From positions 1 to 64,000 of the forward strand of contig JANYHE010000136.1 in assembly GCA_025359215.1 (NCBI GenBank): a stretch of 64,000 bases of DNA, read 5' to 3'. Each line of letters starts with the position of its first letter. Within the stretch, counting starts at the first letter, position 1. A program made the position numbers and the translations under genes. The notes under the pieces were generated by a model, which did not search any database, was not told the DNA's origin, and saw only the letters and a list, made by a program, of their open reading frames with translations. The DNA comes from Hyphomicrobiales bacterium (GTDB lineage: Bacteria; Pseudomonadota; Alphaproteobacteria; Rhizobiales; Aestuariivirgaceae). This document shows, in pieces, positions 1 to 64,000 of this stretch.

Positions 1-722
1 GTCTCGCATCCAGTGCGACGAAATTTGGAGCTTCACCTATGCCAAAGCAAAGAATGTAGCCGCTGCCAAAGCCGCGCCTGATAATGCGGGCGACACTTGG
101 ACATGGACGGGCATTGATGCCGATAGCAAGCTTATCGTTTCCTGGCTGGTAGGTGGCCGTGATGGTGAATACGCAATGGCCTTCATGGATGATTTGCGCT
201 CACGCCTTGCCAATCGGGTTCAACTCACAACGGACGGCCACAAGGCTTATCTGCAAGCTGTAGAAGGCGCATTTGGTGATGATGTGGACTATGCGATCTT
301 GCACAAGGTCTATGGCAACACACCTGAGAGCGCCAAGGGCAAGTATTCCCCCGCTGAGTGCATTGGCACACAGAAACACCGCATCACAGGTGAGCCTGAC
401 ATAAAGCACGTTTCGACAAGCTTTATTGAACGCTCAAATCTCACTATGCGGATGCATAATCGGCGCTTCACTCGTTTGACCAATGCTTTCAGTAAGAAAT
501 TTGAAAGTCATGTTCACATGGTGGCGATCTGGACAGTCTGGTATAACTTCATCCGCATCCACAAGAGCTTGCGCGTTACCCCTGCCATGCAAGCCAATCT
601 CACTAACACGGTTTGGACTTGGGATACGATCGTGGCCAAGATGGACGAAGTTGCGCCAAAAGCCGGACGGCCTAAGGTTTACAAAAAGCGCGATCAAGAG
701 ATTTCAAACTGAGACACTACCC
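1..722 (+). mobile_element. Right part of an IS1-family insertion sequence, truncated by the window start; right end near ...TTCAAACTGAGACACTACC
   Basis: Transposase reading frame open from base 2 plus a terminal-inverted-repeat-like 3' end (rc GGTAGTGTCTCAGTTTGAA) at about 704-722. Confidence 0.75.
2..712 (+). CDS. IS1-family (DDE) transposase, 5' partial
   Basis: Frame continues upstream of the listed ORF: ...RIQCDEIWSFTYAKAKNVAAAKAAPDNAGDTWTWTGIDADSKLIVSWLVGGRDGEYAMAFMDDLRSRL..., typical IS1-type. Confidence 0.85.
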   Translation, partial: SRIQCDEIWSFTYAKAKNVAAAKAAPDNAGDTWTWTGIDADSKLIVSWLVGGRDGEYAMAFMDDLRSRLANRVQLTTDGHKAYLQAVEGAFGDDVDYAILHKVYGNTPESAKGKYSPAECIGTQKHRITGEPDIKHVSTSFIERSNLTMRMHNRRFTRLTNAFSKKFESHVHMVAIWTVWYNFIRIHKSLRVTPAMQANLTNTVWTWDTIVAKMDEVAPKAGRPKVYKKRDQEISN

Positions 723-791
723 ATGATTTAGGGTGCTTGACGTTCGCTAAACTCGTCCCCATATTCCAAGTCAGTTCTCAGGAGGAACAAA

Positions 792-1517
792 ATGGCTGAA
801 CTTCGTAATTTCCCTCAAACCGGCGCCCGTTCAGGCGCTGCGTTAGATCAAGGCCTGCGCTCATATATGCGCGGCATTTATAATTATATGGCTCTGGGCA
901 TTGCTTTGACCGCCGTCGTTATTTTGGCTGTAGCGGCAAATCCAGCTGCAATGGCCGCTGTTTATAGTCTCAAATGGGTGTTGTTTTTTGCAACACTGGG
1001 TCTTGGCTTTTTTGCACCACGCCTTGCATTCTCTGGCAATGCTGCAGTGGCCCATGGGGCTTTCTGGTCTTATTGCGCACTCTGGGGCTTGATGATTGCG
1101 CCAATGGTCGGGCATTATCTGGCCGTCGCCCCTGATATGGTGTTCCGCGCCTTCTTAATAACTGCCGTAACTTTTGGTGCCACCAGCCTTGCAGGCTATG
1201 TCACCAAGCGTGATCTTTCTGGCTTTGGTTCATTCTTTATGATGGCCTCAATTGGCATCATCGTGGCCATGCTGGTTAATGCCTTCTTTGTGGGCAGCAC
1301 AATGTTCAGCTTGCTGGTTTCAGTGGCCGTTGTGTTGTTGTTTGCAGGGGTAACCGCTTGGGAAACTCAGCAGATTAAAGAACAATATGTTGAGGGTGAT
1401 TTGCCAGTGGCCGCACGTGGAAAATCCATCATCGGCGCATTGCAGCTCTATGGCAGCTTTGTAACGCTGTTTGTGCACATCCTCAATATTTTGGGCATTA
1501 TGCGCAGCAACAACTAA
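792..1517 (+). CDS. Bax inhibitor-1 / YccA family integral membrane protein
   Basis: 241 aa, seven hydrophobic segments, BI-1-like motifs; AGGAGG-type RBS at 780-785. Confidence 0.9.
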   Translation: MAELRNFPQTGARSGAALDQGLRSYMRGIYNYMALGIALTAVVILAVAANPAAMAAVYSLKWVLFFATLGLGFFAPRLAFSGNAAVAHGAFWSYCALWGLMIAPMVGHYLAVAPDMVFRAFLITAVTFGATSLAGYVTKRDLSGFGSFFMMASIGIIVAMLVNAFFVGSTMFSLLVSVAVVLLFAGVTAWETQQIKEQYVEGDLPVAARGKSIIGALQLYGSFVTLFVHILNILGIMRSNN

Positions 1518-1539
1518 ATCTCGAAAAGAACTGAGTGGA

Positions 1540-1566
1540 GCCCCGGTGCAAATCGGGGCCTTTTTT
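1540..1566 (+). terminator. Rho-independent terminator of the BI-1 gene
   Basis: GCCCCGGTGCAAATCGGGGCCTTTTTT hairpin plus T tract. Confidence 0.85.
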
Positions 1567-1927
1567 ATACTTCAGAGAGTTTCGGCTTTTTAACCAACAC
1601 GCGCAAAACTTGTTCCAAATCATTGCCGCGCTTCAAAATCAAGCCACCGGGTGCCACCACACTATAAAGCCCCTGTTTTTGGGTCAGCGATGGGGTTTTT
1701 ACGACCCGGTAGAGAGGCTGCTCACTGGCCCGGCGATGGATGGCAAAAGTGGCCGCTTCCTTTGCAAAATCAATGGCGTAATCTCGCCAGTCACCTTCAG
1801 CCACATAACGTCCATAAAGGCCCAGAATAACCGCAAGTTCCTTCCGATCAAATGTAATAGGCTTTTGCGTTTTACTCTGAAAACGCAGGACATTTGATTC
1901 GCCATTGAAATCATTTGAATCTGTCAT
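1565..1927 (-). CDS. DUF2794 domain-containing protein
   Basis: MTDSNDFNGE...FDRKELAVILGLYGRYVAEGDWRDYAIDFAKEAATFAIHRRASEQPLYRVVKTPSLTQKQGLYSVVAPGGLILKRG; start at 1927 preferred over the longer ORF. Confidence 0.8.
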   Translation of the reverse strand: MTDSNDFNGESNVLRFQSKTQKPITFDRKELAVILGLYGRYVAEGDWRDYAIDFAKEAATFAIHRRASEQPLYRVVKTPSLTQKQGLYSVVAPGGLILKRGNDLEQVLRVLVKKPKLSEV

Positions 1928-2039
1928 CGCCCTGTAACATTGCCGCCGCAGCCTTATATTTGCAAGCCCGTAGCAAAATTCCCCAGTTTTGCCGCAATTG
2001 CACCAAGTCTTGGACATGTTGCAGGACAATAGTTTGTTT

Positions 2040-2195
2040 GTTGCCTCGACAGCCCGGCTGGCTCAGAGCTTTGGTTTAGCCCCCCAGCCCCCCGAAGCGC
2101 GTTTTGCCGGCCGGGCACCCTATCTATCAAGACTCGAGTTTGTGAGTCCGTTGCGTAAAGTTGGGCGGTTGCAGTTGCAACCGCCTCTTTTTTTT
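2040..2195 (+). ncRNA. Candidate small RNA (5' end unknown) ending in an intrinsic terminator, upstream of htpG
   Basis: Intergenic; stem GCCCGGC(2052-2058)/GCCGGGC(2110-2116), hairpin GACTC(2131-2135)/GAGTC(2144-2148), terminator 2164-2195; htpG has its own promoter-like sequence downstream. Confidence 0.5.
2164..2195 (+). terminator. Strong Rho-independent terminator with no annotated gene upstream on this strand
   Basis: GGCGGTTGC-AGTT-GCAACCGCC (perfect 9-bp stem, 4-nt loop) followed by TCTTTTTTTT. Confidence 0.85.
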
Positions 2196-2199
2196 GCCC

Positions 2200-2227
2200 T
2201 TGACGAACCACGCCATCTTTACAATAT
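2200..2227 (+). promoter_or_regulatory. Putative htpG promoter
   Basis: TTGACG (2200-2205), 16-nt spacer, CAATAT (2222-2227), about 25 nt before the htpG ATG; RBS-like AGGGACGGGG. Confidence 0.5.
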
Positions 2228-2252
2228 CGAAGCCACACACAGGGACGGGGCC

Positions 2253-4091
2253 ATGACCAAACCAAAACCGCAAGAATTCCAAGCTGAAGTCGGCAAATTG
2301 CTGCACATGATGGTGCATTCGGTTTATTCTGACCGCGATGTATTCTTGCGCGAGCTGATTTCCAACGCGTCTGATGCACTTGATAAATTGCGCTATCAAG
2401 CCATCGCCAAGCCTGATTTGTTGGAACAAGACCCCAAGCTCGAAATCAAGTTGACTGCTGACAAAACCGCCAAAACCTTGACCATCGAAGATTCTGGCAT
2501 TGGCATGTCATCCAAGGAACTCACCGATAATCTCGGCACTATTGCTAAATCCGGCACGCAAGGTTTTGTTGAAAAGGCCAAAGATGGTCCAAGCCTCATC
2601 GGGCAATTTGGTGTGGGCTTCTATGCCGCTTTCATGGTAGCCTCAGAAGTCGAAGTGTTTTCCCGCAAAGCTGGAGCCAAAGCCTGCAATGTGTGGCGCT
2701 CAAATGGCGAAGGCACTTTTACTGTTGAAGAAGCTGACACGCAAAATCGCGGCACCCGCATTGTTTTACATTTGCGTGATGATGCCAACGACTATCTGGA
2801 AGATTGGAAATTGGAGCAGGTCGTACAAGCCTATTCCGACCACATTGCCCACCCCATTATGCTGGCTGGCGAAGGTGAGCCCCGCCAGATCAATTCCGCT
2901 AGTGCCATTTGGATGAAGCCAAAAGGCGAAATCACGGCTGAACAGCACAAAGAATTTTTTGGCCTTCTTAACCATTCATCAGACGCTCCAGCGCTGACCA
3001 TTCATTACCGCGCCGAAGGCAGGCAAGAATATAACGTGCTGCTTTATGTGCCAGGCGAGCGCCCGTTTGATTTGTATGACCCTGAACGCAAGGGCAAACA
3101 GAAGCTTTATGTGAAACGTGTTTTTATTGCTGATGATGTGGGCCTGCTGCCACCTTACCTGCGCTTTGTGCGCGGCGTGATTGACAGTGCCGATATGCCA
3201 CTGAATCTTTCGCGTGAGATGCTGCAAAATAATCCTGATGTCGCCGTTATCAGAAAGGCCGTGGGCAACCGTGTGCTTTCAGAACTAAAAAAATGCGCCG
3301 AAAATGATGCCCCTACTTTCAAGAAGATCTGGGATACTTTTGGCCCGGTCATCAAAGAAGGCCTTTATGAAGATTTTGAACGCCGTGAAGCGCTGTTCGA
3401 AATTGCCAAATTCAAATCAACAAAATCAGACGCAGTCACTCTCAAAGATTACATTGAAGGGCTGAAGGAAAATCAAACCGCAATCTATTATCTCGCCGCA
3501 GAAGATGCGTCCAAGGCCAGTGCCAGCCCCCAGCTTGAAGGCTACAAGGCGCGTGATGTTGAAGTGCTTCTCCTCACCGACCCTGTTGATAGTTTCTGGG
3601 TGCGCACGGCCATGGGCTTTGAAGGCAAGCCTTTCAAATCAGTGGCGCAAGGCTCAGCTGATTTAGACTTGATGAAAACTAAAGACGAAGCACCCAATGC
3701 AAAGTCTGATGCTCCTGAGACTGCGTCGCTCATCGCCGCCTTCAAGCAAGTACTAGGTGCGCGCGTTTCAGATGTGCGTGTGTCAAAACGATTGACTGAT
3801 AGCGCAGTGTGCCTTGTCAATGATGGACAAATGGACCGCACCTTGGAAAAGCTTCTCTCTCGTCAAAAAGATTCGGGCGTTTCCATCAGTGCGCCTGTGC
3901 TTGAAATTAATGCGAACCATGGCTTAATCAAAGCGCTTGGTAAAATGGCACAGGACAAAGGCGACGCATCGGTTGATGATGCTGCACATCTGCTGCTGGA
4001 CCAAGCCTTCATGATGGAAGGTGAAATTGTGGCTGAGCCCGCTGATTTTGCCAAGCGTTTAGCCAATGTCATGTCAAAGGCTTTTGTGTAA
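2253..4091 (+). CDS. htpG: Molecular chaperone HtpG (Hsp90)
   Basis: MTKPKPQEFQAEVGKLLHMMVHSVYSDRDVFLRELISNASDALDKLRY...; start at 2253 from homology pattern and RBS. Confidence 0.97.
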   Translation: MTKPKPQEFQAEVGKLLHMMVHSVYSDRDVFLRELISNASDALDKLRYQAIAKPDLLEQDPKLEIKLTADKTAKTLTIEDSGIGMSSKELTDNLGTIAKSGTQGFVEKAKDGPSLIGQFGVGFYAAFMVASEVEVFSRKAGAKACNVWRSNGEGTFTVEEADTQNRGTRIVLHLRDDANDYLEDWKLEQVVQAYSDHIAHPIMLAGEGEPRQINSASAIWMKPKGEITAEQHKEFFGLLNHSSDAPALTIHYRAEGRQEYNVLLYVPGERPFDLYDPERKGKQKLYVKRVFIADDVGLLPPYLRFVRGVIDSADMPLNLSREMLQNNPDVAVIRKAVGNRVLSELKKCAENDAPTFKKIWDTFGPVIKEGLYEDFERREALFEIAKFKSTKSDAVTLKDYIEGLKENQTAIYYLAAEDASKASASPQLEGYKARDVEVLLLTDPVDSFWVRTAMGFEGKPFKSVAQGSADLDLMKTKDEAPNAKSDAPETASLIAAFKQVLGARVSDVRVSKRLTDSAVCLVNDGQMDRTLEKLLSRQKDSGVSISAPVLEINANHGLIKALGKMAQDKGDASVDDAAHLLLDQAFMMEGEIVAEPADFAKRLANVMSKAFV

Positions 4092-4841
4092 AGCCTCCGC
4101 TACGGCCAGAACACCTGTGCTGCCACTCAGCGCAATAGCACTCTGCAGAATGGCCACTGACTCTTGCAGCGCATGATTTTTACGCGTCGAAAACTGTCGC
4201 GCTAAAAACAATCCCGAAAGATAGTCCCCGGTGCCATGGGGCACAGAGCTCAGTTTTGGCGATACTACCTCAGACACATGAGGCCCCCGCACTAAAACCG
4301 TCGCAAGTTGCGCAATCCCCACAGGAACAGAGGTTACAATCACCGTGTCGATATTTAAATTTTGCGCCACCGAAATTGCGGTTTTGCGATCGTCAACCGA
4401 AACACCGACAAGCCATGATAATTCAAAAATATTAGGCGTCAGAATTGTTGCAAGCGGCAACAGGTGATCTCGAATGGCCACAGCCACATCTTCACCCACA
4501 TAAAGCCTGCCGTGATCGCCAATCACCGGGTCCACCAAAACGATGGGGCACTGTAACCTACCCAGCACTGCCGCAACTGTTTCGACCTGACTTGCTGTGG
4601 CAAAATATCCGGTGAGAACGGCATCAATATTTTTAAGTGCTCCAAGTTTTTCAAGGGCGTCCATCATGCTGGCAATGTCTTGCAGCGCACCAACAGGTTT
4701 GCCATGTCCCGGATGATTTGACAGTACAACCGTGGGCAGCGCCAACACTTCATGCCCTTCAGCTTGCAAAGCAGGAACAATCGCACTTAAGCCAACGGGC
4801 CCGAACACAACTTGGGATGAGATGGCCAGAATGCGCGCCAT
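4074..4841 (-). CDS. pdxY: Pyridoxal kinase (PdxY-type)
   Basis: ILAISSQVVFGPVGLSAIVPALQAEGHEVLALPTVVLSNHPGHG; GTGDYLSGLFLAR ATP-site motif. Confidence 0.88.
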   Translation of the reverse strand: MARILAISSQVVFGPVGLSAIVPALQAEGHEVLALPTVVLSNHPGHGKPVGALQDIASMMDALEKLGALKNIDAVLTGYFATASQVETVAAVLGRLQCPIVLVDPVIGDHGRLYVGEDVAVAIRDHLLPLATILTPNIFELSWLVGVSVDDRKTAISVAQNLNIDTVIVTSVPVGIAQLATVLVRGPHVSEVVSPKLSSVPHGTGDYLSGLFLARQFSTRKNHALQESVAILQSAIALSGSTGVLAVAEALHKSL

Positions 4842-5125
4842 TAATGTTGAGCAATCGCATCCATGGCGCGTGCCAGCATCACATCCAGCGCCGTCACCCC
4901 GCCTTCAGAGTGTGTGGTTAAGGTTACATCGACCCGCGAGTAGACATTAAACCATTCAGGATGATGATCCATTTTTTCAGCCACCAACGCGGCCTCAGTC
5001 ATAAAACCAAAGGCTTGACGAAAAGATTTGAATTTAAAACTCTTAAAAATCGCCGCACGATTTTCAACAGCACTCCAGCCAGAAAGTTCAGCCAGCACAG
5101 TATCGATGTTTAATTTTTTGCTCAT
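4841..5125 (-). CDS. 4a-hydroxytetrahydrobiopterin (pterin-4-alpha-carbinolamine) dehydratase
   Basis: [32 protein letters not shown] signature. Confidence 0.92.
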
Positions 5126-5667
5126 GCAACGGCCATATCATAAGTTTCCTCAACCGCATAAGGTCCGCCGCCACGGGAGGGGCGTGAGGAAAACAACACG
5201 AAACGTTCAACCACAAAGGGTGCCGAACGATAAAGCGCGTGCGATTCAATAAACCGTTGCAAAGCCCGAGGCTCCGCCTCCCGCAGCCTCGCCAAGGTCA
5301 CATGGGGAATAAATTTGCGCGGCTCCGGTTCCAAACCCAACGTCTGGCACAGCCTCTCCTGGGCCTGTTGCAAACGCCGCAATTCGGCATTCTCTTCAAC
5401 ATGAGCAATGATGGCATGAGGCTTATTGCCGCCAAATACGTCGATACCCTTTATGGTGATGGTCATAGGCTTGGTTTCCAACCGGTCCAAAGCCAAGGCT
5501 ACTTCGCGGCCTAGTCCCAAATCGATATCACCTATAAAACGAAGCGTGATGTGAAAGCTTTGCGCATCAATCCAGCGCGCACCTGTAATGCCGCCTTGCA
5601 TCATTTTAAGATCAAGCGCCACATCTTCTGGAAGTTCCAACCCGGTAAACAAGCGCAACATAGCCAC
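5122..5667 (-). CDS. thpR: RNA 2',3'-cyclic phosphodiesterase
   Basis: Two HxT motifs ([15 protein letters not shown]). Confidence 0.9.
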
Positions 5668-5708
5668 CCTCCCGTCTGTGATTCGATCAATTCAACTTCA
5701 CTCACACA

Positions 5709-6338
5709 TTATGGCGATTTGGTAACAAGATTTTCAACAAAGGGTAGAAGCTTCGGCACAATAACACTTAAGCCCTTCACATTGGGATGAATGCCATCGG
5801 CTTGATTGAGCTCTGCCTGTGCAGCCACACCGTCAAGATAGAACGGATAGAGAGCCACGCCAAATTCTGCGGCAAGCTTTGGATACATCCCATCAAACTT
5901 CGCTTGATAATCCGCACCCAAATTAGGTGGCGCTCTCATGCCCAGCAACAGCATAGGCAATTTTTTGTCTCGCAACTTTTGTAAAATTTCGCGCAGCGCA
6001 TTTTCCGCCTGTGCTGGTTCAAGCCCACGCAAAGCATCATTAGCGCCCAGTTCCACGATCACGGCTTTCACATCATCGGTCAGCGCCCAATCCAGCCGTG
6101 CTGCCCCTTGGGCGGCCACATCGCCTGAAACGCCAGCGTTGATAATTGTTATATCAAGGCCCTTGGCCCGCAATGCTTCTTGCAACTTATCAGGCAGGCT
6201 TTGCCCGGGGTCCAAGCCATAACCGGCCGTTAAACTATCACCCAATGCTAAAATTGTAGTTGTGGCCGCCTGCGCTTGCCCCCACATGAACCAAACGCTC
6301 AAAAATACTGTAATGATTCTGCTAATAAACTTGCTCAT
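5709..6338 (-). CDS. Arylesterase / TesA-like GDSL lipase, exported
   Basis: Signal peptide, ALGDSLTAGYGL, GANDALRG, DGIHPN motifs. Confidence 0.92.
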   Translation of the reverse strand: MSKFISRIITVFLSVWFMWGQAQAATTTILALGDSLTAGYGLDPGQSLPDKLQEALRAKGLDITIINAGVSGDVAAQGAARLDWALTDDVKAVIVELGANDALRGLEPAQAENALREILQKLRDKKLPMLLLGMRAPPNLGADYQAKFDGMYPKLAAEFGVALYPFYLDGVAAQAELNQADGIHPNVKGLSVIVPKLLPFVENLVTKSP

Positions 6339-6349
6339 GGGACATACAT

Positions 6350-7027
6350 ATGACTGCCGCACTGAATTTAAAAGACGTTCACCTAACTTTGAGCAGCAGA
6401 GCAGGTGAAATTAAGATTCTACGCGGTGTGAATGTGGCAGCAGATGCAGGCCAAGCCATTGGCATTGTGGGGCCGTCAGGATCAGGCAAAACTTCACTCT
6501 TAATGATCATTGCAGGTCTGGAGGCTGTGACTTCAGGAGCAATTTCTGTGAATGGCGTCGATTTGAACGGCAAATCAGAAGCAGCCCTGGCAAAATTTCG
6601 CCGCGAGAATATCGGCATTATATTTCAATCCTTCCATCTCATTCCCACCATGACAGCGCTGGAAAATGTGGCCGTTCCACTGGAGTTCAAAGGCTCGAAA
6701 GATGCGATGGACCACGCCCGTGAAGGCCTGAAGCGCGTGGGCCTTGGCCACCGATTGGATCACTACCCCGGCCAGCTTTCAGGTGGCGAACAACAACGCG
6801 TCGCTATTGCGCGTGCTGTCACGTCGGGCGCAAAAATCCTGCTCGCCGATGAACCCACCGGAAATCTGGATCAGGAAAACGGTTCCACAATTATTGATTT
6901 GCTGTTCGAACTCAAAGAGCGCGAACAAGCCACATTGCTATTGGTCACTCATGACCGCGCTTTAGCCGAGCGCTGCAACCGCATTTTAGAAGTACGTGAT
7001 GGTCTTGTGAGCGATGGCCATAAATGA
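6350..7027 (+). CDS. ABC transporter ATP-binding protein (YbbA/LolD-like)
   Basis: Walker [24 protein letters not shown], Walker [13 protein letters not shown]. Confidence 0.93.
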
Positions 7028-9540
7028 GATTTGACCTTTGGCTCACCTATGCACGGCGCAACCTGCGCTCTGGTCTGAAAGGCTTTTGGATTTTCTTAAG
7101 TTGCCTCACTTTGGGGGTGGCAGCCATTGCCATTATCGGTTCTTTAGCCAGCGCTGTTCAGCGCGGATTGGATGAACAAGGCCAGCCCTTATTGGGTGGC
7201 GATCTCAGCTTCACCCTTGTGCAGCGCGAAGCAACAGCCGATGAAATCACATATATGAATTCATTGGGCACCGTCAGCCGGGTGGCCACTATGCGGGCCA
7301 TGGCCCAAAGCAACGGCGCTTCAACTCTGGTTGAACTCAAAGCTATCGACAATAATTATCCGCTCTATGGCGCGATGAAAATTATTCGCGATGCCAAAAT
7401 TATTTTGCTCTCAACTGATGGTGCTTACGGCATTGACGTTGATCCCATTTTGCTCACGCGCCTCAATCTCAAACTGGGTGATCATCTCAAATTGGGGAAT
7501 GCCGATTTCATCATTCGCGGCACCATTGAAACCGAACCAGACCGCATTGCCGATGGCCTGATCTTTGGGCCGCGCGTCATGCTCTCGCACGAGGCCTTGC
7601 AAACCACCGGCCTCATCCAACCGGGCAGTCTGGTTACGTGGAACTACCGCGTCAAACTCAAAGTTGACGCAAGCCTCAAGGCCAGCAAGGCGATTGAAAA
7701 AGATGCCAATCTCAAATTCCCCAATGCCGGCTGGCGCATCCGTACCACCGATAAAGCAGCCCAAGGGGCTGATGAATTTGTTAATCGGTTGGGATATTTT
7801 ATGACGCTGGTTAGCGTGGCAGCCCTCACTATTGGTGGCGCAGGCATTGCCAATGCGGTGACCGCATTCATCAATCGCAGACGCGATTCCATTGCCACCC
7901 TCAAATGTTTAGGTCTGCCAAACGCCGACGTGGTGGGCATCTGCCTTACTGAAATTATGGCGGTGAGCGTTTTGGGAATTTTACTGGCGTTGATTGCAGG
8001 CGCTGTATCGCCTTTCATTGTGCACGCCCTGTTTGCAACAGTCTTGCCGCTCCCCATTTCAACCACCATCGCTTGGAAGCCTTTGGCGTTTTCTGCCGTG
8101 CTTGGAATTTTAGTGACACTTGCTTTTGCTTTGTGGCCCCTCTCGCGCATTGCTCACATCCAAGGGGCGGCCCTGTTTCGCTCTCACAGCTTGGAGCAAT
8201 CAGGCAGGCCTGCGCGGTCTTACGTTCTGGCTTCGCTCGGCTTGCTGGCACTGGCCGCGCTGATCATTTTGTTGAGCTTTGATGAACCCAAAGTCACGGC
8301 CTCTTATTTGGGAGGCTTGGCTGTGAGCTTTATTGTGCTGGCACTCTTGGCCTGGGCCATTGTGAAAGGAGCAGCCCTGCTGCCGCGCCCCAAAAATTTA
8401 TTACTGCGCCAAGCGGTGCAAAGCCTTTATCGCCCCGGTGCCAACAGCAGCTCAGTGATCATGGCCTTGGGCCTTGGCCTCACCTTGTTTGTAACCTTGG
8501 CGCTCACCGATCAAACCATTAGCACTGAACTCAAATCGGGCATTCCAGAAAAAGCGCCTGCTTTCTTCTTCCTCGACGTACAGAACACGCAACTCGATCA
8601 ATTTCGTGCCAGTTTGAAACAGCAAGAGGGCGTGACCGACATCACCAACGCCCCCATGTTGCGTGGCCGCATCACCAAAGTGAAAGGTGTGGCGTCTGAA
8701 AACATCAAGCAGACATCTGACGCCAGTTGGGTGCTCAAGGGAGATCGCGGGTTGACCTATTCTGAAGATTTACCCAAAGGCTCTACACTGACAGAGGGCA
8801 GCTGGTGGCCCAAAGACTATACTGGCCCAAATCTAGTTTCGATGACCGACGACATCGCCAAAGGCCTCGACCTTAAAATTGGAGACAAAATAACCGTCAA
8901 TGTTTTAGGCAGAGATGTCGAAGCGCAAGTCTCAAACCTGCGCAAAGTGAATTGGCGCAGCATGGGCATTAATTTTGTCATGGTCTTCACACCCAACACA
9001 CTGAAGGCAGCACCCCATAGCCACATTGTAACTGTTGAAATGAAGGGCGGCGATGAAGGCAAACTTCTCAACACCATTGCTGCGGCTTATCCTTCAGTCA
9101 CGGCCGTGCGCGTCAAAGATGCTCTTGCAACGGTCAGTGACCTGCTTGGCAAAATGCTCACCGCTGTGCGCGGCGCAAATGTGATAACACTGCTCACCGG
9201 AATTTTGGTTTTGGCGGGCGCATTGGCGGCAGGCCTTTCTTCTCGCAGCTACGAAGCTGTGGTGCTTAAAACCTATGGCGCAACAAGGCGGCAACTCCTT
9301 GTGGCCTTCATCATCGAATATGGCTTGCTCGGCCTTGTCGCCAGCCTGTTTGGCATTGTCGTAGGTTCCATAGCATCATGGTTTCTGGCCCATTATATAT
9401 TGGAAATGTCATGGACATTCTCCCTCAGCCTTGCAGCTTTTACGGCTTTAATTGCTATGGTTTTGACCATTGCCGCAGGTCTGACTGTGACAGCCAGAGC
9501 ATTATCAGCTAAGCCATCCTTCTATTTAAGAAATGAGTGA
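7024..9540 (+). CDS. FtsX-like ABC transporter permease (YbbP-like)
   Basis: 838 aa, repeated FtsX/MacB-type transmembrane domains; ATGA overlap with the upstream ATPase; tesA-ybbA-ybbP-like arrangement. Confidence 0.92.
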   Translation: MRFDLWLTYARRNLRSGLKGFWIFLSCLTLGVAAIAIIGSLASAVQRGLDEQGQPLLGGDLSFTLVQREATADEITYMNSLGTVSRVATMRAMAQSNGASTLVELKAIDNNYPLYGAMKIIRDAKIILLSTDGAYGIDVDPILLTRLNLKLGDHLKLGNADFIIRGTIETEPDRIADGLIFGPRVMLSHEALQTTGLIQPGSLVTWNYRVKLKVDASLKASKAIEKDANLKFPNAGWRIRTTDKAAQGADEFVNRLGYFMTLVSVAALTIGGAGIANAVTAFINRRRDSIATLKCLGLPNADVVGICLTEIMAVSVLGILLALIAGAVSPFIVHALFATVLPLPISTTIAWKPLAFSAVLGILVTLAFALWPLSRIAHIQGAALFRSHSLEQSGRPARSYVLASLGLLALAALIILLSFDEPKVTASYLGGLAVSFIVLALLAWAIVKGAALLPRPKNLLLRQAVQSLYRPGANSSSVIMALGLGLTLFVTLALTDQTISTELKSGIPEKAPAFFFLDVQNTQLDQFRASLKQQEGVTDITNAPMLRGRITKVKGVASENIKQTSDASWVLKGDRGLTYSEDLPKGSTLTEGSWWPKDYTGPNLVSMTDDIAKGLDLKIGDKITVNVLGRDVEAQVSNLRKVNWRSMGINFVMVFTPNTLKAAPHSHIVTVEMKGGDEGKLLNTIAAAYPSVTAVRVKDALATVSDLLGKMLTAVRGANVITLLTGILVLAGALAAGLSSRSYEAVVLKTYGATRRQLLVAFIIEYGLLGLVASLFGIVVGSIASWFLAHYILEMSWTFSLSLAAFTALIAMVLTIAAGLTVTARALSAKPSFYLRNE

Positions 9541-9543
9541 TAA

Positions 9544-10125
9544 ATGGTCGTTTTAAATCGCATTTATACAAGAACCGGTGATGCCGGCGAAACCGCGTTG
9601 GGCTCTGGCGAGCGGGTGTCAAAAGCCAATATCCGTATCGCAGCTTATGGCACGGTGGATGAAACCAATGCCACGGTGGGTCTGGTGCGCCTCCACATGG
9701 CGGGTCTTGATAAGCTTGATGCCATGCTGGCTCGCATTCAAAATGAACTGTTCGATTTGGGTGCAGATCTTTGCGTGCCTGATCGCGGAGAAAAATTGGA
9801 ATGGGAACCTTTGCGCATTTTGCCCAAACAATATGAGCGCCTTGAAGCTGAAATTGATGAACTGAATGCCGAGCTTTCGCCTTTGCGTTCATTTGTGCTG
9901 CCAGCAGGCCACGCCGCAGCATCTCACCTGCACGTCTCGCGCACCGTGTGCCGCCGCGCAGAACGCCTGATTGTTGAACTTAAATCCATCGAAGGTGAGC
10001 ACGTGAGCGAAGGAGCGATTGCCTATATCAATCGGTTGTCGGATTTCTTTTTTGTGGCCAGCCGCTGGGTGAACTTTAGAGCAGCAGACGGGGACGTGCT
10101 TTGGGTGCCAGGGAAAACGCGCTAA
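9544..10125 (+). CDS. Cob(I)yrinic acid a,c-diamide adenosyltransferase (PduO type)
   Basis: RIYTRTGDAGETALGSGERVSK...; HVSRTVCRRAERL, YINRLSDFFFVASRWVN. Confidence 0.95.
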   Translation: MVVLNRIYTRTGDAGETALGSGERVSKANIRIAAYGTVDETNATVGLVRLHMAGLDKLDAMLARIQNELFDLGADLCVPDRGEKLEWEPLRILPKQYERLEAEIDELNAELSPLRSFVLPAGHAAASHLHVSRTVCRRAERLIVELKSIEGEHVSEGAIAYINRLSDFFFVASRWVNFRAADGDVLWVPGKTR

Positions 10126-10728
10126 ATGTTCAACGCAATTATCGCAGGCTTTGCACTGGGTGGCGGCTTGATTGTGGCCATTGGCGCACAAAATGCTTTT
10201 GTCATTCGACAAGGCGTATTGAACAGTCATATCTTCTGGATTTGCCTGTTTTGTTCCATCAGCGATGCCATCCTCATTTGGGGTGGCACTTATGGCCTAG
10301 GCGCAATCCTTGAAGTTATGCCGTGGCTGCTCAAAGTTATGCAATATGGCGGTGCCGCTTTTCTCATCTGGTATGGTATTAAAGCCGCAAGGCGCGTGCT
10401 GAAACCCGAAGCCTTAGATGAGAGCAGTAAAACTGCCTCTAATCTTTTCATGGCGCTGGCCACCTGTGCGGCCCTCACATGGCTCAACCCGCATGTCTAT
10501 CTCGATACAGTGGTTCTTGTTGGCTCCATCGCCAATGCCAGACCCTTGGGCGAGCAAGCGCCCTTTGCATTGGGAGCCTCACTTGCATCCTTCGCGTGGT
10601 TTTTTGCCATTGGTTATGGAGCCAAAGCCCTGCGTGGGCCTCTATCCAAACCGATTGTTTGGCGCGCCATTGATGCCATCATCGCTGTCATCATGTTCTG
10701 GCTCGCGTTCAAACTGCTGATCAGCTAA
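10126..10728 (+). CDS. LysE/ArgO family amino-acid exporter
   Basis: GFALGGGLIVAIGAQNAFVIRQG motif, ~6 TM. Confidence 0.92.
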   Translation: MFNAIIAGFALGGGLIVAIGAQNAFVIRQGVLNSHIFWICLFCSISDAILIWGGTYGLGAILEVMPWLLKVMQYGGAAFLIWYGIKAARRVLKPEALDESSKTASNLFMALATCAALTWLNPHVYLDTVVLVGSIANARPLGEQAPFALGASLASFAWFFAIGYGAKALRGPLSKPIVWRAIDAIIAVIMFWLAFKLLIS

Positions 10729-10737
10729 ACTCGCGTT

Positions 10738-11421
10738 ATGTTCCTGCCCCTTCATGACGACACGCATCTGCGCATCATACGCTTTCAGTTTGTGACGCTC
10801 AGCATCATTGTGCTCAATGTCGTGATCTTCCTGTTCACCGGGGCTTTCACCAATGACGTCGTATTGGGCAGCATCGAGACAAGTTTTGGCCTCACACCCA
10901 TTGAACTGCTCCATTCGAACACGGCCACGGGCGGCATTCCTGAACCTTTTACATTGGTCACCTCCATGTTCCTGCATGGCGGTTGGATGCATCTCATCGG
11001 CAATATGCTTTTTATGTGGGTCTTCGCCGATAACGTGGAAGATGCTTATGGCTATGTGGGTTTTATAATCTTCTATCTTTTGTCGGGCATTATTGGCGGC
11101 CTCACCCATGTTTTGATGTCACCAGCCTCACATAACCCGTTGATCGGCGCTTCTGGCGCGGTTTCAGGCGTGCTCGCCGCCTATTTGGTTTTATATCCAC
11201 GCGCCCGTGTGTGGATTTTGCTGTTCCTGCGCATTCCCGTGCCACTGCCCGCCATATGGGTTTTAGGCGGATGGTTCTTGATCCAAGTCTATAGTTTGGC
11301 CGCCGCCTCACCCAACGAAGAGGTGGCATGGTGGGATCATATGGGCGGCTTTGCCACGGGTTTGGTGCTAACCCTGATCTTACGAGCACGACTTTTGTCC
11401 CAGCCAAATGGTCGCAATTGA
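10738..11421 (+). CDS. Rhomboid family intramembrane serine protease
   Basis: MFLHGGWMHLIGNMLFMWVF, GASGAVSG, HMGGFATG. Confidence 0.95.
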   Translation: MFLPLHDDTHLRIIRFQFVTLSIIVLNVVIFLFTGAFTNDVVLGSIETSFGLTPIELLHSNTATGGIPEPFTLVTSMFLHGGWMHLIGNMLFMWVFADNVEDAYGYVGFIIFYLLSGIIGGLTHVLMSPASHNPLIGASGAVSGVLAAYLVLYPRARVWILLFLRIPVPLPAIWVLGGWFLIQVYSLAAASPNEEVAWWDHMGGFATGLVLTLILRARLLSQPNGRN

Positions 11422-11499
11422 CCGAGCCACGCCGCTGCGAGAATTGACTCCACCAACCCCCCTCTCTAGTGTCCGCCGAAATTCCCAAATGAGGTTCCC

Positions 11500-12246
11500 A
11501 TGAAGGTTATTGTCGCTGTCAAACGCGTGGTTGATTACAACGTAAAAATCCGGGTTAAGGCCGATGGATCAGGCGTTGAGCTTGCAAACGTCAAAATGTC
11601 GATGAACCCGTTTGATGAAATCGGTGTGGAAGAAGCCATCAGGCTCAAAGAAAAAGGCATTGCGACTGAAATTATCGCTGTCACCATTGGGCCTGCCCAA
11701 GCTGCCGAAACTTTGCGCACAGCCTTGGCTATGGGCGCAGACCGCGCCATTCATGTGAAATATGATGAATATGTTGAGCCACTGGGTGTGGCTAAAATTC
11801 TTAAAGGCGTTGTGGATGCTGAAAAGCCCGAAATCGTAATTCTCGGCAAACAAGCCATTGATGATGATTGCAACCAAACGGGCCAAATGCTCTCGGCCCT
11901 TTTAGGCTGGCCACAAGCAACAGCCTGCTCAAAATTGGAACCTGGCAATGGTGAAGCCATCATCACCCGCGAAATTGATGGCGGCTTACAAACATTGAAA
12001 GTGAAGATGCCGTTGATTGTGACAACTGATTTGCGGCTGAACCAGCCCCGCTATGCCAGCTTGCCCAACATTATGAAGGCCAAGAAAAAGCCACTTGATG
12101 AAAAAACTCCAGCAGACTTCGGCGCTGATGTAACTCCCCGCTTGAAACTTGTTAAAACTGAAGAGCCACCAAAGCGTTTGGCAGGCGTTAAAGTTAAATC
12201 CGTTGCTGAACTTGTTGGCGCACTCAAAACTGCAGGAGCCCTGTAA
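11500..12246 (+). CDS. etfB: Electron transfer flavoprotein subunit beta
   Basis: [26 protein letters not shown]... Confidence 0.96.
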
Positions 12247-12248
12247 TC

Positions 12249-13190
12249 ATGGCTGTTCTTCTTATTGCCGAACACGACAATAAATCTATCAAAGATGCAA
12301 CGCACAAAGCTCTCACGGCTGCTGTTCAAATGGGTGGCGATGTTCATGTGCTTGTTGCCGGAAATAACGCAGGCGCTGCTGCGGCTCATGCTGCAAAACT
12401 CACAGGTGTCACCAAAGTGCTCCATGTTGAATCATCAGCCCTTGAACGCCCCTTGGCCGAACCGATGGCCGCTACCATCGTCGCCCTAGCTGGCGGATAT
12501 GATCACATCGTCGCTGCTGCCACCACCAATGGCAAAAACTATATGCCGCGTGTAGCGGCTCTTTTGGATGTGATGCAAATCTCGGATATTGCCGAAGTGA
12601 AATCTGCCGACACATTTGTGCGCCTCATCTATGCTGGCAACGCCGTGCAAACTGTTCAGTCTACGGACAATAAAAAAATCATCACCGTGCGCACGGCTTC
12701 TTTTGCGGCAACGGGCGAAACCGGATCGGCCTCTATTGAAAAGGCCAATGCCGCCGCAGATCCTGCACTTTCGTTATATGTGGGCGAAAACCTCACGCAG
12801 TCAGATCGCCCCGAACTCACCTCAGCCAAAATAATTGTTTCTGGTGGACGCGGCATGCAATCGGGCGAAAACTTTGTGATGCTTGAAAAGGTGGCAAAGA
12901 AACTCAATGCCGCTGTGGGTGCATCGCGCGCCGCCGTTGATGCTGGCTATGTTCCCAATGATTATCAAGTGGGCCAAACCGGCAAAGTGGTGGCTCCTGA
13001 TCTTTATATTGCGGTTGGCATTTCAGGTGCCATTCAACATCTGGCAGGCATGAAAGATTCAAAAATCATCGTTGCCATTAACAAGGATGATGAAGCCCCC
13101 ATTTTCCAAGTGGCCGACTATGGCTTGGTGGCTGATCTTTTCACGGCGGTGCCAGAACTAGAAGCTGAACTTGGCAAACTAGGCCGATAA
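12249..13190 (+). CDS. etfA: Electron transfer flavoprotein subunit alpha
   Basis: [37 protein letters not shown]. Confidence 0.96.
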
Positions 13191-13214
13191 ATTAAATCAA
13201 AGGCACAAACCGAA

Positions 13215-14090
13215 ATGAAAATTGTTAAAGTTGGAATTATCGGGGCGGGCCAAATGGGCTGCGGCATTGCACAAGTCTGTGCCGCCGCAGGCTATCATGT
13301 TGGCCTCAATGATGTGAGCGTAGAGCGCATTGCGGCGGGCCTTACAAACATTGATGCCGGGCTAACACGGCGTGTAAAATCAGGCAAAGCCACCGAAGAA
13401 GCCAAGGCTTCAACTCTGGCTCACATTTCAGCTGTGCCCACTTATGAAGGCTTCGCTGACTTTGATCTGATCATCGAATCCGCCACTGAAAAAGAAGCAA
13501 TAAAACGCCAGATTTTTGAAGCCGTGTGCCCGCACTTAAAGCCTGAATGCATTGTCAGCACCAACACGTCATCGATCTCAATTACGCGCCTTGCCGCTGT
13601 CACAGGTCGCCCTGAACGTTTTATGGGCATTCACTTTATGAACCCTGTTCCGGTGATGGAATTGGTCGAGCTCATTCGCGGCATTGCCACTGACGAAGGC
13701 GTGTTTCAAACCATCAATGATTTTGCCAAATCATTAGGCAAAACCACGGCCATCTCAGAAGATTTTCCAGCCTTCATTGTCAACCGCATTTTACTGCCCA
13801 TGATCAACGAAGCCATTTACACGCTTTATGAAGGTGTGGGCGGTGTGGAAGCCGTCGACACAGCCATGAAGCTGGGGGCCCACCATCCTATGGGACCTTT
13901 GGAACTGGCAGATTTCATTGGCTTGGATACCTGCCTCTCCATCATGCAAGTGTTGCATGAAGGCTTGAGTGATTCCAAATATCGCCCTTGCCCGCTTCTG
14001 GTGAAATATGTGGAAGCCGGATGGCTGGGCCGCAAAGTGAAACGCGGCTTCTATGATTATCGCGGCGAAAAACCCGTGCCCACCCGCTAG
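13215..14090 (+). CDS. 3-hydroxybutyryl-CoA dehydrogenase
   Basis: VGIIGAGQMGCGIAQVCA; FMGIHFMNPVPVMELVE. Confidence 0.95.
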   Translation: MKIVKVGIIGAGQMGCGIAQVCAAAGYHVGLNDVSVERIAAGLTNIDAGLTRRVKSGKATEEAKASTLAHISAVPTYEGFADFDLIIESATEKEAIKRQIFEAVCPHLKPECIVSTNTSSISITRLAAVTGRPERFMGIHFMNPVPVMELVELIRGIATDEGVFQTINDFAKSLGKTTAISEDFPAFIVNRILLPMINEAIYTLYEGVGGVEAVDTAMKLGAHHPMGPLELADFIGLDTCLSIMQVLHEGLSDSKYRPCPLLVKYVEAGWLGRKVKRGFYDYRGEKPVPTR

Positions 14091-14100
14091 GAGATTGGTA

Positions 14101-14391
14101 ATGCCCAAAGGCTATTGGATCGCGCAAGTCACGGTCATCAACCCGGACCAATACAAGTTTTATGTTGAAGCCTCTCGCGCAGCCTTCGTGAAATATGGCG
14201 CTGTCATGCTGGCGCGCGGCGGTGCTTTTGAGCAAGTGGAAGGCAGCGGTCATGCCCGCAACGTGGTGATCGAATTTCCAAGCTTTCAAGCTGCAAAAGA
14301 TTGCTATGCCTCCGAAGAATATCAACACGCTAAATCCAAGCGCAAAGACGCAGGTGTGGCCGATATCACCTTGATTGAAGGCGTTGAGTGA
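14101..14391 (+). CDS. DUF1330 domain-containing protein
   Basis: MPKGYWIAQVTVINPDQYKFYVEASRAAFVKYGA...; ATG at 14101 with RBS AGGAG. Confidence 0.88.
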   Translation: MPKGYWIAQVTVINPDQYKFYVEASRAAFVKYGAVMLARGGAFEQVEGSGHARNVVIEFPSFQAAKDCYASEEYQHAKSKRKDAGVADITLIEGVE

Positions 14392-15263
14392 CACCCACTT
14401 CAAATTTACGCGGCATTGCTTTCATGTTGGCTGGTGCTGGCACTTTCGTTTTGAACGATAGCTTTATGAAATTGGCGCTGGCCGATTTACCCGCCTATGA
14501 AGTGCTGGTTCTTAGGGGGTTATCTGGAACGTTTTGCGCCCTCGTTTTGCTCGGCTTGATGGGTGATTTGACCAAGCTTAAAAGTGCTTTCAACCGCTGG
14601 GTGTTTTTGCGGGGGCTTTTGGAAGTGGGAGCCATACTCACTTATATTTTGGCCCTTTCGCATGCCACTGTCGGCGATGTAACAGCCATTTTCCAAATCA
14701 CGCCCCTGCTGGTCATTTTAGGCATGGTTTTCATCCACCGTGAGCAGGCCGTGCCTGCGCGTTTGATCTTAGTGGGCTTGGGTTTTGCTGGGGCTCTGCT
14801 GGTGGCTCAGCCGGGCAGCGGGGCCACCTCGCCTTACCTTATGTTTGCATTTGTCACCGCTCTCTTTGCGGCCTTGCGGGACTTAGCAGGCAGACGCGTG
14901 ACCGCAGCCGTGCCTGCTTTGGCTGCAACCTTCATCACCATCGTCATGGTCATGACATCCAGTGGCCTTGTGGGGCTGACAACCGAACAATGGCTTTTGC
15001 CAAGTGCAAAACACATTGTGCTTTTAGCCGCTGCAGGCCTGTTCATGATGCTGGGCCACATGTTCACGTTTCTGGCTTATCGCAATGCCTCTGCCCAAGC
15101 GGTGGCGCCGTTTTATTATGCCTTCATGATCTGGGCAGTGGTCTTAGGATTCCTGATTTTCCGTGATATTCCAAACCCTCTCTCAATTATCGGCATGGCA
15201 CTCATTTTGTTGAGTGGGCTGGGTATTGTTTATATGGAAAACCGCTTGAATTCGAGGACCTAA
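14388..15263 (+). CDS. DMT/EamA family transporter
   Basis: Two EamA-like repeats, ~10 TM. Confidence 0.92.
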   Translation: MTPTSNLRGIAFMLAGAGTFVLNDSFMKLALADLPAYEVLVLRGLSGTFCALVLLGLMGDLTKLKSAFNRWVFLRGLLEVGAILTYILALSHATVGDVTAIFQITPLLVILGMVFIHREQAVPARLILVGLGFAGALLVAQPGSGATSPYLMFAFVTALFAALRDLAGRRVTAAVPALAATFITIVMVMTSSGLVGLTTEQWLLPSAKHIVLLAAAGLFMMLGHMFTFLAYRNASAQAVAPFYYAFMIWAVVLGFLIFRDIPNPLSIIGMALILLSGLGIVYMENRLNSRT

Positions 15264-15330
15264 GACTTGAATTTGTGGAGATAAACCGCCAAAGTCTTCG
15301 TCCGTTAAGGTTTTGGAAAGATTTAAGGCT

Positions 15331-16443
15331 ATGCGCGTCACCATTGAAAGATCGGGCTTTTTAAAGGCTCTCAACCATGTGCAAAGCGTGGTCGAGCGCC
15401 GCAATACCATTCCTATTCTGTCCAATGTTCTGGTGCAAGCTTCAGGTGGCCAGGTGAAACTCACAGCCACGGACCTTGATATTGAAATTGTAGAATCCGT
15501 TGCCGCTGATGTGAGTCGCGAAGGGGCCGCCACCGTGCCTGCCCACATGCTTTATGACATCGTGCGCAAGCTGCCCGATGGGGCGCAATTGGAACTGGAA
15601 CAAGGGCCAGACTCTGGCCGCATTTCCATTCATGCCGGGCGCTCGCGCTTTGCGCTGCAAGCCTTGCCGCCCGAAGATTTTCCAGATCTGTCCAGTGGCG
15701 AATTTGGCAACACCTTCACGCTTGCTACATCAGAACTCAAATTTCTGATTGAGCGCACCCGCTTTGCCATCTCAACTGAAGAAACCCGTTATTATTTGAA
15801 CGGCATTTATTTGCATGAAGTGGCGGCAGGGGGCCTGCTGCGCGCCGTGGCCACCGATGGCCATCGCCTGGCCCAAGCTCAAATGTCTCTGCCTGCAGGG
15901 GCCACCGGAATGCCAGGCATCATCGTGCCACGCAAAACCGTTCTAGAAATTGTGAAGCTGATGGAAGGCGAAGACGGCGAGGTGGAAATTTCCATTTCCT
16001 CCGCCAAGATTCGCTTTAACGTGGGCAAGCTGGTGCTCACCTCGAAATTGATTGACGGCACCTTCCCCGATTATGAGCGCGTGATCCCGCGCAACAATGA
16101 CAAAATTTTGGAAGCCGACACCAAGAGCTTTGCCGAGGCTGTGGACCGCGTCTCCACTATCTCCTTCGAAAAAAGCCGTGCCGTGAAATTGAATATCGCG
16201 GCGGGCAAACTGACTTTAACCGTCAACAATCCGGACTCCGGTTCAGCCGAAGAAGAACTGGCGGTTGAATATGATCGTGATGAAATCGAAATTGGTTTCA
16301 ACTCTCGTTATTTGTTGGATGTGGCAAGCCAAGTGAAAGCCGCCACCATGCGCTTTGAATTGGCTGATTCAGGCTCGCCAACAGTGATCCGCGATCCTGA
16401 AGATGCACACTCGCTTTACGTGCTGATGCCGATGCGCGTGTGA
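15331..16443 (+). CDS. dnaN: DNA polymerase III subunit beta (sliding clamp)
   Basis: MRVTIERSGFLKALNHVQSVVERRNTIPILSNVL...; C-terminal YVLMPMRV. Confidence 0.97.
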   Translation: MRVTIERSGFLKALNHVQSVVERRNTIPILSNVLVQASGGQVKLTATDLDIEIVESVAADVSREGAATVPAHMLYDIVRKLPDGAQLELEQGPDSGRISIHAGRSRFALQALPPEDFPDLSSGEFGNTFTLATSELKFLIERTRFAISTEETRYYLNGIYLHEVAAGGLLRAVATDGHRLAQAQMSLPAGATGMPGIIVPRKTVLEIVKLMEGEDGEVEISISSAKIRFNVGKLVLTSKLIDGTFPDYERVIPRNNDKILEADTKSFAEAVDRVSTISFEKSRAVKLNIAAGKLTLTVNNPDSGSAEEELAVEYDRDEIEIGFNSRYLLDVASQVKAATMRFELADSGSPTVIRDPEDAHSLYVLMPMRV

Positions 16444-16455
16444 TAAACTGAGTTC

Positions 16456-21026
<4,571 letters not shown>

Positions 21027-21030
<4 letters not shown>

Positions 21031-22190
21031 GGACCTGCACTTTTATCATTCGCAATACGCAAGAAACTATCAACCAATTTCCCCAAAATTGCATCCCAGT
21101 TAAAGCCCAATGACCGCGCACGCGCAGCAAGACCCATGGCATTGCGCAATTTTGCATTCTGAACCAAACCAGCAATCTTCTGAACAAATCCATCACTGTT
21201 TTTCGCATCAATCAAATAACCCGTCACACCATCTTCAACCAATGAATTGCTGCCCGAGGCATTGGCACACACGGTGGGAAGGCCGCTTGCCATGGCTTCC
21301 AGCGTCACATTGCCAAATGTCTCACTTTCACTGGGAAAGAAAAAAACGTCCGAAGAGGCATAAGCGCGCGCTAGATCCTCGCCCACCAGAAAGCCCGTAA
21401 AAATAGCATTCGGCAAAACATCACGTAAATGCTGCTCCTCAGGCCCGCGACCAACAATGATTGTCTTAAAGTTGATCTTTTGATCGTGGAGCTTTTGCAA
21501 AACATCCACCAGCAAATCAGTGTTTTTCTCTTTCACCAAACGACTAACAAATGCGATGACGATGTCATTGTCCGAAACCCCAAGGCTGCGCCGCCAGGCC
21601 AGCGATCGTTTGTTGGGATTAAACAAGTCACTGTCAATGCCGCGCGCCCACACTTCAAGATTTGTGGCAATGCCTTGCTCACGCAAAATATCGGCCATGG
21701 AGTGCGATGGCGGATAGACCATGCGGCAGCGCCTATAAAACCGCCGCAAATAATTGCGTCCCCAATTTTCGAGAAAGCCCAAGCGGTAAAACTTAAGATA
21801 AGTATCAAGCCGCGTATGGTAAGATGCAACCACGGGAACGCCCATTTCAGTTGCCACTTCGAGGGCGCGGTGCCCCAATCTATCGGGCGCCGCCAAGAGA
21901 AAAAGATTGGGTTTGAAGTCTCTCAGTCTTCGTTGCTGTGATTTAGGAAACCCAAGTGCGAAGCGATATTCGGTGTGAAACGGCACCGGAACAGAAGGCA
22001 CGGAAACCAGATCACCCACATGCGCCATTGCCGGCACCTTTGCTGTGGGTGAAAACACCAAAACCGCAATGCCGCGTTTTTCAAGATAAGCAACCAAGCG
22101 GTTCAACGTGATAGCAACACCATCACGGATATAATTATAGTTGCCTGTGAACAGCGCAAGGCGAAGCTGCTGGGCCGAAATCTCGCTCAT
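21027..22190 (-). CDS. Glycosyltransferase family 4-like (GT-B)
   Basis: FVSRLVKEKNTDLLVDVL, FFFPSESETFGNVTLEAMASGLPTV. Confidence 0.92.
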
Positions 22191-23128
22191 GCAGCGATTT
22201 TTTTAAGTTCAGGGACACGCGCCATCACGTCCAAAGCATCATGGCGCACATAATTTTTTGCCATAGCCTCTTTCAACATTTCAGTGGTGACTTTGCCTTC
22301 AGCCAGACACTCTTTCAGTAAACCAAAAAATAGATTTTCTTGGTTTACATCTGGATGACGATGATACTTTCCCAAAAATGCATGCTCACCAAAAAGCTTG
22401 CGGCGCAATTTCATGATCTGGCCGATTACCGGCACAAACTCAGTCGGCGTATAATCCACCCGCAACCCTGTTTTCCAAGGCTGCGTGCGGCGATGCGTGT
22501 TATGCACCATGCGCGTTTGTGGGCTAAGCTTGTCAAAATCATTCCACTCATTTTCAAACGTGCCAATGGTGGCGCGATCTTCCATCAAAAGGGACATCCA
22601 ATTGTGATAGTCACGTTTTCCTTCAAACAATTCGCTAAAGCCTTTTTCAACATCCCAATGCTTGAGTTTTGAACATTCCAAAAGCATGACTGAAGTGGCA
22701 AAGGCCCCATTCTTGAATTTTGATCCTCGGCACATGATGGCCTTGCCGTCCATATCACGGGTCAAAAGTTCCCACACATCAGAAACCGCAAAAACATCAG
22801 GATCAACCACAAGAGCACGACCTTCATACCCCATAAGACCTGGCGGCAAAAAACGGGTGATTGTGAATGATTGTAAATCCTCATTCAACCACAAGCGCTT
22901 GTCGCCATGGCGCATGTAGTATTGCCCTTCGCGAGCCTGAAAATAAGGATAATCTTCTTTGTGCATCACGCTCACATCAAACTTATCGGCGTGAGCAGAA
23001 TTGCGCATCATGCTATGAGCTGAAACAATAGCACCGATGGCTTGCTTGGCATTGGTTTGGATGAATATATGAGGACGTTTGGAAGCCGATTTGGCCATGT
23101 TAAATCCATTTTGTTTGAATTCATTCAT
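22187..23128 (-). CDS. GT-A / GT8-like putative glycosyltransferase
   Basis: HIFIQTNAKQAIGAIVSAHSMMRNSAHADKFDVSVM; ALVVDPDVFAVSDVWELL (DxD-like DPDV). Confidence 0.65.
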   Translation of the reverse strand: MNEFKQNGFNMAKSASKRPHIFIQTNAKQAIGAIVSAHSMMRNSAHADKFDVSVMHKEDYPYFQAREGQYYMRHGDKRLWLNEDLQSFTITRFLPPGLMGYEGRALVVDPDVFAVSDVWELLTRDMDGKAIMCRGSKFKNGAFATSVMLLECSKLKHWDVEKGFSELFEGKRDYHNWMSLLMEDRATIGTFENEWNDFDKLSPQTRMVHNTHRRTQPWKTGLRVDYTPTEFVPVIGQIMKLRRKLFGEHAFLGKYHRHPDVNQENLFFGLLKECLAEGKVTTEMLKEAMAKNYVRHDALDVMARVPELKKIAA

Positions 23129-23129
23129 T

Positions 23130-23189
23130 TATCAGGACCTGATGTGATGTCAAATTTTGGCAATTGCAAGGTTGAATGGTGTCCTGATA
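23130..23189. promoter_or_regulatory. Inverted repeat in a 77-bp divergent intergenic region
   Basis: TATCAGGAC (23130-23138) ... GTCCTGATA (23181-23189), perfect 9-bp arms. Confidence 0.4.
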
Positions 23190-23205
23190 CAAGGCATTCC
23201 ATTCC

Positions 23206-24264
23206 ATGACCCAAAATCCGAAAGTCTGGCTGCTGACCAGCCCCCATACCGGGGATAACACGCAACTGAAAGCCCTCGCGGATCAACTGGGATGGCCTTG
23301 CGAGATCAAAACTCTGAGCTACAGATCTGGCCAAACTCTGGCGCGGCTGAGTTTAGGTGCCACACTTTGGGGCCTAACAAGACAAGCGCGTGCTCAAATT
23401 ACAGCACCCTTTCCTGATCTCATTTTGAGCGCGGGCCGCCCTACTGAAGCGGTGGCCTTATGGATCAAGAAATATGGAAATCCACACGTGAAACTTGTCA
23501 CGGTGGGAACGCCATGGGCCAATCTCGATCATTTTGATCTGGTCATAACTACACCGCAATACGGTCTGCCCCAGCACCCTCGTGTGTTGCACAACCAATT
23601 GCCAATGCATAAAATTAACCCAGAGAATTTAGCAGCTGGGGCAAAAATTTGGCAGCCGAGACTAGCGCATCTGCCGAGGCCCTGGACAGCTGTATTGGTG
23701 GGTGGCGCAAGTGGTCCCTACACATTTATGCCAGCAGCAGCCAAGCGTCTTGGCGAAAGTGCCAGTGCGTTGGGTGGCTCATTATTAGTCAGCACCAGTG
23801 CGCGCACACCCTTGGATGTGGCAAAGACCCTTCATAACGAACTCAAATCGCCAAACTTTTTTCATCAGTGGGAAAGAACATCCGCGGAAAATCCATTCCA
23901 CGGTTTTTTGGCGCTGGCAGACCGATTTATTGTCACAGCTGATAGCATTTCTATGTTGTCAGAAGCTTGCGCTACTGGAAAGCCCGTTTTGCTTTTTGAT
24001 ACGGAAGCCGGGCCATATGCGATGAATGACCAAAGCGGAAAAATTGCTTGGCGCGGCCAAAACCTCAGCACCACTGCGTTTCGATTGGCCATGCGTCTAG
24101 GTCCACCGCATTGGTCGCGTGATCTTCGAGTGGTCCATCAACAGCTCATCGCAGCGGGGCGCGCCAATTGGCTGGGCAAAGAGCCGCCTCAAGCAAAGAC
24201 TATCACTGAGGATCAAGACTTGATGCGCGCCACCACTCGCGTGAAGGCCCTATTTGATCTATGA
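23206..24264 (+). CDS. ELM1/DUF1022 (mitochondrial-fission-ELM1-like) protein, paralog 2
   Basis: VWLLTSPHTGDNTQLKALADQLGWP...; LVGGASGPYTF; FIVTADSISMLSEACATGKPV. Confidence 0.85.
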   Translation: MTQNPKVWLLTSPHTGDNTQLKALADQLGWPCEIKTLSYRSGQTLARLSLGATLWGLTRQARAQITAPFPDLILSAGRPTEAVALWIKKYGNPHVKLVTVGTPWANLDHFDLVITTPQYGLPQHPRVLHNQLPMHKINPENLAAGAKIWQPRLAHLPRPWTAVLVGGASGPYTFMPAAAKRLGESASALGGSLLVSTSARTPLDVAKTLHNELKSPNFFHQWERTSAENPFHGFLALADRFIVTADSISMLSEACATGKPVLLFDTEAGPYAMNDQSGKIAWRGQNLSTTAFRLAMRLGPPHWSRDLRVVHQQLIAAGRANWLGKEPPQAKTITEDQDLMRATTRVKALFDL

Positions 24265-25597
24265 GCGCCCTATGAATCTCTCTCTATTTGATGTTGCGAA
24301 ACGAGTCCTTGGCCTGAGCAAAAAATGGTTTTTGAATCATGCTGAATATTGGGTCTATGATTTGGTAGGCTTGCCCATGGCCTTGCGCCGCTTTTTGGGT
24401 GGCAACACAACAAACAGCCAAGCCACAAACGAGCTTCATGATTTCTATGCCCGTAACTTCTGGCGCATGCCCTTTGGCCCACTACGAGGGTTTCTCACAA
24501 TCTTGCTTTGGCCAGTGGCTCTCGCCATCGCCATAATCGTGTTCACCGTATGGAACGGAGCCGCAATCAAGCAGCGCTATGGTGCTTCGATTTTCAATCA
24601 AATCATGGGTCAATTCAAACTGGCGGCGCAAAATTCCATCGCCCCTTTCTGGTTCTACATGTTTGAACTTTACGATGAAACCCGAAGCAAAAATGCTACC
24701 CTTTATTTAATGGCGCACGAAACTATTGGGCCCGCCTTCACGCTGCTGCAGCCCGCTGAAGGCATCGATCTTCTGCCCGATAAAGTGTGGTTTGCTAAAC
24801 ATTGTAGAGATCATAATATACGCGCCGTGCCCGTTTACCTCTATCTCTCTGCAGGCGCAATTTTGCCGGCGCTGAGCCAAAACACCAGCTTGCCGCCTGA
24901 AGATCTTTTCATAAAGCCCCGTCAAGGCAATGGCGGCCATAATGCTGAACGTTGGGATTATAAAGGCAAAGACATTTACCAAAACAGTGCGGGCGAGACC
25001 TGTTCAAAAGCCGATTTGCTCTCAAGATTGTTGGCGCAATCGCTCAAAGATGATTTCATCATCCAGCCACGTCTCGTCAATCACCCCAGCTTGAGCGATA
25101 TCAGCAATGATGCATTGTCCACGGTGCGTGTTCTCACCTGCCGCAATGAGCAAGGCGAGCCTGAAGTCACCAATGTCGCCTTTCGCATGGCCGTGGGTGG
25201 CAATTCCGTTGTCGATAATTTTCATCAAGGCGGGCTCGCTGCCCCAGTTAACATTCAAACTGGCGCCATCGGCCAAGCATCCGATATCGGGATCAAACCC
25301 GGCATGGGTTGGCGCGACGTGCACCCCGTGAGTGGTGTGCGCTTTAAAGATCGCATTCTGCCCGATTGGAAAGCCGTGTTGAACTTGGCCATTGAAGCCC
25401 ACAAAGCGTTTCCTCACCGCATTATGGTGGGCTGGGATGTGGCCATGTTAAAAGATGGCCCCATGATTGTTGAAGGCAATGGTAAACCGGATTTGGATAT
25501 TCACCAACGCGTTGAAAGAAGGCCCTTGGGCAATCAGCGCATTGCCGAATTGGTGGTTTTCAACCTGCATAAAGTGCTCAGCAAAAAGGGCCCCTGA
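24254..25597 (+). CDS. Sugar-transfer associated ATP-grasp domain protein
   Basis: DLFIKPRQGNGGHNAERW, STVRVLTCRNEQGEPEVTNVAFRMAVG, GWDVAMLKDGPMIVEGNGKPDLDIHQ; start may be 24272. Confidence 0.75.
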   Translation: MIYERPMNLSLFDVAKRVLGLSKKWFLNHAEYWVYDLVGLPMALRRFLGGNTTNSQATNELHDFYARNFWRMPFGPLRGFLTILLWPVALAIAIIVFTVWNGAAIKQRYGASIFNQIMGQFKLAAQNSIAPFWFYMFELYDETRSKNATLYLMAHETIGPAFTLLQPAEGIDLLPDKVWFAKHCRDHNIRAVPVYLYLSAGAILPALSQNTSLPPEDLFIKPRQGNGGHNAERWDYKGKDIYQNSAGETCSKADLLSRLLAQSLKDDFIIQPRLVNHPSLSDISNDALSTVRVLTCRNEQGEPEVTNVAFRMAVGGNSVVDNFHQGGLAAPVNIQTGAIGQASDIGIKPGMGWRDVHPVSGVRFKDRILPDWKAVLNLAIEAHKAFPHRIMVGWDVAMLKDGPMIVEGNGKPDLDIHQRVERRPLGNQRIAELVVFNLHKVLSKKGP

Positions 25598-25610
25598 AGG
25601 GACCCTTTTT
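25583..25610 (+). terminator. Intrinsic terminator overlapping the ATP-grasp gene stop codon
   Basis: AAAAAGGG-c-CCCT-ga-AGGG-a-CCCTTTTT. Confidence 0.75.
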
Positions 25611-25631
25611 AAATTCAAATTATAAAACCGA

Positions 25632-26000
25632 TCAACGAACCGGAACTAAAACTTCCGTACCATTGCCGCCGTTTCCTGCAATGGTCCATAAGCCATTCAA
25701 TGTGCCATCGGCTGCCACTTTATAAATAACCAAGCCAACAACATCACCCATCTTGTATGCAGCAGCAAAGCTATCATCATTGCGCATACAAATGCCGTCA
25801 GATGTTGAACTTCCCGTCACCTAGTGAATTTCACATGTAGTTTCCGAAGTGAGCGAGATCGTGGCATCACCCGAATAAGTGGTGCCATTGATATTGGTGC
25901 CTTCAACTTTATAGTTGCCACCAATGGAAACATTTTCAGCGTGAGCTGAAATGCTCAGAACTGTAGTGAACAGGCAGGCTGTGAGAAGTTTCTTGATCAT
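25632..26000 (-). pseudogene. Small secreted protein of unknown function with an in-frame amber codon (codon 60)
   Basis: [124 protein letters not shown] at 25823-25821, frame otherwise open. Confidence 0.7.
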
Positions 26001-26566
26001 TTTGTTGCCTTTGGCGATAAAATCATAATGATTTGGCGGCCTTCAAAACGAGGCTCCATTTCAACTTTTGCAATTTCACCAGTGTCAGCTTTAACCCGGT
26101 TCAAAAGCTTATGGCCCAATTCCTGATGGTCCATTTCACGACCACGAAAACGCAAAGTCACTTTCACTTTGTCGCCTTCGCCAAAAAAGCGCATGGCGGC
26201 TTTCAGCTTCACATCATAATCATGATCATCGATCATGGGACGTAATTTAATTTCTTTAATTTCAATCACGCGCTGCTTCTTGCGCGCTTCAGACGCCTTC
26301 TTCTGTTCTTGGAATTTAAACTTTCCGAAATCGAGAATCTTGGCCACCGGTGGCTTGGCATCGGGTGATATTTCTACGAGATCAAGATTGGCCTCTTCAG
26401 CCATAATCAGCGCTTGCCGTGTGGGCACCACGCCAACATTATTGCCATCAGCATCGATCAAGCGCACTTCGCGGCTGTCAATGCGGTTATTGATTTTGTG
26501 CGTTTCTTCCTTAGGGGCAGGCGTGGCACTGCGAATAGGTGCCGGTTTGCGTGGAGGTATGCTCAA
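25997..26566 (-). CDS. infC: Translation initiation factor IF-3
   Basis: [29 protein letters not shown]...[33 protein letters not shown]. Confidence 0.97.
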
Positions 26567-26664
26567 GTGGGTTTAGTCTCCTTGGTTAATCGCCGGAACA
26601 CCAATTGCGAATCCAGCGAGGTTTCATTAGCAGAGATGATAAGTTTGCATAAGGGGCATTCGCA

Positions 26665-27462
26665 ATGGCTCAATCCGCCTTCGACAATCATCTCACAGGC
26701 AGCCATTTGGCCTACCGGCAGGATGGTGGAACCGATGAACTGGGCCAGACAGGCTTTTTCTGGCTGGGTGGGTTTATGTCTGCAATGACAGGCACCAAGG
26801 GCGAGGCCTTGGCAGAACTGGCGCGTGCCACCAGACGCACCTGCCTGCGTTTTGATTATTCCGGCCATGGTGAATCGGGCGGGCTTTTCACCGATGGCAC
26901 CATTTCAGTTTGGCTAGAGCAGGCAACCCACATGTTTCTCAGCCACACCAAGGGCAAACGCATCATTGTCGGATCATCTATGGGGGGCTGGCTTGCGCTA
27001 CTTTTAGCACGGCGTCTGCAAGCCGAAGACAAAATCGCCTTCCGCCGCATTGCCGGAATGGTGTTGATCGCACCCGCCACCGACATGACGCAAGACTTGA
27101 TGTGGAATGAATTTGGGCTTTCGGAAAAACAAGCTTTGAGCGACCACGGGGTCTATTTACAACCCTCAGACTATGGCGAGCCCTATCCCATAACGGCGGC
27201 CCTTTTGGCTGATGGCATGCAGCACCTGCTTTTTCCAGAAGGTTTAAATCTGCCCTTTCCAATCCGCATTTTGCAAGGTTCAAAAGATGCCGATGTGCCA
27301 CCCGCCCACGCCGTTAAAACCTTTGAGGCGCTGCACGGAGCCGATGTAACATTGACCTTCGTCAAAAATGGCGACCATAGATTATCAACGCCGGGCCAAA
27401 TCCAAATCATCAAAGAAACAGTGTTGCGTTTGGCCGAACGCGCCGATGGCGTTGGAGTTTAA
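26665..27462 (+). CDS. Alpha/beta hydrolase
   Basis: FFWLGGFMSAMTGTKGEALAELARA, GSSMGGWLALLLA nucleophile elbow, catalytic GDHRLS. Confidence 0.9.
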   Translation: MAQSAFDNHLTGSHLAYRQDGGTDELGQTGFFWLGGFMSAMTGTKGEALAELARATRRTCLRFDYSGHGESGGLFTDGTISVWLEQATHMFLSHTKGKRIIVGSSMGGWLALLLARRLQAEDKIAFRRIAGMVLIAPATDMTQDLMWNEFGLSEKQALSDHGVYLQPSDYGEPYPITAALLADGMQHLLFPEGLNLPFPIRILQGSKDADVPPAHAVKTFEALHGADVTLTFVKNGDHRLSTPGQIQIIKETVLRLAERADGVGV

Positions 27463-28028
27463 CGCTCAACCTGTTCCACGCAAATCAAGGCCTTATCTTC
27501 AGAAGTCAGGGCCTGTTCAAATTTCATGCATGTATCAGGCGCACTACGAAAAAAGCGGCACGCCTGGCATGTGCCAAAGGGCGGTTGGCTTTGGCGCTCA
27601 CGCTCACCCTCCAACAATTCTAAAACACCCCGCGCAAAACGCTTTTTTGTTTTTGCACTCAGGTTTTCAATTGATTTTTCCAGGGGCCTCAAAGGATCAT
27701 TGGCCAGAAACTGCCGGCCTAAATCCGTCAAAACCAAAACTACCGAGCGATGGTTGCCAGTGCGAACCGTTTTTGTAACGACAGCTTTTTTGACCAAAGC
27801 CGCCACTGTTTGAGAAATAGTGCCTTTGGTGGCGCCCAAATATTGGGTGAGGGCCATAGGCGAGTTTGAAAACCGGTTGCAGCGCCCCAAATAACGCAAA
27901 GCATCCCATTGGGCCGGGTTTAGACCCCCAGAATGACTGCTGCCGCGCGAAAGCCGCGACAAACGCTCAAGTTGGGCTAAAATTTGCGCAGCTGACACTT
28001 CATCAGATTTTGATTTCTTGGCCATCAT
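27459..28028 (-). CDS. MarR-family regulator with a C-terminal four-cysteine motif
   Basis: wHTH core (MALTQYLGATKGTISQTVAALVKKAVV), C-terminal CQACRFFRSAPDTCMKFEQALTSEDKALIC. Confidence 0.85.
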   Translation of the reverse strand: MMAKKSKSDEVSAAQILAQLERLSRLSRGSSHSGGLNPAQWDALRYLGRCNRFSNSPMALTQYLGATKGTISQTVAALVKKAVVTKTVRTGNHRSVVLVLTDLGRQFLANDPLRPLEKSIENLSAKTKKRFARGVLELLEGERERQSQPPFGTCQACRFFRSAPDTCMKFEQALTSEDKALICVEQVER

Positions 28029-28173
28029 AATCAAGCTGCCATGACCCATTGCATGAGGCAAGACCCCAAAAATTAAACCCGCACAATAGCTTGAACAACG
28101 CGCCTTGTTAGTATAGTTCACGCCTCATTGCGCCCCACATAAAGGTTCCAGCGGGGCTGCAAACTTCAAAAGC

Positions 28174-28264
28174 GGAAGGATGGCCGAGTGGTTTAAGGCA
28201 CACGCCTGGAACGCGTGCGTAGGTTAATAGCCTACCGAGGGTTCGAATCCCTCTTCTTCCGCCA
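28174..28264 (+). tRNA. tRNA-Ser (GGA), CCA encoded
   Basis: GGAAGGATGGCCGAGTGGTTTAAGGCACACGCCTGGAACGCGTGCGTAGG...CCTACCGAGGGTTCGAATCCCTCTTCTTCCGCCA; long variable arm. Confidence 0.97.
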
Positions 28265-28430
28265 TTGGCTTTTGTTCGCCTTTATCGTCAACCTCATCCC
28301 TTGCCTGTATTTTTAATTGTCATACAAAAACACTTGCTCGCTGGGTCGAGGCAATTTATGGTCCCCCGCAATACAGCACAAGACTGGGAATAAGTCTCAA
28401 GAGTTGGCTGTCATTAACGGGAGAAATAGG

Positions 28431-29501
28431 ATGTTAAATCGTAGACATTTCATCGCTTCAGTCGCTGGCGTTGCGGCTGCAGTGGCAGCAGGAAAAAGCT
28501 TTGCTGCTGACAAAGGCTTGATCGGCATTTCCATGCCAACAAAGTCGTCCACACGCTGGATTTCAGATGGCGAATCCATGGTGAAGGAATTCACTGGCAT
28601 GGGCTACACCACTGATCTGCAATATGCTGAAGATGATATTCCAAACCAACTTGCACAAATCGAAAACATGGTCACCAAGGGCGCCAAGGTTTTGATCATT
28701 GCGGCAATCGATGGCTCAACCATGGGCGATATTTTGCAAAAAGCGCACGATGCTGGTGCAAAAGTATTCTCTTATGATCGCTTGATCACCAAAACTGCGA
28801 ATGTTGATTATTACACAACATTTGACAATTTTGGTGTGGGCGTTTTGCAAGCCAATTCTTTGGTTGCCGGCCTTAAAGAGCGTTTCCCAAGTGTGAAACC
28901 CTGGAATGTTGAATTGTTTGGCGGCTCGCCAGATGACACCAATGCTGGCTATTTCTACAATGGTGCAATGTCTGTTCTGCAACCCATGATCGATTCGAAA
29001 GACATCGTTATTGTTTCAGGCCAAATGGGCATGGACAAGGTGGGCACACTCCGTTGGGATGGTGCCGTGGCCCAAGCCCGCATGGATAACTTGCTTTCTG
29101 CCAACTACACCGACAAAAAGGTCAACGGCGTTCTCTCGCCTTATGATGGCTTGTCACGCGGCATCATCTCGTCGCTCAAAGGTGTGGGCTATAAAGCCGG
29201 CGCTGAAATGCCTATCGTTACCGGCCAGGATGCCGAAATTGCTTCGGTCAAGGGCATGAATGCGGGCGAACAATATTCAACAGTATTCAAAGACACACGC
29301 GAACTGGCGAAAGTGACTGCGAAAATGGTTGATACTGTGCTCAGCGGCAAAGAACCTGAAATCAACGACACCAAAACCTATAATAATGGTGTGAAAGTTG
29401 TTCCTTCCTATCTGCTCACGCCACATTCAGTTGGCAAGGCCGATATCAAGGCAGCTTTGGTTGACTCAGGCTATTACACACAAGACAAGATTGATAATTA
29501 A
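28431..29501 (+). CDS. chvE: Monosaccharide ABC transporter substrate-binding protein (ChvE-like)
   Basis: Signal peptide; [27 protein letters not shown]...[34 protein letters not shown] at 28431. Confidence 0.88.
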
Positions 29502-29512
29502 AATCTGTTGCG

Positions 29513-29550
29513 CACGGGCCTTGCCAATTGCAGGGCCCGTGTTATTTTAT
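29513..29550 (+). terminator. Stem-loop between the binding-protein and ATPase genes (attenuator or 3'-stabilising)
   Basis: CACGGGCC (29513-29520) ... GGCCCGTG (29534-29541) then TTATTTTAT. Confidence 0.55.
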
Positions 29551-29588
29551 AAAAATACAACAGCGCAAAGCTGGGTTAAGGGGAGAAC

Positions 29589-31127
29589 ATGCAGCCCATT
29601 CTTGAGATGCGCGGCATTACCAAAACATTTCCGGGCGTAAAGGCCTTGAGTGACGTCACATTGGATGTGCGTCCTGCCGAAATTCATGCTGTTGTTGGTG
29701 AAAATGGCGCTGGCAAATCCACTCTCATGAAAGTGCTTTCCGGCGTTTATCCGCACGGAAGCTATTCGGGCGACATTTATTTTGAAGGCACGGAGCGCAA
29801 ATTCGGCACCATCGCTGATAGCGAAAATTCCGGCATCATCATCATCCATCAAGAACTGGCCTTAGTGCCCCTGCTCTCTATCGCCGAAAATATCTTTCTA
29901 GGCCACGAAACCTCCAAGTTCGGCGTCATCAACCGATTTGAAGCTTTTGCACGCACCAAAGAACTTTTGAAAAAAGTGGGGCTGAACGAGCACCCCAATG
30001 CCCTCATCACCAATTTAGGAACGGGCAAACAGCAACTGGTCGAAATTGCCAAAGCGCTCAACAAAAAAGTAAAACTGCTTATCCTTGATGAACCCACGTC
30101 CAGTTTGAATGAAACTGATTCAAACTCACTTCTAGACTTGCTGATGGAACTGCGCGAGCAAGGCATTTCATCAATTATGATTTCGCATAAGCTCAATGAA
30201 ATTTCCAAAGTGGCTGACCGCATCACCGTCATTCGCGATGGCATGACTGTGGACACGCTCGATTGCCGCGCTGAAAAAATCAGTGAAGACCGTATTATCA
30301 AAGCCATGGTTGGCCGCGAACTGACAGATCGTTTTCCGCCACGCAATGCCACAATTGGCGAACCCATTTTTGAAGTCAAAAATTGGAGCTGCTACCACCC
30401 CCTCCATGCTGAACGGCAGATGATCAAGAATGTTGATCTCACCGTGCGCCGCGGCGAAGTGGTGGGCATTGCAGGCTTAATGGGTTCGGGCCGAACCGAG
30501 CTTGCCATGTCTATTTTTGGCCGGGCTTACGGGCAAAAAATTACCGGCGAAGTGAAAATCAACGGCAAGCTTGCCGATGTGAGCACCATTCCAAAAGCCA
30601 TGGATGCCAAACTGGCTTACGCCACGGAAGATCGCAAAACTTATGGTTTGGTTTTGATCGATCACATCAAACACAATATCACGCTGGCCAATCTTGATGG
30701 TGTTGCACAGTTCTCCGTGGTTGACGATCTGGTGGAATTGGCCATCGCCAACAAATATAAACGCGACTTAGCCATTCGCTGCTCATCAGTTTTTCAGACC
30801 ACAGTGAACCTTTCCGGCGGCAATCAACAAAAAGTTGTGCTGTCAAAATGGCTGTTCTCCGGCCCTGATGTTCTAATTCTCGATGAACCCACACGGGGCA
30901 TTGATGTGGGTGCAAAATACGAAATTTATGGCATCATCAATCAACTCGCCGAAGCGGGCAAAGCCGTGATTGTCATCTCATCTGAAATGCAAGAGTTGCT
31001 TGGAATCTCGGACCGCATTTATGTAATGAATGAAGGCAAGTTTGTAGCCGAAATGCCCGCCAAAGAAGCGAGCCAAGAAAAAATCATGCGCGCAATTATG
31101 AAATCATACGGACAAAAAAATGACTGA
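29589..31127 (+). CDS. gguA: Sugar ABC transporter ATP-binding protein (GguA/MmsA/XylG type)
   Basis: Two ATPase cassettes: [49 protein letters not shown]. Confidence 0.9.
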
Positions 31128-32343
31128 CGCAACCCAAATAAAACCCGATTTCATGCGCTTTGTTAAACGCAATATTCGCGATTACGCGTTGTTGCTTTCG
31201 CTCCTCGCCATCATGGTTTTTTTCCAATTCAATACCAATGGCACGTTGTTCAAACCCGTCAACATGACCAATTTGCTTTTGCAGAACAGTTACATTGTGG
31301 TGATGGCGCTGGGCATGCTGCTGGTGATTGTGGCAGGCCATATTGATCTATCTGTGGGTTCCGTTTCCGGTTTTGTGGGCGCTGTTGCGGCTGTGCTGAT
31401 GACAGGCACTTCACCCAACCCTGATTTATTCACCATTCCGAAATTTGATTTCGTGACCGCATCAATTCTGTGTCTGGCATTGGGCGGTGCCATTGGCGCG
31501 GTGCAAGGTTATTTCATCGCTTATTATAAAATTCCGGCCTTCATTGTAACACTCGCAGGCATGTTGATTTTCAAAGGCCTTGCACTTTCAGTTTTGGGGG
31601 GCGCTTCAGTTGGACCTTTGCCACCCACATTCCAATTGCTCAGCACCGGATTTCTCCCAGACATTTTTGACGTCCAACTGTTTGGTGCGCCTTTTAATCT
31701 CTTGGCACTGCTCATTGGTTCCTTGATCACTGCTTTGCTGATTTATTTCAATTTCAGAGAGCGGCGCAGCCAATTGCAGCACGGCTTGGCTGAGGAACCT
31801 GAAATCATTTTCTATGGCCGAAACGTTCTCATTGCCGTGGCCCTCGTCGGGTTCAGCTTTATCATGGGGCGTTATAAAGGCTTGCCCAACGTGCTGATTG
31901 TTATGTTTTCGTTGATCGCTTTGTTCGTGTTCATCACCACGCGCACCACATTTGGCCGGCGCATTTATGCCATGGGCGGCAATGAAAAAGCAGCCAAGCT
32001 TTCAGGCGTAAACACGGAACGCCTCACCTTCTGGATATTCACCATCATGGGTGCACTCGCGGCTTTGGGTGGATTGATATTCGCAGCCCGTTTGAATGTG
32101 GCAACACCGAAAGCAGGCGCTGGCTTTGAGCTTGAAGTGATCGCCGCCTGCTTTATCGGCGGGGCCGCTGTGACGGGTGGTGTTGGCAAAATCATTGGCG
32201 CCGTGATTGGCGCATTCATCATTGGCGTGATGAACAATGGCATGTCCATCATGGGCATCGGCATTGATTGGCAATTTGTGATCAAAGGCGCTGTGTTGAT
32301 GTTCGCCGTGTTCTTGGATGTTTATTACAAGAACAAGGGCTGA
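31120..32343 (+). CDS. gguB: Sugar ABC transporter permease (GguB/XylH type)
   Basis: [55 protein letters not shown]. Confidence 0.9.
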
Positions 32344-32346
32344 GGC

Positions 32347-33276
32347 TTATTTGCCCCAGCGCAACACCATCGCATCCAATCTTTGGGCAATCTCAATCAG
32401 GCCCGTCCGCGTTGCCGAATGCATGGGGTAAAGCGATTGCCGCACACGGTCAGATTTTATAACGCCGCCTTGCTTCATCAAAATTTTGGCTGCACTTAAT
32501 CCGCATTGGCGATTTTCGTAATTGATCAGCGGCAACCACCGCGCATAAGCAGCAACGGCCTCAGCACGATTACCCGCAAGAAATGGATCAACAATCTGGC
32601 GTATGCCATCAGGATAGCCCCCACCCGTCATGGCCCCCGTGGCACCTGCATCAAGATCAGCCATCAAAGTTATGGCTTCTTCGCCATCCCAAGGTCCTTC
32701 AATCTCTGCACCACCCTGCGCAATCAAATCGCGCAACTTGGCTGCGGCCATAGGCACTTCAATTTTGAAATAGCGGATGTTTTGCAGCTCTTTGGCCATA
32801 CGCACCAAAAATGGAACAGATAAAGGCGTGCCGCTCACGGGCGCATCCTGAATCATTATGGGGATGGAAATTGAATTCGAAAGATGGCTGAAAAAATCAA
32901 AAATATCTTTTTCACCCAAACGAATAGTGGCCCCATGATAAGGCGGCATCACCATCACCATGCTTGCACCCAAGTTTTGCGCATCACGCGAACGTTCAGC
33001 GCAAATCTTCGCAGAAAAATGTGTCGTCGTTACAATAACCGGAACACGCCCCGCCACATGTTCAAGACAGAGCTTAGTTAAAATCTCACGTTCCGCGTCT
33101 GAAAGCGCAAATTGCTCTGAATAATTTGCAAGAATGCACAAGCCCGTAGACCCTGCATCAATCATGAAATCAAGGCAGCGCTTTTGGCCTTCCAAATCCA
33201 GTTCGCCCTGATCATCAAAAATAGTGGGCACCACGGGAAACACACCCTTGAGCGGCCTTGCCATCACAGCAGTCAT
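32347..33276 (-). CDS. Dihydrodipicolinate synthase/N-acetylneuraminate lyase family (possibly a 2-keto-3-deoxy-sugar-acid dehydratase/aldolase)
   Basis: LKGVFPVVPTIFDDQGELDLEGQKRCLDFMIDAGSTGLCILANYSEQFALSDAER; start chosen at MTAVMARPLKG. Confidence 0.87.
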   Translation of the reverse strand: MTAVMARPLKGVFPVVPTIFDDQGELDLEGQKRCLDFMIDAGSTGLCILANYSEQFALSDAEREILTKLCLEHVAGRVPVIVTTTHFSAKICAERSRDAQNLGASMVMVMPPYHGATIRLGEKDIFDFFSHLSNSISIPIMIQDAPVSGTPLSVPFLVRMAKELQNIRYFKIEVPMAAAKLRDLIAQGGAEIEGPWDGEEAITLMADLDAGATGAMTGGGYPDGIRQIVDPFLAGNRAEAVAAYARWLPLINYENRQCGLSAAKILMKQGGVIKSDRVRQSLYPMHSATRTGLIEIAQRLDAMVLRWGK

Positions 33277-33422
33277 GCTTTCTTCTCCAAATATTATAGT
33301 TTTTGTTTTCACATATCATATGGCAATAAGCAACTTTTGTTGCTCGTATCATTCATTGCAGCTCTGCACCCAAAACCACAATATTTTAACAGCTGATCGA
33401 ACTATTCGGTTATACGATCATC

Positions 33423-34538
33423 ATGACTTCAACTGAACAATTTGAAATTTTTCTGGTCGCATCACCTGGCACTGAAGCAGGGCTTCTGGCAGAGGCGCAG
33501 GCTTTAAACTTTGCAGCACCAAAACCAGTGGCGGGCGGTGTGACCGTGCAAGGTGGCTGGCCAGAGGTGTGGCGTGCCAATTTAGAGCTGCGCGGCGTGA
33601 CGCGAGTTTTGGCGCGTATTGGCAGTTTTCATGCAGGGCATTTGGCACAGCTCGATAAGCTCGCCCGGAAATTTCCATGGGGTGAATTCTTGCGGAAAGA
33701 TGTGGCCGTGCAAGTGGAAGTGACGTGCAAAAAATCCCGCATCTATCATGCCGGTGCAGCCCAACAACGCATTGAAACAGCCATCCGCGAAACTCTGGGC
33801 GCTCCAATATCGGCCGATGCAGAAGTTTGCATCAAAGCTCGCTTTGAAAATAATCTCTGCACCATCAGCATTGATACATCGGGGGATTCACTGCATAAGC
33901 GCGGCCACAAAGAAGCAATCGGCAAAGCGCCGATGCGTGAAACCTTGGCCACTCATTTTTTGCGGGCGTGCGGGTTTGATGGCACTGAACCCATTGTCGA
34001 TCCGATGTGCGGATCTGGCACATTTGTGATTGAAGCCGCCGAAATTGCCATCCACCTGTTGCCCGGCAGAACTCGAATTTTTGCTTTCGAGCAGCTCAAA
34101 TCTTTCGACGTTGAGCAATGGCAAAAAATGCAAAGCGCCAACACGCGCAAAGATACTGCTTTGAAATTTTATGGCAGCGACCGCGACGCAGGCGCCATCC
34201 GCATGAGCATCGCCAATGCTGAACGCTCAGGCGTTGCCGAGATAACCCATTTCAAACAACAGGCCGTAAGTGATCTTACCCCACCCAGTGGCCCCGCCGG
34301 ATTGGTCATCGTTAACCCGCCTTATGGTACCCGCATTGGCGACAAGAAGCCGCTTTTTGCTTTATATGCGGCACTCGGCAAAACGCTGCTCACCCGGTTT
34401 TCAGGCTGGCGTGTTGGATTAGTGACCACCGACACATCCCTAGCCAAAGCCACGGGCCTGCCCTTCGGCAAGCCTGAGATTCCGGTGAACCATGGTGGCC
34501 TTCGGGTGTTGTTATTCAAAACAGAAAAACTGAAATAA
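33423..34538 (+). CDS. THUMP-domain class I SAM-dependent RNA methyltransferase (RlmL-like)
   Basis: HKRGHKEAIGKAPMRETLA; PIVDPMCGSGTFVIEAA; LVIVNPPYGTRIGD. Confidence 0.93.
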   Translation: MTSTEQFEIFLVASPGTEAGLLAEAQALNFAAPKPVAGGVTVQGGWPEVWRANLELRGVTRVLARIGSFHAGHLAQLDKLARKFPWGEFLRKDVAVQVEVTCKKSRIYHAGAAQQRIETAIRETLGAPISADAEVCIKARFENNLCTISIDTSGDSLHKRGHKEAIGKAPMRETLATHFLRACGFDGTEPIVDPMCGSGTFVIEAAEIAIHLLPGRTRIFAFEQLKSFDVEQWQKMQSANTRKDTALKFYGSDRDAGAIRMSIANAERSGVAEITHFKQQAVSDLTPPSGPAGLVIVNPPYGTRIGDKKPLFALYAALGKTLLTRFSGWRVGLVTTDTSLAKATGLPFGKPEIPVNHGGLRVLLFKTEKLK

Positions 34539-35864
34539 TTATTTCTTCAATAATTCATCACGCATGTGCGACACAGCATTGGCATGGGCATCAAAGCCCT
34601 CATAGTTAGCCAGAACTTTTGCGTGTTTTGCTAGCTCAGGATAGCCCCGCGATGTGACGTGGGCAATGGAAGTGCGCTTGAGAAAATCAAACACTGAAAC
34701 AGCCGAAGATGTTTTGGCCCATCCGCCTGTGGGCAAGCAATGATTGGGGCCAATCACATAATTGCCAAGGGTTGAAGGTGTGTGTTCCCCCAGCAAAATT
34801 TCGCCAGCATGTTTCAAGCGACCCAGATAGTTAAAGGGCTCTTTGGCCAGAACTTCCAAATGCTCTGGTGCATATTCGTTGCAAAATGCGATGGCATCTT
34901 TTTCATCGCGCGCCAGAATAATCCCGCCCATCGCACCACCTAATACACTGGACGAAAACGAAACGCGCTGCTCACTCATCTGCTTCCAATATTCAGGGAT
35001 TGCAGCCAATGCCTCTTCAGCAACTCGCCTGCTCCACGTCACCAGATAAGCCGAACTATCGGGCCCATGCTCAGCTTCGATCAGCAAATCCAACGCAGCA
35101 AGCCTGCCATCAATAGTGTCATCTGCAAGAATGATCACTTCACTGGGGCCAGCGGGCGAGCCCGTATCAATCAAATGCGAAACTACACGCTTTGCGGCAG
35201 CAACCCACGGGCTGCCGGGGCCAACCACTTTGGCAGATTTCGTGATAGTGTCAGTGCCATAAGCCACAGCGGCAATCCCTTGCGCGCCACCTGCCTTATA
35301 GACACGGCTTACACCAGCCACGTGTGCCGCCACCAATGTGGCATCATCAATCTGCCCATCAGGACCGGGCGGCGTGATAATGCAAATCTCTTCCACACCA
35401 GCAACAACAGCTGGAATTGCAAGCATCAGCGCTGCAGAGGGAAATGCCCCTTTGCCGCGCGGCACATAACAAGCAACGGAGGGAATGGGGCTCGAACGAT
35501 CACCGCCAAACACACCGGGCCGCACCTCTTGCATCCACATCTCTTCCGGCATCTGATGTTGGTGAAATTTCCGAATCGACTCCGCCGCAAATTCCATGGC
35601 ACCGCGCACGGCTGGATCGAGCCTTTTTTCGGCTATAGCAAAATTCTCAGGCGTTGCAGCAATTTCAGGTGCTTGCACCGGTGCGCGGTCAAATTCCCTG
35701 GCAAAACGTGCCAAGGCCTCATCGCCCTCAAGCCGCACGGCCTCAATGATAGGTCGCACTTTAATCTCAAAGCTTGAAAGATCCGCCTCAGTTCGCTCTT
35801 GTAAAGTTTGGCGCTGCCCACGTGTCAGATTTGCCAGCTCTATAAAATTTATTTTTCTGGTCAT
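34539..35864 (-). CDS. Histidinol dehydrogenase-like protein (likely a divergent HisD paralog)
   Basis: VACYVPRGKGAFPSAALMLAIPA, KVVGPGSPWVAAAKR, SPAGPSEVIILAD, AEHGPDSSAYLV, GPNHCLPTGGWAKTSSAVSVFDFLKRTS. Confidence 0.85.
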   Translation of the reverse strand: MTRKINFIELANLTRGQRQTLQERTEADLSSFEIKVRPIIEAVRLEGDEALARFAREFDRAPVQAPEIAATPENFAIAEKRLDPAVRGAMEFAAESIRKFHQHQMPEEMWMQEVRPGVFGGDRSSPIPSVACYVPRGKGAFPSAALMLAIPAVVAGVEEICIITPPGPDGQIDDATLVAAHVAGVSRVYKAGGAQGIAAVAYGTDTITKSAKVVGPGSPWVAAAKRVVSHLIDTGSPAGPSEVIILADDTIDGRLAALDLLIEAEHGPDSSAYLVTWSRRVAEEALAAIPEYWKQMSEQRVSFSSSVLGGAMGGIILARDEKDAIAFCNEYAPEHLEVLAKEPFNYLGRLKHAGEILLGEHTPSTLGNYVIGPNHCLPTGGWAKTSSAVSVFDFLKRTSIAHVTSRGYPELAKHAKVLANYEGFDAHANAVSHMRDELLKK

Positions 35865-37576
35865 GCTGGCACCATGTATTCAGCTTCGACCTCGGAAACA
35901 TGTCCATCAGACACACGGTAAATGCGATCTGCGATGCGGGTCCAAGCAGGTTTATGGGTGATCGCAACAATCGTGAATTTTCCGGAAAGCTCCAAAATAT
36001 TTTCACAGATTTCGGCTTCGGTGGCTTCATCAAGAGCACTGGTCACTTCATCGAGCAGCAACAGCTTTGGCCTTAACACCAAAGCCCGCGCTAGCGAAAT
36101 ACGCTGCCTTTGCCCGCCAGAAAGCTTGGCTCCCATCGTGCCTATATCTGTATCAATCCCGTCTGGCAGTGCCTCAACAAAACCCATCGCACCTGCCAAC
36201 CGCAAAGCTTCATGCACCATTTCAGATGTTATCGATTGATCACCCAACCGAATATTATCGGCAATAGTGCCCCGCAGAAGAGTGAGTTCTTGCGGCACAT
36301 AGCCAATTTTCTCGCGCCACTTTGAAAGCTGCACATCAACCATCGACGTATCGTCAATCATAATCCGCCCATGCAGTGGCGAATAGAAGCCAATTATAAG
36401 ATCAACAATCGTGGTTTTGCCTGCTCCCGAAGGGCCGATTAGAACTGTGATTTGATTGGCCGGGCACTCGAAGCTCACATGATCAAGAACTTGCTTGTCA
36501 CCGTAAGCAAAGCTGACATTCTCAAATGATATGTGACGCTTGAGGCTCGGTTGCGCAGCGCCATAATTTTTTTCGAGCTGGCCATCAGCATGTTTGATTG
36601 TATTCATCATACTATCATAGGCTGCGGCCATGATAGTGGAGCCCTGCAGGTGCAGCTGAACGCGTTTGATAACATCAATCACCTGATAGAAGATGATGCC
36701 AACCACCAGCATTTCAGCAAGGGGGGTGTGCAGCATCACCACACTGATATAAACACCAGCCAGCACCATGATTGCGCCTAATATGTCTTGGCCATGATAA
36801 ATCGCATGGGTGCTGACCACCGTCAAAATCATTGACCCGCGCAACACACCAATGCTCTTGGTAAACGATTCAAGAAAATGTCCCTGCCGCTGCATAGATT
36901 TGAGCGGCTTCATGTTATTTAAAACGTCTTGCACGCCGCTGGTCAAATCATTCGATGTTGCAAACTGTTTGATGCTGCTTTCTTGAGCCAGTTTCAAAAT
37001 ATAATAGAGTGGAAAGGCCAAAGCCGAAGTTGCGATCAGGCAGAAAATAACCAAATTTCCCGAAATTAAAAATGCCGTGAATAATAGCCCCAGTCCTGAA
37101 ATCGATGTTGTCACCAGTTGGGCCACCGATTGATAGGCTTGCCCTGCCAAAGTGGCTTGCAACGAGATCATGCTCGCCACTTCGCCAGGCTTATGATCAA
37201 CAAAATAGGCCCAACGCGCATTCATCATTGAACCCAAAAGTTTGGCCCGCAGTTTTGTTGTAACATCCGCCACAGAAACAGCCACAAATCGCATCGCCAA
37301 AAATGCGATGAGCGATTTCATCACCAGCGAGACTCCCACTAGCAGGAGCAACACTGAAAAGGTTGGGGGAAGACCTGTCAGCTTCACCACACCTAGAATT
37401 GTTTTGCCCAAATATGAATCTGTGTTGCCATCACTTGTGCTCAGCTGACTTGCCAAAGGCACAATTGCACCCATACTGATCATTTCAGAAATGCTGGCAA
37501 AAAGCATACACAAGGTCACAGAAATAGGTCTGCCACCCGGAGCTCTCCAAAAAATATCGAAAAATTGCTTCAGCAT
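35861..37576 (-). CDS. ABC exporter, fused membrane and ATPase domains (MsbA/PglK-like)
   Basis: N-terminal 6 TM; LIGPSGAGKTTIVDLIIGFYSP; LSGGQRQRISLARAL; LLLLDEVTSALD. Confidence 0.92.
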   Translation of the reverse strand: MLKQFFDIFWRAPGGRPISVTLCMLFASISEMISMGAIVPLASQLSTSDGNTDSYLGKTILGVVKLTGLPPTFSVLLLLVGVSLVMKSLIAFLAMRFVAVSVADVTTKLRAKLLGSMMNARWAYFVDHKPGEVASMISLQATLAGQAYQSVAQLVTTSISGLGLLFTAFLISGNLVIFCLIATSALAFPLYYILKLAQESSIKQFATSNDLTSGVQDVLNNMKPLKSMQRQGHFLESFTKSIGVLRGSMILTVVSTHAIYHGQDILGAIMVLAGVYISVVMLHTPLAEMLVVGIIFYQVIDVIKRVQLHLQGSTIMAAAYDSMMNTIKHADGQLEKNYGAAQPSLKRHISFENVSFAYGDKQVLDHVSFECPANQITVLIGPSGAGKTTIVDLIIGFYSPLHGRIMIDDTSMVDVQLSKWREKIGYVPQELTLLRGTIADNIRLGDQSITSEMVHEALRLAGAMGFVEALPDGIDTDIGTMGAKLSGGQRQRISLARALVLRPKLLLLDEVTSALDEATEAEICENILELSGKFTIVAITHKPAWTRIADRIYRVSDGHVSEVEAEYMVPA

Positions 37577-37592
37577 TTTAACAGTTCAGTTC

Positions 37593-38495
37593 TCAACTTG
37601 ATTTATATTTTTCAATTGCGCGCCGCAGTTGTCGCTCCAGGTCACGCTCCTTTAAGCCCAAAAACGACTGAAACCCAACAGCAACTTGCGGTGCTGCCAA
37701 GGTGTCACAAAACTCATCCAAGTTTAACACTTCCACATCAACAGCCGACCATGCCGTTTTACAGAATGTTTCACCCGAATGAACCAGATGCGATTTATCC
37801 TGCAAAATGCGATCGACGAACAAACCATAGAGCGAATATTCCGACAAAATGAACTTCTTGCCCAAGGTTACCCGCCAATCACGCTGGTGGAGTTTTTCAA
37901 GATGCTCACACAGCGCACGCACTGTGGGTGCGTGCCAAGCAACAATATTCTCAACGTAACTTGGACAGGGAAACGCATCATCACCCATGCCCAATTGCTC
38001 GCAAGCAGCATCAAGATATTTGGGGTTTGGGGCATAGTCGCGCAAAAATGGATAAGGCGTGCTGTAATAATAGAACTGCCCGTCTTTAACTAATGTGGAC
38101 ACATCAAAAGGACGAACAAAAAAGACATCGGAATCACAGTAGAGTAGTCCCTCTTCTTCGAGTTCAAAAGCCATTTGCAGTTTGACCAGTTGCTGCACCT
38201 GCCAGCCAATCATAAATCCGGTTTTAAAAGAGAACCAAAGACTGCGGCTGTTTACAAAGGGAATCCGCGACAGATGATAGAAGGAAGCTGGCAACACTGC
38301 TTCCATTTCCAAAATCGTACGCCGATTGCTTGCCAACGTTTCAAACAAGACAAGATCAACCGTCTCCACAATAATGTAATGGTGCCAAGGACCAGACATG
38401 AAAGCATCCATACTTTCACACAAAATTCGGCAGCGTTCAAAATCGCCACTGTAACTGGGCGTAATGATGGCCCAGCCGACAGGCGGCACCTTCAA
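37593..38495 (-). CDS. DUF6492-like / putative glycosyltransferase-fold protein
   Basis: AIITPSYSGDFERCRILCESMDAFMSGPWHHYIIVETVDLVLFETL; GLLYCDSDVFFVRPFD (DSD). Confidence 0.65.
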   Translation of the reverse strand: MKVPPVGWAIITPSYSGDFERCRILCESMDAFMSGPWHHYIIVETVDLVLFETLASNRRTILEMEAVLPASFYHLSRIPFVNSRSLWFSFKTGFMIGWQVQQLVKLQMAFELEEEGLLYCDSDVFFVRPFDVSTLVKDGQFYYYSTPYPFLRDYAPNPKYLDAACEQLGMGDDAFPCPSYVENIVAWHAPTVRALCEHLEKLHQRDWRVTLGKKFILSEYSLYGLFVDRILQDKSHLVHSGETFCKTAWSAVDVEVLNLDEFCDTLAAPQVAVGFQSFLGLKERDLERQLRRAIEKYKSS

Positions 38496-38537
38496 GGGTA
38501 TAATTTCTTCAGTAATAATGACAAGCCCCCACGAATG

Positions 38538-40040
38538 TCACGTTGAAGTGTGCTGAGCAGCCTGTCGATTTTCGACTATCTCGATAATGGTATAAAATGT
38601 GACCATCGCGTAACCACAGGCAAAATAGACATAGACCGGAACCATCCAATAATAGCCCTGTTTAACAGAATGCAAAACCAACCCGACAAATATCAAGGCA
38701 AATAGAACTTCAACAATATTTTGAAAATTAAAAGCGCTGCCCTTATAGGCATTCTTTTGCATGACCTTCTTTCCGTCCGCATCAATGTTGAGTTTGGGCG
38801 TTCTCACAAACGGCGTAGTGCGTCCCATAAGTCCCTGTATAACAGCTCGGCCATTGTGAATGCACAGTCCGCTGACAATCAGCATAAACAAAAAAGCCCG
38901 CGACAAAATACTTCCCGTCGATTTTTTGCTGGACTCAAACTGTCCGTAAGCGTGGGCGGTCCAATAGGTAAACATGATGGCGCCAAGGGCAATGGTCATT
39001 AAAATGCTGACGGGCATAAACGCGCGTTCCACATCGGCCCCAAACACCATTGGAAAAATTGCGGCCATACAGCTGAGCACGAGCAAAAACGGAAACACAA
39101 AACTATTTAACATATGAAACGAACCAATGATCTTTGTAAGAATGGGCTCGTTCGATCCCCACAACATATTCAGTGTTTTGCGACCGGTTTCTGCGGCACC
39201 TTTCGTCCAACGGAACTGCTGTGTGCGAATGGCGCTCATTTGTGCAGGCAACTCGGAAGGTGTTGCAATTTCTTCTACAAACAAAAACCGCCAACCCTTG
39301 AGTTGCGCTCTGAAGCTCAAATCAAGATCTTCAGTCAAACAATCATCTTGCCAGCCACCGGCCTCGTCGATGGTTTTGCGGCGCCACATGCCAGCCGTGC
39401 CGTTGAAATTGATGAAACTATGAACGGCTTGCCTGCCACCTTGTTCGACTGAAAAATGGGCATCAATGGCAAAAGACAACAACTTAGTGAGAAGGGAGTA
39501 TTCTTCGTTCAGATGCTCCCAGCGGGTTTGCACCATGCCAATTTGAGGGTCATTGAAATAGCCGATAATGTCTTTTATGAATTCTGGCCGCGGCACGAAA
39601 TCGGCATCAAATATGGCTACAAACTCACTGTCATCCAATTGCAGCCCAGCTTGCAAAGCACCTGCTTTATAACCACTGCGATCAACGCGGCGGATGTGAT
39701 TGATTTTAGTTCCTTGCAAAGCCAATTTTGCAATCAGCTTAGCTGCAATTTCACTGGTCTCATCGGTTGAGTCGTCGAGCAACTGAACTGTCAGCAGATC
39801 ACGAGGATAATCGAGCTTGGAAATAGCCGTCAAAAGTCTTTCAATAACATAGCGTTCGTTATAAATTGGAAACTGCATCAACACACGAGGCAACTTACCT
39901 TGCCAAATATGAGTTGGACCGGTTCTTTTTTTATCGCTTTTGCTGCGCAAGTAATAATAGGCAAGCCAGGCCTGCGAAAGCGCAAACAGAACGACGACAA
40001 CTGCCGAAAATAGACTGATCGATTCAACAATAAACTTCAT
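38538..40040 (-). CDS. Processive membrane glycosyltransferase family 2 (cellulose/mannan-synthase-like)
   Basis: LLDDSTDETSEI, AIFDADFVPRPEF, TEDLDLSFRAQLKGW, QQFRWTKGAAE (QxxRW), multiple TM. Confidence 0.9.
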   Translation of the reverse strand: MKFIVESISLFSAVVVVLFALSQAWLAYYYLRSKSDKKRTGPTHIWQGKLPRVLMQFPIYNERYVIERLLTAISKLDYPRDLLTVQLLDDSTDETSEIAAKLIAKLALQGTKINHIRRVDRSGYKAGALQAGLQLDDSEFVAIFDADFVPRPEFIKDIIGYFNDPQIGMVQTRWEHLNEEYSLLTKLLSFAIDAHFSVEQGGRQAVHSFINFNGTAGMWRRKTIDEAGGWQDDCLTEDLDLSFRAQLKGWRFLFVEEIATPSELPAQMSAIRTQQFRWTKGAAETGRKTLNMLWGSNEPILTKIIGSFHMLNSFVFPFLLVLSCMAAIFPMVFGADVERAFMPVSILMTIALGAIMFTYWTAHAYGQFESSKKSTGSILSRAFLFMLIVSGLCIHNGRAVIQGLMGRTTPFVRTPKLNIDADGKKVMQKNAYKGSAFNFQNIVEVLFALIFVGLVLHSVKQGYYWMVPVYVYFACGYAMVTFYTIIEIVENRQAAQHTST

Positions 40041-40133
40041 GGATCTATTTAACTTGCGGCGCTAGAGAACGCGAAATGAAAATGAATGTCTCATCGCCCT
40101 CTAAATGTGATTTTGACAACATTGACCCCCAAA

Positions 40134-40162
40134 CTGACAATTCTCAGATTTACATTTATAAC
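40134..40162 (+). promoter_or_regulatory. Putative promoter for the LptF-like gene
   Basis: CTGACA (40134-40139), 17-nt spacer, TATAAC (40157-40162). Confidence 0.4.
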
Positions 40163-40227
40163 AGCCCGCAATAATGATTTAAGCCTCAACTGTCAAATTA
40201 GCCAAACAGACGTCCAAGGTAAGCTTA

Positions 40228-41373
40228 GTGTCGAAATCAGGGTCTTTCTCAATCGGCAGCTTTTATGTGCTTAGGGCGACATTTGCGCCTATGCGCAATA
40301 CATTTCTATACGTGATCTTAATTCTCGAAATTGTGCGCCTGAAACTGGTTTGGAATCTTGCAGTTCATCAGCCTGATCCTGTCATTACAATCATGAAATA
40401 TCTGGGACAATGGCTGCCATTTTATGTCGGCATGGCACTCCAAATATCCCTAGCGGTTGGATTAATGTTCGGGCTTGCAAAAATTATCCGCAGCCGGGAA
40501 CTTGATGCCTTTCATGCTTTGGGTTTCAGCTGGCTGCAGCTTCTCACTCCCGTTTTTACGCTGACGACTCTGATTATGGTTCTCGAACTCTTGATTGTCG
40601 GATGGCTGCAACCCTTGGCGCTCTATTATTCAAAAGTCTTTGTTCACGATATTGAACAGTCTTCCGCCTTGATGACAGATGGCCGGGATTTATTCACCGT
40701 CGACGGCGACAGGACAATTCTACTCGATAAAATATCAAGAGATGGAAAATTATTTTCTCGCGTCTTTATTTACCAGACCTATCCTGATGATAAATCCGTA
40801 ACGACTGCCGGCAGTGACGGAAAACTGGTAGGAGCTGGTGATCTTTCCAACCAGTCTTATGTTGTAAATTCAGTCGACGTGATGGAAGTTCTTTACCAAC
40901 ACTCTTCGCCCATTCCAAAATCCTATTCGGTCACGCGGTCCTACAAAGTTCAAGGACCATTGAAGGAAGTGAACAATCACATGTTCCGTCCGCGCGGTGC
41001 AAGTGAATATGAATGGACTTTGAAGGAATTGATATCAAACGACAGCGGTCTTTTAGCATCGGTCGGCGCCATCCAAAAAAACGCTGAGTTTAATTATCGT
41101 CTGGCGCAATTGTTTTTCATATTGCTTTTGCCATTTATCGCGTTGGTGGTTATCGTAGAGCCACAGCGCAATCCAGGGCCCTTGCGCTTTTTGGTCGGTT
41201 TGCTGATCGTTTTGGGCTTTAATCAGTATCTCAGCATGGCAACTTCGTTTTCGCGCGGAAATATCTTACCGCCCTATCTCACACTTTGGCTGCCCCTCGG
41301 CGCTTTGGCGTCAATCGTTTTGGTCCAGTTCTGGCGCAAAACCAGCCTGCCAGCTTTCCAAACTGCACGTTGA
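40228..41373 (+). CDS. LptF/LptG (YjgP/YjgQ) family permease 1
   Basis: Six-TM layout, RELDAFHALGFSWLQLLTPV, MFRPRGASEYEWTLKELI; GTG start. Confidence 0.8.
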   Translation: MSKSGSFSIGSFYVLRATFAPMRNTFLYVILILEIVRLKLVWNLAVHQPDPVITIMKYLGQWLPFYVGMALQISLAVGLMFGLAKIIRSRELDAFHALGFSWLQLLTPVFTLTTLIMVLELLIVGWLQPLALYYSKVFVHDIEQSSALMTDGRDLFTVDGDRTILLDKISRDGKLFSRVFIYQTYPDDKSVTTAGSDGKLVGAGDLSNQSYVVNSVDVMEVLYQHSSPIPKSYSVTRSYKVQGPLKEVNNHMFRPRGASEYEWTLKELISNDSGLLASVGAIQKNAEFNYRLAQLFFILLLPFIALVVIVEPQRNPGPLRFLVGLLIVLGFNQYLSMATSFSRGNILPPYLTLWLPLGALASIVLVQFWRKTSLPAFQTAR

Positions 41374-41489
41374 TGTGATGATAGCTCAGCAACAAAGCTA
41401 TGGCTGGATCAGTTTTGGCTTCAATTTTTCAATAGCAAGCTACAGGCCGCTTGGGTTAGTACAGGCTTTCGTGAGGAACTTCTTTATTC

Positions 41490-42689
41490 GTGTTTAAAAT
41501 TGTCGATCGTTATGTTTTGCGCCAGATTTTGGTGCCCCTCGGGTCTGCTTTGCTGATCAGCTTGCTTATGCTTTTGGCGGGTCGCATGCTCGGCTTCCTG
41601 GATGTAACACTCGGTAAAAAGAATTCTTTCACTGCAGTGTTCAAAATGTTGGCCTATCTTACGCCAAATTATTTGGGCTTGGCGGTTCCCGCAGCGCTCT
41701 ACCTCGGAATTCTATTTGCCTTTAACCGCATGTCAAAAACTCATGAGGTTGAGGCTATGCTAGCCTCTGGCATAGGGCTCAATCGTTTGTTCCGGCCAGT
41801 ATTATTGCTGTCGGGTGTGTTGATGTTCTGCAATTTGGTGGCCATTGGCTGGATGCAGCCCTACGGCCGTTATGCCTATCGATCTGTGATCTATAGTCTC
41901 ACAAATGTTGAGGTGTTTGATCTTGCGAAGGAAGGCATCTTTATGAAAGCAGGAAATCGCACCTTTATTGTTGATCACCTTAACCAATCTGAAAATAAGT
42001 TTGATCATCTGTTTATTTTTCAAGATAGCGGCATGGCCAAAGGGTCAGAAACGATCACTGCAAACACGGGGCGTCTGATCAATGCCAACGGACAAACTGC
42101 ACCCGTGTTACGCATGGAAACCAGCAAGCGATTACGGCTGGATGCTTATCCGGACTATAGCGCAAGCCAATTGCAGCAAAATGCAATCACCGCCGATATT
42201 GCTTCAGCCGATTTTCCATTAGAGCAAGTCGCGGCAAATGTGTTCAGGCCGCGCGGTACCGATGAGAGAGAACTCACAGTGTGGGAACTTTTTAAGCGTC
42301 AAAACGATCCTCCGTCAGGCTCATCTTTAAATTTAATGCAGGCCGAACTTCACAATCGCATTTTAAAGATCATCGCCATCCCCATGCTGGCCATTTTAGC
42401 ACTTCCCTTTGCCTTAAGCCGAGGGCGAAACCCCGATGCCTATCGCTTCGGCATTGCGGTTTTACTTTTGGTGGCCTTTAACGTGGTCATTGAACAAGGC
42501 ACCATAGCAACCAGCTTATCGGGTGTCTCGCCGTGGCTGAGCATGTGGGGCCCCTTTATGGGCTATGCGGGTTTTGCGCTTATGCGCTTCTGGTCGGCCT
42601 GCTTTAAACTGCAAGCCGAAAACACAAGCCCACTGAGTGATCTTGTATCTTGGCTCACAGAAAAAGTGCGGTGGCGGGCCGAAGCCTAA
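41490..42689 (+). CDS. LptF/LptG (YjgP/YjgQ) family permease 2
   Basis: DRYVLRQILVPLGSALLIS, HEVEAMLASGIGLNRLFRPVL, VFRPRGTDERELTVWELF; GTG start. Confidence 0.9.
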   Translation: MFKIVDRYVLRQILVPLGSALLISLLMLLAGRMLGFLDVTLGKKNSFTAVFKMLAYLTPNYLGLAVPAALYLGILFAFNRMSKTHEVEAMLASGIGLNRLFRPVLLLSGVLMFCNLVAIGWMQPYGRYAYRSVIYSLTNVEVFDLAKEGIFMKAGNRTFIVDHLNQSENKFDHLFIFQDSGMAKGSETITANTGRLINANGQTAPVLRMETSKRLRLDAYPDYSASQLQQNAITADIASADFPLEQVAANVFRPRGTDERELTVWELFKRQNDPPSGSSLNLMQAELHNRILKIIAIPMLAILALPFALSRGRNPDAYRFGIAVLLLVAFNVVIEQGTIATSLSGVSPWLSMWGPFMGYAGFALMRFWSACFKLQAENTSPLSDLVSWLTEKVRWRAEA

Positions 42690-44288
42690 TTATTCCGCAG
42701 CCTGCTGAACGAGAACGGGCCGCTGTGAAAACTTTGCCTGTGCCTGCGCAAACAGCATTACGAGATTCTGGGCAGCTTGATCATAAGCACCTTCATCAGT
42801 CCAGCTTTGGCGCGGATTGAGAACGCTGCTTGCGACGCCTGCCACATGCAGCGGCACTGCAAAGCCAAAATTCTTGTCAATCCGCGTTTCGGCATCATCC
42901 AATACACCTGATAGTGCCGCCTCAAGAAGCTTGCGCGTTGTGGCCAGTGCAATGCGCTTTCCCACACCATAAGCGCCACCAGTCCAACCCGTGTTGAGCA
43001 AGAAGCAACGCGTATTATGCTTGGCCATCAGCTCTTTGAGCATATCGGCATAGGCTTGCGGATGGCGCGGCAGAAATGGTGCGCCAAAACAGGCCGAGAA
43101 TGTCGCTTCGGGAGATTTAACGCCGCGCTCGGTGCCAGCCAGCTTTGCTGTGTAGCCAGCTAAAAATTGTTGCATGGCTTCTTCAGGGTTAAGTTTTGCA
43201 ATCGGGGGCAACACACCAAAAGCATCAGCGGTCAGCATGATAATGGTTTTAGGGGCTGCTCCCATGCGGGTGGGGCTGGCATTGGCAATTGCTGCAAGTG
43301 GATAGGCTGCACGCGTATTTTCGGTCAGGCTTGAATCACTCAAATCAAGCTCACGTGTCGTTGCATCCATCACCACATTTTCAAGCACCGCCCCAAACTG
43401 GTGTGCCGCTTTGAAAATTTCAGGCTCTGCCATTTCTGTGAGATTAATCACCTTGGCATAACACCCATTTTCAATATTGAAAACGCCGTTTTCGCCCCAA
43501 CCATGCTCATCATCGCCAATCAATGTGCGTGTTGGATCAGCAGAGAGTGTAGTTTTTCCAGTGCCAGAAAGGCCAAAGAATATCGTAGTATCACCTTCCG
43601 CACCAATATTGGCCGAGCAATGCATGGGCAGCACTCCAGCGGCAGGCAGCATGTAGTTCAAAACTGTGAAGACCGCCTTTTTCATTTCGCCAGCGTATAA
43701 CGTGCCACCAATCAAAACCAGATTGTTGCGAAGATCAAAGGCAATCACCGTGCCACTATTGGTGCCATGACGGGCAGGGTCTGCTGTGAAGCTTGGTAAG
43801 TTGATAATAGTCAGTTCAGCCGAAAATGCGGCATGAGCGGCGATCGGCTTCAAAAGATGGCGCATGAACAATGCATGCCATGCATGTTCGGTAATCAACC
43901 GCGTTGGCAACACATGGCCTTCATCGGCGCAAGCCTCAAGATCTTGCACAAATAACGCCTTCATGCGCGCATGAATCATAAAGTCAGCTTTTAAGGCCTC
44001 AAAGTGAGCCCGGCTCATGGGTTGATTATTATCCCACCAAACGCTGTGGCTGGTGGCTTCATCCAGCACAATGAATTTATCTTTGGGGCTACGGCCGGTG
44101 TGCGTGCCAGTCTGGGCCACAACTGCGCCACCTTCTGCAACTTGCACCTCACCGCCTGCAATGGCGGCCTGATAAAGCACAGCCTCATTATCATTCCAAG
44201 AAAGCGAGCGCATCCAACGCAAGCCCAACTGGGCCAACTCCACTTGAATGAGGGGGGTGTGCAATGATGGTTCAGGCATAGCGTTCAT
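42690..44288 (-). CDS. pckA: Phosphoenolpyruvate carboxykinase (ATP)
   Basis: [45 protein letters not shown]; start at MNAMPEP. Confidence 0.97.
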
Positions 44289-44332
44289 GGTGGTTTCTCC
44301 AGCGATGAAGGCCACCATGATGGTTTTTCAAA

Positions 44333-44402
44333 ATGATGTAAAGATGTATTTACATCATAAATTAATGTGATCGTACCTTATTTTTTGATGCATTAACATC
44401 AT
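44333..44402. promoter_or_regulatory. Duplicated palindromic operator upstream of pckA
   Basis: ATGATGTAAA-gatgta-TTTACATCAT (44333-44358); GATGTATTTACATC (44343-44356) and GATGCATTAACATC (44387-44400) spaced exactly 44 bp, both followed by ATA. Confidence 0.65.
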
Positions 44403-44403
44403 A

Positions 44404-45222
44404 TTAAATCCGATAGAAGCGCTGAGCTGTTTTCCCAAAAACCTGGCTCCCGTCATCACCCCCTAGAATATCCACTGCAGCCTGGTGCCAAGTCTCAAAA
44501 CTGCCATTCAACTCCAAAACCGGCCAATCCGATCCCCACATCACGCGCTCAGCCCCAAAACACGAAATAATATGATCAACATAAGGTTTTAAGGTAGCCA
44601 CATCCCACCCCGGCAATGCTTCGGTCACCAGTCCTGAAACTTTGCAAAAGACTGCAGTTGTCGCCGCAATCTTGGCCACGCCTTTGGCCCAATCCTCAAA
44701 TTCATCACTCCTAATTTTGGGCTTCATGCAGTGATCTACCACAATCCGCATTTTTGGATAGCGATCAAACAACCTTTGGAAGGGCTCAATGTGGAGCGGA
44801 AACCCGAGTGCATCAAAGCTGAGATCAAGATCAACAATTGCGTCAAAGGCCCATTTCACATCATTTCTGTGCATCCACTCAGCATCTGGCAAATCTTGAA
44901 TCATCGGCCTCACGCCGGAAAATTTCGGGTGCTTGGCCAGCCTTTCAAGGTGGGAGAGATCGCCACGGTTTTCAAAATCCACCCAGCCTACAACTTTGGC
45001 CACAAAATCCGTCGCATCAGCCACACCCAGCATATATTCTGTCTCATGAAGTGTGGGTGCCGCCTGCACCAGCACCGTGCGATCAATGCCAAAAGCTTTG
45101 AGATGTGGCTCCAGATGAATTGGCAAAAACGGCTGGCGCAAATGCTCCAAACCAGATCCGGCCATCCAGCCATAGTCACCCCGCGCCGGATTCCAGAAAT
45201 GCTGATGTGCATCGATTTTCAT
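44404..45222 (-). CDS. Amidohydrolase family, L-fuconolactonase / sugar-lactonase-like
   Basis: MKIDAHQHFWNPARGDYGWM; RIVVDHCMKP; RVMWGSDWPVLEL. Confidence 0.9.
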   Translation of the reverse strand: MKIDAHQHFWNPARGDYGWMAGSGLEHLRQPFLPIHLEPHLKAFGIDRTVLVQAAPTLHETEYMLGVADATDFVAKVVGWVDFENRGDLSHLERLAKHPKFSGVRPMIQDLPDAEWMHRNDVKWAFDAIVDLDLSFDALGFPLHIEPFQRLFDRYPKMRIVVDHCMKPKIRSDEFEDWAKGVAKIAATTAVFCKVSGLVTEALPGWDVATLKPYVDHIISCFGAERVMWGSDWPVLELNGSFETWHQAAVDILGGDDGSQVFGKTAQRFYRI

Positions 45223-45305
45223 TGTGGCTGGTTCCCTTTCATATCTGTTGTCTCGAAACACTAACACGCCTAAGAAATTACGTATCATCAACGAGAATAC
45301 ACACC

Positions 45306-46826
45306 ATGACAGCCCCTGCAATGCTCCGCCTGAACGCCCTTGATAATATTTTTGTCAGCACCCGCATTGTCGAAAAGGGTGAAATGACCTCCGAAAACAT
45401 CACAACAACAGCCCGCATCATGCGCGGCCATAAAATGGCCAACGCACCAATTGCCAAGGGCACACCCATCCGCAAATTTGGCCAGATCATTGGCTTTGCT
45501 AAATCAGATATTGCGGCTGGTGAGTGGGTGCATGAACACAATGTTGAAATGGGCGCTCTCACCCATGATTATGCATTTGCGCAAGGGGCCACTCCCGTTG
45601 CCATGCTTGCCGAAAAAGAGCGCGCCACCTTTCAAGGCTTCCGCCGCAAAAATGGCAAGGTGGGCACCCGCAATTACATTGGCATTATGACATCGGTCAA
45701 TTGCTCAGCCACGGTTGCCACTTTCATTGCCCAAGAAATCAATCGTTCCGGCATTCTTAAAGATTATCCCAACATCGATGGTGTGGTGGCGTTGACCCAA
45801 GATAATGGCTGCGTGATTGATTATCGCGGTGTGATTTTTGATATCTTCAAACGCACCGCCTGGGGCTATGCCACCAATCCCAATATGGGGGGCGTGATGA
45901 TGGTGGGCCTCGGCTGTGAAGGCTTCCAAATTCCACGGTTTAAAGAAGCTTATAATGTTGAAGAAGGGGAATTCTTCCGCAGCATGACTATTCAAGAAAC
46001 CGGCGGCACGCGCAAAACTGTGGCCGCAGGTGTTGCAGCCGTGCGCGCCATGCTGCCTGCTGTGAATGCACAAAAGCGCGAAACCTGCTCTGCATCAGAA
46101 TTGATTTTGGCTCTGCAATGCGGCGGCTCTGATGGGTATTCCGGCATCACCGCAAACCCGGCCTTAGGTGTAGCCGTTGATATTCTGGTGCGCCACGGTG
46201 GCACGGCCATTCTATCTGAAACGCCAGAAATTTATGGCGCTGAACATTTGCTCACCAGACGTGCAGCCACCAAGGATGTGGGCGAAAAGCTGGTTGAAAT
46301 CATAAAGTGGTGGGAAGATTATACCGCGCGCAACAAAATGGAAATGAACAACAACCCATCGCCGGGCAACAAGTTGGGTGGCCTCACCACCATTCTCGAA
46401 AAATCATTAGGTGCAGCTGCCAAAGGCGGCACCACACCCATGAATGCTGTTTATCGCTATGCCGAACAGGTAACAGCAAAGGGCTTCGTGTTCATGGACA
46501 CACCGGGCTATGATCCCGTTTCTGCCACGGGCCAAGTGGCAGGCGGAGCTAACATCATGTGCTTTACCACAGGCCGTGGCTCTGCCTATGGCAACAAACC
46601 CTGCCCCTCCATCAAGCTTGCCACCAATTCCGATATTTATCGCCGCATGGAAGAAGATATGGACATCAATTGCGGCGATATCATTGATGGCGTTTCACTG
46701 GAAACCAAAGGCCAAGAAATTTTTGAAATGATCTTGCGCACAGCATCGGGCGAAAAGACAAAATCAGAAGCGCTGGGCTATGGCGAAAATGAATATGTGC
46801 CGTGGTTCGTCGGCGCGGTGATGTAA
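45306..46826 (+). CDS. UxaA-family altronate dehydratase/hydrolase
   Basis: GYRRKNGKVGTRNYIG-type motif (FRRKNGKVGTRNYIGIMTSVNCSA), GGSDGYSGITANPALG; ATG at 45306. Confidence 0.92.
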   Translation: MTAPAMLRLNALDNIFVSTRIVEKGEMTSENITTTARIMRGHKMANAPIAKGTPIRKFGQIIGFAKSDIAAGEWVHEHNVEMGALTHDYAFAQGATPVAMLAEKERATFQGFRRKNGKVGTRNYIGIMTSVNCSATVATFIAQEINRSGILKDYPNIDGVVALTQDNGCVIDYRGVIFDIFKRTAWGYATNPNMGGVMMVGLGCEGFQIPRFKEAYNVEEGEFFRSMTIQETGGTRKTVAAGVAAVRAMLPAVNAQKRETCSASELILALQCGGSDGYSGITANPALGVAVDILVRHGGTAILSETPEIYGAEHLLTRRAATKDVGEKLVEIIKWWEDYTARNKMEMNNNPSPGNKLGGLTTILEKSLGAAAKGGTTPMNAVYRYAEQVTAKGFVFMDTPGYDPVSATGQVAGGANIMCFTTGRGSAYGNKPCPSIKLATNSDIYRRMEEDMDINCGDIIDGVSLETKGQEIFEMILRTASGEKTKSEALGYGENEYVPWFVGAVM

Positions 46827-46828
46827 AT

Positions 46829-47281
46829 CTATAGATTCTCGAGGTGAGGCGTATAAGCATAATCCGGGGCCAATGGTTTCGTTGGTAAAGTTGATTGATC
46901 AACATCCGACACATAAACCCGGTCATCGCGGTCAAGCTCTTTGCCTGAAGCATCAAGCAAGCGAATGGTCACATTATATTCGCCGCCTTTTTTGAACCCT
47001 AACAACGGATCGCTTTGCAGTTTGTAAGTGAGCTTACCCTCCATTGCGGGCTGCGTCACAATCTGGCGCACTTTTTGACCGGGCAAATCAAATTGCGCTT
47101 CCACAGTGCTGCCTGCTGGCAAAGGATATTTTTGCTGGGCAATCACAATCATTGAGGCTTGGGAATAGCGATAATTAAAAGTGATGCCACCGCCCGCAAT
47201 TTTCAAATAATCCTTGGGGCTGCCATCATCGCCACAGGCCGACAGAACCACACAGATCAATGCCAAAAAATATTTACTCAT
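46829..47281 (-). CDS. Small lipoprotein of unknown function
   Basis: MSKYFLALICVVLSACGDDG lipobox. Confidence 0.7.
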   Translation of the reverse strand: MSKYFLALICVVLSACGDDGSPKDYLKIAGGGITFNYRYSQASMIVIAQQKYPLPAGSTVEAQFDLPGQKVRQIVTQPAMEGKLTYKLQSDPLLGFKKGGEYNVTIRLLDASGKELDRDDRVYVSDVDQSTLPTKPLAPDYAYTPHLENL

Positions 47282-48210
47282 ATCACTTCACTTTCCCTTT
47301 GCGCACCAATTCCGGCAAGGCCTTCTGGCCGCAGCAAAAGCACCAAAACAATAAAACTGAAAACTCCGACGTCTCTATAAGACGTTGAAAACCAGCCCGA
47401 CCATAACACTTCCAGCACCGCAAGTGAAATGGCTCCCAGCACGGCGCCCTTAACCGAACCAAAGCCTCCGATGACGGCTGCAAACATCGCTTTGAAGCCG
47501 AGCATCAGGCCCGATGAAAAACTGGTGCCACCATAAGAAATAGCAACCATCCATCCTGAAACTGCGGCAAGCCCGGCCCCGAGCATAAAAGTCTGGCGCA
47601 TCACACTTTCAGTATTGATGCCACAAAGCTTAGCTAAAGAAATTTCCTGTGAGCACGCCTGCCAATTGCGACCAAAGCGCGTGAATTTCAAAACTGCGGC
47701 AAGACCAGCAACTGTGATAATAGAAAGCCCAATTGAAAGCGCCGTGACAGCTGGCATTTGCAAAATATATTGGCCTGATGAAAACACAATATCATCACCT
47801 TGAAACAACGGTGGAATCCAAATATCGCGTCCACCTGTTTGCAGCCGCATAAGCTCTTCGATCGCAATTGAAAATCCAATCGCCGCAATCATAAAGGCCT
47901 GTGCTGATTTATTGATCAGCGGCGCAAACACATAGCGCGCCGTCACATGACCAAAGCTCGCTGTGCATAGAACAGCGATGACCAAGGAAAAAAGTGAGGC
48001 AGGCAAATCATCATAGCCCTGCAACAAACTGGCAAAACAAACATAGACAGCCCCAAATGACCCGAACATGGCCACATCACCAAAGGACAGAAACACCTTC
48101 CGCGTAATCGCTTGTATGAGAGCAAAGGCCACCGCCAGCGGCACATAGAATGAGGAAAGCTGCACCACATTGATCAGCTGCTGAAAAAAATAAGCAAGGT
48201 CCTTCGTCAT
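47278..48210 (-). CDS. Branched-chain amino acid ABC transporter permease, LivH-like
   Basis: VPLAVAFALIQAITRKVFLSFGDVAMFGSF; FKAMFAAVIGGFGSVKGAVLGA. Confidence 0.87.
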   Translation of the reverse strand: MTKDLAYFFQQLINVVQLSSFYVPLAVAFALIQAITRKVFLSFGDVAMFGSFGAVYVCFASLLQGYDDLPASLFSLVIAVLCTASFGHVTARYVFAPLINKSAQAFMIAAIGFSIAIEELMRLQTGGRDIWIPPLFQGDDIVFSSGQYILQMPAVTALSIGLSIITVAGLAAVLKFTRFGRNWQACSQEISLAKLCGINTESVMRQTFMLGAGLAAVSGWMVAISYGGTSFSSGLMLGFKAMFAAVIGGFGSVKGAVLGAISLAVLEVLWSGWFSTSYRDVGVFSFIVLVLLLRPEGLAGIGAQRESEVI

Positions 48211-48241
48211 GAGGCGAGTTAATCATGCGGCCTTTAAAGAC

Positions 48242-49792
48242 TCAATGCTTGAAATGGCGAACCCCGGTGAACACCATGGCAAGCCCTGCGGCATCAGCAG
48301 CTTTGATCACATCGTCATCTTTCATAGCGCCGCCGGGTTGAATAATTGCCGAGGCCCCCGCTTCCGCCGCCGCTTCAACACCATCGGGAAAGGGAAAGAA
48401 CGCATCAGAAGCCAACACTGATCCATTGACACCTGAAGCATCCAAGCTTTTGCGAACAGCAATACGCGTCGAATCAATGCGTGACATTTGCCCCGCGCCA
48501 ATGCCAACCGTGGCTCCATCTTTAGCAAAAACAATGGCATTGGATTTCACATGCTTGGCCACACGGAACGCAAAACGCAGATCGGATAATTCTTGCGGCG
48601 AAGGTTGACGTTTTGAAACCACGCGCAAAACCATATCATCAATAGAAACGGTATCAGCACTTTGCACCAGCAATCCGCCCGCGATGGATTTTACAATTTG
48701 CAGTGATGATTTTTGCGATTTTAAATCCGGCAATAGAAGCAATCGCAAATTCTTCTTCGCCGATAGTATTTGCAGCGCTTCAGCATCAGCTGAGGGCGCT
48801 ATGATCACCTCGGTAAAGAGTTTTGAAATTTCCAAAGCGGTTTTGCCGTCAAGAATTTTATTAAAAGCCAGAATGCCCCCAAACGCACTGGTGGTGTCAC
48901 ACGCCAAAGCCTTGGCATAGGCTCCGAATGATGTGGCCCCAATCGCCACACCACAAGGATTGGCGTGTTTCACAATCACGCAAGCCGTTTCATCAAATTC
49001 GCGCAGCGCCTCTAAGGCGGCATCGGCGTCATTGATGTTATTGTAAGAAAGCTCTTTGCCCTGCAGCTGTTTTGCATCAGCAATGCCAAGACGTTTGTCA
49101 CTGGTTTTATAGAGCGCCGCCATCTGATGTGGGTTTTCGCCATAGCGCAACACCTGCAGGCGCGGGCCTCCAATGGTGAAATAATCCGGTGTTGCCTCAC
49201 CATTTTGTCCATTGAACCAATTGGCAATGGCAGTGTCATAAGCAGCGGTTCTTGAAAACGCTTTGGCCGCCAATTTTTTGCGTGTGGCCAATGTGGTGCA
49301 TTGAGTGAGTTGCAGTTCGGCCAACACTGACGCGTAGTCCGAAGGATCTACAATCACCGTCACATGCGCGTGGTTCTTGGCAGCCCCTCTAATCATCGCA
49401 GGGCCACCCACATCAATGTTTTCGATGGTTTCGTCCCAATCGGCGTTTTTGGCAACCGTGGCTTCAAACGGGTAAAGATTGACCACCAACAAATCGATGT
49501 CTGAAATTCCGTTTTCTAGTTTGGCCGTTTCATGGGCAGCATCCCCACGTACTGAAAGCAGCCCACCGTGAACTTTAGGATGCAAGGTTTTAACACGACC
49601 ATCCATAATTTCAGGAAAGCCAGTGAGCGCCGAAACATCTTTCACGGCAAGGCCCTCTGCTTTTAAAGTCGCAGCCGTGCCCCCGGTTGAAATCAGTTCA
49701 ATCCCCAGATCAATCAAAGCCTTTGCAAATTCCAAAAGCCCGGTTTTGTCGGAAACAGAAATCAAAGCGCGGGTGATGGGTCGGTCGGTCAT
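48242..49792 (-). CDS. purH: Bifunctional AICAR formyltransferase / IMP cyclohydrolase
   Basis: [46 protein letters not shown]. Confidence 0.97.
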
Positions 49793-49844
49793 GCAATGCT
49801 CCAAATACACTTGGGCCATGCCTTAGCGGATGACGCGCAAAAAC

Positions 49845-51275
49845 TTAAGTCAAAAGATCAGGTCCGAAATCGCGCTTGCGGGCACGGGGCGTGGCGGTTC
49901 GGTTTTGCTTTTTAAGTGCCCAGTTCAGGCGCTTGCCAGCGTGGTTGGCAATTTTAATCACCGCGCCACTCTGTTCAATATGGGCCTCACCACCCCGCCA
50001 AGAAAGCTGCCACACTGTGCGGTCGGGTGTCACAAGCAAAATACCAACGGTCTCACGCATGGCTGTCAACTTCACATTGGGGGCCAAATGCAGAGCGATT
50101 TCAATTGCGTCTTGAGGCTCATCTTGCACCCGCAGATCATCACCTGTTTCTGATAGAAAATATGTGCGTGAATTATTTTGCAGCACCGTGCCTTGTGGGC
50201 CGGAATGAAGCTGGGTTCCGCCTTGGCCATTCACGCCTGAGCAAGAGCTTGCAAAGAGGCGCTGCAAACCATGTGAAAATTCCATGGCATTGCAAGATTG
50301 CGCATCCACCAGCACAAGCGATTTTCCGTGTTCCAGCCTCGCAAATTGTGAATGCCGTGCCAAATTTTGGGCGGGCGCTTGTGTGGAGTCCAATTGTTTT
50401 ATAGCTTGAATGAGATCCGCTTGTTCAGGATTTCCACAGAACTGCGCCAAACCCCCATCGCCATGGGTCATCATGGCCAAAAACGGCAGCATGCGTTCAA
50501 TGGCATTGCTGGCTGCGCCTGGAAAATTGACCCGCGCTGCTTTCATGGCCACTTTGAGCGGCAACAATAGCGCGAGCAGTACCACCACGTCTTGGGGGTT
50601 GCGAGTCATATGGCCGCCGTCTGGCGAAATGAGCTTGTCGATTTGTAATGTCAGTTGGTCGCTGGCCAGTTTCCGCAAAGCGTCCAAACCCTGAAAACTG
50701 GTTGAAACGTAAAGCAAAGCAATGGCCTTCAGTAAAGCCTGCTCGGGTGGAAGCGCACTTGTCCGGCGCAGGCGCTTGGTTTGCTGCGTAACCAGCCTAA
50801 AGAATTCATTTTGCAATTCGGCATCACAAGCTTTCGCCAAAACCCACCCATCGATGGCAAGCGCCAAAACAATTTTGCTGAGTGTGCCTGCATCGCGCGG
50901 TGCCTTTCCCGCCTTGGCCCAGCGGCCCAGAAGCCTGAGGGCATAATGCGCATGAAGATTGCGCTTGCTTTCTGCAAAATGCTGCAGCCAGCTTAAGTTT
51001 TGTAAAGCCCCCTGCCAGGCCTTTGAACCCATGCGCTTTTCAAAAACTTCGGAAGCCAAAGCTTTAATGGCTTCTCCACCAAACACAAATTGACCATTAT
51101 ACATGGCAAAGGCCAATTCGGCGTTGCCACTGTGCAGTCTTGCGACAGGAAGTACAAAGCCAGATGCAGCAAAATGGGGGCCCGGCTGCAGCTTAGCCCA
51201 AAGCGAGCTCCACTGCGGCAAACTTAACCGTTGTGGCCGCTGCGTTACAACGCGAAATGGAACACGATCAGCCAT
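49845..51275 (-). CDS. Heparinase II/III-like protein (short/divergent)
   Basis: 476 aa, alpha-barrel-like N-terminal part (NLSWLQHF, LLGRWAKAG, DGGHMTRNPQ, MMTHGDGGLAQFCG) upstream of purH. Confidence 0.75.
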   Translation of the reverse strand: MADRVPFRVVTQRPQRLSLPQWSSLWAKLQPGPHFAASGFVLPVARLHSGNAELAFAMYNGQFVFGGEAIKALASEVFEKRMGSKAWQGALQNLSWLQHFAESKRNLHAHYALRLLGRWAKAGKAPRDAGTLSKIVLALAIDGWVLAKACDAELQNEFFRLVTQQTKRLRRTSALPPEQALLKAIALLYVSTSFQGLDALRKLASDQLTLQIDKLISPDGGHMTRNPQDVVVLLALLLPLKVAMKAARVNFPGAASNAIERMLPFLAMMTHGDGGLAQFCGNPEQADLIQAIKQLDSTQAPAQNLARHSQFARLEHGKSLVLVDAQSCNAMEFSHGLQRLFASSCSGVNGQGGTQLHSGPQGTVLQNNSRTYFLSETGDDLRVQDEPQDAIEIALHLAPNVKLTAMRETVGILLVTPDRTVWQLSWRGGEAHIEQSGAVIKIANHAGKRLNWALKKQNRTATPRARKRDFGPDLLT

Positions 51276-51380
51276 AAAGAGCTTCGTTTTGCCTTTGAGG
51301 TTTCAATGAGAAAATTCAGCTTCACAGGTTTGTGGTTAATGAACTGCTAATTTGCTAGCTTATGATCAGGAGAATTTGAG

Positions 51381-51551
51381 ATGGAAAAACCAGAATTGAC
51401 GCAAGCCGCAAAGCGGGCCTTGGCCGAAGCTGAAGCCCGCCGGAAATCGGCTGATAAATCGGCGCTTCCGCCAGAAGTGAACGGCACCAGAGGCCCAGAG
51501 CCTACCCGGTTTGGTGATTGGGAGAAAAAGGGCATCACCTCAGATTTCTAG
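51381..51551 (+). CDS. DUF1674 / succinate dehydrogenase assembly factor 4-like small protein (absent from the ORF track)
   Basis: MEKPELTQAAKRALAEAEARRKSADKSALPPEVNGTRGPEPTRFGDWEKKGITSDF; C-terminal RGPEPTRFGDWEKKG...DF signature; RBS AGGAG. Confidence 0.9.
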   Translation: MEKPELTQAAKRALAEAEARRKSADKSALPPEVNGTRGPEPTRFGDWEKKGITSDF

Positions 51552-51664
51552 GACTCTAGATTTAAATATGATTTAAAGCCTATTTAAGGCCTGCTCAGGC
51601 AGTTTCATGGTGGGTCAGCTAGGAGTGTAGCCAACGTGTCAAACCACCTTGAAAGGGGCTCCCA

Positions 51665-52333
51665 GTGACCGCAGAATTGAAATCATCAAAAGTTGTGATT
51701 ACTCCTAATGTGACAACCATGAAGCGCATTCGCACCCTTGCCGAACTTGAAACGGCAACCTTAGGCCTCTGCCAAATCGAGCCTCGCTTTGCAGCCGTGG
51801 CAAAGCAGCACGGCATCCCGTCGCTGAGGGTCTCACCACAAGGGTTGGAAGGATTGCTGATGATTATCACCGAGCAATTCTTATCGCTTCAAGCCGCCGC
51901 CGCGATTTGGGAAAGGATCAAATCACGCCTCGGCGACTGTTCCCCTGAAGCGGTTTTACAATGCCCTCAATCAGAGCTCGTTGCCTTGGGCCTGTCGCGC
52001 ACCAAAGCCAAAGCCTTTCATGCCGCAGCCCTAAGTGATTTGGATTTTACTGAGCATGATGAAACTGGCGTCACAAAAGAACTATGCGCCATTCATGGTG
52101 TTGGGCCATGGACGGCCGATATTTACCTGCTTTCAGTTTTGGGGGCAGCCGATGCGTGGCCAACCGGAGATTTAGCCTTGCGGATCGCCATCCAAGACTT
52201 TCTCCAGCTTGAACATCGCCCCGAAATCTCGCAGATGGCGGAGTTGGCCGAAAACTGGCGTCCCCACCGGGCCGTGGCAGCCCGGCTACTTTGGAGCCAT
52301 TATCGCGGCCTCAAAGGCCTTGCACAGGCGTGA
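51665..52333 (+). CDS. DNA-3-methyladenine glycosylase II family (AlkA-like)
   Basis: HhH-GPD: LCAIHGVGPWTADIYLLSVLG; GTG start. Confidence 0.93.
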   Translation: MTAELKSSKVVITPNVTTMKRIRTLAELETATLGLCQIEPRFAAVAKQHGIPSLRVSPQGLEGLLMIITEQFLSLQAAAAIWERIKSRLGDCSPEAVLQCPQSELVALGLSRTKAKAFHAAALSDLDFTEHDETGVTKELCAIHGVGPWTADIYLLSVLGAADAWPTGDLALRIAIQDFLQLEHRPEISQMAELAENWRPHRAVAARLLWSHYRGLKGLAQA

Positions 52334-52344
52334 CAGAGCGCCTC

Positions 52345-52379
52345 TTCACATAACCGATATAGTGCTTATAGTATAAGCA
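52345..52379 (+). promoter_or_regulatory. Promoter-like element with a palindrome over the -10, upstream of the HNH gene
   Basis: TTCACA (52345-52350), 16-nt spacer, TATAGT (52367-52372); TGCTTATA-G-TATAAGCA palindrome 52363-52379. Confidence 0.5.
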
Positions 52380-52405
52380 AGAAAACATTCGAAAAGAGGT
52401 TTTGC

Positions 52406-52966
52406 TTGTATCACGCGCCCATCGCGCCAGAAGCCTGCCCTGCTTTGGTTCTCAATGCCGACTATCGGCCTTTGAGCTACTTTCCCTTAAGCTTGTGGTG
52501 TTGGCAGGATGCTGTGAAAGCCGTGTTTCTTGACCGTGTTAATATTGTCTCGGAATATGACCGCGTGGTCCATTCATCCTCAGCCGAATTCAAGCTGCCA
52601 AGCGTTGTTTCACTCAAAACTTATGTAAAACCCTCACGCAATCCCGCTTTCACACGGTTTAACGTGTTCTTGCGCGACCGGTTCGAATGCCAATATTGTG
52701 GCGACGGCGATGATTTGACATTTGATCATGTGATCCCACGCTCCAAGGGCGGACAGACAACATGGGGAAACGTTGTGGCTGCTTGCTCCCCTTGCAATTT
52801 AACCAAAGGCGGCAAGCTGCCCAAGGAAGCGGGCATGTTCCCCAAAAACTGGCCGGAAATTCCTTCAGTGAACAAGCTCCACAGCAACGGCCGCCTGTTC
52901 CCACCCAATTACTTGCATGAAAGCTGGATGGATTATCTTTATTGGGATGCTGAACTCGATCCTTGA
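52406..52966 (+). CDS. HNH endonuclease family protein
   Basis: CQYCGDGDDLTFDHVIPRSKGGQTTWGNVVAACSPCNLTKGGK; TTG start. Confidence 0.92.
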   Translation: MYHAPIAPEACPALVLNADYRPLSYFPLSLWCWQDAVKAVFLDRVNIVSEYDRVVHSSSAEFKLPSVVSLKTYVKPSRNPAFTRFNVFLRDRFECQYCGDGDDLTFDHVIPRSKGGQTTWGNVVAACSPCNLTKGGKLPKEAGMFPKNWPEIPSVNKLHSNGRLFPPNYLHESWMDYLYWDAELDP

Positions 52967-53403
52967 GCTTTGCTCAAGGCCAGCCATGCGACTACCGCTG
53001 AAACAATTGCATTCCAGCCCGCCAGCGATAATCCTAAAATGCGAATGGCAGGCTGATCACACATCACAGCTTTTTTGGTCAGATCAGGTAATCCGCCTGT
53101 CACGGTGCCACCGGTGCAGGTTGTGGGGCCTTGCCAGAATTTCCATTCAACGCCGGCATGGTAAATGCCAAAAATCATACTGCCCAACATGATGAGGCCA
53201 ACAAAATAAAGCCCACCGCGCTGCAGTTTGGGATCGAGAAATGAAAACAACAAGCTGAGCGGAATGACTGCATAATAAGCATAGCGCTGCATTAGGCAAA
53301 GTTCACACGGCGCATAGCCAAAATATTCAAATCCCCAAGCGCCAACCAGCACTACGGCTGTAATTGCAAAGACGGCCAACAGGGTTTGGCGTTGCGTTAA
53401 CAT
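52939..53403 (-). CDS. dsbB: Disulfide bond formation protein B (DsbB)
   Basis: YFGYAPCELCLMQRYAYYAVIPLSL; TCTGG ... MCDQPA. Confidence 0.9.
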   Translation of the reverse strand: MLTQRQTLLAVFAITAVVLVGAWGFEYFGYAPCELCLMQRYAYYAVIPLSLLFSFLDPKLQRGGLYFVGLIMLGSMIFGIYHAGVEWKFWQGPTTCTGGTVTGGLPDLTKKAVMCDQPAIRILGLSLAGWNAIVSAVVAWLALSKAQGSSSASQ

Positions 53404-54011
53404 GTAAGAGCTCCAGAGCTTCCAATGAATTTGATGGCTAGATACAGCCCAATCAAGATGGCCGCAACAAGGCCTGCTAAAAGCCCCAGCCGTTTTTCAA
53501 TAAAATGCTTGATCGCCTCACCATAGGTTTTGAGCGCATAGGCCAGTGCAAAAAACCGAATGCCTCTGGCAATAATGCAAGACAGCACGAAGAACACAAA
53601 ACTAATCTGCGCCACGCCTGCCAGAATCGTAACGATTTTGATCGGCGGCAAATGGGCAAGCCCCGATGTGACCAACAACACAAGCAGTGTTTCGTTGCCC
53701 GTGCAGGCTTTGAGTTGCTCAAACTTTTGCAGTTCGCCAAAAGCGCTTAAAATCGGCTTGGCAAGGGCTTCATAGGCAAAGTAGCCCAAGTAATAGCCAG
53801 CAATTCCACCCAATGTAGAGGCAAGTGTGGCAACCAAAGCATAACGATAAGCCCGCGCCGGTTTTGCCAAAGCCATTGGGATGAATAAAATATCAGCGGG
53901 CACCAGAAATACCGAACTTTCCACAAAGGCAATCACCGCCAGCCAAACTTCAGCCGATTTGCGCGCCGCAAGAGAAAGTGTCCAATCATAAAGTTTTTGC
54001 AGCATCGTCAA
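53397..54011 (-). CDS. DedA/YqaA family membrane protein
   Basis: FVESSVFLVPADILFIPMALAKPARAYRYALVATLASTLGGIAGYYLGYF. Confidence 0.9.
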   Translation of the reverse strand: MTMLQKLYDWTLSLAARKSAEVWLAVIAFVESSVFLVPADILFIPMALAKPARAYRYALVATLASTLGGIAGYYLGYFAYEALAKPILSAFGELQKFEQLKACTGNETLLVLLVTSGLAHLPPIKIVTILAGVAQISFVFFVLSCIIARGIRFFALAYALKTYGEAIKHFIEKRLGLLAGLVAAILIGLYLAIKFIGSSGALTC

Positions 54012-54427
54012 TCCATTTCCGGTTTATTTTGGCGCAGATTTTTGGTCCGGCCGCGTTTCACTTTGGTTTCAAGCCTTTTGAGCGTTGATGAATAACTAGG
54101 TTGAGTGGCCCGTCGCGGTTTGGGCTTCATTAAAGCCTTTTGCAAAAGTGTGACCAGTTTTTCTTGCGCCAAAGCGCGGTTGCGCTCTTGGCTGCGAAAT
54201 TCTTGCGCTTGGATCACCAAAACCTTATCGAGCGTCATTTGTCGCCCGGCCAAAGTCTCTAAACGGGCCAGTGCTTCTTCGCCCAAACCGGAAATTGTGA
54301 CATCATAACGCAGTTCAACCGCCGTCGAGACCTTGTTGACGTTTTGCCCGCCGGGGCCAGAAGCACGCATAAACGTCTCTTTAATGTCGCGCTCATCAAT
54401 AAAGAACGAATCGGAAATTCGGATCAT
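54008..54427 (-). CDS. arfB: Alternative ribosome-rescue factor ArfB (peptidyl-tRNA hydrolase)
   Basis: RASGPGGQNVNKVSTAVELRYDV GGQ motif, basic C-terminus; start at MIRISDSFFI. Confidence 0.95.
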   Translation of the reverse strand: MIRISDSFFIDERDIKETFMRASGPGGQNVNKVSTAVELRYDVTISGLGEEALARLETLAGRQMTLDKVLVIQAQEFRSQERNRALAQEKLVTLLQKALMKPKPRRATQPSYSSTLKRLETKVKRGRTKNLRQNKPEMD

Positions 54428-54492
54428 TTGCGTTTTAAAGCGCCTTTCTGGTTGACGGCGCAAGCCTCATGGCATTAGAGAGTGCCGGAAAT

Positions 54493-54576
54493 GCCCTTGT
54501 GGTGGAATGGTAGACGCGACGGACTCAAAATCCGTTTCCGAGAGGAGTGGGGGTTCAAGTCCCTCCAAGGGCACCA
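54493..54576 (+). tRNA. tRNA-Leu (CAA), CCA encoded
   Basis: GCCCTTGTGGTGGAATGGTAGACGCGACGGACTCAAAATCCGTTTCCGAGAGGAGTGGGGGTTCAAGTCCCTCCAAGGGCACCA; anticodon CAA in stem ACGGA/TCCGT. Confidence 0.97.
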
Positions 54577-54694
54577 TCCAAATTCAGTTGCCCCAGATAC
54601 AATTGCCGTTGATTTACCGCAATCTGGGTTGATTGGTGGGGCATGATGGGCTAGGCCCATTTCCAAGTTTTGAAAGCAAGCAGGCGGGACTTTC

Positions 54695-56005
54695 GTGGCA
54701 TTTTTAGTGCGGATCATAGTGTTGGGCTGTTTGGCGCATTTCGCCATGACAGCAGCGCAAGCTGAAACCAACAAAGCCCCAGCCATGGGCCCCAGTCTAT
54801 TGTTCGATGCGCACACAGGCGAAGTGATCAGCCAAGACCGCGCTGGCGAGCCATGGTATCCAGCCTCTCTCACCAAGCTAATGACAGGGTATGTGATCTT
54901 CAAGAAAATCAAAGCCGGTCAATTGCGCTTGGATCAAGATATTCCGGTGTCTGATCTTGCAGCCTCCCAACCCGCCAGCAAAATTGGTGTGCCCGCAGGC
55001 AAAACTGTAAAAGTTGATTTCGCATTGCAAGCCATGCTGGTCTATTCGGCTAATGATATGGCCTATGTTTTAGCTGAGGCCGGTGGCGGCTCGATTGCTG
55101 GCTTTGCCAAGGATATGAATGACGTGGCCCATGATATGGGTCTTTCTGCCACCCATTTTGTTAATCCCAATGGCTTGTTTGACCCGCGCCAAATCACCAG
55201 TGCCCGCGATATTGGCATTGTTGCAGCATTGTTAATCAACGAATTTCCGGAACATGCCCATTATTTCAATCAGGAATTTGTGGCTGTGGGCAAGCGCCGC
55301 TTGGCCAACCACAACAGCTTGATTCGCTCCATGCCCGAAGCCGTAGGCATGAAAACCGGCTTTGTGTGCAACTCAGGCTATAATCTGGTGGGCTCTGCTG
55401 TGAAGGATGGCCGCCAATTGGTTTCTGTGGTTTTGGGCGCCCGCAACGGGCCGTCACGCGCCCAGCTGTCTGAATTGCTTCTGAAATCCGGCCTCGACCG
55501 CCAACCAGATCCGGCCCACGGCAAAGTGGGCGAAATTGTTGATCAATCCTATGGTGCCATTGTTCCTGCCGACATGTCAGCCGCTGTTTGCAAAGGCAGG
55601 CCGCCAACATCATTGGTCAATGCTCATGAAATGGCAGGCTGGGCGGTTTCCTTCGGCACTTATGATACGTTGGTCAAAGCCGATATGGCCTTGCGCGGCC
55701 GCATGATTGCACCCGCTGGCATTGATGCGGCTGGCCAACATGGTGTGATTAAAATGGAAGGCACTGCTGGCTTTGCCGCAATGATGTGGAATTTCGATCA
55801 AGCCACCAGCCTCAATATCTGCCGCCAATACCGCTTAGATGGGGCCACCTGCTATGTGCTGCCCAACACCACCATTCAACAAATCGCACAAAGTGCGCCC
55901 TTGCCAGATGTGATTCCCGATGCTGGAACTGATCAAGGTTCAGATACTGAAAAAGCCAAACCTGTCATCCGCCATAAGGGCCGGGTTCGGAAAGTCTTAC
56001 GTTAA
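54695..56005 (+). CDS. D-alanyl-D-alanine carboxypeptidase (DacA/PBP5-like)
   Basis: SxxK (PASLTKLMTGYV), SAN (SANDMAY), KTG (GMKTGF). Confidence 0.95.
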   Translation: MAFLVRIIVLGCLAHFAMTAAQAETNKAPAMGPSLLFDAHTGEVISQDRAGEPWYPASLTKLMTGYVIFKKIKAGQLRLDQDIPVSDLAASQPASKIGVPAGKTVKVDFALQAMLVYSANDMAYVLAEAGGGSIAGFAKDMNDVAHDMGLSATHFVNPNGLFDPRQITSARDIGIVAALLINEFPEHAHYFNQEFVAVGKRRLANHNSLIRSMPEAVGMKTGFVCNSGYNLVGSAVKDGRQLVSVVLGARNGPSRAQLSELLLKSGLDRQPDPAHGKVGEIVDQSYGAIVPADMSAAVCKGRPPTSLVNAHEMAGWAVSFGTYDTLVKADMALRGRMIAPAGIDAAGQHGVIKMEGTAGFAAMMWNFDQATSLNICRQYRLDGATCYVLPNTTIQQIAQSAPLPDVIPDAGTDQGSDTEKAKPVIRHKGRVRKVLR

Positions 56006-56914
56006 ATGAAAAGTCTTTCGATGTTGAAGGGCAATAGCCTTGGCATCGTCTTTGCGCTGATGGCGGCAAGTTTTTATGGCTGTGTTCCCAATTTTGCCAA
56101 ATCCGCTTTCGTGCATGGGTTTCCCGCAATTGAAACTGTTCTTATGCGCACCAGCGCAATAGCAGTGATATTGGGAATCGTTGCCCGTCTGCGTGGTGAA
56201 AGTTTTTATGTGCCGCGCGCTGCGGTGTTGAGCTTTACGGGCCAAGCCCTTGCCACACTGATTGTCTCCACCTGCTATTTAGCCTCGATCCAATTTATTC
56301 CCGTGGGTTTGGCCGTGATCATTTTCTTTGCTTTCCCAGTGATCATAACAATCACTGCCCCTGTGGTTGAGGGCAAATCAATCAGCTTGGCCCGCATGGC
56401 GGTTGCAGTTTTGGCTTTCATCGGCCTCGGAATTTCAATTGGAGCAGGCTTTGACACGCTCGACATTCGCGGTGTGCTGCTTGCCGCAATGGCTGCGGTG
56501 GGATGTGCATTGCAATTTTTCAGTGGCCGGGCCCTCACCCGCTCTCTCAAACCTGCCGCATGTGCAAGCTTGGTACATATTGCAATATGGCCGTTCGTTT
56601 TAGCCCTCGCCTTGGCCAGTGGCGATCACCATTTGAAAGTGCTGGCTGGAGAAACAGAACCTATGGCCTATGTTTTTGTTGGCGGCGCGTGCTTGGCTTA
56701 TGTAGGTGGTTATTTTTTTCACATGTCTTCGCTTAAAGCCGCACCAGCTTCAACAGTTGCTCCTTATTTTAATTTGGAGCCCATTGTAACAACTGTCATT
56801 TCAACGGCACTGTTAGCCGAAACCCTGAAACCTCATCAATATGGCGGTGGCGCACTGGTTTTGGCCGCACTACTGCTAGCAAGCCTGATTGGCAAAAGAG
56901 AAGATAAGCTATGA
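56006..56914 (+). CDS. DMT/EamA family transporter
   Basis: ~10 TM EamA repeat layout. Confidence 0.9.
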   Translation: MKSLSMLKGNSLGIVFALMAASFYGCVPNFAKSAFVHGFPAIETVLMRTSAIAVILGIVARLRGESFYVPRAAVLSFTGQALATLIVSTCYLASIQFIPVGLAVIIFFAFPVIITITAPVVEGKSISLARMAVAVLAFIGLGISIGAGFDTLDIRGVLLAAMAAVGCALQFFSGRALTRSLKPAACASLVHIAIWPFVLALALASGDHHLKVLAGETEPMAYVFVGGACLAYVGGYFFHMSSLKAAPASTVAPYFNLEPIVTTVISTALLAETLKPHQYGGGALVLAALLLASLIGKREDKL

Positions 56915-57993
56915 TTGATCGCACCCCCCTTCCTGTGGCTGTCCTGACCGGATTTCTAGGCTCTGGCAAAACCTCACTTCTCAATGCCATGCTCAAAGAA
57001 ACAATGTTGGCCAATGCGTGTGTGATCATCAATGAATTTGGTGAAATTGGCATCGATCATTTGCTGGTCGAAAAATCTGACGATAACATTGTTGAGCTTT
57101 CTTCAGGCTGCCTGTGCTGCACCATTCGCGGTGATTTGATCGACACCATTTCTGATCTGCTGATGCGGCGTGATGCGGGCACGATAAAAGCCTTTGACCG
57201 GATCGTGATTGAAACCACTGGCCTTGCAGATCCTGCACCTGTTCTTCACGCGCTGATGCGCGATGATCTTCTGTTGCAGCGTTTGCGCCTTGAAGGGGTG
57301 ATCACCGTTGTGGACGGTGTCAATGGTTGGGCCACTTTGGATGCCCACCCCGAAGCCTTAAAACAAGTGGCCGTGGCCGACCGCATTGTTCTCACCAAGC
57401 TTGATCTTTTAAACGGGCTTGAAGGCGAAGAAAAAATGTTCGCCATCATCGGGCGCCTGCGAAAGCTCAATCCTTCCGCACGGCTACTCACCACGCACCG
57501 CGGCGAAGCAACCGCTGCAAAATTATTCACCATGGGCCTGTTTGACCCCGCAACCAAAACCATGAATGTGCAAAATTGGCTGGCCGATGAAGCCGTACAT
57601 AAACACGAGCATCACCACCACGACAAATCACGCCATGACGCGCATATCCGGTCATTTGCATTTTCAGATACACGCGCTATCAGCCCACAAGGTTTGGAAT
57701 TATTTTTTGAACTGCTGGCCTCTTATCACGGGGCCAACATGCTGCGCATGAAGGGGTTGATAAAAACCTCTGATGATCCAACAAGGCCCTTGGCCGTACA
57801 CGGCGTGCAACACGTTTTTCATCCACCCGTGCGTTTGAAAGACTGGCCAGACGGCAAGGCTGAAACGCGGTTGGTGTTTATTGTGAAAGACATTGAGAAA
57901 ACTGAAATCGAGGGCCTGTTTAAAGCCTTCACCGATCAGATTTCCGGCGGTGCCGATGCGTTTACGGATAAAACACTTTCTTTGAACAGGTGA
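56911..57993 (+). CDS. CobW/COG0523-type G3E GTPase
   Basis: [29 protein letters not shown] (CxCC); His-rich HKHEHHHHDKSRHDAH. Confidence 0.95.
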   Translation: MIDRTPLPVAVLTGFLGSGKTSLLNAMLKETMLANACVIINEFGEIGIDHLLVEKSDDNIVELSSGCLCCTIRGDLIDTISDLLMRRDAGTIKAFDRIVIETTGLADPAPVLHALMRDDLLLQRLRLEGVITVVDGVNGWATLDAHPEALKQVAVADRIVLTKLDLLNGLEGEEKMFAIIGRLRKLNPSARLLTTHRGEATAAKLFTMGLFDPATKTMNVQNWLADEAVHKHEHHHHDKSRHDAHIRSFAFSDTRAISPQGLELFFELLASYHGANMLRMKGLIKTSDDPTRPLAVHGVQHVFHPPVRLKDWPDGKAETRLVFIVKDIEKTEIEGLFKAFTDQISGGADAFTDKTLSLNR

Positions 57994-57996
57994 TAT

Positions 57997-58344
57997 ATGG
58001 CTTTAAAAGCTTACGGTTTAAACAAATGCTCCACCTGCCAGAATGCTCTGGCCTATTTGGCTGACAAAAAAGTCGCCATCGATTTTTCGGATTATTCGGT
58101 TGAAAAACCAACCAAAGAGCAAGTGGCCAAATGGATGAAAGCTGTTGGCGGCTGGGAAAAGCTCTTAAACCGCGCCAGCTACACGTGGCGTGGCCTTTCA
58201 GACGAAGACAAAACCGATGTGACGGAAGCCAAGGCCATTAAATTAGCATTGGCCCACACCACACTGATCCGCAGGCCGCTGATTGAACATGCTGATGGCA
58301 CCGTGACGGTGGGATTTACAACCAAGACCAAGGAACGGTTTTAA
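57997..58344 (+). CDS. ArsC/Spx-family protein
   Basis: YGLNKCSTCQNALAYL; TTLIRRPLIEHADG. Confidence 0.92.
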   Translation: MALKAYGLNKCSTCQNALAYLADKKVAIDFSDYSVEKPTKEQVAKWMKAVGGWEKLLNRASYTWRGLSDEDKTDVTEAKAIKLALAHTTLIRRPLIEHADGTVTVGFTTKTKERF

Positions 58345-58388
58345 AACGCAACGCAAGGTCTGTTGTTTTCGAACGCGGTTTTTTGATT

Positions 58389-58685
58389 TCACCATTCGAA
58401 ACCCTGATCCCAATTCGAACGGCTGTCGATCACACGGAGTATTTCGAGATGGTCATCCGTCACACGGTATAAAAACGAAAACGGTGTGCGTGAGATATGA
58501 AACTCTCTTGCGCCACTTACGGTTTCAGATGGATGCCCGACAAAGGGGTTCTCCGAAATCAGTGTTTCGGTTTTCCTGAGCTGGGATCTTGCATTGCTCT
58601 GACCCGCCGGAAATACATCTTTGTAATATTTCCGCACCCAGTTCATATCGCGCAAGGCTTGGGTGAGGTATATGACATTCATCAC
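58389..58685 (-). CDS. RelE/ParE-family toxin
   Basis: 98 aa; YLTQALRDMNWVRKYYKDVF, GAREFHISRTPFSFLYRVTDDHLEILRVIDSR. Confidence 0.9.
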   Translation of the reverse strand: MMNVIYLTQALRDMNWVRKYYKDVFPAGQSNARSQLRKTETLISENPFVGHPSETVSGAREFHISRTPFSFLYRVTDDHLEILRVIDSRSNWDQGFEW

Positions 58686-58976
58686 TTAGGCGCGTTTTAA
58701 ATAAACATCAGGTTGCGGCAAGGAAATCTCATTTTCCGTATCCCAAGAATCCATCCACCGATGAACCGCTTCTTGCGAAACAAACACGCCCTTGTCAGCC
58801 TCAGCCATTGCGTCTCTGATCATCCGGTCACGGGCTTCAGATGAGCGCTTGGCTTGCTGCATAGATTGAGTGACCACGTAACCAACCGAGCGATCTTGGC
58901 GTTTGGCCTCTTGCTCAAACCATTGTTTCAATTCTGGTTCGACTCGGATGGTAATTCTGTCGTTGGCCATGTTCAA
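58686..58976 (-). CDS. Ribbon-helix-helix (CopG-like) antitoxin
   Basis: NDRITIRVEPELKQWFEQEAKRQDRSVGYVVTQSM; immediately upstream of the toxin. Confidence 0.9.
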   Translation of the reverse strand: MNMANDRITIRVEPELKQWFEQEAKRQDRSVGYVVTQSMQQAKRSSEARDRMIRDAMAEADKGVFVSQEAVHRWMDSWDTENEISLPQPDVYLKRA

Positions 58977-58982
58977 TTCACC

Positions 58983-59029
58983 TGTCTGCGATTGTCAGAC
59001 AAAATATTCTCTTTACTGACTTTTGTCAA
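58983..59029 (-). promoter_or_regulatory. Toxin-antitoxin promoter with dyads
   Basis: On minus strand: TTGACA (59029-59024), 17-nt spacer, TATTTT (59006-59001); dyads TGTCTG/CAGACA (58983-59001) and TGAC-tttt-GTCA (59017-59028). Confidence 0.6.
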
Positions 59030-59065
59030 AGCACAGTGTTTAATCTGATTCCTGGTGGTTTGAAA

Positions 59066-59950
59066 TTAAGTGAATGCTCTAACCAGTGGTCGCGTCATAC
59101 ACGTCGGCCCGCCCTCACCTTTGCGGCAAATGTCATAGCCTTGAATCACTTCAACCTTAACACTGGCATCGCGCATCCGCTGCTCGGTCACTGGGTTTCC
59201 AGCCACCATCATGGCGTGGCGTGGGCCCATAGCCAGCACATTACAGCCCATGGTTTCGAATTCTGCATCAGGCACATCAACAAATTTAATGCCGCGTGAT
59301 TGCAAAAACTCAATGAGTCTGCCCGCCATCAACGGCTGATAGACCACAGCCAGGTCCTTATCGAGCGGACTGAGGCAGCTCATCAAATGAAATACATCGG
59401 ACTTGCCTTTGTAATGGGGCATATCAAACCACATCACATTCACATCCGGCCCACAAATGGCTTGCAGCTGGCGCACCCCTTCAACATTTGTGCGGTAGCC
59501 CACGCCTGCGAGCAAGGTGTTGCGATCAATCCAAACTAAATCGCCACCTTCAATTTTGCCCTCTCCAGTGATTTCGCCAGCAATTGGGAAGCCGAGCTTT
59601 TCCAGCACAGCGCCATTCACGGCTGCCTCCTTGCGGCGCTGCGGCTTGCCCATGCGCGGGCGCACGAGACCTTTAGGGGTGATGATCAACGCATCATGGG
59701 TGTAGAGACTATCAAGGGTCAAGCCTTCGCCAACGCCCAAATCAATAACCTCAGCCCCAGTGGATTTCAGGGCCTTCTCGACGACTACATATTCTTTCAG
59801 CGCATTTTCCAAATTTGGACGCGAATGAAAGTTCAAATCTTTCCATTCCGCATCAATCTTGGCATCCGACACAAAAGCTGATGCAACTGAACGCACCGCC
59901 ACTTTTTTCAATTGGCCCCAATTATTGAATGCGCCGAAATCATAGGTCAT
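59066..59950 (-). CDS. Dimethylarginine dimethylaminohydrolase / amidinotransferase-like family
   Basis: IEGGDLVWIDRNTLLAGVGYRTNVEGVRQL; AMGPRHAMMVAGNPVTEQRMRDASVKVEVIQGYDICRKGEGGPTCMTRPL. Confidence 0.87.
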   Translation of the reverse strand: MTYDFGAFNNWGQLKKVAVRSVASAFVSDAKIDAEWKDLNFHSRPNLENALKEYVVVEKALKSTGAEVIDLGVGEGLTLDSLYTHDALIITPKGLVRPRMGKPQRRKEAAVNGAVLEKLGFPIAGEITGEGKIEGGDLVWIDRNTLLAGVGYRTNVEGVRQLQAICGPDVNVMWFDMPHYKGKSDVFHLMSCLSPLDKDLAVVYQPLMAGRLIEFLQSRGIKFVDVPDAEFETMGCNVLAMGPRHAMMVAGNPVTEQRMRDASVKVEVIQGYDICRKGEGGPTCMTRPLVRAFT

Positions 59951-60183
59951 TTGCGTTTAATCCTGAAGCGCAAGGTTTTCTCATTTTGGCTTTGCTCCAA
60001 AATAATGTGGCCTTGCTCGTTACAAAAGTGCGGCATGTCTATCGCGGCCATAGGGTCTGTCGCTAGGACCACAAGTTCAGAACCTGAAGTCATAGCCTCA
60101 AGCCTCTTGCGCGCTTTGAGCACGGGCAGCGGGCAAAGCAGACCTGAAAGATCAAGCGTCGTTTCCGGGTGGCGATTATCCAT
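59947..60183 (-). CDS. TusA-family sulfurtransferase
   Basis: LDLSGLLCPLPVLKARKRLEAM; VLATDPMAAIDMPHFCNEQGH. Confidence 0.95.
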   Translation of the reverse strand: MDNRHPETTLDLSGLLCPLPVLKARKRLEAMTSGSELVVLATDPMAAIDMPHFCNEQGHIILEQSQNEKTLRFRIKRK

Positions 60184-60223
60184 GTGCTTGCTTATAGTGA
60201 AATTTCAATCAGGAGAACAAGCG

Positions 60224-60805
60224 GTGTCCGTCGTCACGAAATTAAAATTCACAGGCCGTGTGGAGCAACTTTTATCAACCGTGAACCGTGATGATGGTTT
60301 TGAAAAGCAAACACGCGACCGATTGAACTTGCTTCTGTCTGGCCCTGAAGGCGATTGCCACACAGGCGAAACACGGCTTTCAGACAGCCGCACATTGCAA
60401 ACCTATAAGCGCAACACTGTGATTCGCAATGTGCGCCAGATCACGCTCATATCAGCCGAAGAAATGGCCGAAGTTGCCGCTGCAATGGAATTGCCCGAAA
60501 TGAACGCTTCATGGTTGGGTGCCAATATAGTAACATCTGGCATTCCTGATCTCACATTGCTGCCGCCTTCATCACGCATGCAATTTCCCTCTGGAGCCAC
60601 ATTGGTGATCGACACAGAAAATCTGCCCTGCAGGCAAGTGGCCAATGTGATCGCAAAATCATATCCTGAAAAAGGTCCAAAGTTTGTCAAAGCCGCCACC
60701 CATAAGCGCGGGCTGACAGCATGGGTGGAACGCGAAGGCGAAGTTTTTGTGGGCGACGACATTAAAATCTTCATTCCACCTCAAAGGATTTATAGCCACA
60801 CATGA
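60224..60805 (+). CDS. MOSC domain-containing protein
   Basis: GPEGDCHTGETRLSD, LPEMNASWLGANIVTSGIP, LPCRQVANVI; GTG start with RBS AGGAG. Confidence 0.88.
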   Translation: MSVVTKLKFTGRVEQLLSTVNRDDGFEKQTRDRLNLLLSGPEGDCHTGETRLSDSRTLQTYKRNTVIRNVRQITLISAEEMAEVAAAMELPEMNASWLGANIVTSGIPDLTLLPPSSRMQFPSGATLVIDTENLPCRQVANVIAKSYPEKGPKFVKAATHKRGLTAWVEREGEVFVGDDIKIFIPPQRIYSHT

Positions 60806-61380
60806 ATATTCTCGGCGCCATCATTGCGGGTGGAAAATCAAAACGCATGGGGCAAGAAAAAGCCTTGATTAAACTTGGGCCCAAAACCCTCATTGCCCGC
60901 GTGATTGATCGGCTCATTCCGCAGGTAGAAGATATCGTTATTAACGCCAATGGTGAAAGCAAACGCTTTGAGTTTCTGGAATTTGATATCATTCCCGATA
61001 TTGAAACTGAAGTTGATACTCCGCTGGCAGGCATTCATGCGGCCCTCACCTATGCTGATGAGGAAGGTTATGATGCTGTTGTCACCGTGCCTGCAGATGG
61101 GCCTTTTCTGCCGCATGATTTGGTGAAGAAGCTGGCAGGCACCAAGGCAGCCTTTGCCAATTCCAAAGGGCAAGATCACTTTCTTACAGGATTTTGGCCC
61201 GTAAAACTTTTGCCTAACCTTGAAGTGGAAATGCACAAATCAAACCGCGTGCAAGATTGGGTTTTTAAAATCAACGCCGCCAAAGTGAATTGGCGCGCTG
61301 ATGACTATGATCCGTTTATGAACATCAACACGCCCGCTGATATGACGGCGGCGCTCAAGATTTTGCCCAAGGTGCGGTGA
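60802..61380 (+). CDS. mobA: Molybdenum cofactor guanylyltransferase
   Basis: GAIIAGGKSKRMGQEKALIKLGPKTLI; DTPLAGIHAAL; VPADGPFLP. Confidence 0.95.
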   Translation: MNILGAIIAGGKSKRMGQEKALIKLGPKTLIARVIDRLIPQVEDIVINANGESKRFEFLEFDIIPDIETEVDTPLAGIHAALTYADEEGYDAVVTVPADGPFLPHDLVKKLAGTKAAFANSKGQDHFLTGFWPVKLLPNLEVEMHKSNRVQDWVFKINAAKVNWRADDYDPFMNINTPADMTAALKILPKVR

Positions 61381-61887
61381 ATGCAAAAAATCATCGGTGT
61401 GTGTGGGTTTAAAAATTCCGGCAAAACCACGCTGGTGGAAAAGCTGGTGCGCCACCTCACCGGACTTGGATATAAAATCTCGACCGTGAAACATGCTCAC
61501 CATGATTTTGATATTGATCATGAAGGCCGCGACAGTTTTCGTCATCGCAAAGCGGGTGCCACCGAAGTGGCGGTGGTTTCGCAACAGCGCTTTGCCATCA
61601 TGCATGAATTGCGAGGTGAGGAGCCTCCGTCACTGGAGGAGATTTTAGTGAAATTTGCACCCTGCGATCTGGTGATTGTGGAAGGCTATAAACGCGACAC
61701 CCATGACAAAATTGAAGTGCGGAATTTGGAACTGAACCATCCCGTTTTAGCAGGGCAAGACCCCACCATCGTGGCGGTTGCCGCCAATGGCAAAATTGAC
61801 AGTTCTGTTCCGGTTTTTGACCGCGATGATGGGGCAGCGCTGGCGCAATTTATCATTCACCATGTGGGCCTGTCGGAAAAAGCTTGA
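61381..61887 (+). CDS. mobB: Molybdopterin-guanine dinucleotide biosynthesis protein B
   Basis: IGVCGFKNSGKTTLVEKLVRHL; KHAHHDFDIDHEGRDSFRHRKAGA; DLVIVEGYKR. Confidence 0.95.
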   Translation: MQKIIGVCGFKNSGKTTLVEKLVRHLTGLGYKISTVKHAHHDFDIDHEGRDSFRHRKAGATEVAVVSQQRFAIMHELRGEEPPSLEEILVKFAPCDLVIVEGYKRDTHDKIEVRNLELNHPVLAGQDPTIVAVAANGKIDSSVPVFDRDDGAALAQFIIHHVGLSEKA

Positions 61888-61959
61888 CCTAAGTCGTTCC
61901 ATTCTCACCCCTGTTGAGTTTTGCTCACTAATGATAGGAGAAGCAAAAAGGGTGTTTCC

Positions 61960-64000
61960 ATGAAAAGCAAAGCAAAAGTTGTTGTCATTGGCGGTGGTGT
62001 GGTGGGTGTTTCAACACTTTATCATCTGGCAAAAAAGGGCTGGAGCGATGTGGTTTTGGTGGAGCGCAAAGAACTCACGTCCGGCTCCACATGGCACGCC
62101 GCTGGTTTGTTGCCGCTTTTCAATATGTCTTATTCGGTTGGCCAAATTCACAAATACTCAGTGAAGCTTTATGGTGAACTTGAAGCCGAAACGGGCCAGA
62201 ATGTCGGTTTCAAAAAAGTGTCCAACATCCGCATTGCCCGCACCAAAGACCGCTGGGACGAGTTTATGTATTATGCGGGCATTGCCGAAACGCTTGGCAT
62301 CACTGTGAATAAGTTAACCCCTGCTCAGCTGCAAGACATTTGGCCACTGTGCAATATTGAAGGCATTATTGGGGCCATCCAACACCCAGATGATGGTTAT
62401 ATCCAACCCGCCGATTTAACTCAGGCTTTCGCTAAAGGTGCGCGCTCACGCGGCGCTGAAATTTATCGCAACACCAGTGTGACAGCCATTGAGCAATTGC
62501 CATCGGGCGAGTGGCTGGTGAAGACTGATCAAGGCGATATTACCTGTGAACATGTCGTGTCGTGCTCTGGTAATTTTGCCCGCAAGACCGGAGCCATGGT
62601 GGGCCTTGATATTCCGGTCATTCCGGTGGAGCACCAATATATCGTCACTGAACCGCATCCGCTCATCAAAGAGCGCCAAGCCAAGGGCCTTCCTGAAATG
62701 GGGGTTTTGCGTGAGGCGGATTCCAGCTGGTATATGCGTGAAGAAAATGGCGGGTTGTTGCTGGGGCCGTATGAAAAGGGTGCACCCGTTTGCTATGTTG
62801 ATGCACCATCTGATCAATCTGAATATGAATTATTCCAAGAAGATCTGGATCGCTTGGGCCCTTATATTGAAACCGCCATCACCCGCGTTGCGGCCTTTGG
62901 TGAAGTGGGCATCAAGAAGGTTTACAACGGTGCTATTGCTTATACACCTGATGGCTCGCCCATTATTGGCCCTGCTTGGGACAAGAAAAACTTCTGGCTC
63001 AATGAAGGCCATAGCTTTGGTATAACGGCGGCTGGTGGAGCGGGCTGGCAATTGGCTGAATGGATTGTTGATGGTGAACCCACCATTGATATGATGGGTG
63101 TGGACCCGCGCCGATTTGGCCCCTATGCCACCAAGGGCTATCTCATCGAAAAAAACGAAGAAGCCTATGCCAATGTGTTCACCCCGCATTTTCCTGAAGA
63201 GGAGCGCATTGCAGCACGGCCATTAAAGCGCACACCGGTTTATGACCGCATGAAAGATTTAGGCGCGGTGTTTGGTTCAGTTTACGGTTGGGAGCGGCCA
63301 GGTTGGTTTGCACCAAAAGGCTATGCGCTGTCTGAAGCAGAACTGAACAAGCAAGACACTTTGACCAACCATAATCATGCGCCAGCAACCGATGATGGCC
63401 GCATTGTTGAAAAATGGTCGTTCCGCCGTTCCAATTCATTCCGCTTTGTGGGCGAAGAATGCCGCAATGTGATGGACAATGTGGCCCTGCAAGACATGTC
63501 AGCCTTTGCAAAAATGGAAGTGTCTGGTCCAGGCGCCCGTAACTGGCTTGAAGCCATTCTGGCCAACAAAATTCCAAAGAAACAAGGCCGCATTGCACTC
63601 ACGCACTTGCTCACGCCATCAGGTGGTGTGCGTGCTGAATTCACGGTTTATGAATGGGCGCCAGGTCGCTTCTATCTGGTGTCGGCTGGCGCATATGAAC
63701 GCCATGACCATGATTGTCTGCGCAAGCTTTTGCCAGCCGATGGTTCGGTGCGGTTGAACCCGCTCACCACGCGTTTAGGTGTGCTGGTTTTGGCAGGTCC
63801 AAATTCGCGCAAGGTTTTGCAGAAGCTCACATCAGCTGATTTGTCGAATGAAGCCTTCCCGTGGCTTTCTGGCAAAGAGATTGCGGTGGGCACGGCATCG
63901 GCCCATGTGCTGCGCGTGAACTTTGTGGGTGAATTGGGTTATGAATTCCATTCTCCAGTTGAAAGCCAAATCGCATTGTTCGACCAATTGATGGAAGCGG
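61960..64000 (+). CDS. FAD-dependent oxidoreductase fused to GcvT domain (dimethylglycine/sarcosine dehydrogenase-like), 3' partial
   Basis: KAKVVVIGGGVVGVSTLYHLAKKGWSDVVLVERKELTSGSTWHAAGLLPLFN...; frame open to window end (not in ORF track because no stop). Confidence 0.92.
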   Translation, partial: MKSKAKVVVIGGGVVGVSTLYHLAKKGWSDVVLVERKELTSGSTWHAAGLLPLFNMSYSVGQIHKYSVKLYGELEAETGQNVGFKKVSNIRIARTKDRWDEFMYYAGIAETLGITVNKLTPAQLQDIWPLCNIEGIIGAIQHPDDGYIQPADLTQAFAKGARSRGAEIYRNTSVTAIEQLPSGEWLVKTDQGDITCEHVVSCSGNFARKTGAMVGLDIPVIPVEHQYIVTEPHPLIKERQAKGLPEMGVLREADSSWYMREENGGLLLGPYEKGAPVCYVDAPSDQSEYELFQEDLDRLGPYIETAITRVAAFGEVGIKKVYNGAIAYTPDGSPIIGPAWDKKNFWLNEGHSFGITAAGGAGWQLAEWIVDGEPTIDMMGVDPRRFGPYATKGYLIEKNEEAYANVFTPHFPEEERIAARPLKRTPVYDRMKDLGAVFGSVYGWERPGWFAPKGYALSEAELNKQDTLTNHNHAPATDDGRIVEKWSFRRSNSFRFVGEECRNVMDNVALQDMSAFAKMEVSGPGARNWLEAILANKIPKKQGRIALTHLLTPSGGVRAEFTVYEWAPGRFYLVSAGAYERHDHDCLRKLLPADGSVRLNPLTTRLGVLVLAGPNSRKVLQKLTSADLSNEAFPWLSGKEIAVGTASAHVLRVNFVGELGYEFHSPVESQIALFDQLMEA

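Follow-up and report, generated by a model that had tools for sequence, protein, structure and literature searches.

Several small RNAs (sRNAs) with structural features in common have been described in Alphaproteobacteria, and three of these, BjrC174, CC3664 and PmaR, have so far been treated as separate lineage-restricted RNAs. BjrC174 (Rfam RF02355) is described as abundant, with a promoter whose activity was demonstrated with lacZ (PMC4842269). PmaR was said by its authors to occur only in Agrobacterium and one Rhizobium strain; they showed that a CCCA-to-UUUU change in its loop abolished both the regulation of its targets, ampC and murB among them, and binding in vitro (PMC6234868). For CC3664 (RF01530), from Caulobacter, and for DUF2794 in combination with an sRNA, a literature search found no reports. 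Here an RNA of the same general kind is described from a 64-kb stretch of DNA (the window). With a probability of roughly three in four, we take it to be an independent trans-acting sRNA, structured and about 156 nt long, that has a promoter region and a terminator of its own, carries a C-rich loop that would pair with mRNAs and belongs to a widespread alphaproteobacterial family that lies divergent from DUF2794 and includes BjrC174 and probably CC3664.

The sRNA gene (2040-2195, + strand) is flanked by a divergent DUF2794 gene (1565-1927, - strand; PF10984, E 3.5e-35) and by htpG, encoding HSP90 (2253-4091, + strand; PF00183, E 1.2e-104). It comprises a match to the covariance model R3 (2040-2117) together with a Rho-independent terminator, the T tract of which forms the 3' end; the putative 5' end at 2040 is read from conservation and from the spacing to a -10-like site. 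The near-invariant 5' sequence GUUGCCUC (2040-2047; alignments A1 and A2) is followed by helix P1 of 11 bp (2052-2062/2106-2116), which encloses helix P2 of 7 bp (2068-2074/2092-2098) and a C-rich apical loop of 17 nt, UUUAGCCCCCCAGCCCC (2075-2091). Within this loop, a putative pairing seed, AGCCCCCCAGCCCC is nearly invariant across 95 order-wide members. Downstream of P1 the sequence and the minimum free energy structure show a linker hairpin, GACUC/GAGUC (2131-2135/2144-2148), which is kept only in part among close relatives. The terminator (2163-2195) consists of GGCGGTTGC (2164-2172), the loop AGTT, GCAACCGCC (2177-2185) and T8 (2188-2195), with a G2163-T2186 wobble pair added to the stem by the terminator scan. 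When 2040-2195 was folded, P1 and P2 stacked and the linker hairpin and terminator formed after them (z = -4.3 relative to dinucleotide-shuffled sequences); in this model the stacked helices would present the C-rich loop as a single strand.

A first-pass annotation of this DNA had proposed an independent sRNA, some 150-190 nt long, at this place, and the conserved structure on the + strand, the upstream element and terminator belonging to the RNA and the separate promoter-like site of htpG all support that proposal. The features on which it had drawn were recovered: the perfect 9-bp, 4-nt-loop terminator with U8 (2164-2195) to the base, the 5-bp hairpin at 2131-2148, the divergent orientation of DUF2794 and a terminator for BI-1 at 1540-1566. 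The GC stem that it placed at 2052-2058/2110-2116 is exact and forms the outer part of what is now the longer P1. Helix P2, the invariant loop, the conserved 5' end and the conserved upstream element are additions to that description.

A search of the DUF2794-htpG intergenic DNA covered 61 genomes, and each of the 29 comparable genus loci has the element between these two divergent genes, mostly with BI-1 beyond. In the genus alignment the 5' GUUGCCUC, the GCCCGG that begins P1 and the loop core are almost invariant, and the other helix positions vary. A covariance model built from the genus loci (R1) matched 144 of the 298 order genomes searched, representing 72 of 122 genera. Among 72 order loci outside the genus (fetched stretches, not all from different genomes and some cut by contig ends), DUF2794 was in range in 52 and htpG in 38, and DUF2794 was present with no htpG found in 22. 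At class level a second model, R2, had matches in 17 of 387 genomes, for the most part next to DUF2794. In some lineages (f20) the RNA lies far from DUF2794, and in families lacking R1 matches more diverged versions were seen beside DUF2794 in some genomes, and in others no version could be recognised. In one family (f90) three genomes have three to four copies apiece. Some stand in tandem in the DUF2794-htpG interval, where those preceding htpG are spaced about 200 bp apart, and others lie near neither gene. The three are among the f90 genomes G363, G491, G587 and G664 (loci L140-L142, L144 and L149-L155), and the sRNA copied in them is a C-rich-loop variant, GUUGGCCUCGUC...GUAGCCCCCAAGCCC.

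Both helices are supported by covariation as well as by the fold, with compensatory changes across the order in every modelled P1 pair and in 9/9 P2 pairs. The order-wide alignment A2 (95 members), which was fitted to the structure and hence leans toward it, shows double-sided changes in 19/19 modelled pairs (317 cells, where shuffles gave 65), and pairing falls from 94% to about 55% when the partner is slid by one column. A genus-only MAFFT alignment made before any structure fitting also contained seven pairs with double changes, compared with 2.5. The excess of G-U cells (209) over A-C cells (15) assigns the RNA to the + strand. In 58 of 94 members the core is followed on the + strand by a terminator satisfying a strict criterion; the count for the - strand, where only chance occurrences are expected, is 17. 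When the genus was excluded, covariation was the same as in A2; this alignment (A3) holds 89 matches from outside the genus and was aligned with R2, which did include it. The model built from A3 (R3) recovers the window element at 68.1 bits as the sole match in the window (E 1.6e-11) and also as the sole match in the whole 3.0-Mb genome (E 7.9e-10), these E-values being rough owing to a short calibration. The conserved structure sought in relatives is thus present. Several genus loci (L018-L036) have a GAGGC in the linker after P1 that could pair with the 5' GCCUC to give an outer helix. As a general feature this outer helix was set aside, since the pairing occurs in only 11 of 69 order-wide members (2.6 expected) and so in a subset. 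A coding reading was rejected: an in-frame ORF beginning with TTG (1989-2252) has no Pfam match, and relatives show non-triplet indels in the conserved region.

Upstream of the sRNA there is an element conserved across the order (1987-2033, + strand), beginning TTTTGCCGCAATTGCACCAAG and including the -10-like CAATAG (2027-2032), which we infer to be the promoter or activator region of the sRNA. Its pattern, TTT-GCC-N-TTC-GCC...GCC, lies at a fixed distance from the 5' end of the sRNA throughout the order, and GCC recurs at roughly 11-base intervals (1987-2015 in the window and the equivalent place order-wide). This is possibly a site at which an activator acts on the sRNA, or else on both divergent genes. 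The dispersed f90 copies, which do not adjoin DUF2794, retain a similar element (by eye), and for this reason the element seems to go with the sRNA rather than with DUF2794. Elsewhere in the window, upstream of BI-1, an ORF at 176-712 gives a sub-threshold match to an IS1-type transposase (20.8 against 24.1 bits).

In the window, as in many relatives, the element immediately precedes htpG, and its terminator lies before the gene; this arrangement would suit a conditional 5' leader or attenuator of htpG in which transcription stops unless a signal, such as heat, permits it to read on. This had been offered as the alternative in the first-pass annotation and did not gain support. The promoter-like TTGACG-N16-CAATAT that was claimed for htpG is present downstream of the terminator (2200-2227, + strand), and a TTGAC...ATAT match is found at this place in 19 of 22 genus relatives, which suggests that htpG has a promoter of its own. 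The 22 of 72 outside-genus loci with DUF2794 and without htpG in the fetched stretch, and the extra f90 copies away from both genes, also argue against a leader, and no further structure that would exclude the terminator was seen in the fold. We therefore consider a leader very improbable. Judged by sequence only, the RNA appears to have the promoter and Rho-independent terminator of its own that are expected of a trans-acting sRNA rather than of a leader. The possibility that the RNA is of the mmgR/alpha-r8 (RF00519) or L20-leader type draws on scores of 17-20 bits to RF00519 and RF00558; these matches mainly concern the terminator, the RF00519 score in the window is 17.2 bits against a gathering score of 41, and the true mmgR of the same genome is on another contig. 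This identity can be regarded as refuted. That true mmgR/alpha-r8 copy (L001, G000:C15:2293-2371) scores 65.3 bits. Matches to L20/L21 leaders and to sRNA-Xcc1 were likewise sub-threshold and were rejected as helix or terminator look-alikes.

On comparative sequence evidence, the structure, strand, conservation, synteny and homology of the RNA are established; what it does is approached here by analogy. As a trans-acting sRNA it would be transcribed from its own promoter region and end at its own terminator, and the C-rich loop, perhaps together with the 5' GUUGCCUC, would pair with G-rich stretches of several mRNAs and affect how stable these are or how well they are translated, in the way that the C-rich PmaR loop acts. 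Such a mechanism would require nothing specific to htpG. Antisense pairing through the loop, with regulation of other genes, is its probable mode of action. A search of 37 genus genomes for the exact 12-base loop complement, GGGGCTGGGGGG, found it mainly at the sRNA locus itself; because the other sites are few and shared no gene by tblastx, no target is claimed. The near absence of the full complement beyond the sRNA locus in most genus genomes would also fit a structured RNA that uses its C-rich loop to bind or titrate a protein, or a different sRNA, and not to pair with mRNAs, as would a loop that is almost invariant across the order, which is more than a seed for multiple targets needs; taken by itself, the invariance could equally mark a protein-binding site. 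We nevertheless think titration unlikely, given that those alphaproteobacterial C-rich loops that have been tested for function, in GsrN (PMC5869019) and PmaR (PMC6234868), pair with mRNAs, and we retain mRNA pairing as the preferred reading.

An Rfam scan found no family at its gathering score for the window RNA, and below threshold the element goes with BjrC174. The window RNA reaches 12.6 bits with RF02355, for which the cut-off is 45, and it is for this reason not filed under RF02355 as currently defined. RF02355, which was built independently of the models used here, scores at the same loci in 24 of 61 relatives (E 0.01), once above the cut-off. Two loci that score with it, L138 (called BjrC174 by Rfam at 175 bits) and L069 (53 bits), adjoin DUF2794 as the window RNA does. 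The L138 copy was also found by R2 (51.4 bits), although its genome, G071, was absent from the training set; that set held related Bradyrhizobium-type sequences, and this was not a fully independent clade test. R3 covers both the window type and the BjrC174 type, with two nested helices and a CAGCCCCC-AGCCCC loop. The two types share their position divergent from DUF2794, the two-helix fold, the CAGCCCCC(C)AGCCCCCC loop and a downstream terminator; they differ in an additional outer helix and a first tract of five Cs, both found in the Bradyrhizobium members. These sequence and structural comparisons place the window RNA, as a divergent member, in a family that takes in BjrC174 and is broader than Rfam describes. 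Near DUF2794, L138 also contains a long, near-perfect inverted repeat (2215-2302), which matches miRNA models by structure only and is perhaps a REP-like element.

To our knowledge, few sRNAs outside the enterobacteria are this deeply conserved with this much covariation. The sequence comparisons indicate that the window RNA is a real, independent sRNA of a family known until now only from narrow samples. Recognition of one order-wide family beyond the narrow models of Rfam supplies a covariance model for annotation, and it also provides a ready test system in Bradyrhizobium and Caulobacter with a defined loop to mutate.

The relation to CC3664 is less certain. The window scores 13.9 bits against the RF01530 cut-off of 60 and so does not reach the gathering score, and CC3664 resembles the window RNA in having a loop AGCCCCCCCAGCCCC inside nested helices, whereas its helices are longer and of other sequence. 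One sub-threshold relative (L159) adjoins DUF2794, and the only copy above the cut-off (L158) is not near it. Homology of CC3664 with the window RNA is thus probable. GsrN, the general-stress sRNA of Caulobacter, also exposes a C-rich loop and has G-rich putative target sites, but it is controlled by sigma-T and is usually found near sigT/phyR genes, and synteny with DUF2794 has not been reported for it (PMC5869019). PmaR (C10), the locus of which lies between two hypothetical ORFs, has a long stem and an accessible C-rich loop with CCCA followed by G62 (PMC6234868), a likeness drawn from its description only. It may be suggested, tentatively and at slightly less than even odds, that BjrC174, CC3664 and perhaps PmaR belong with the window RNA to a single ancient alphaproteobacterial sRNA family beside DUF2794 with its own upstream element, a core riboregulator in which the invariant C-rich loop would have the same conserved partner everywhere.
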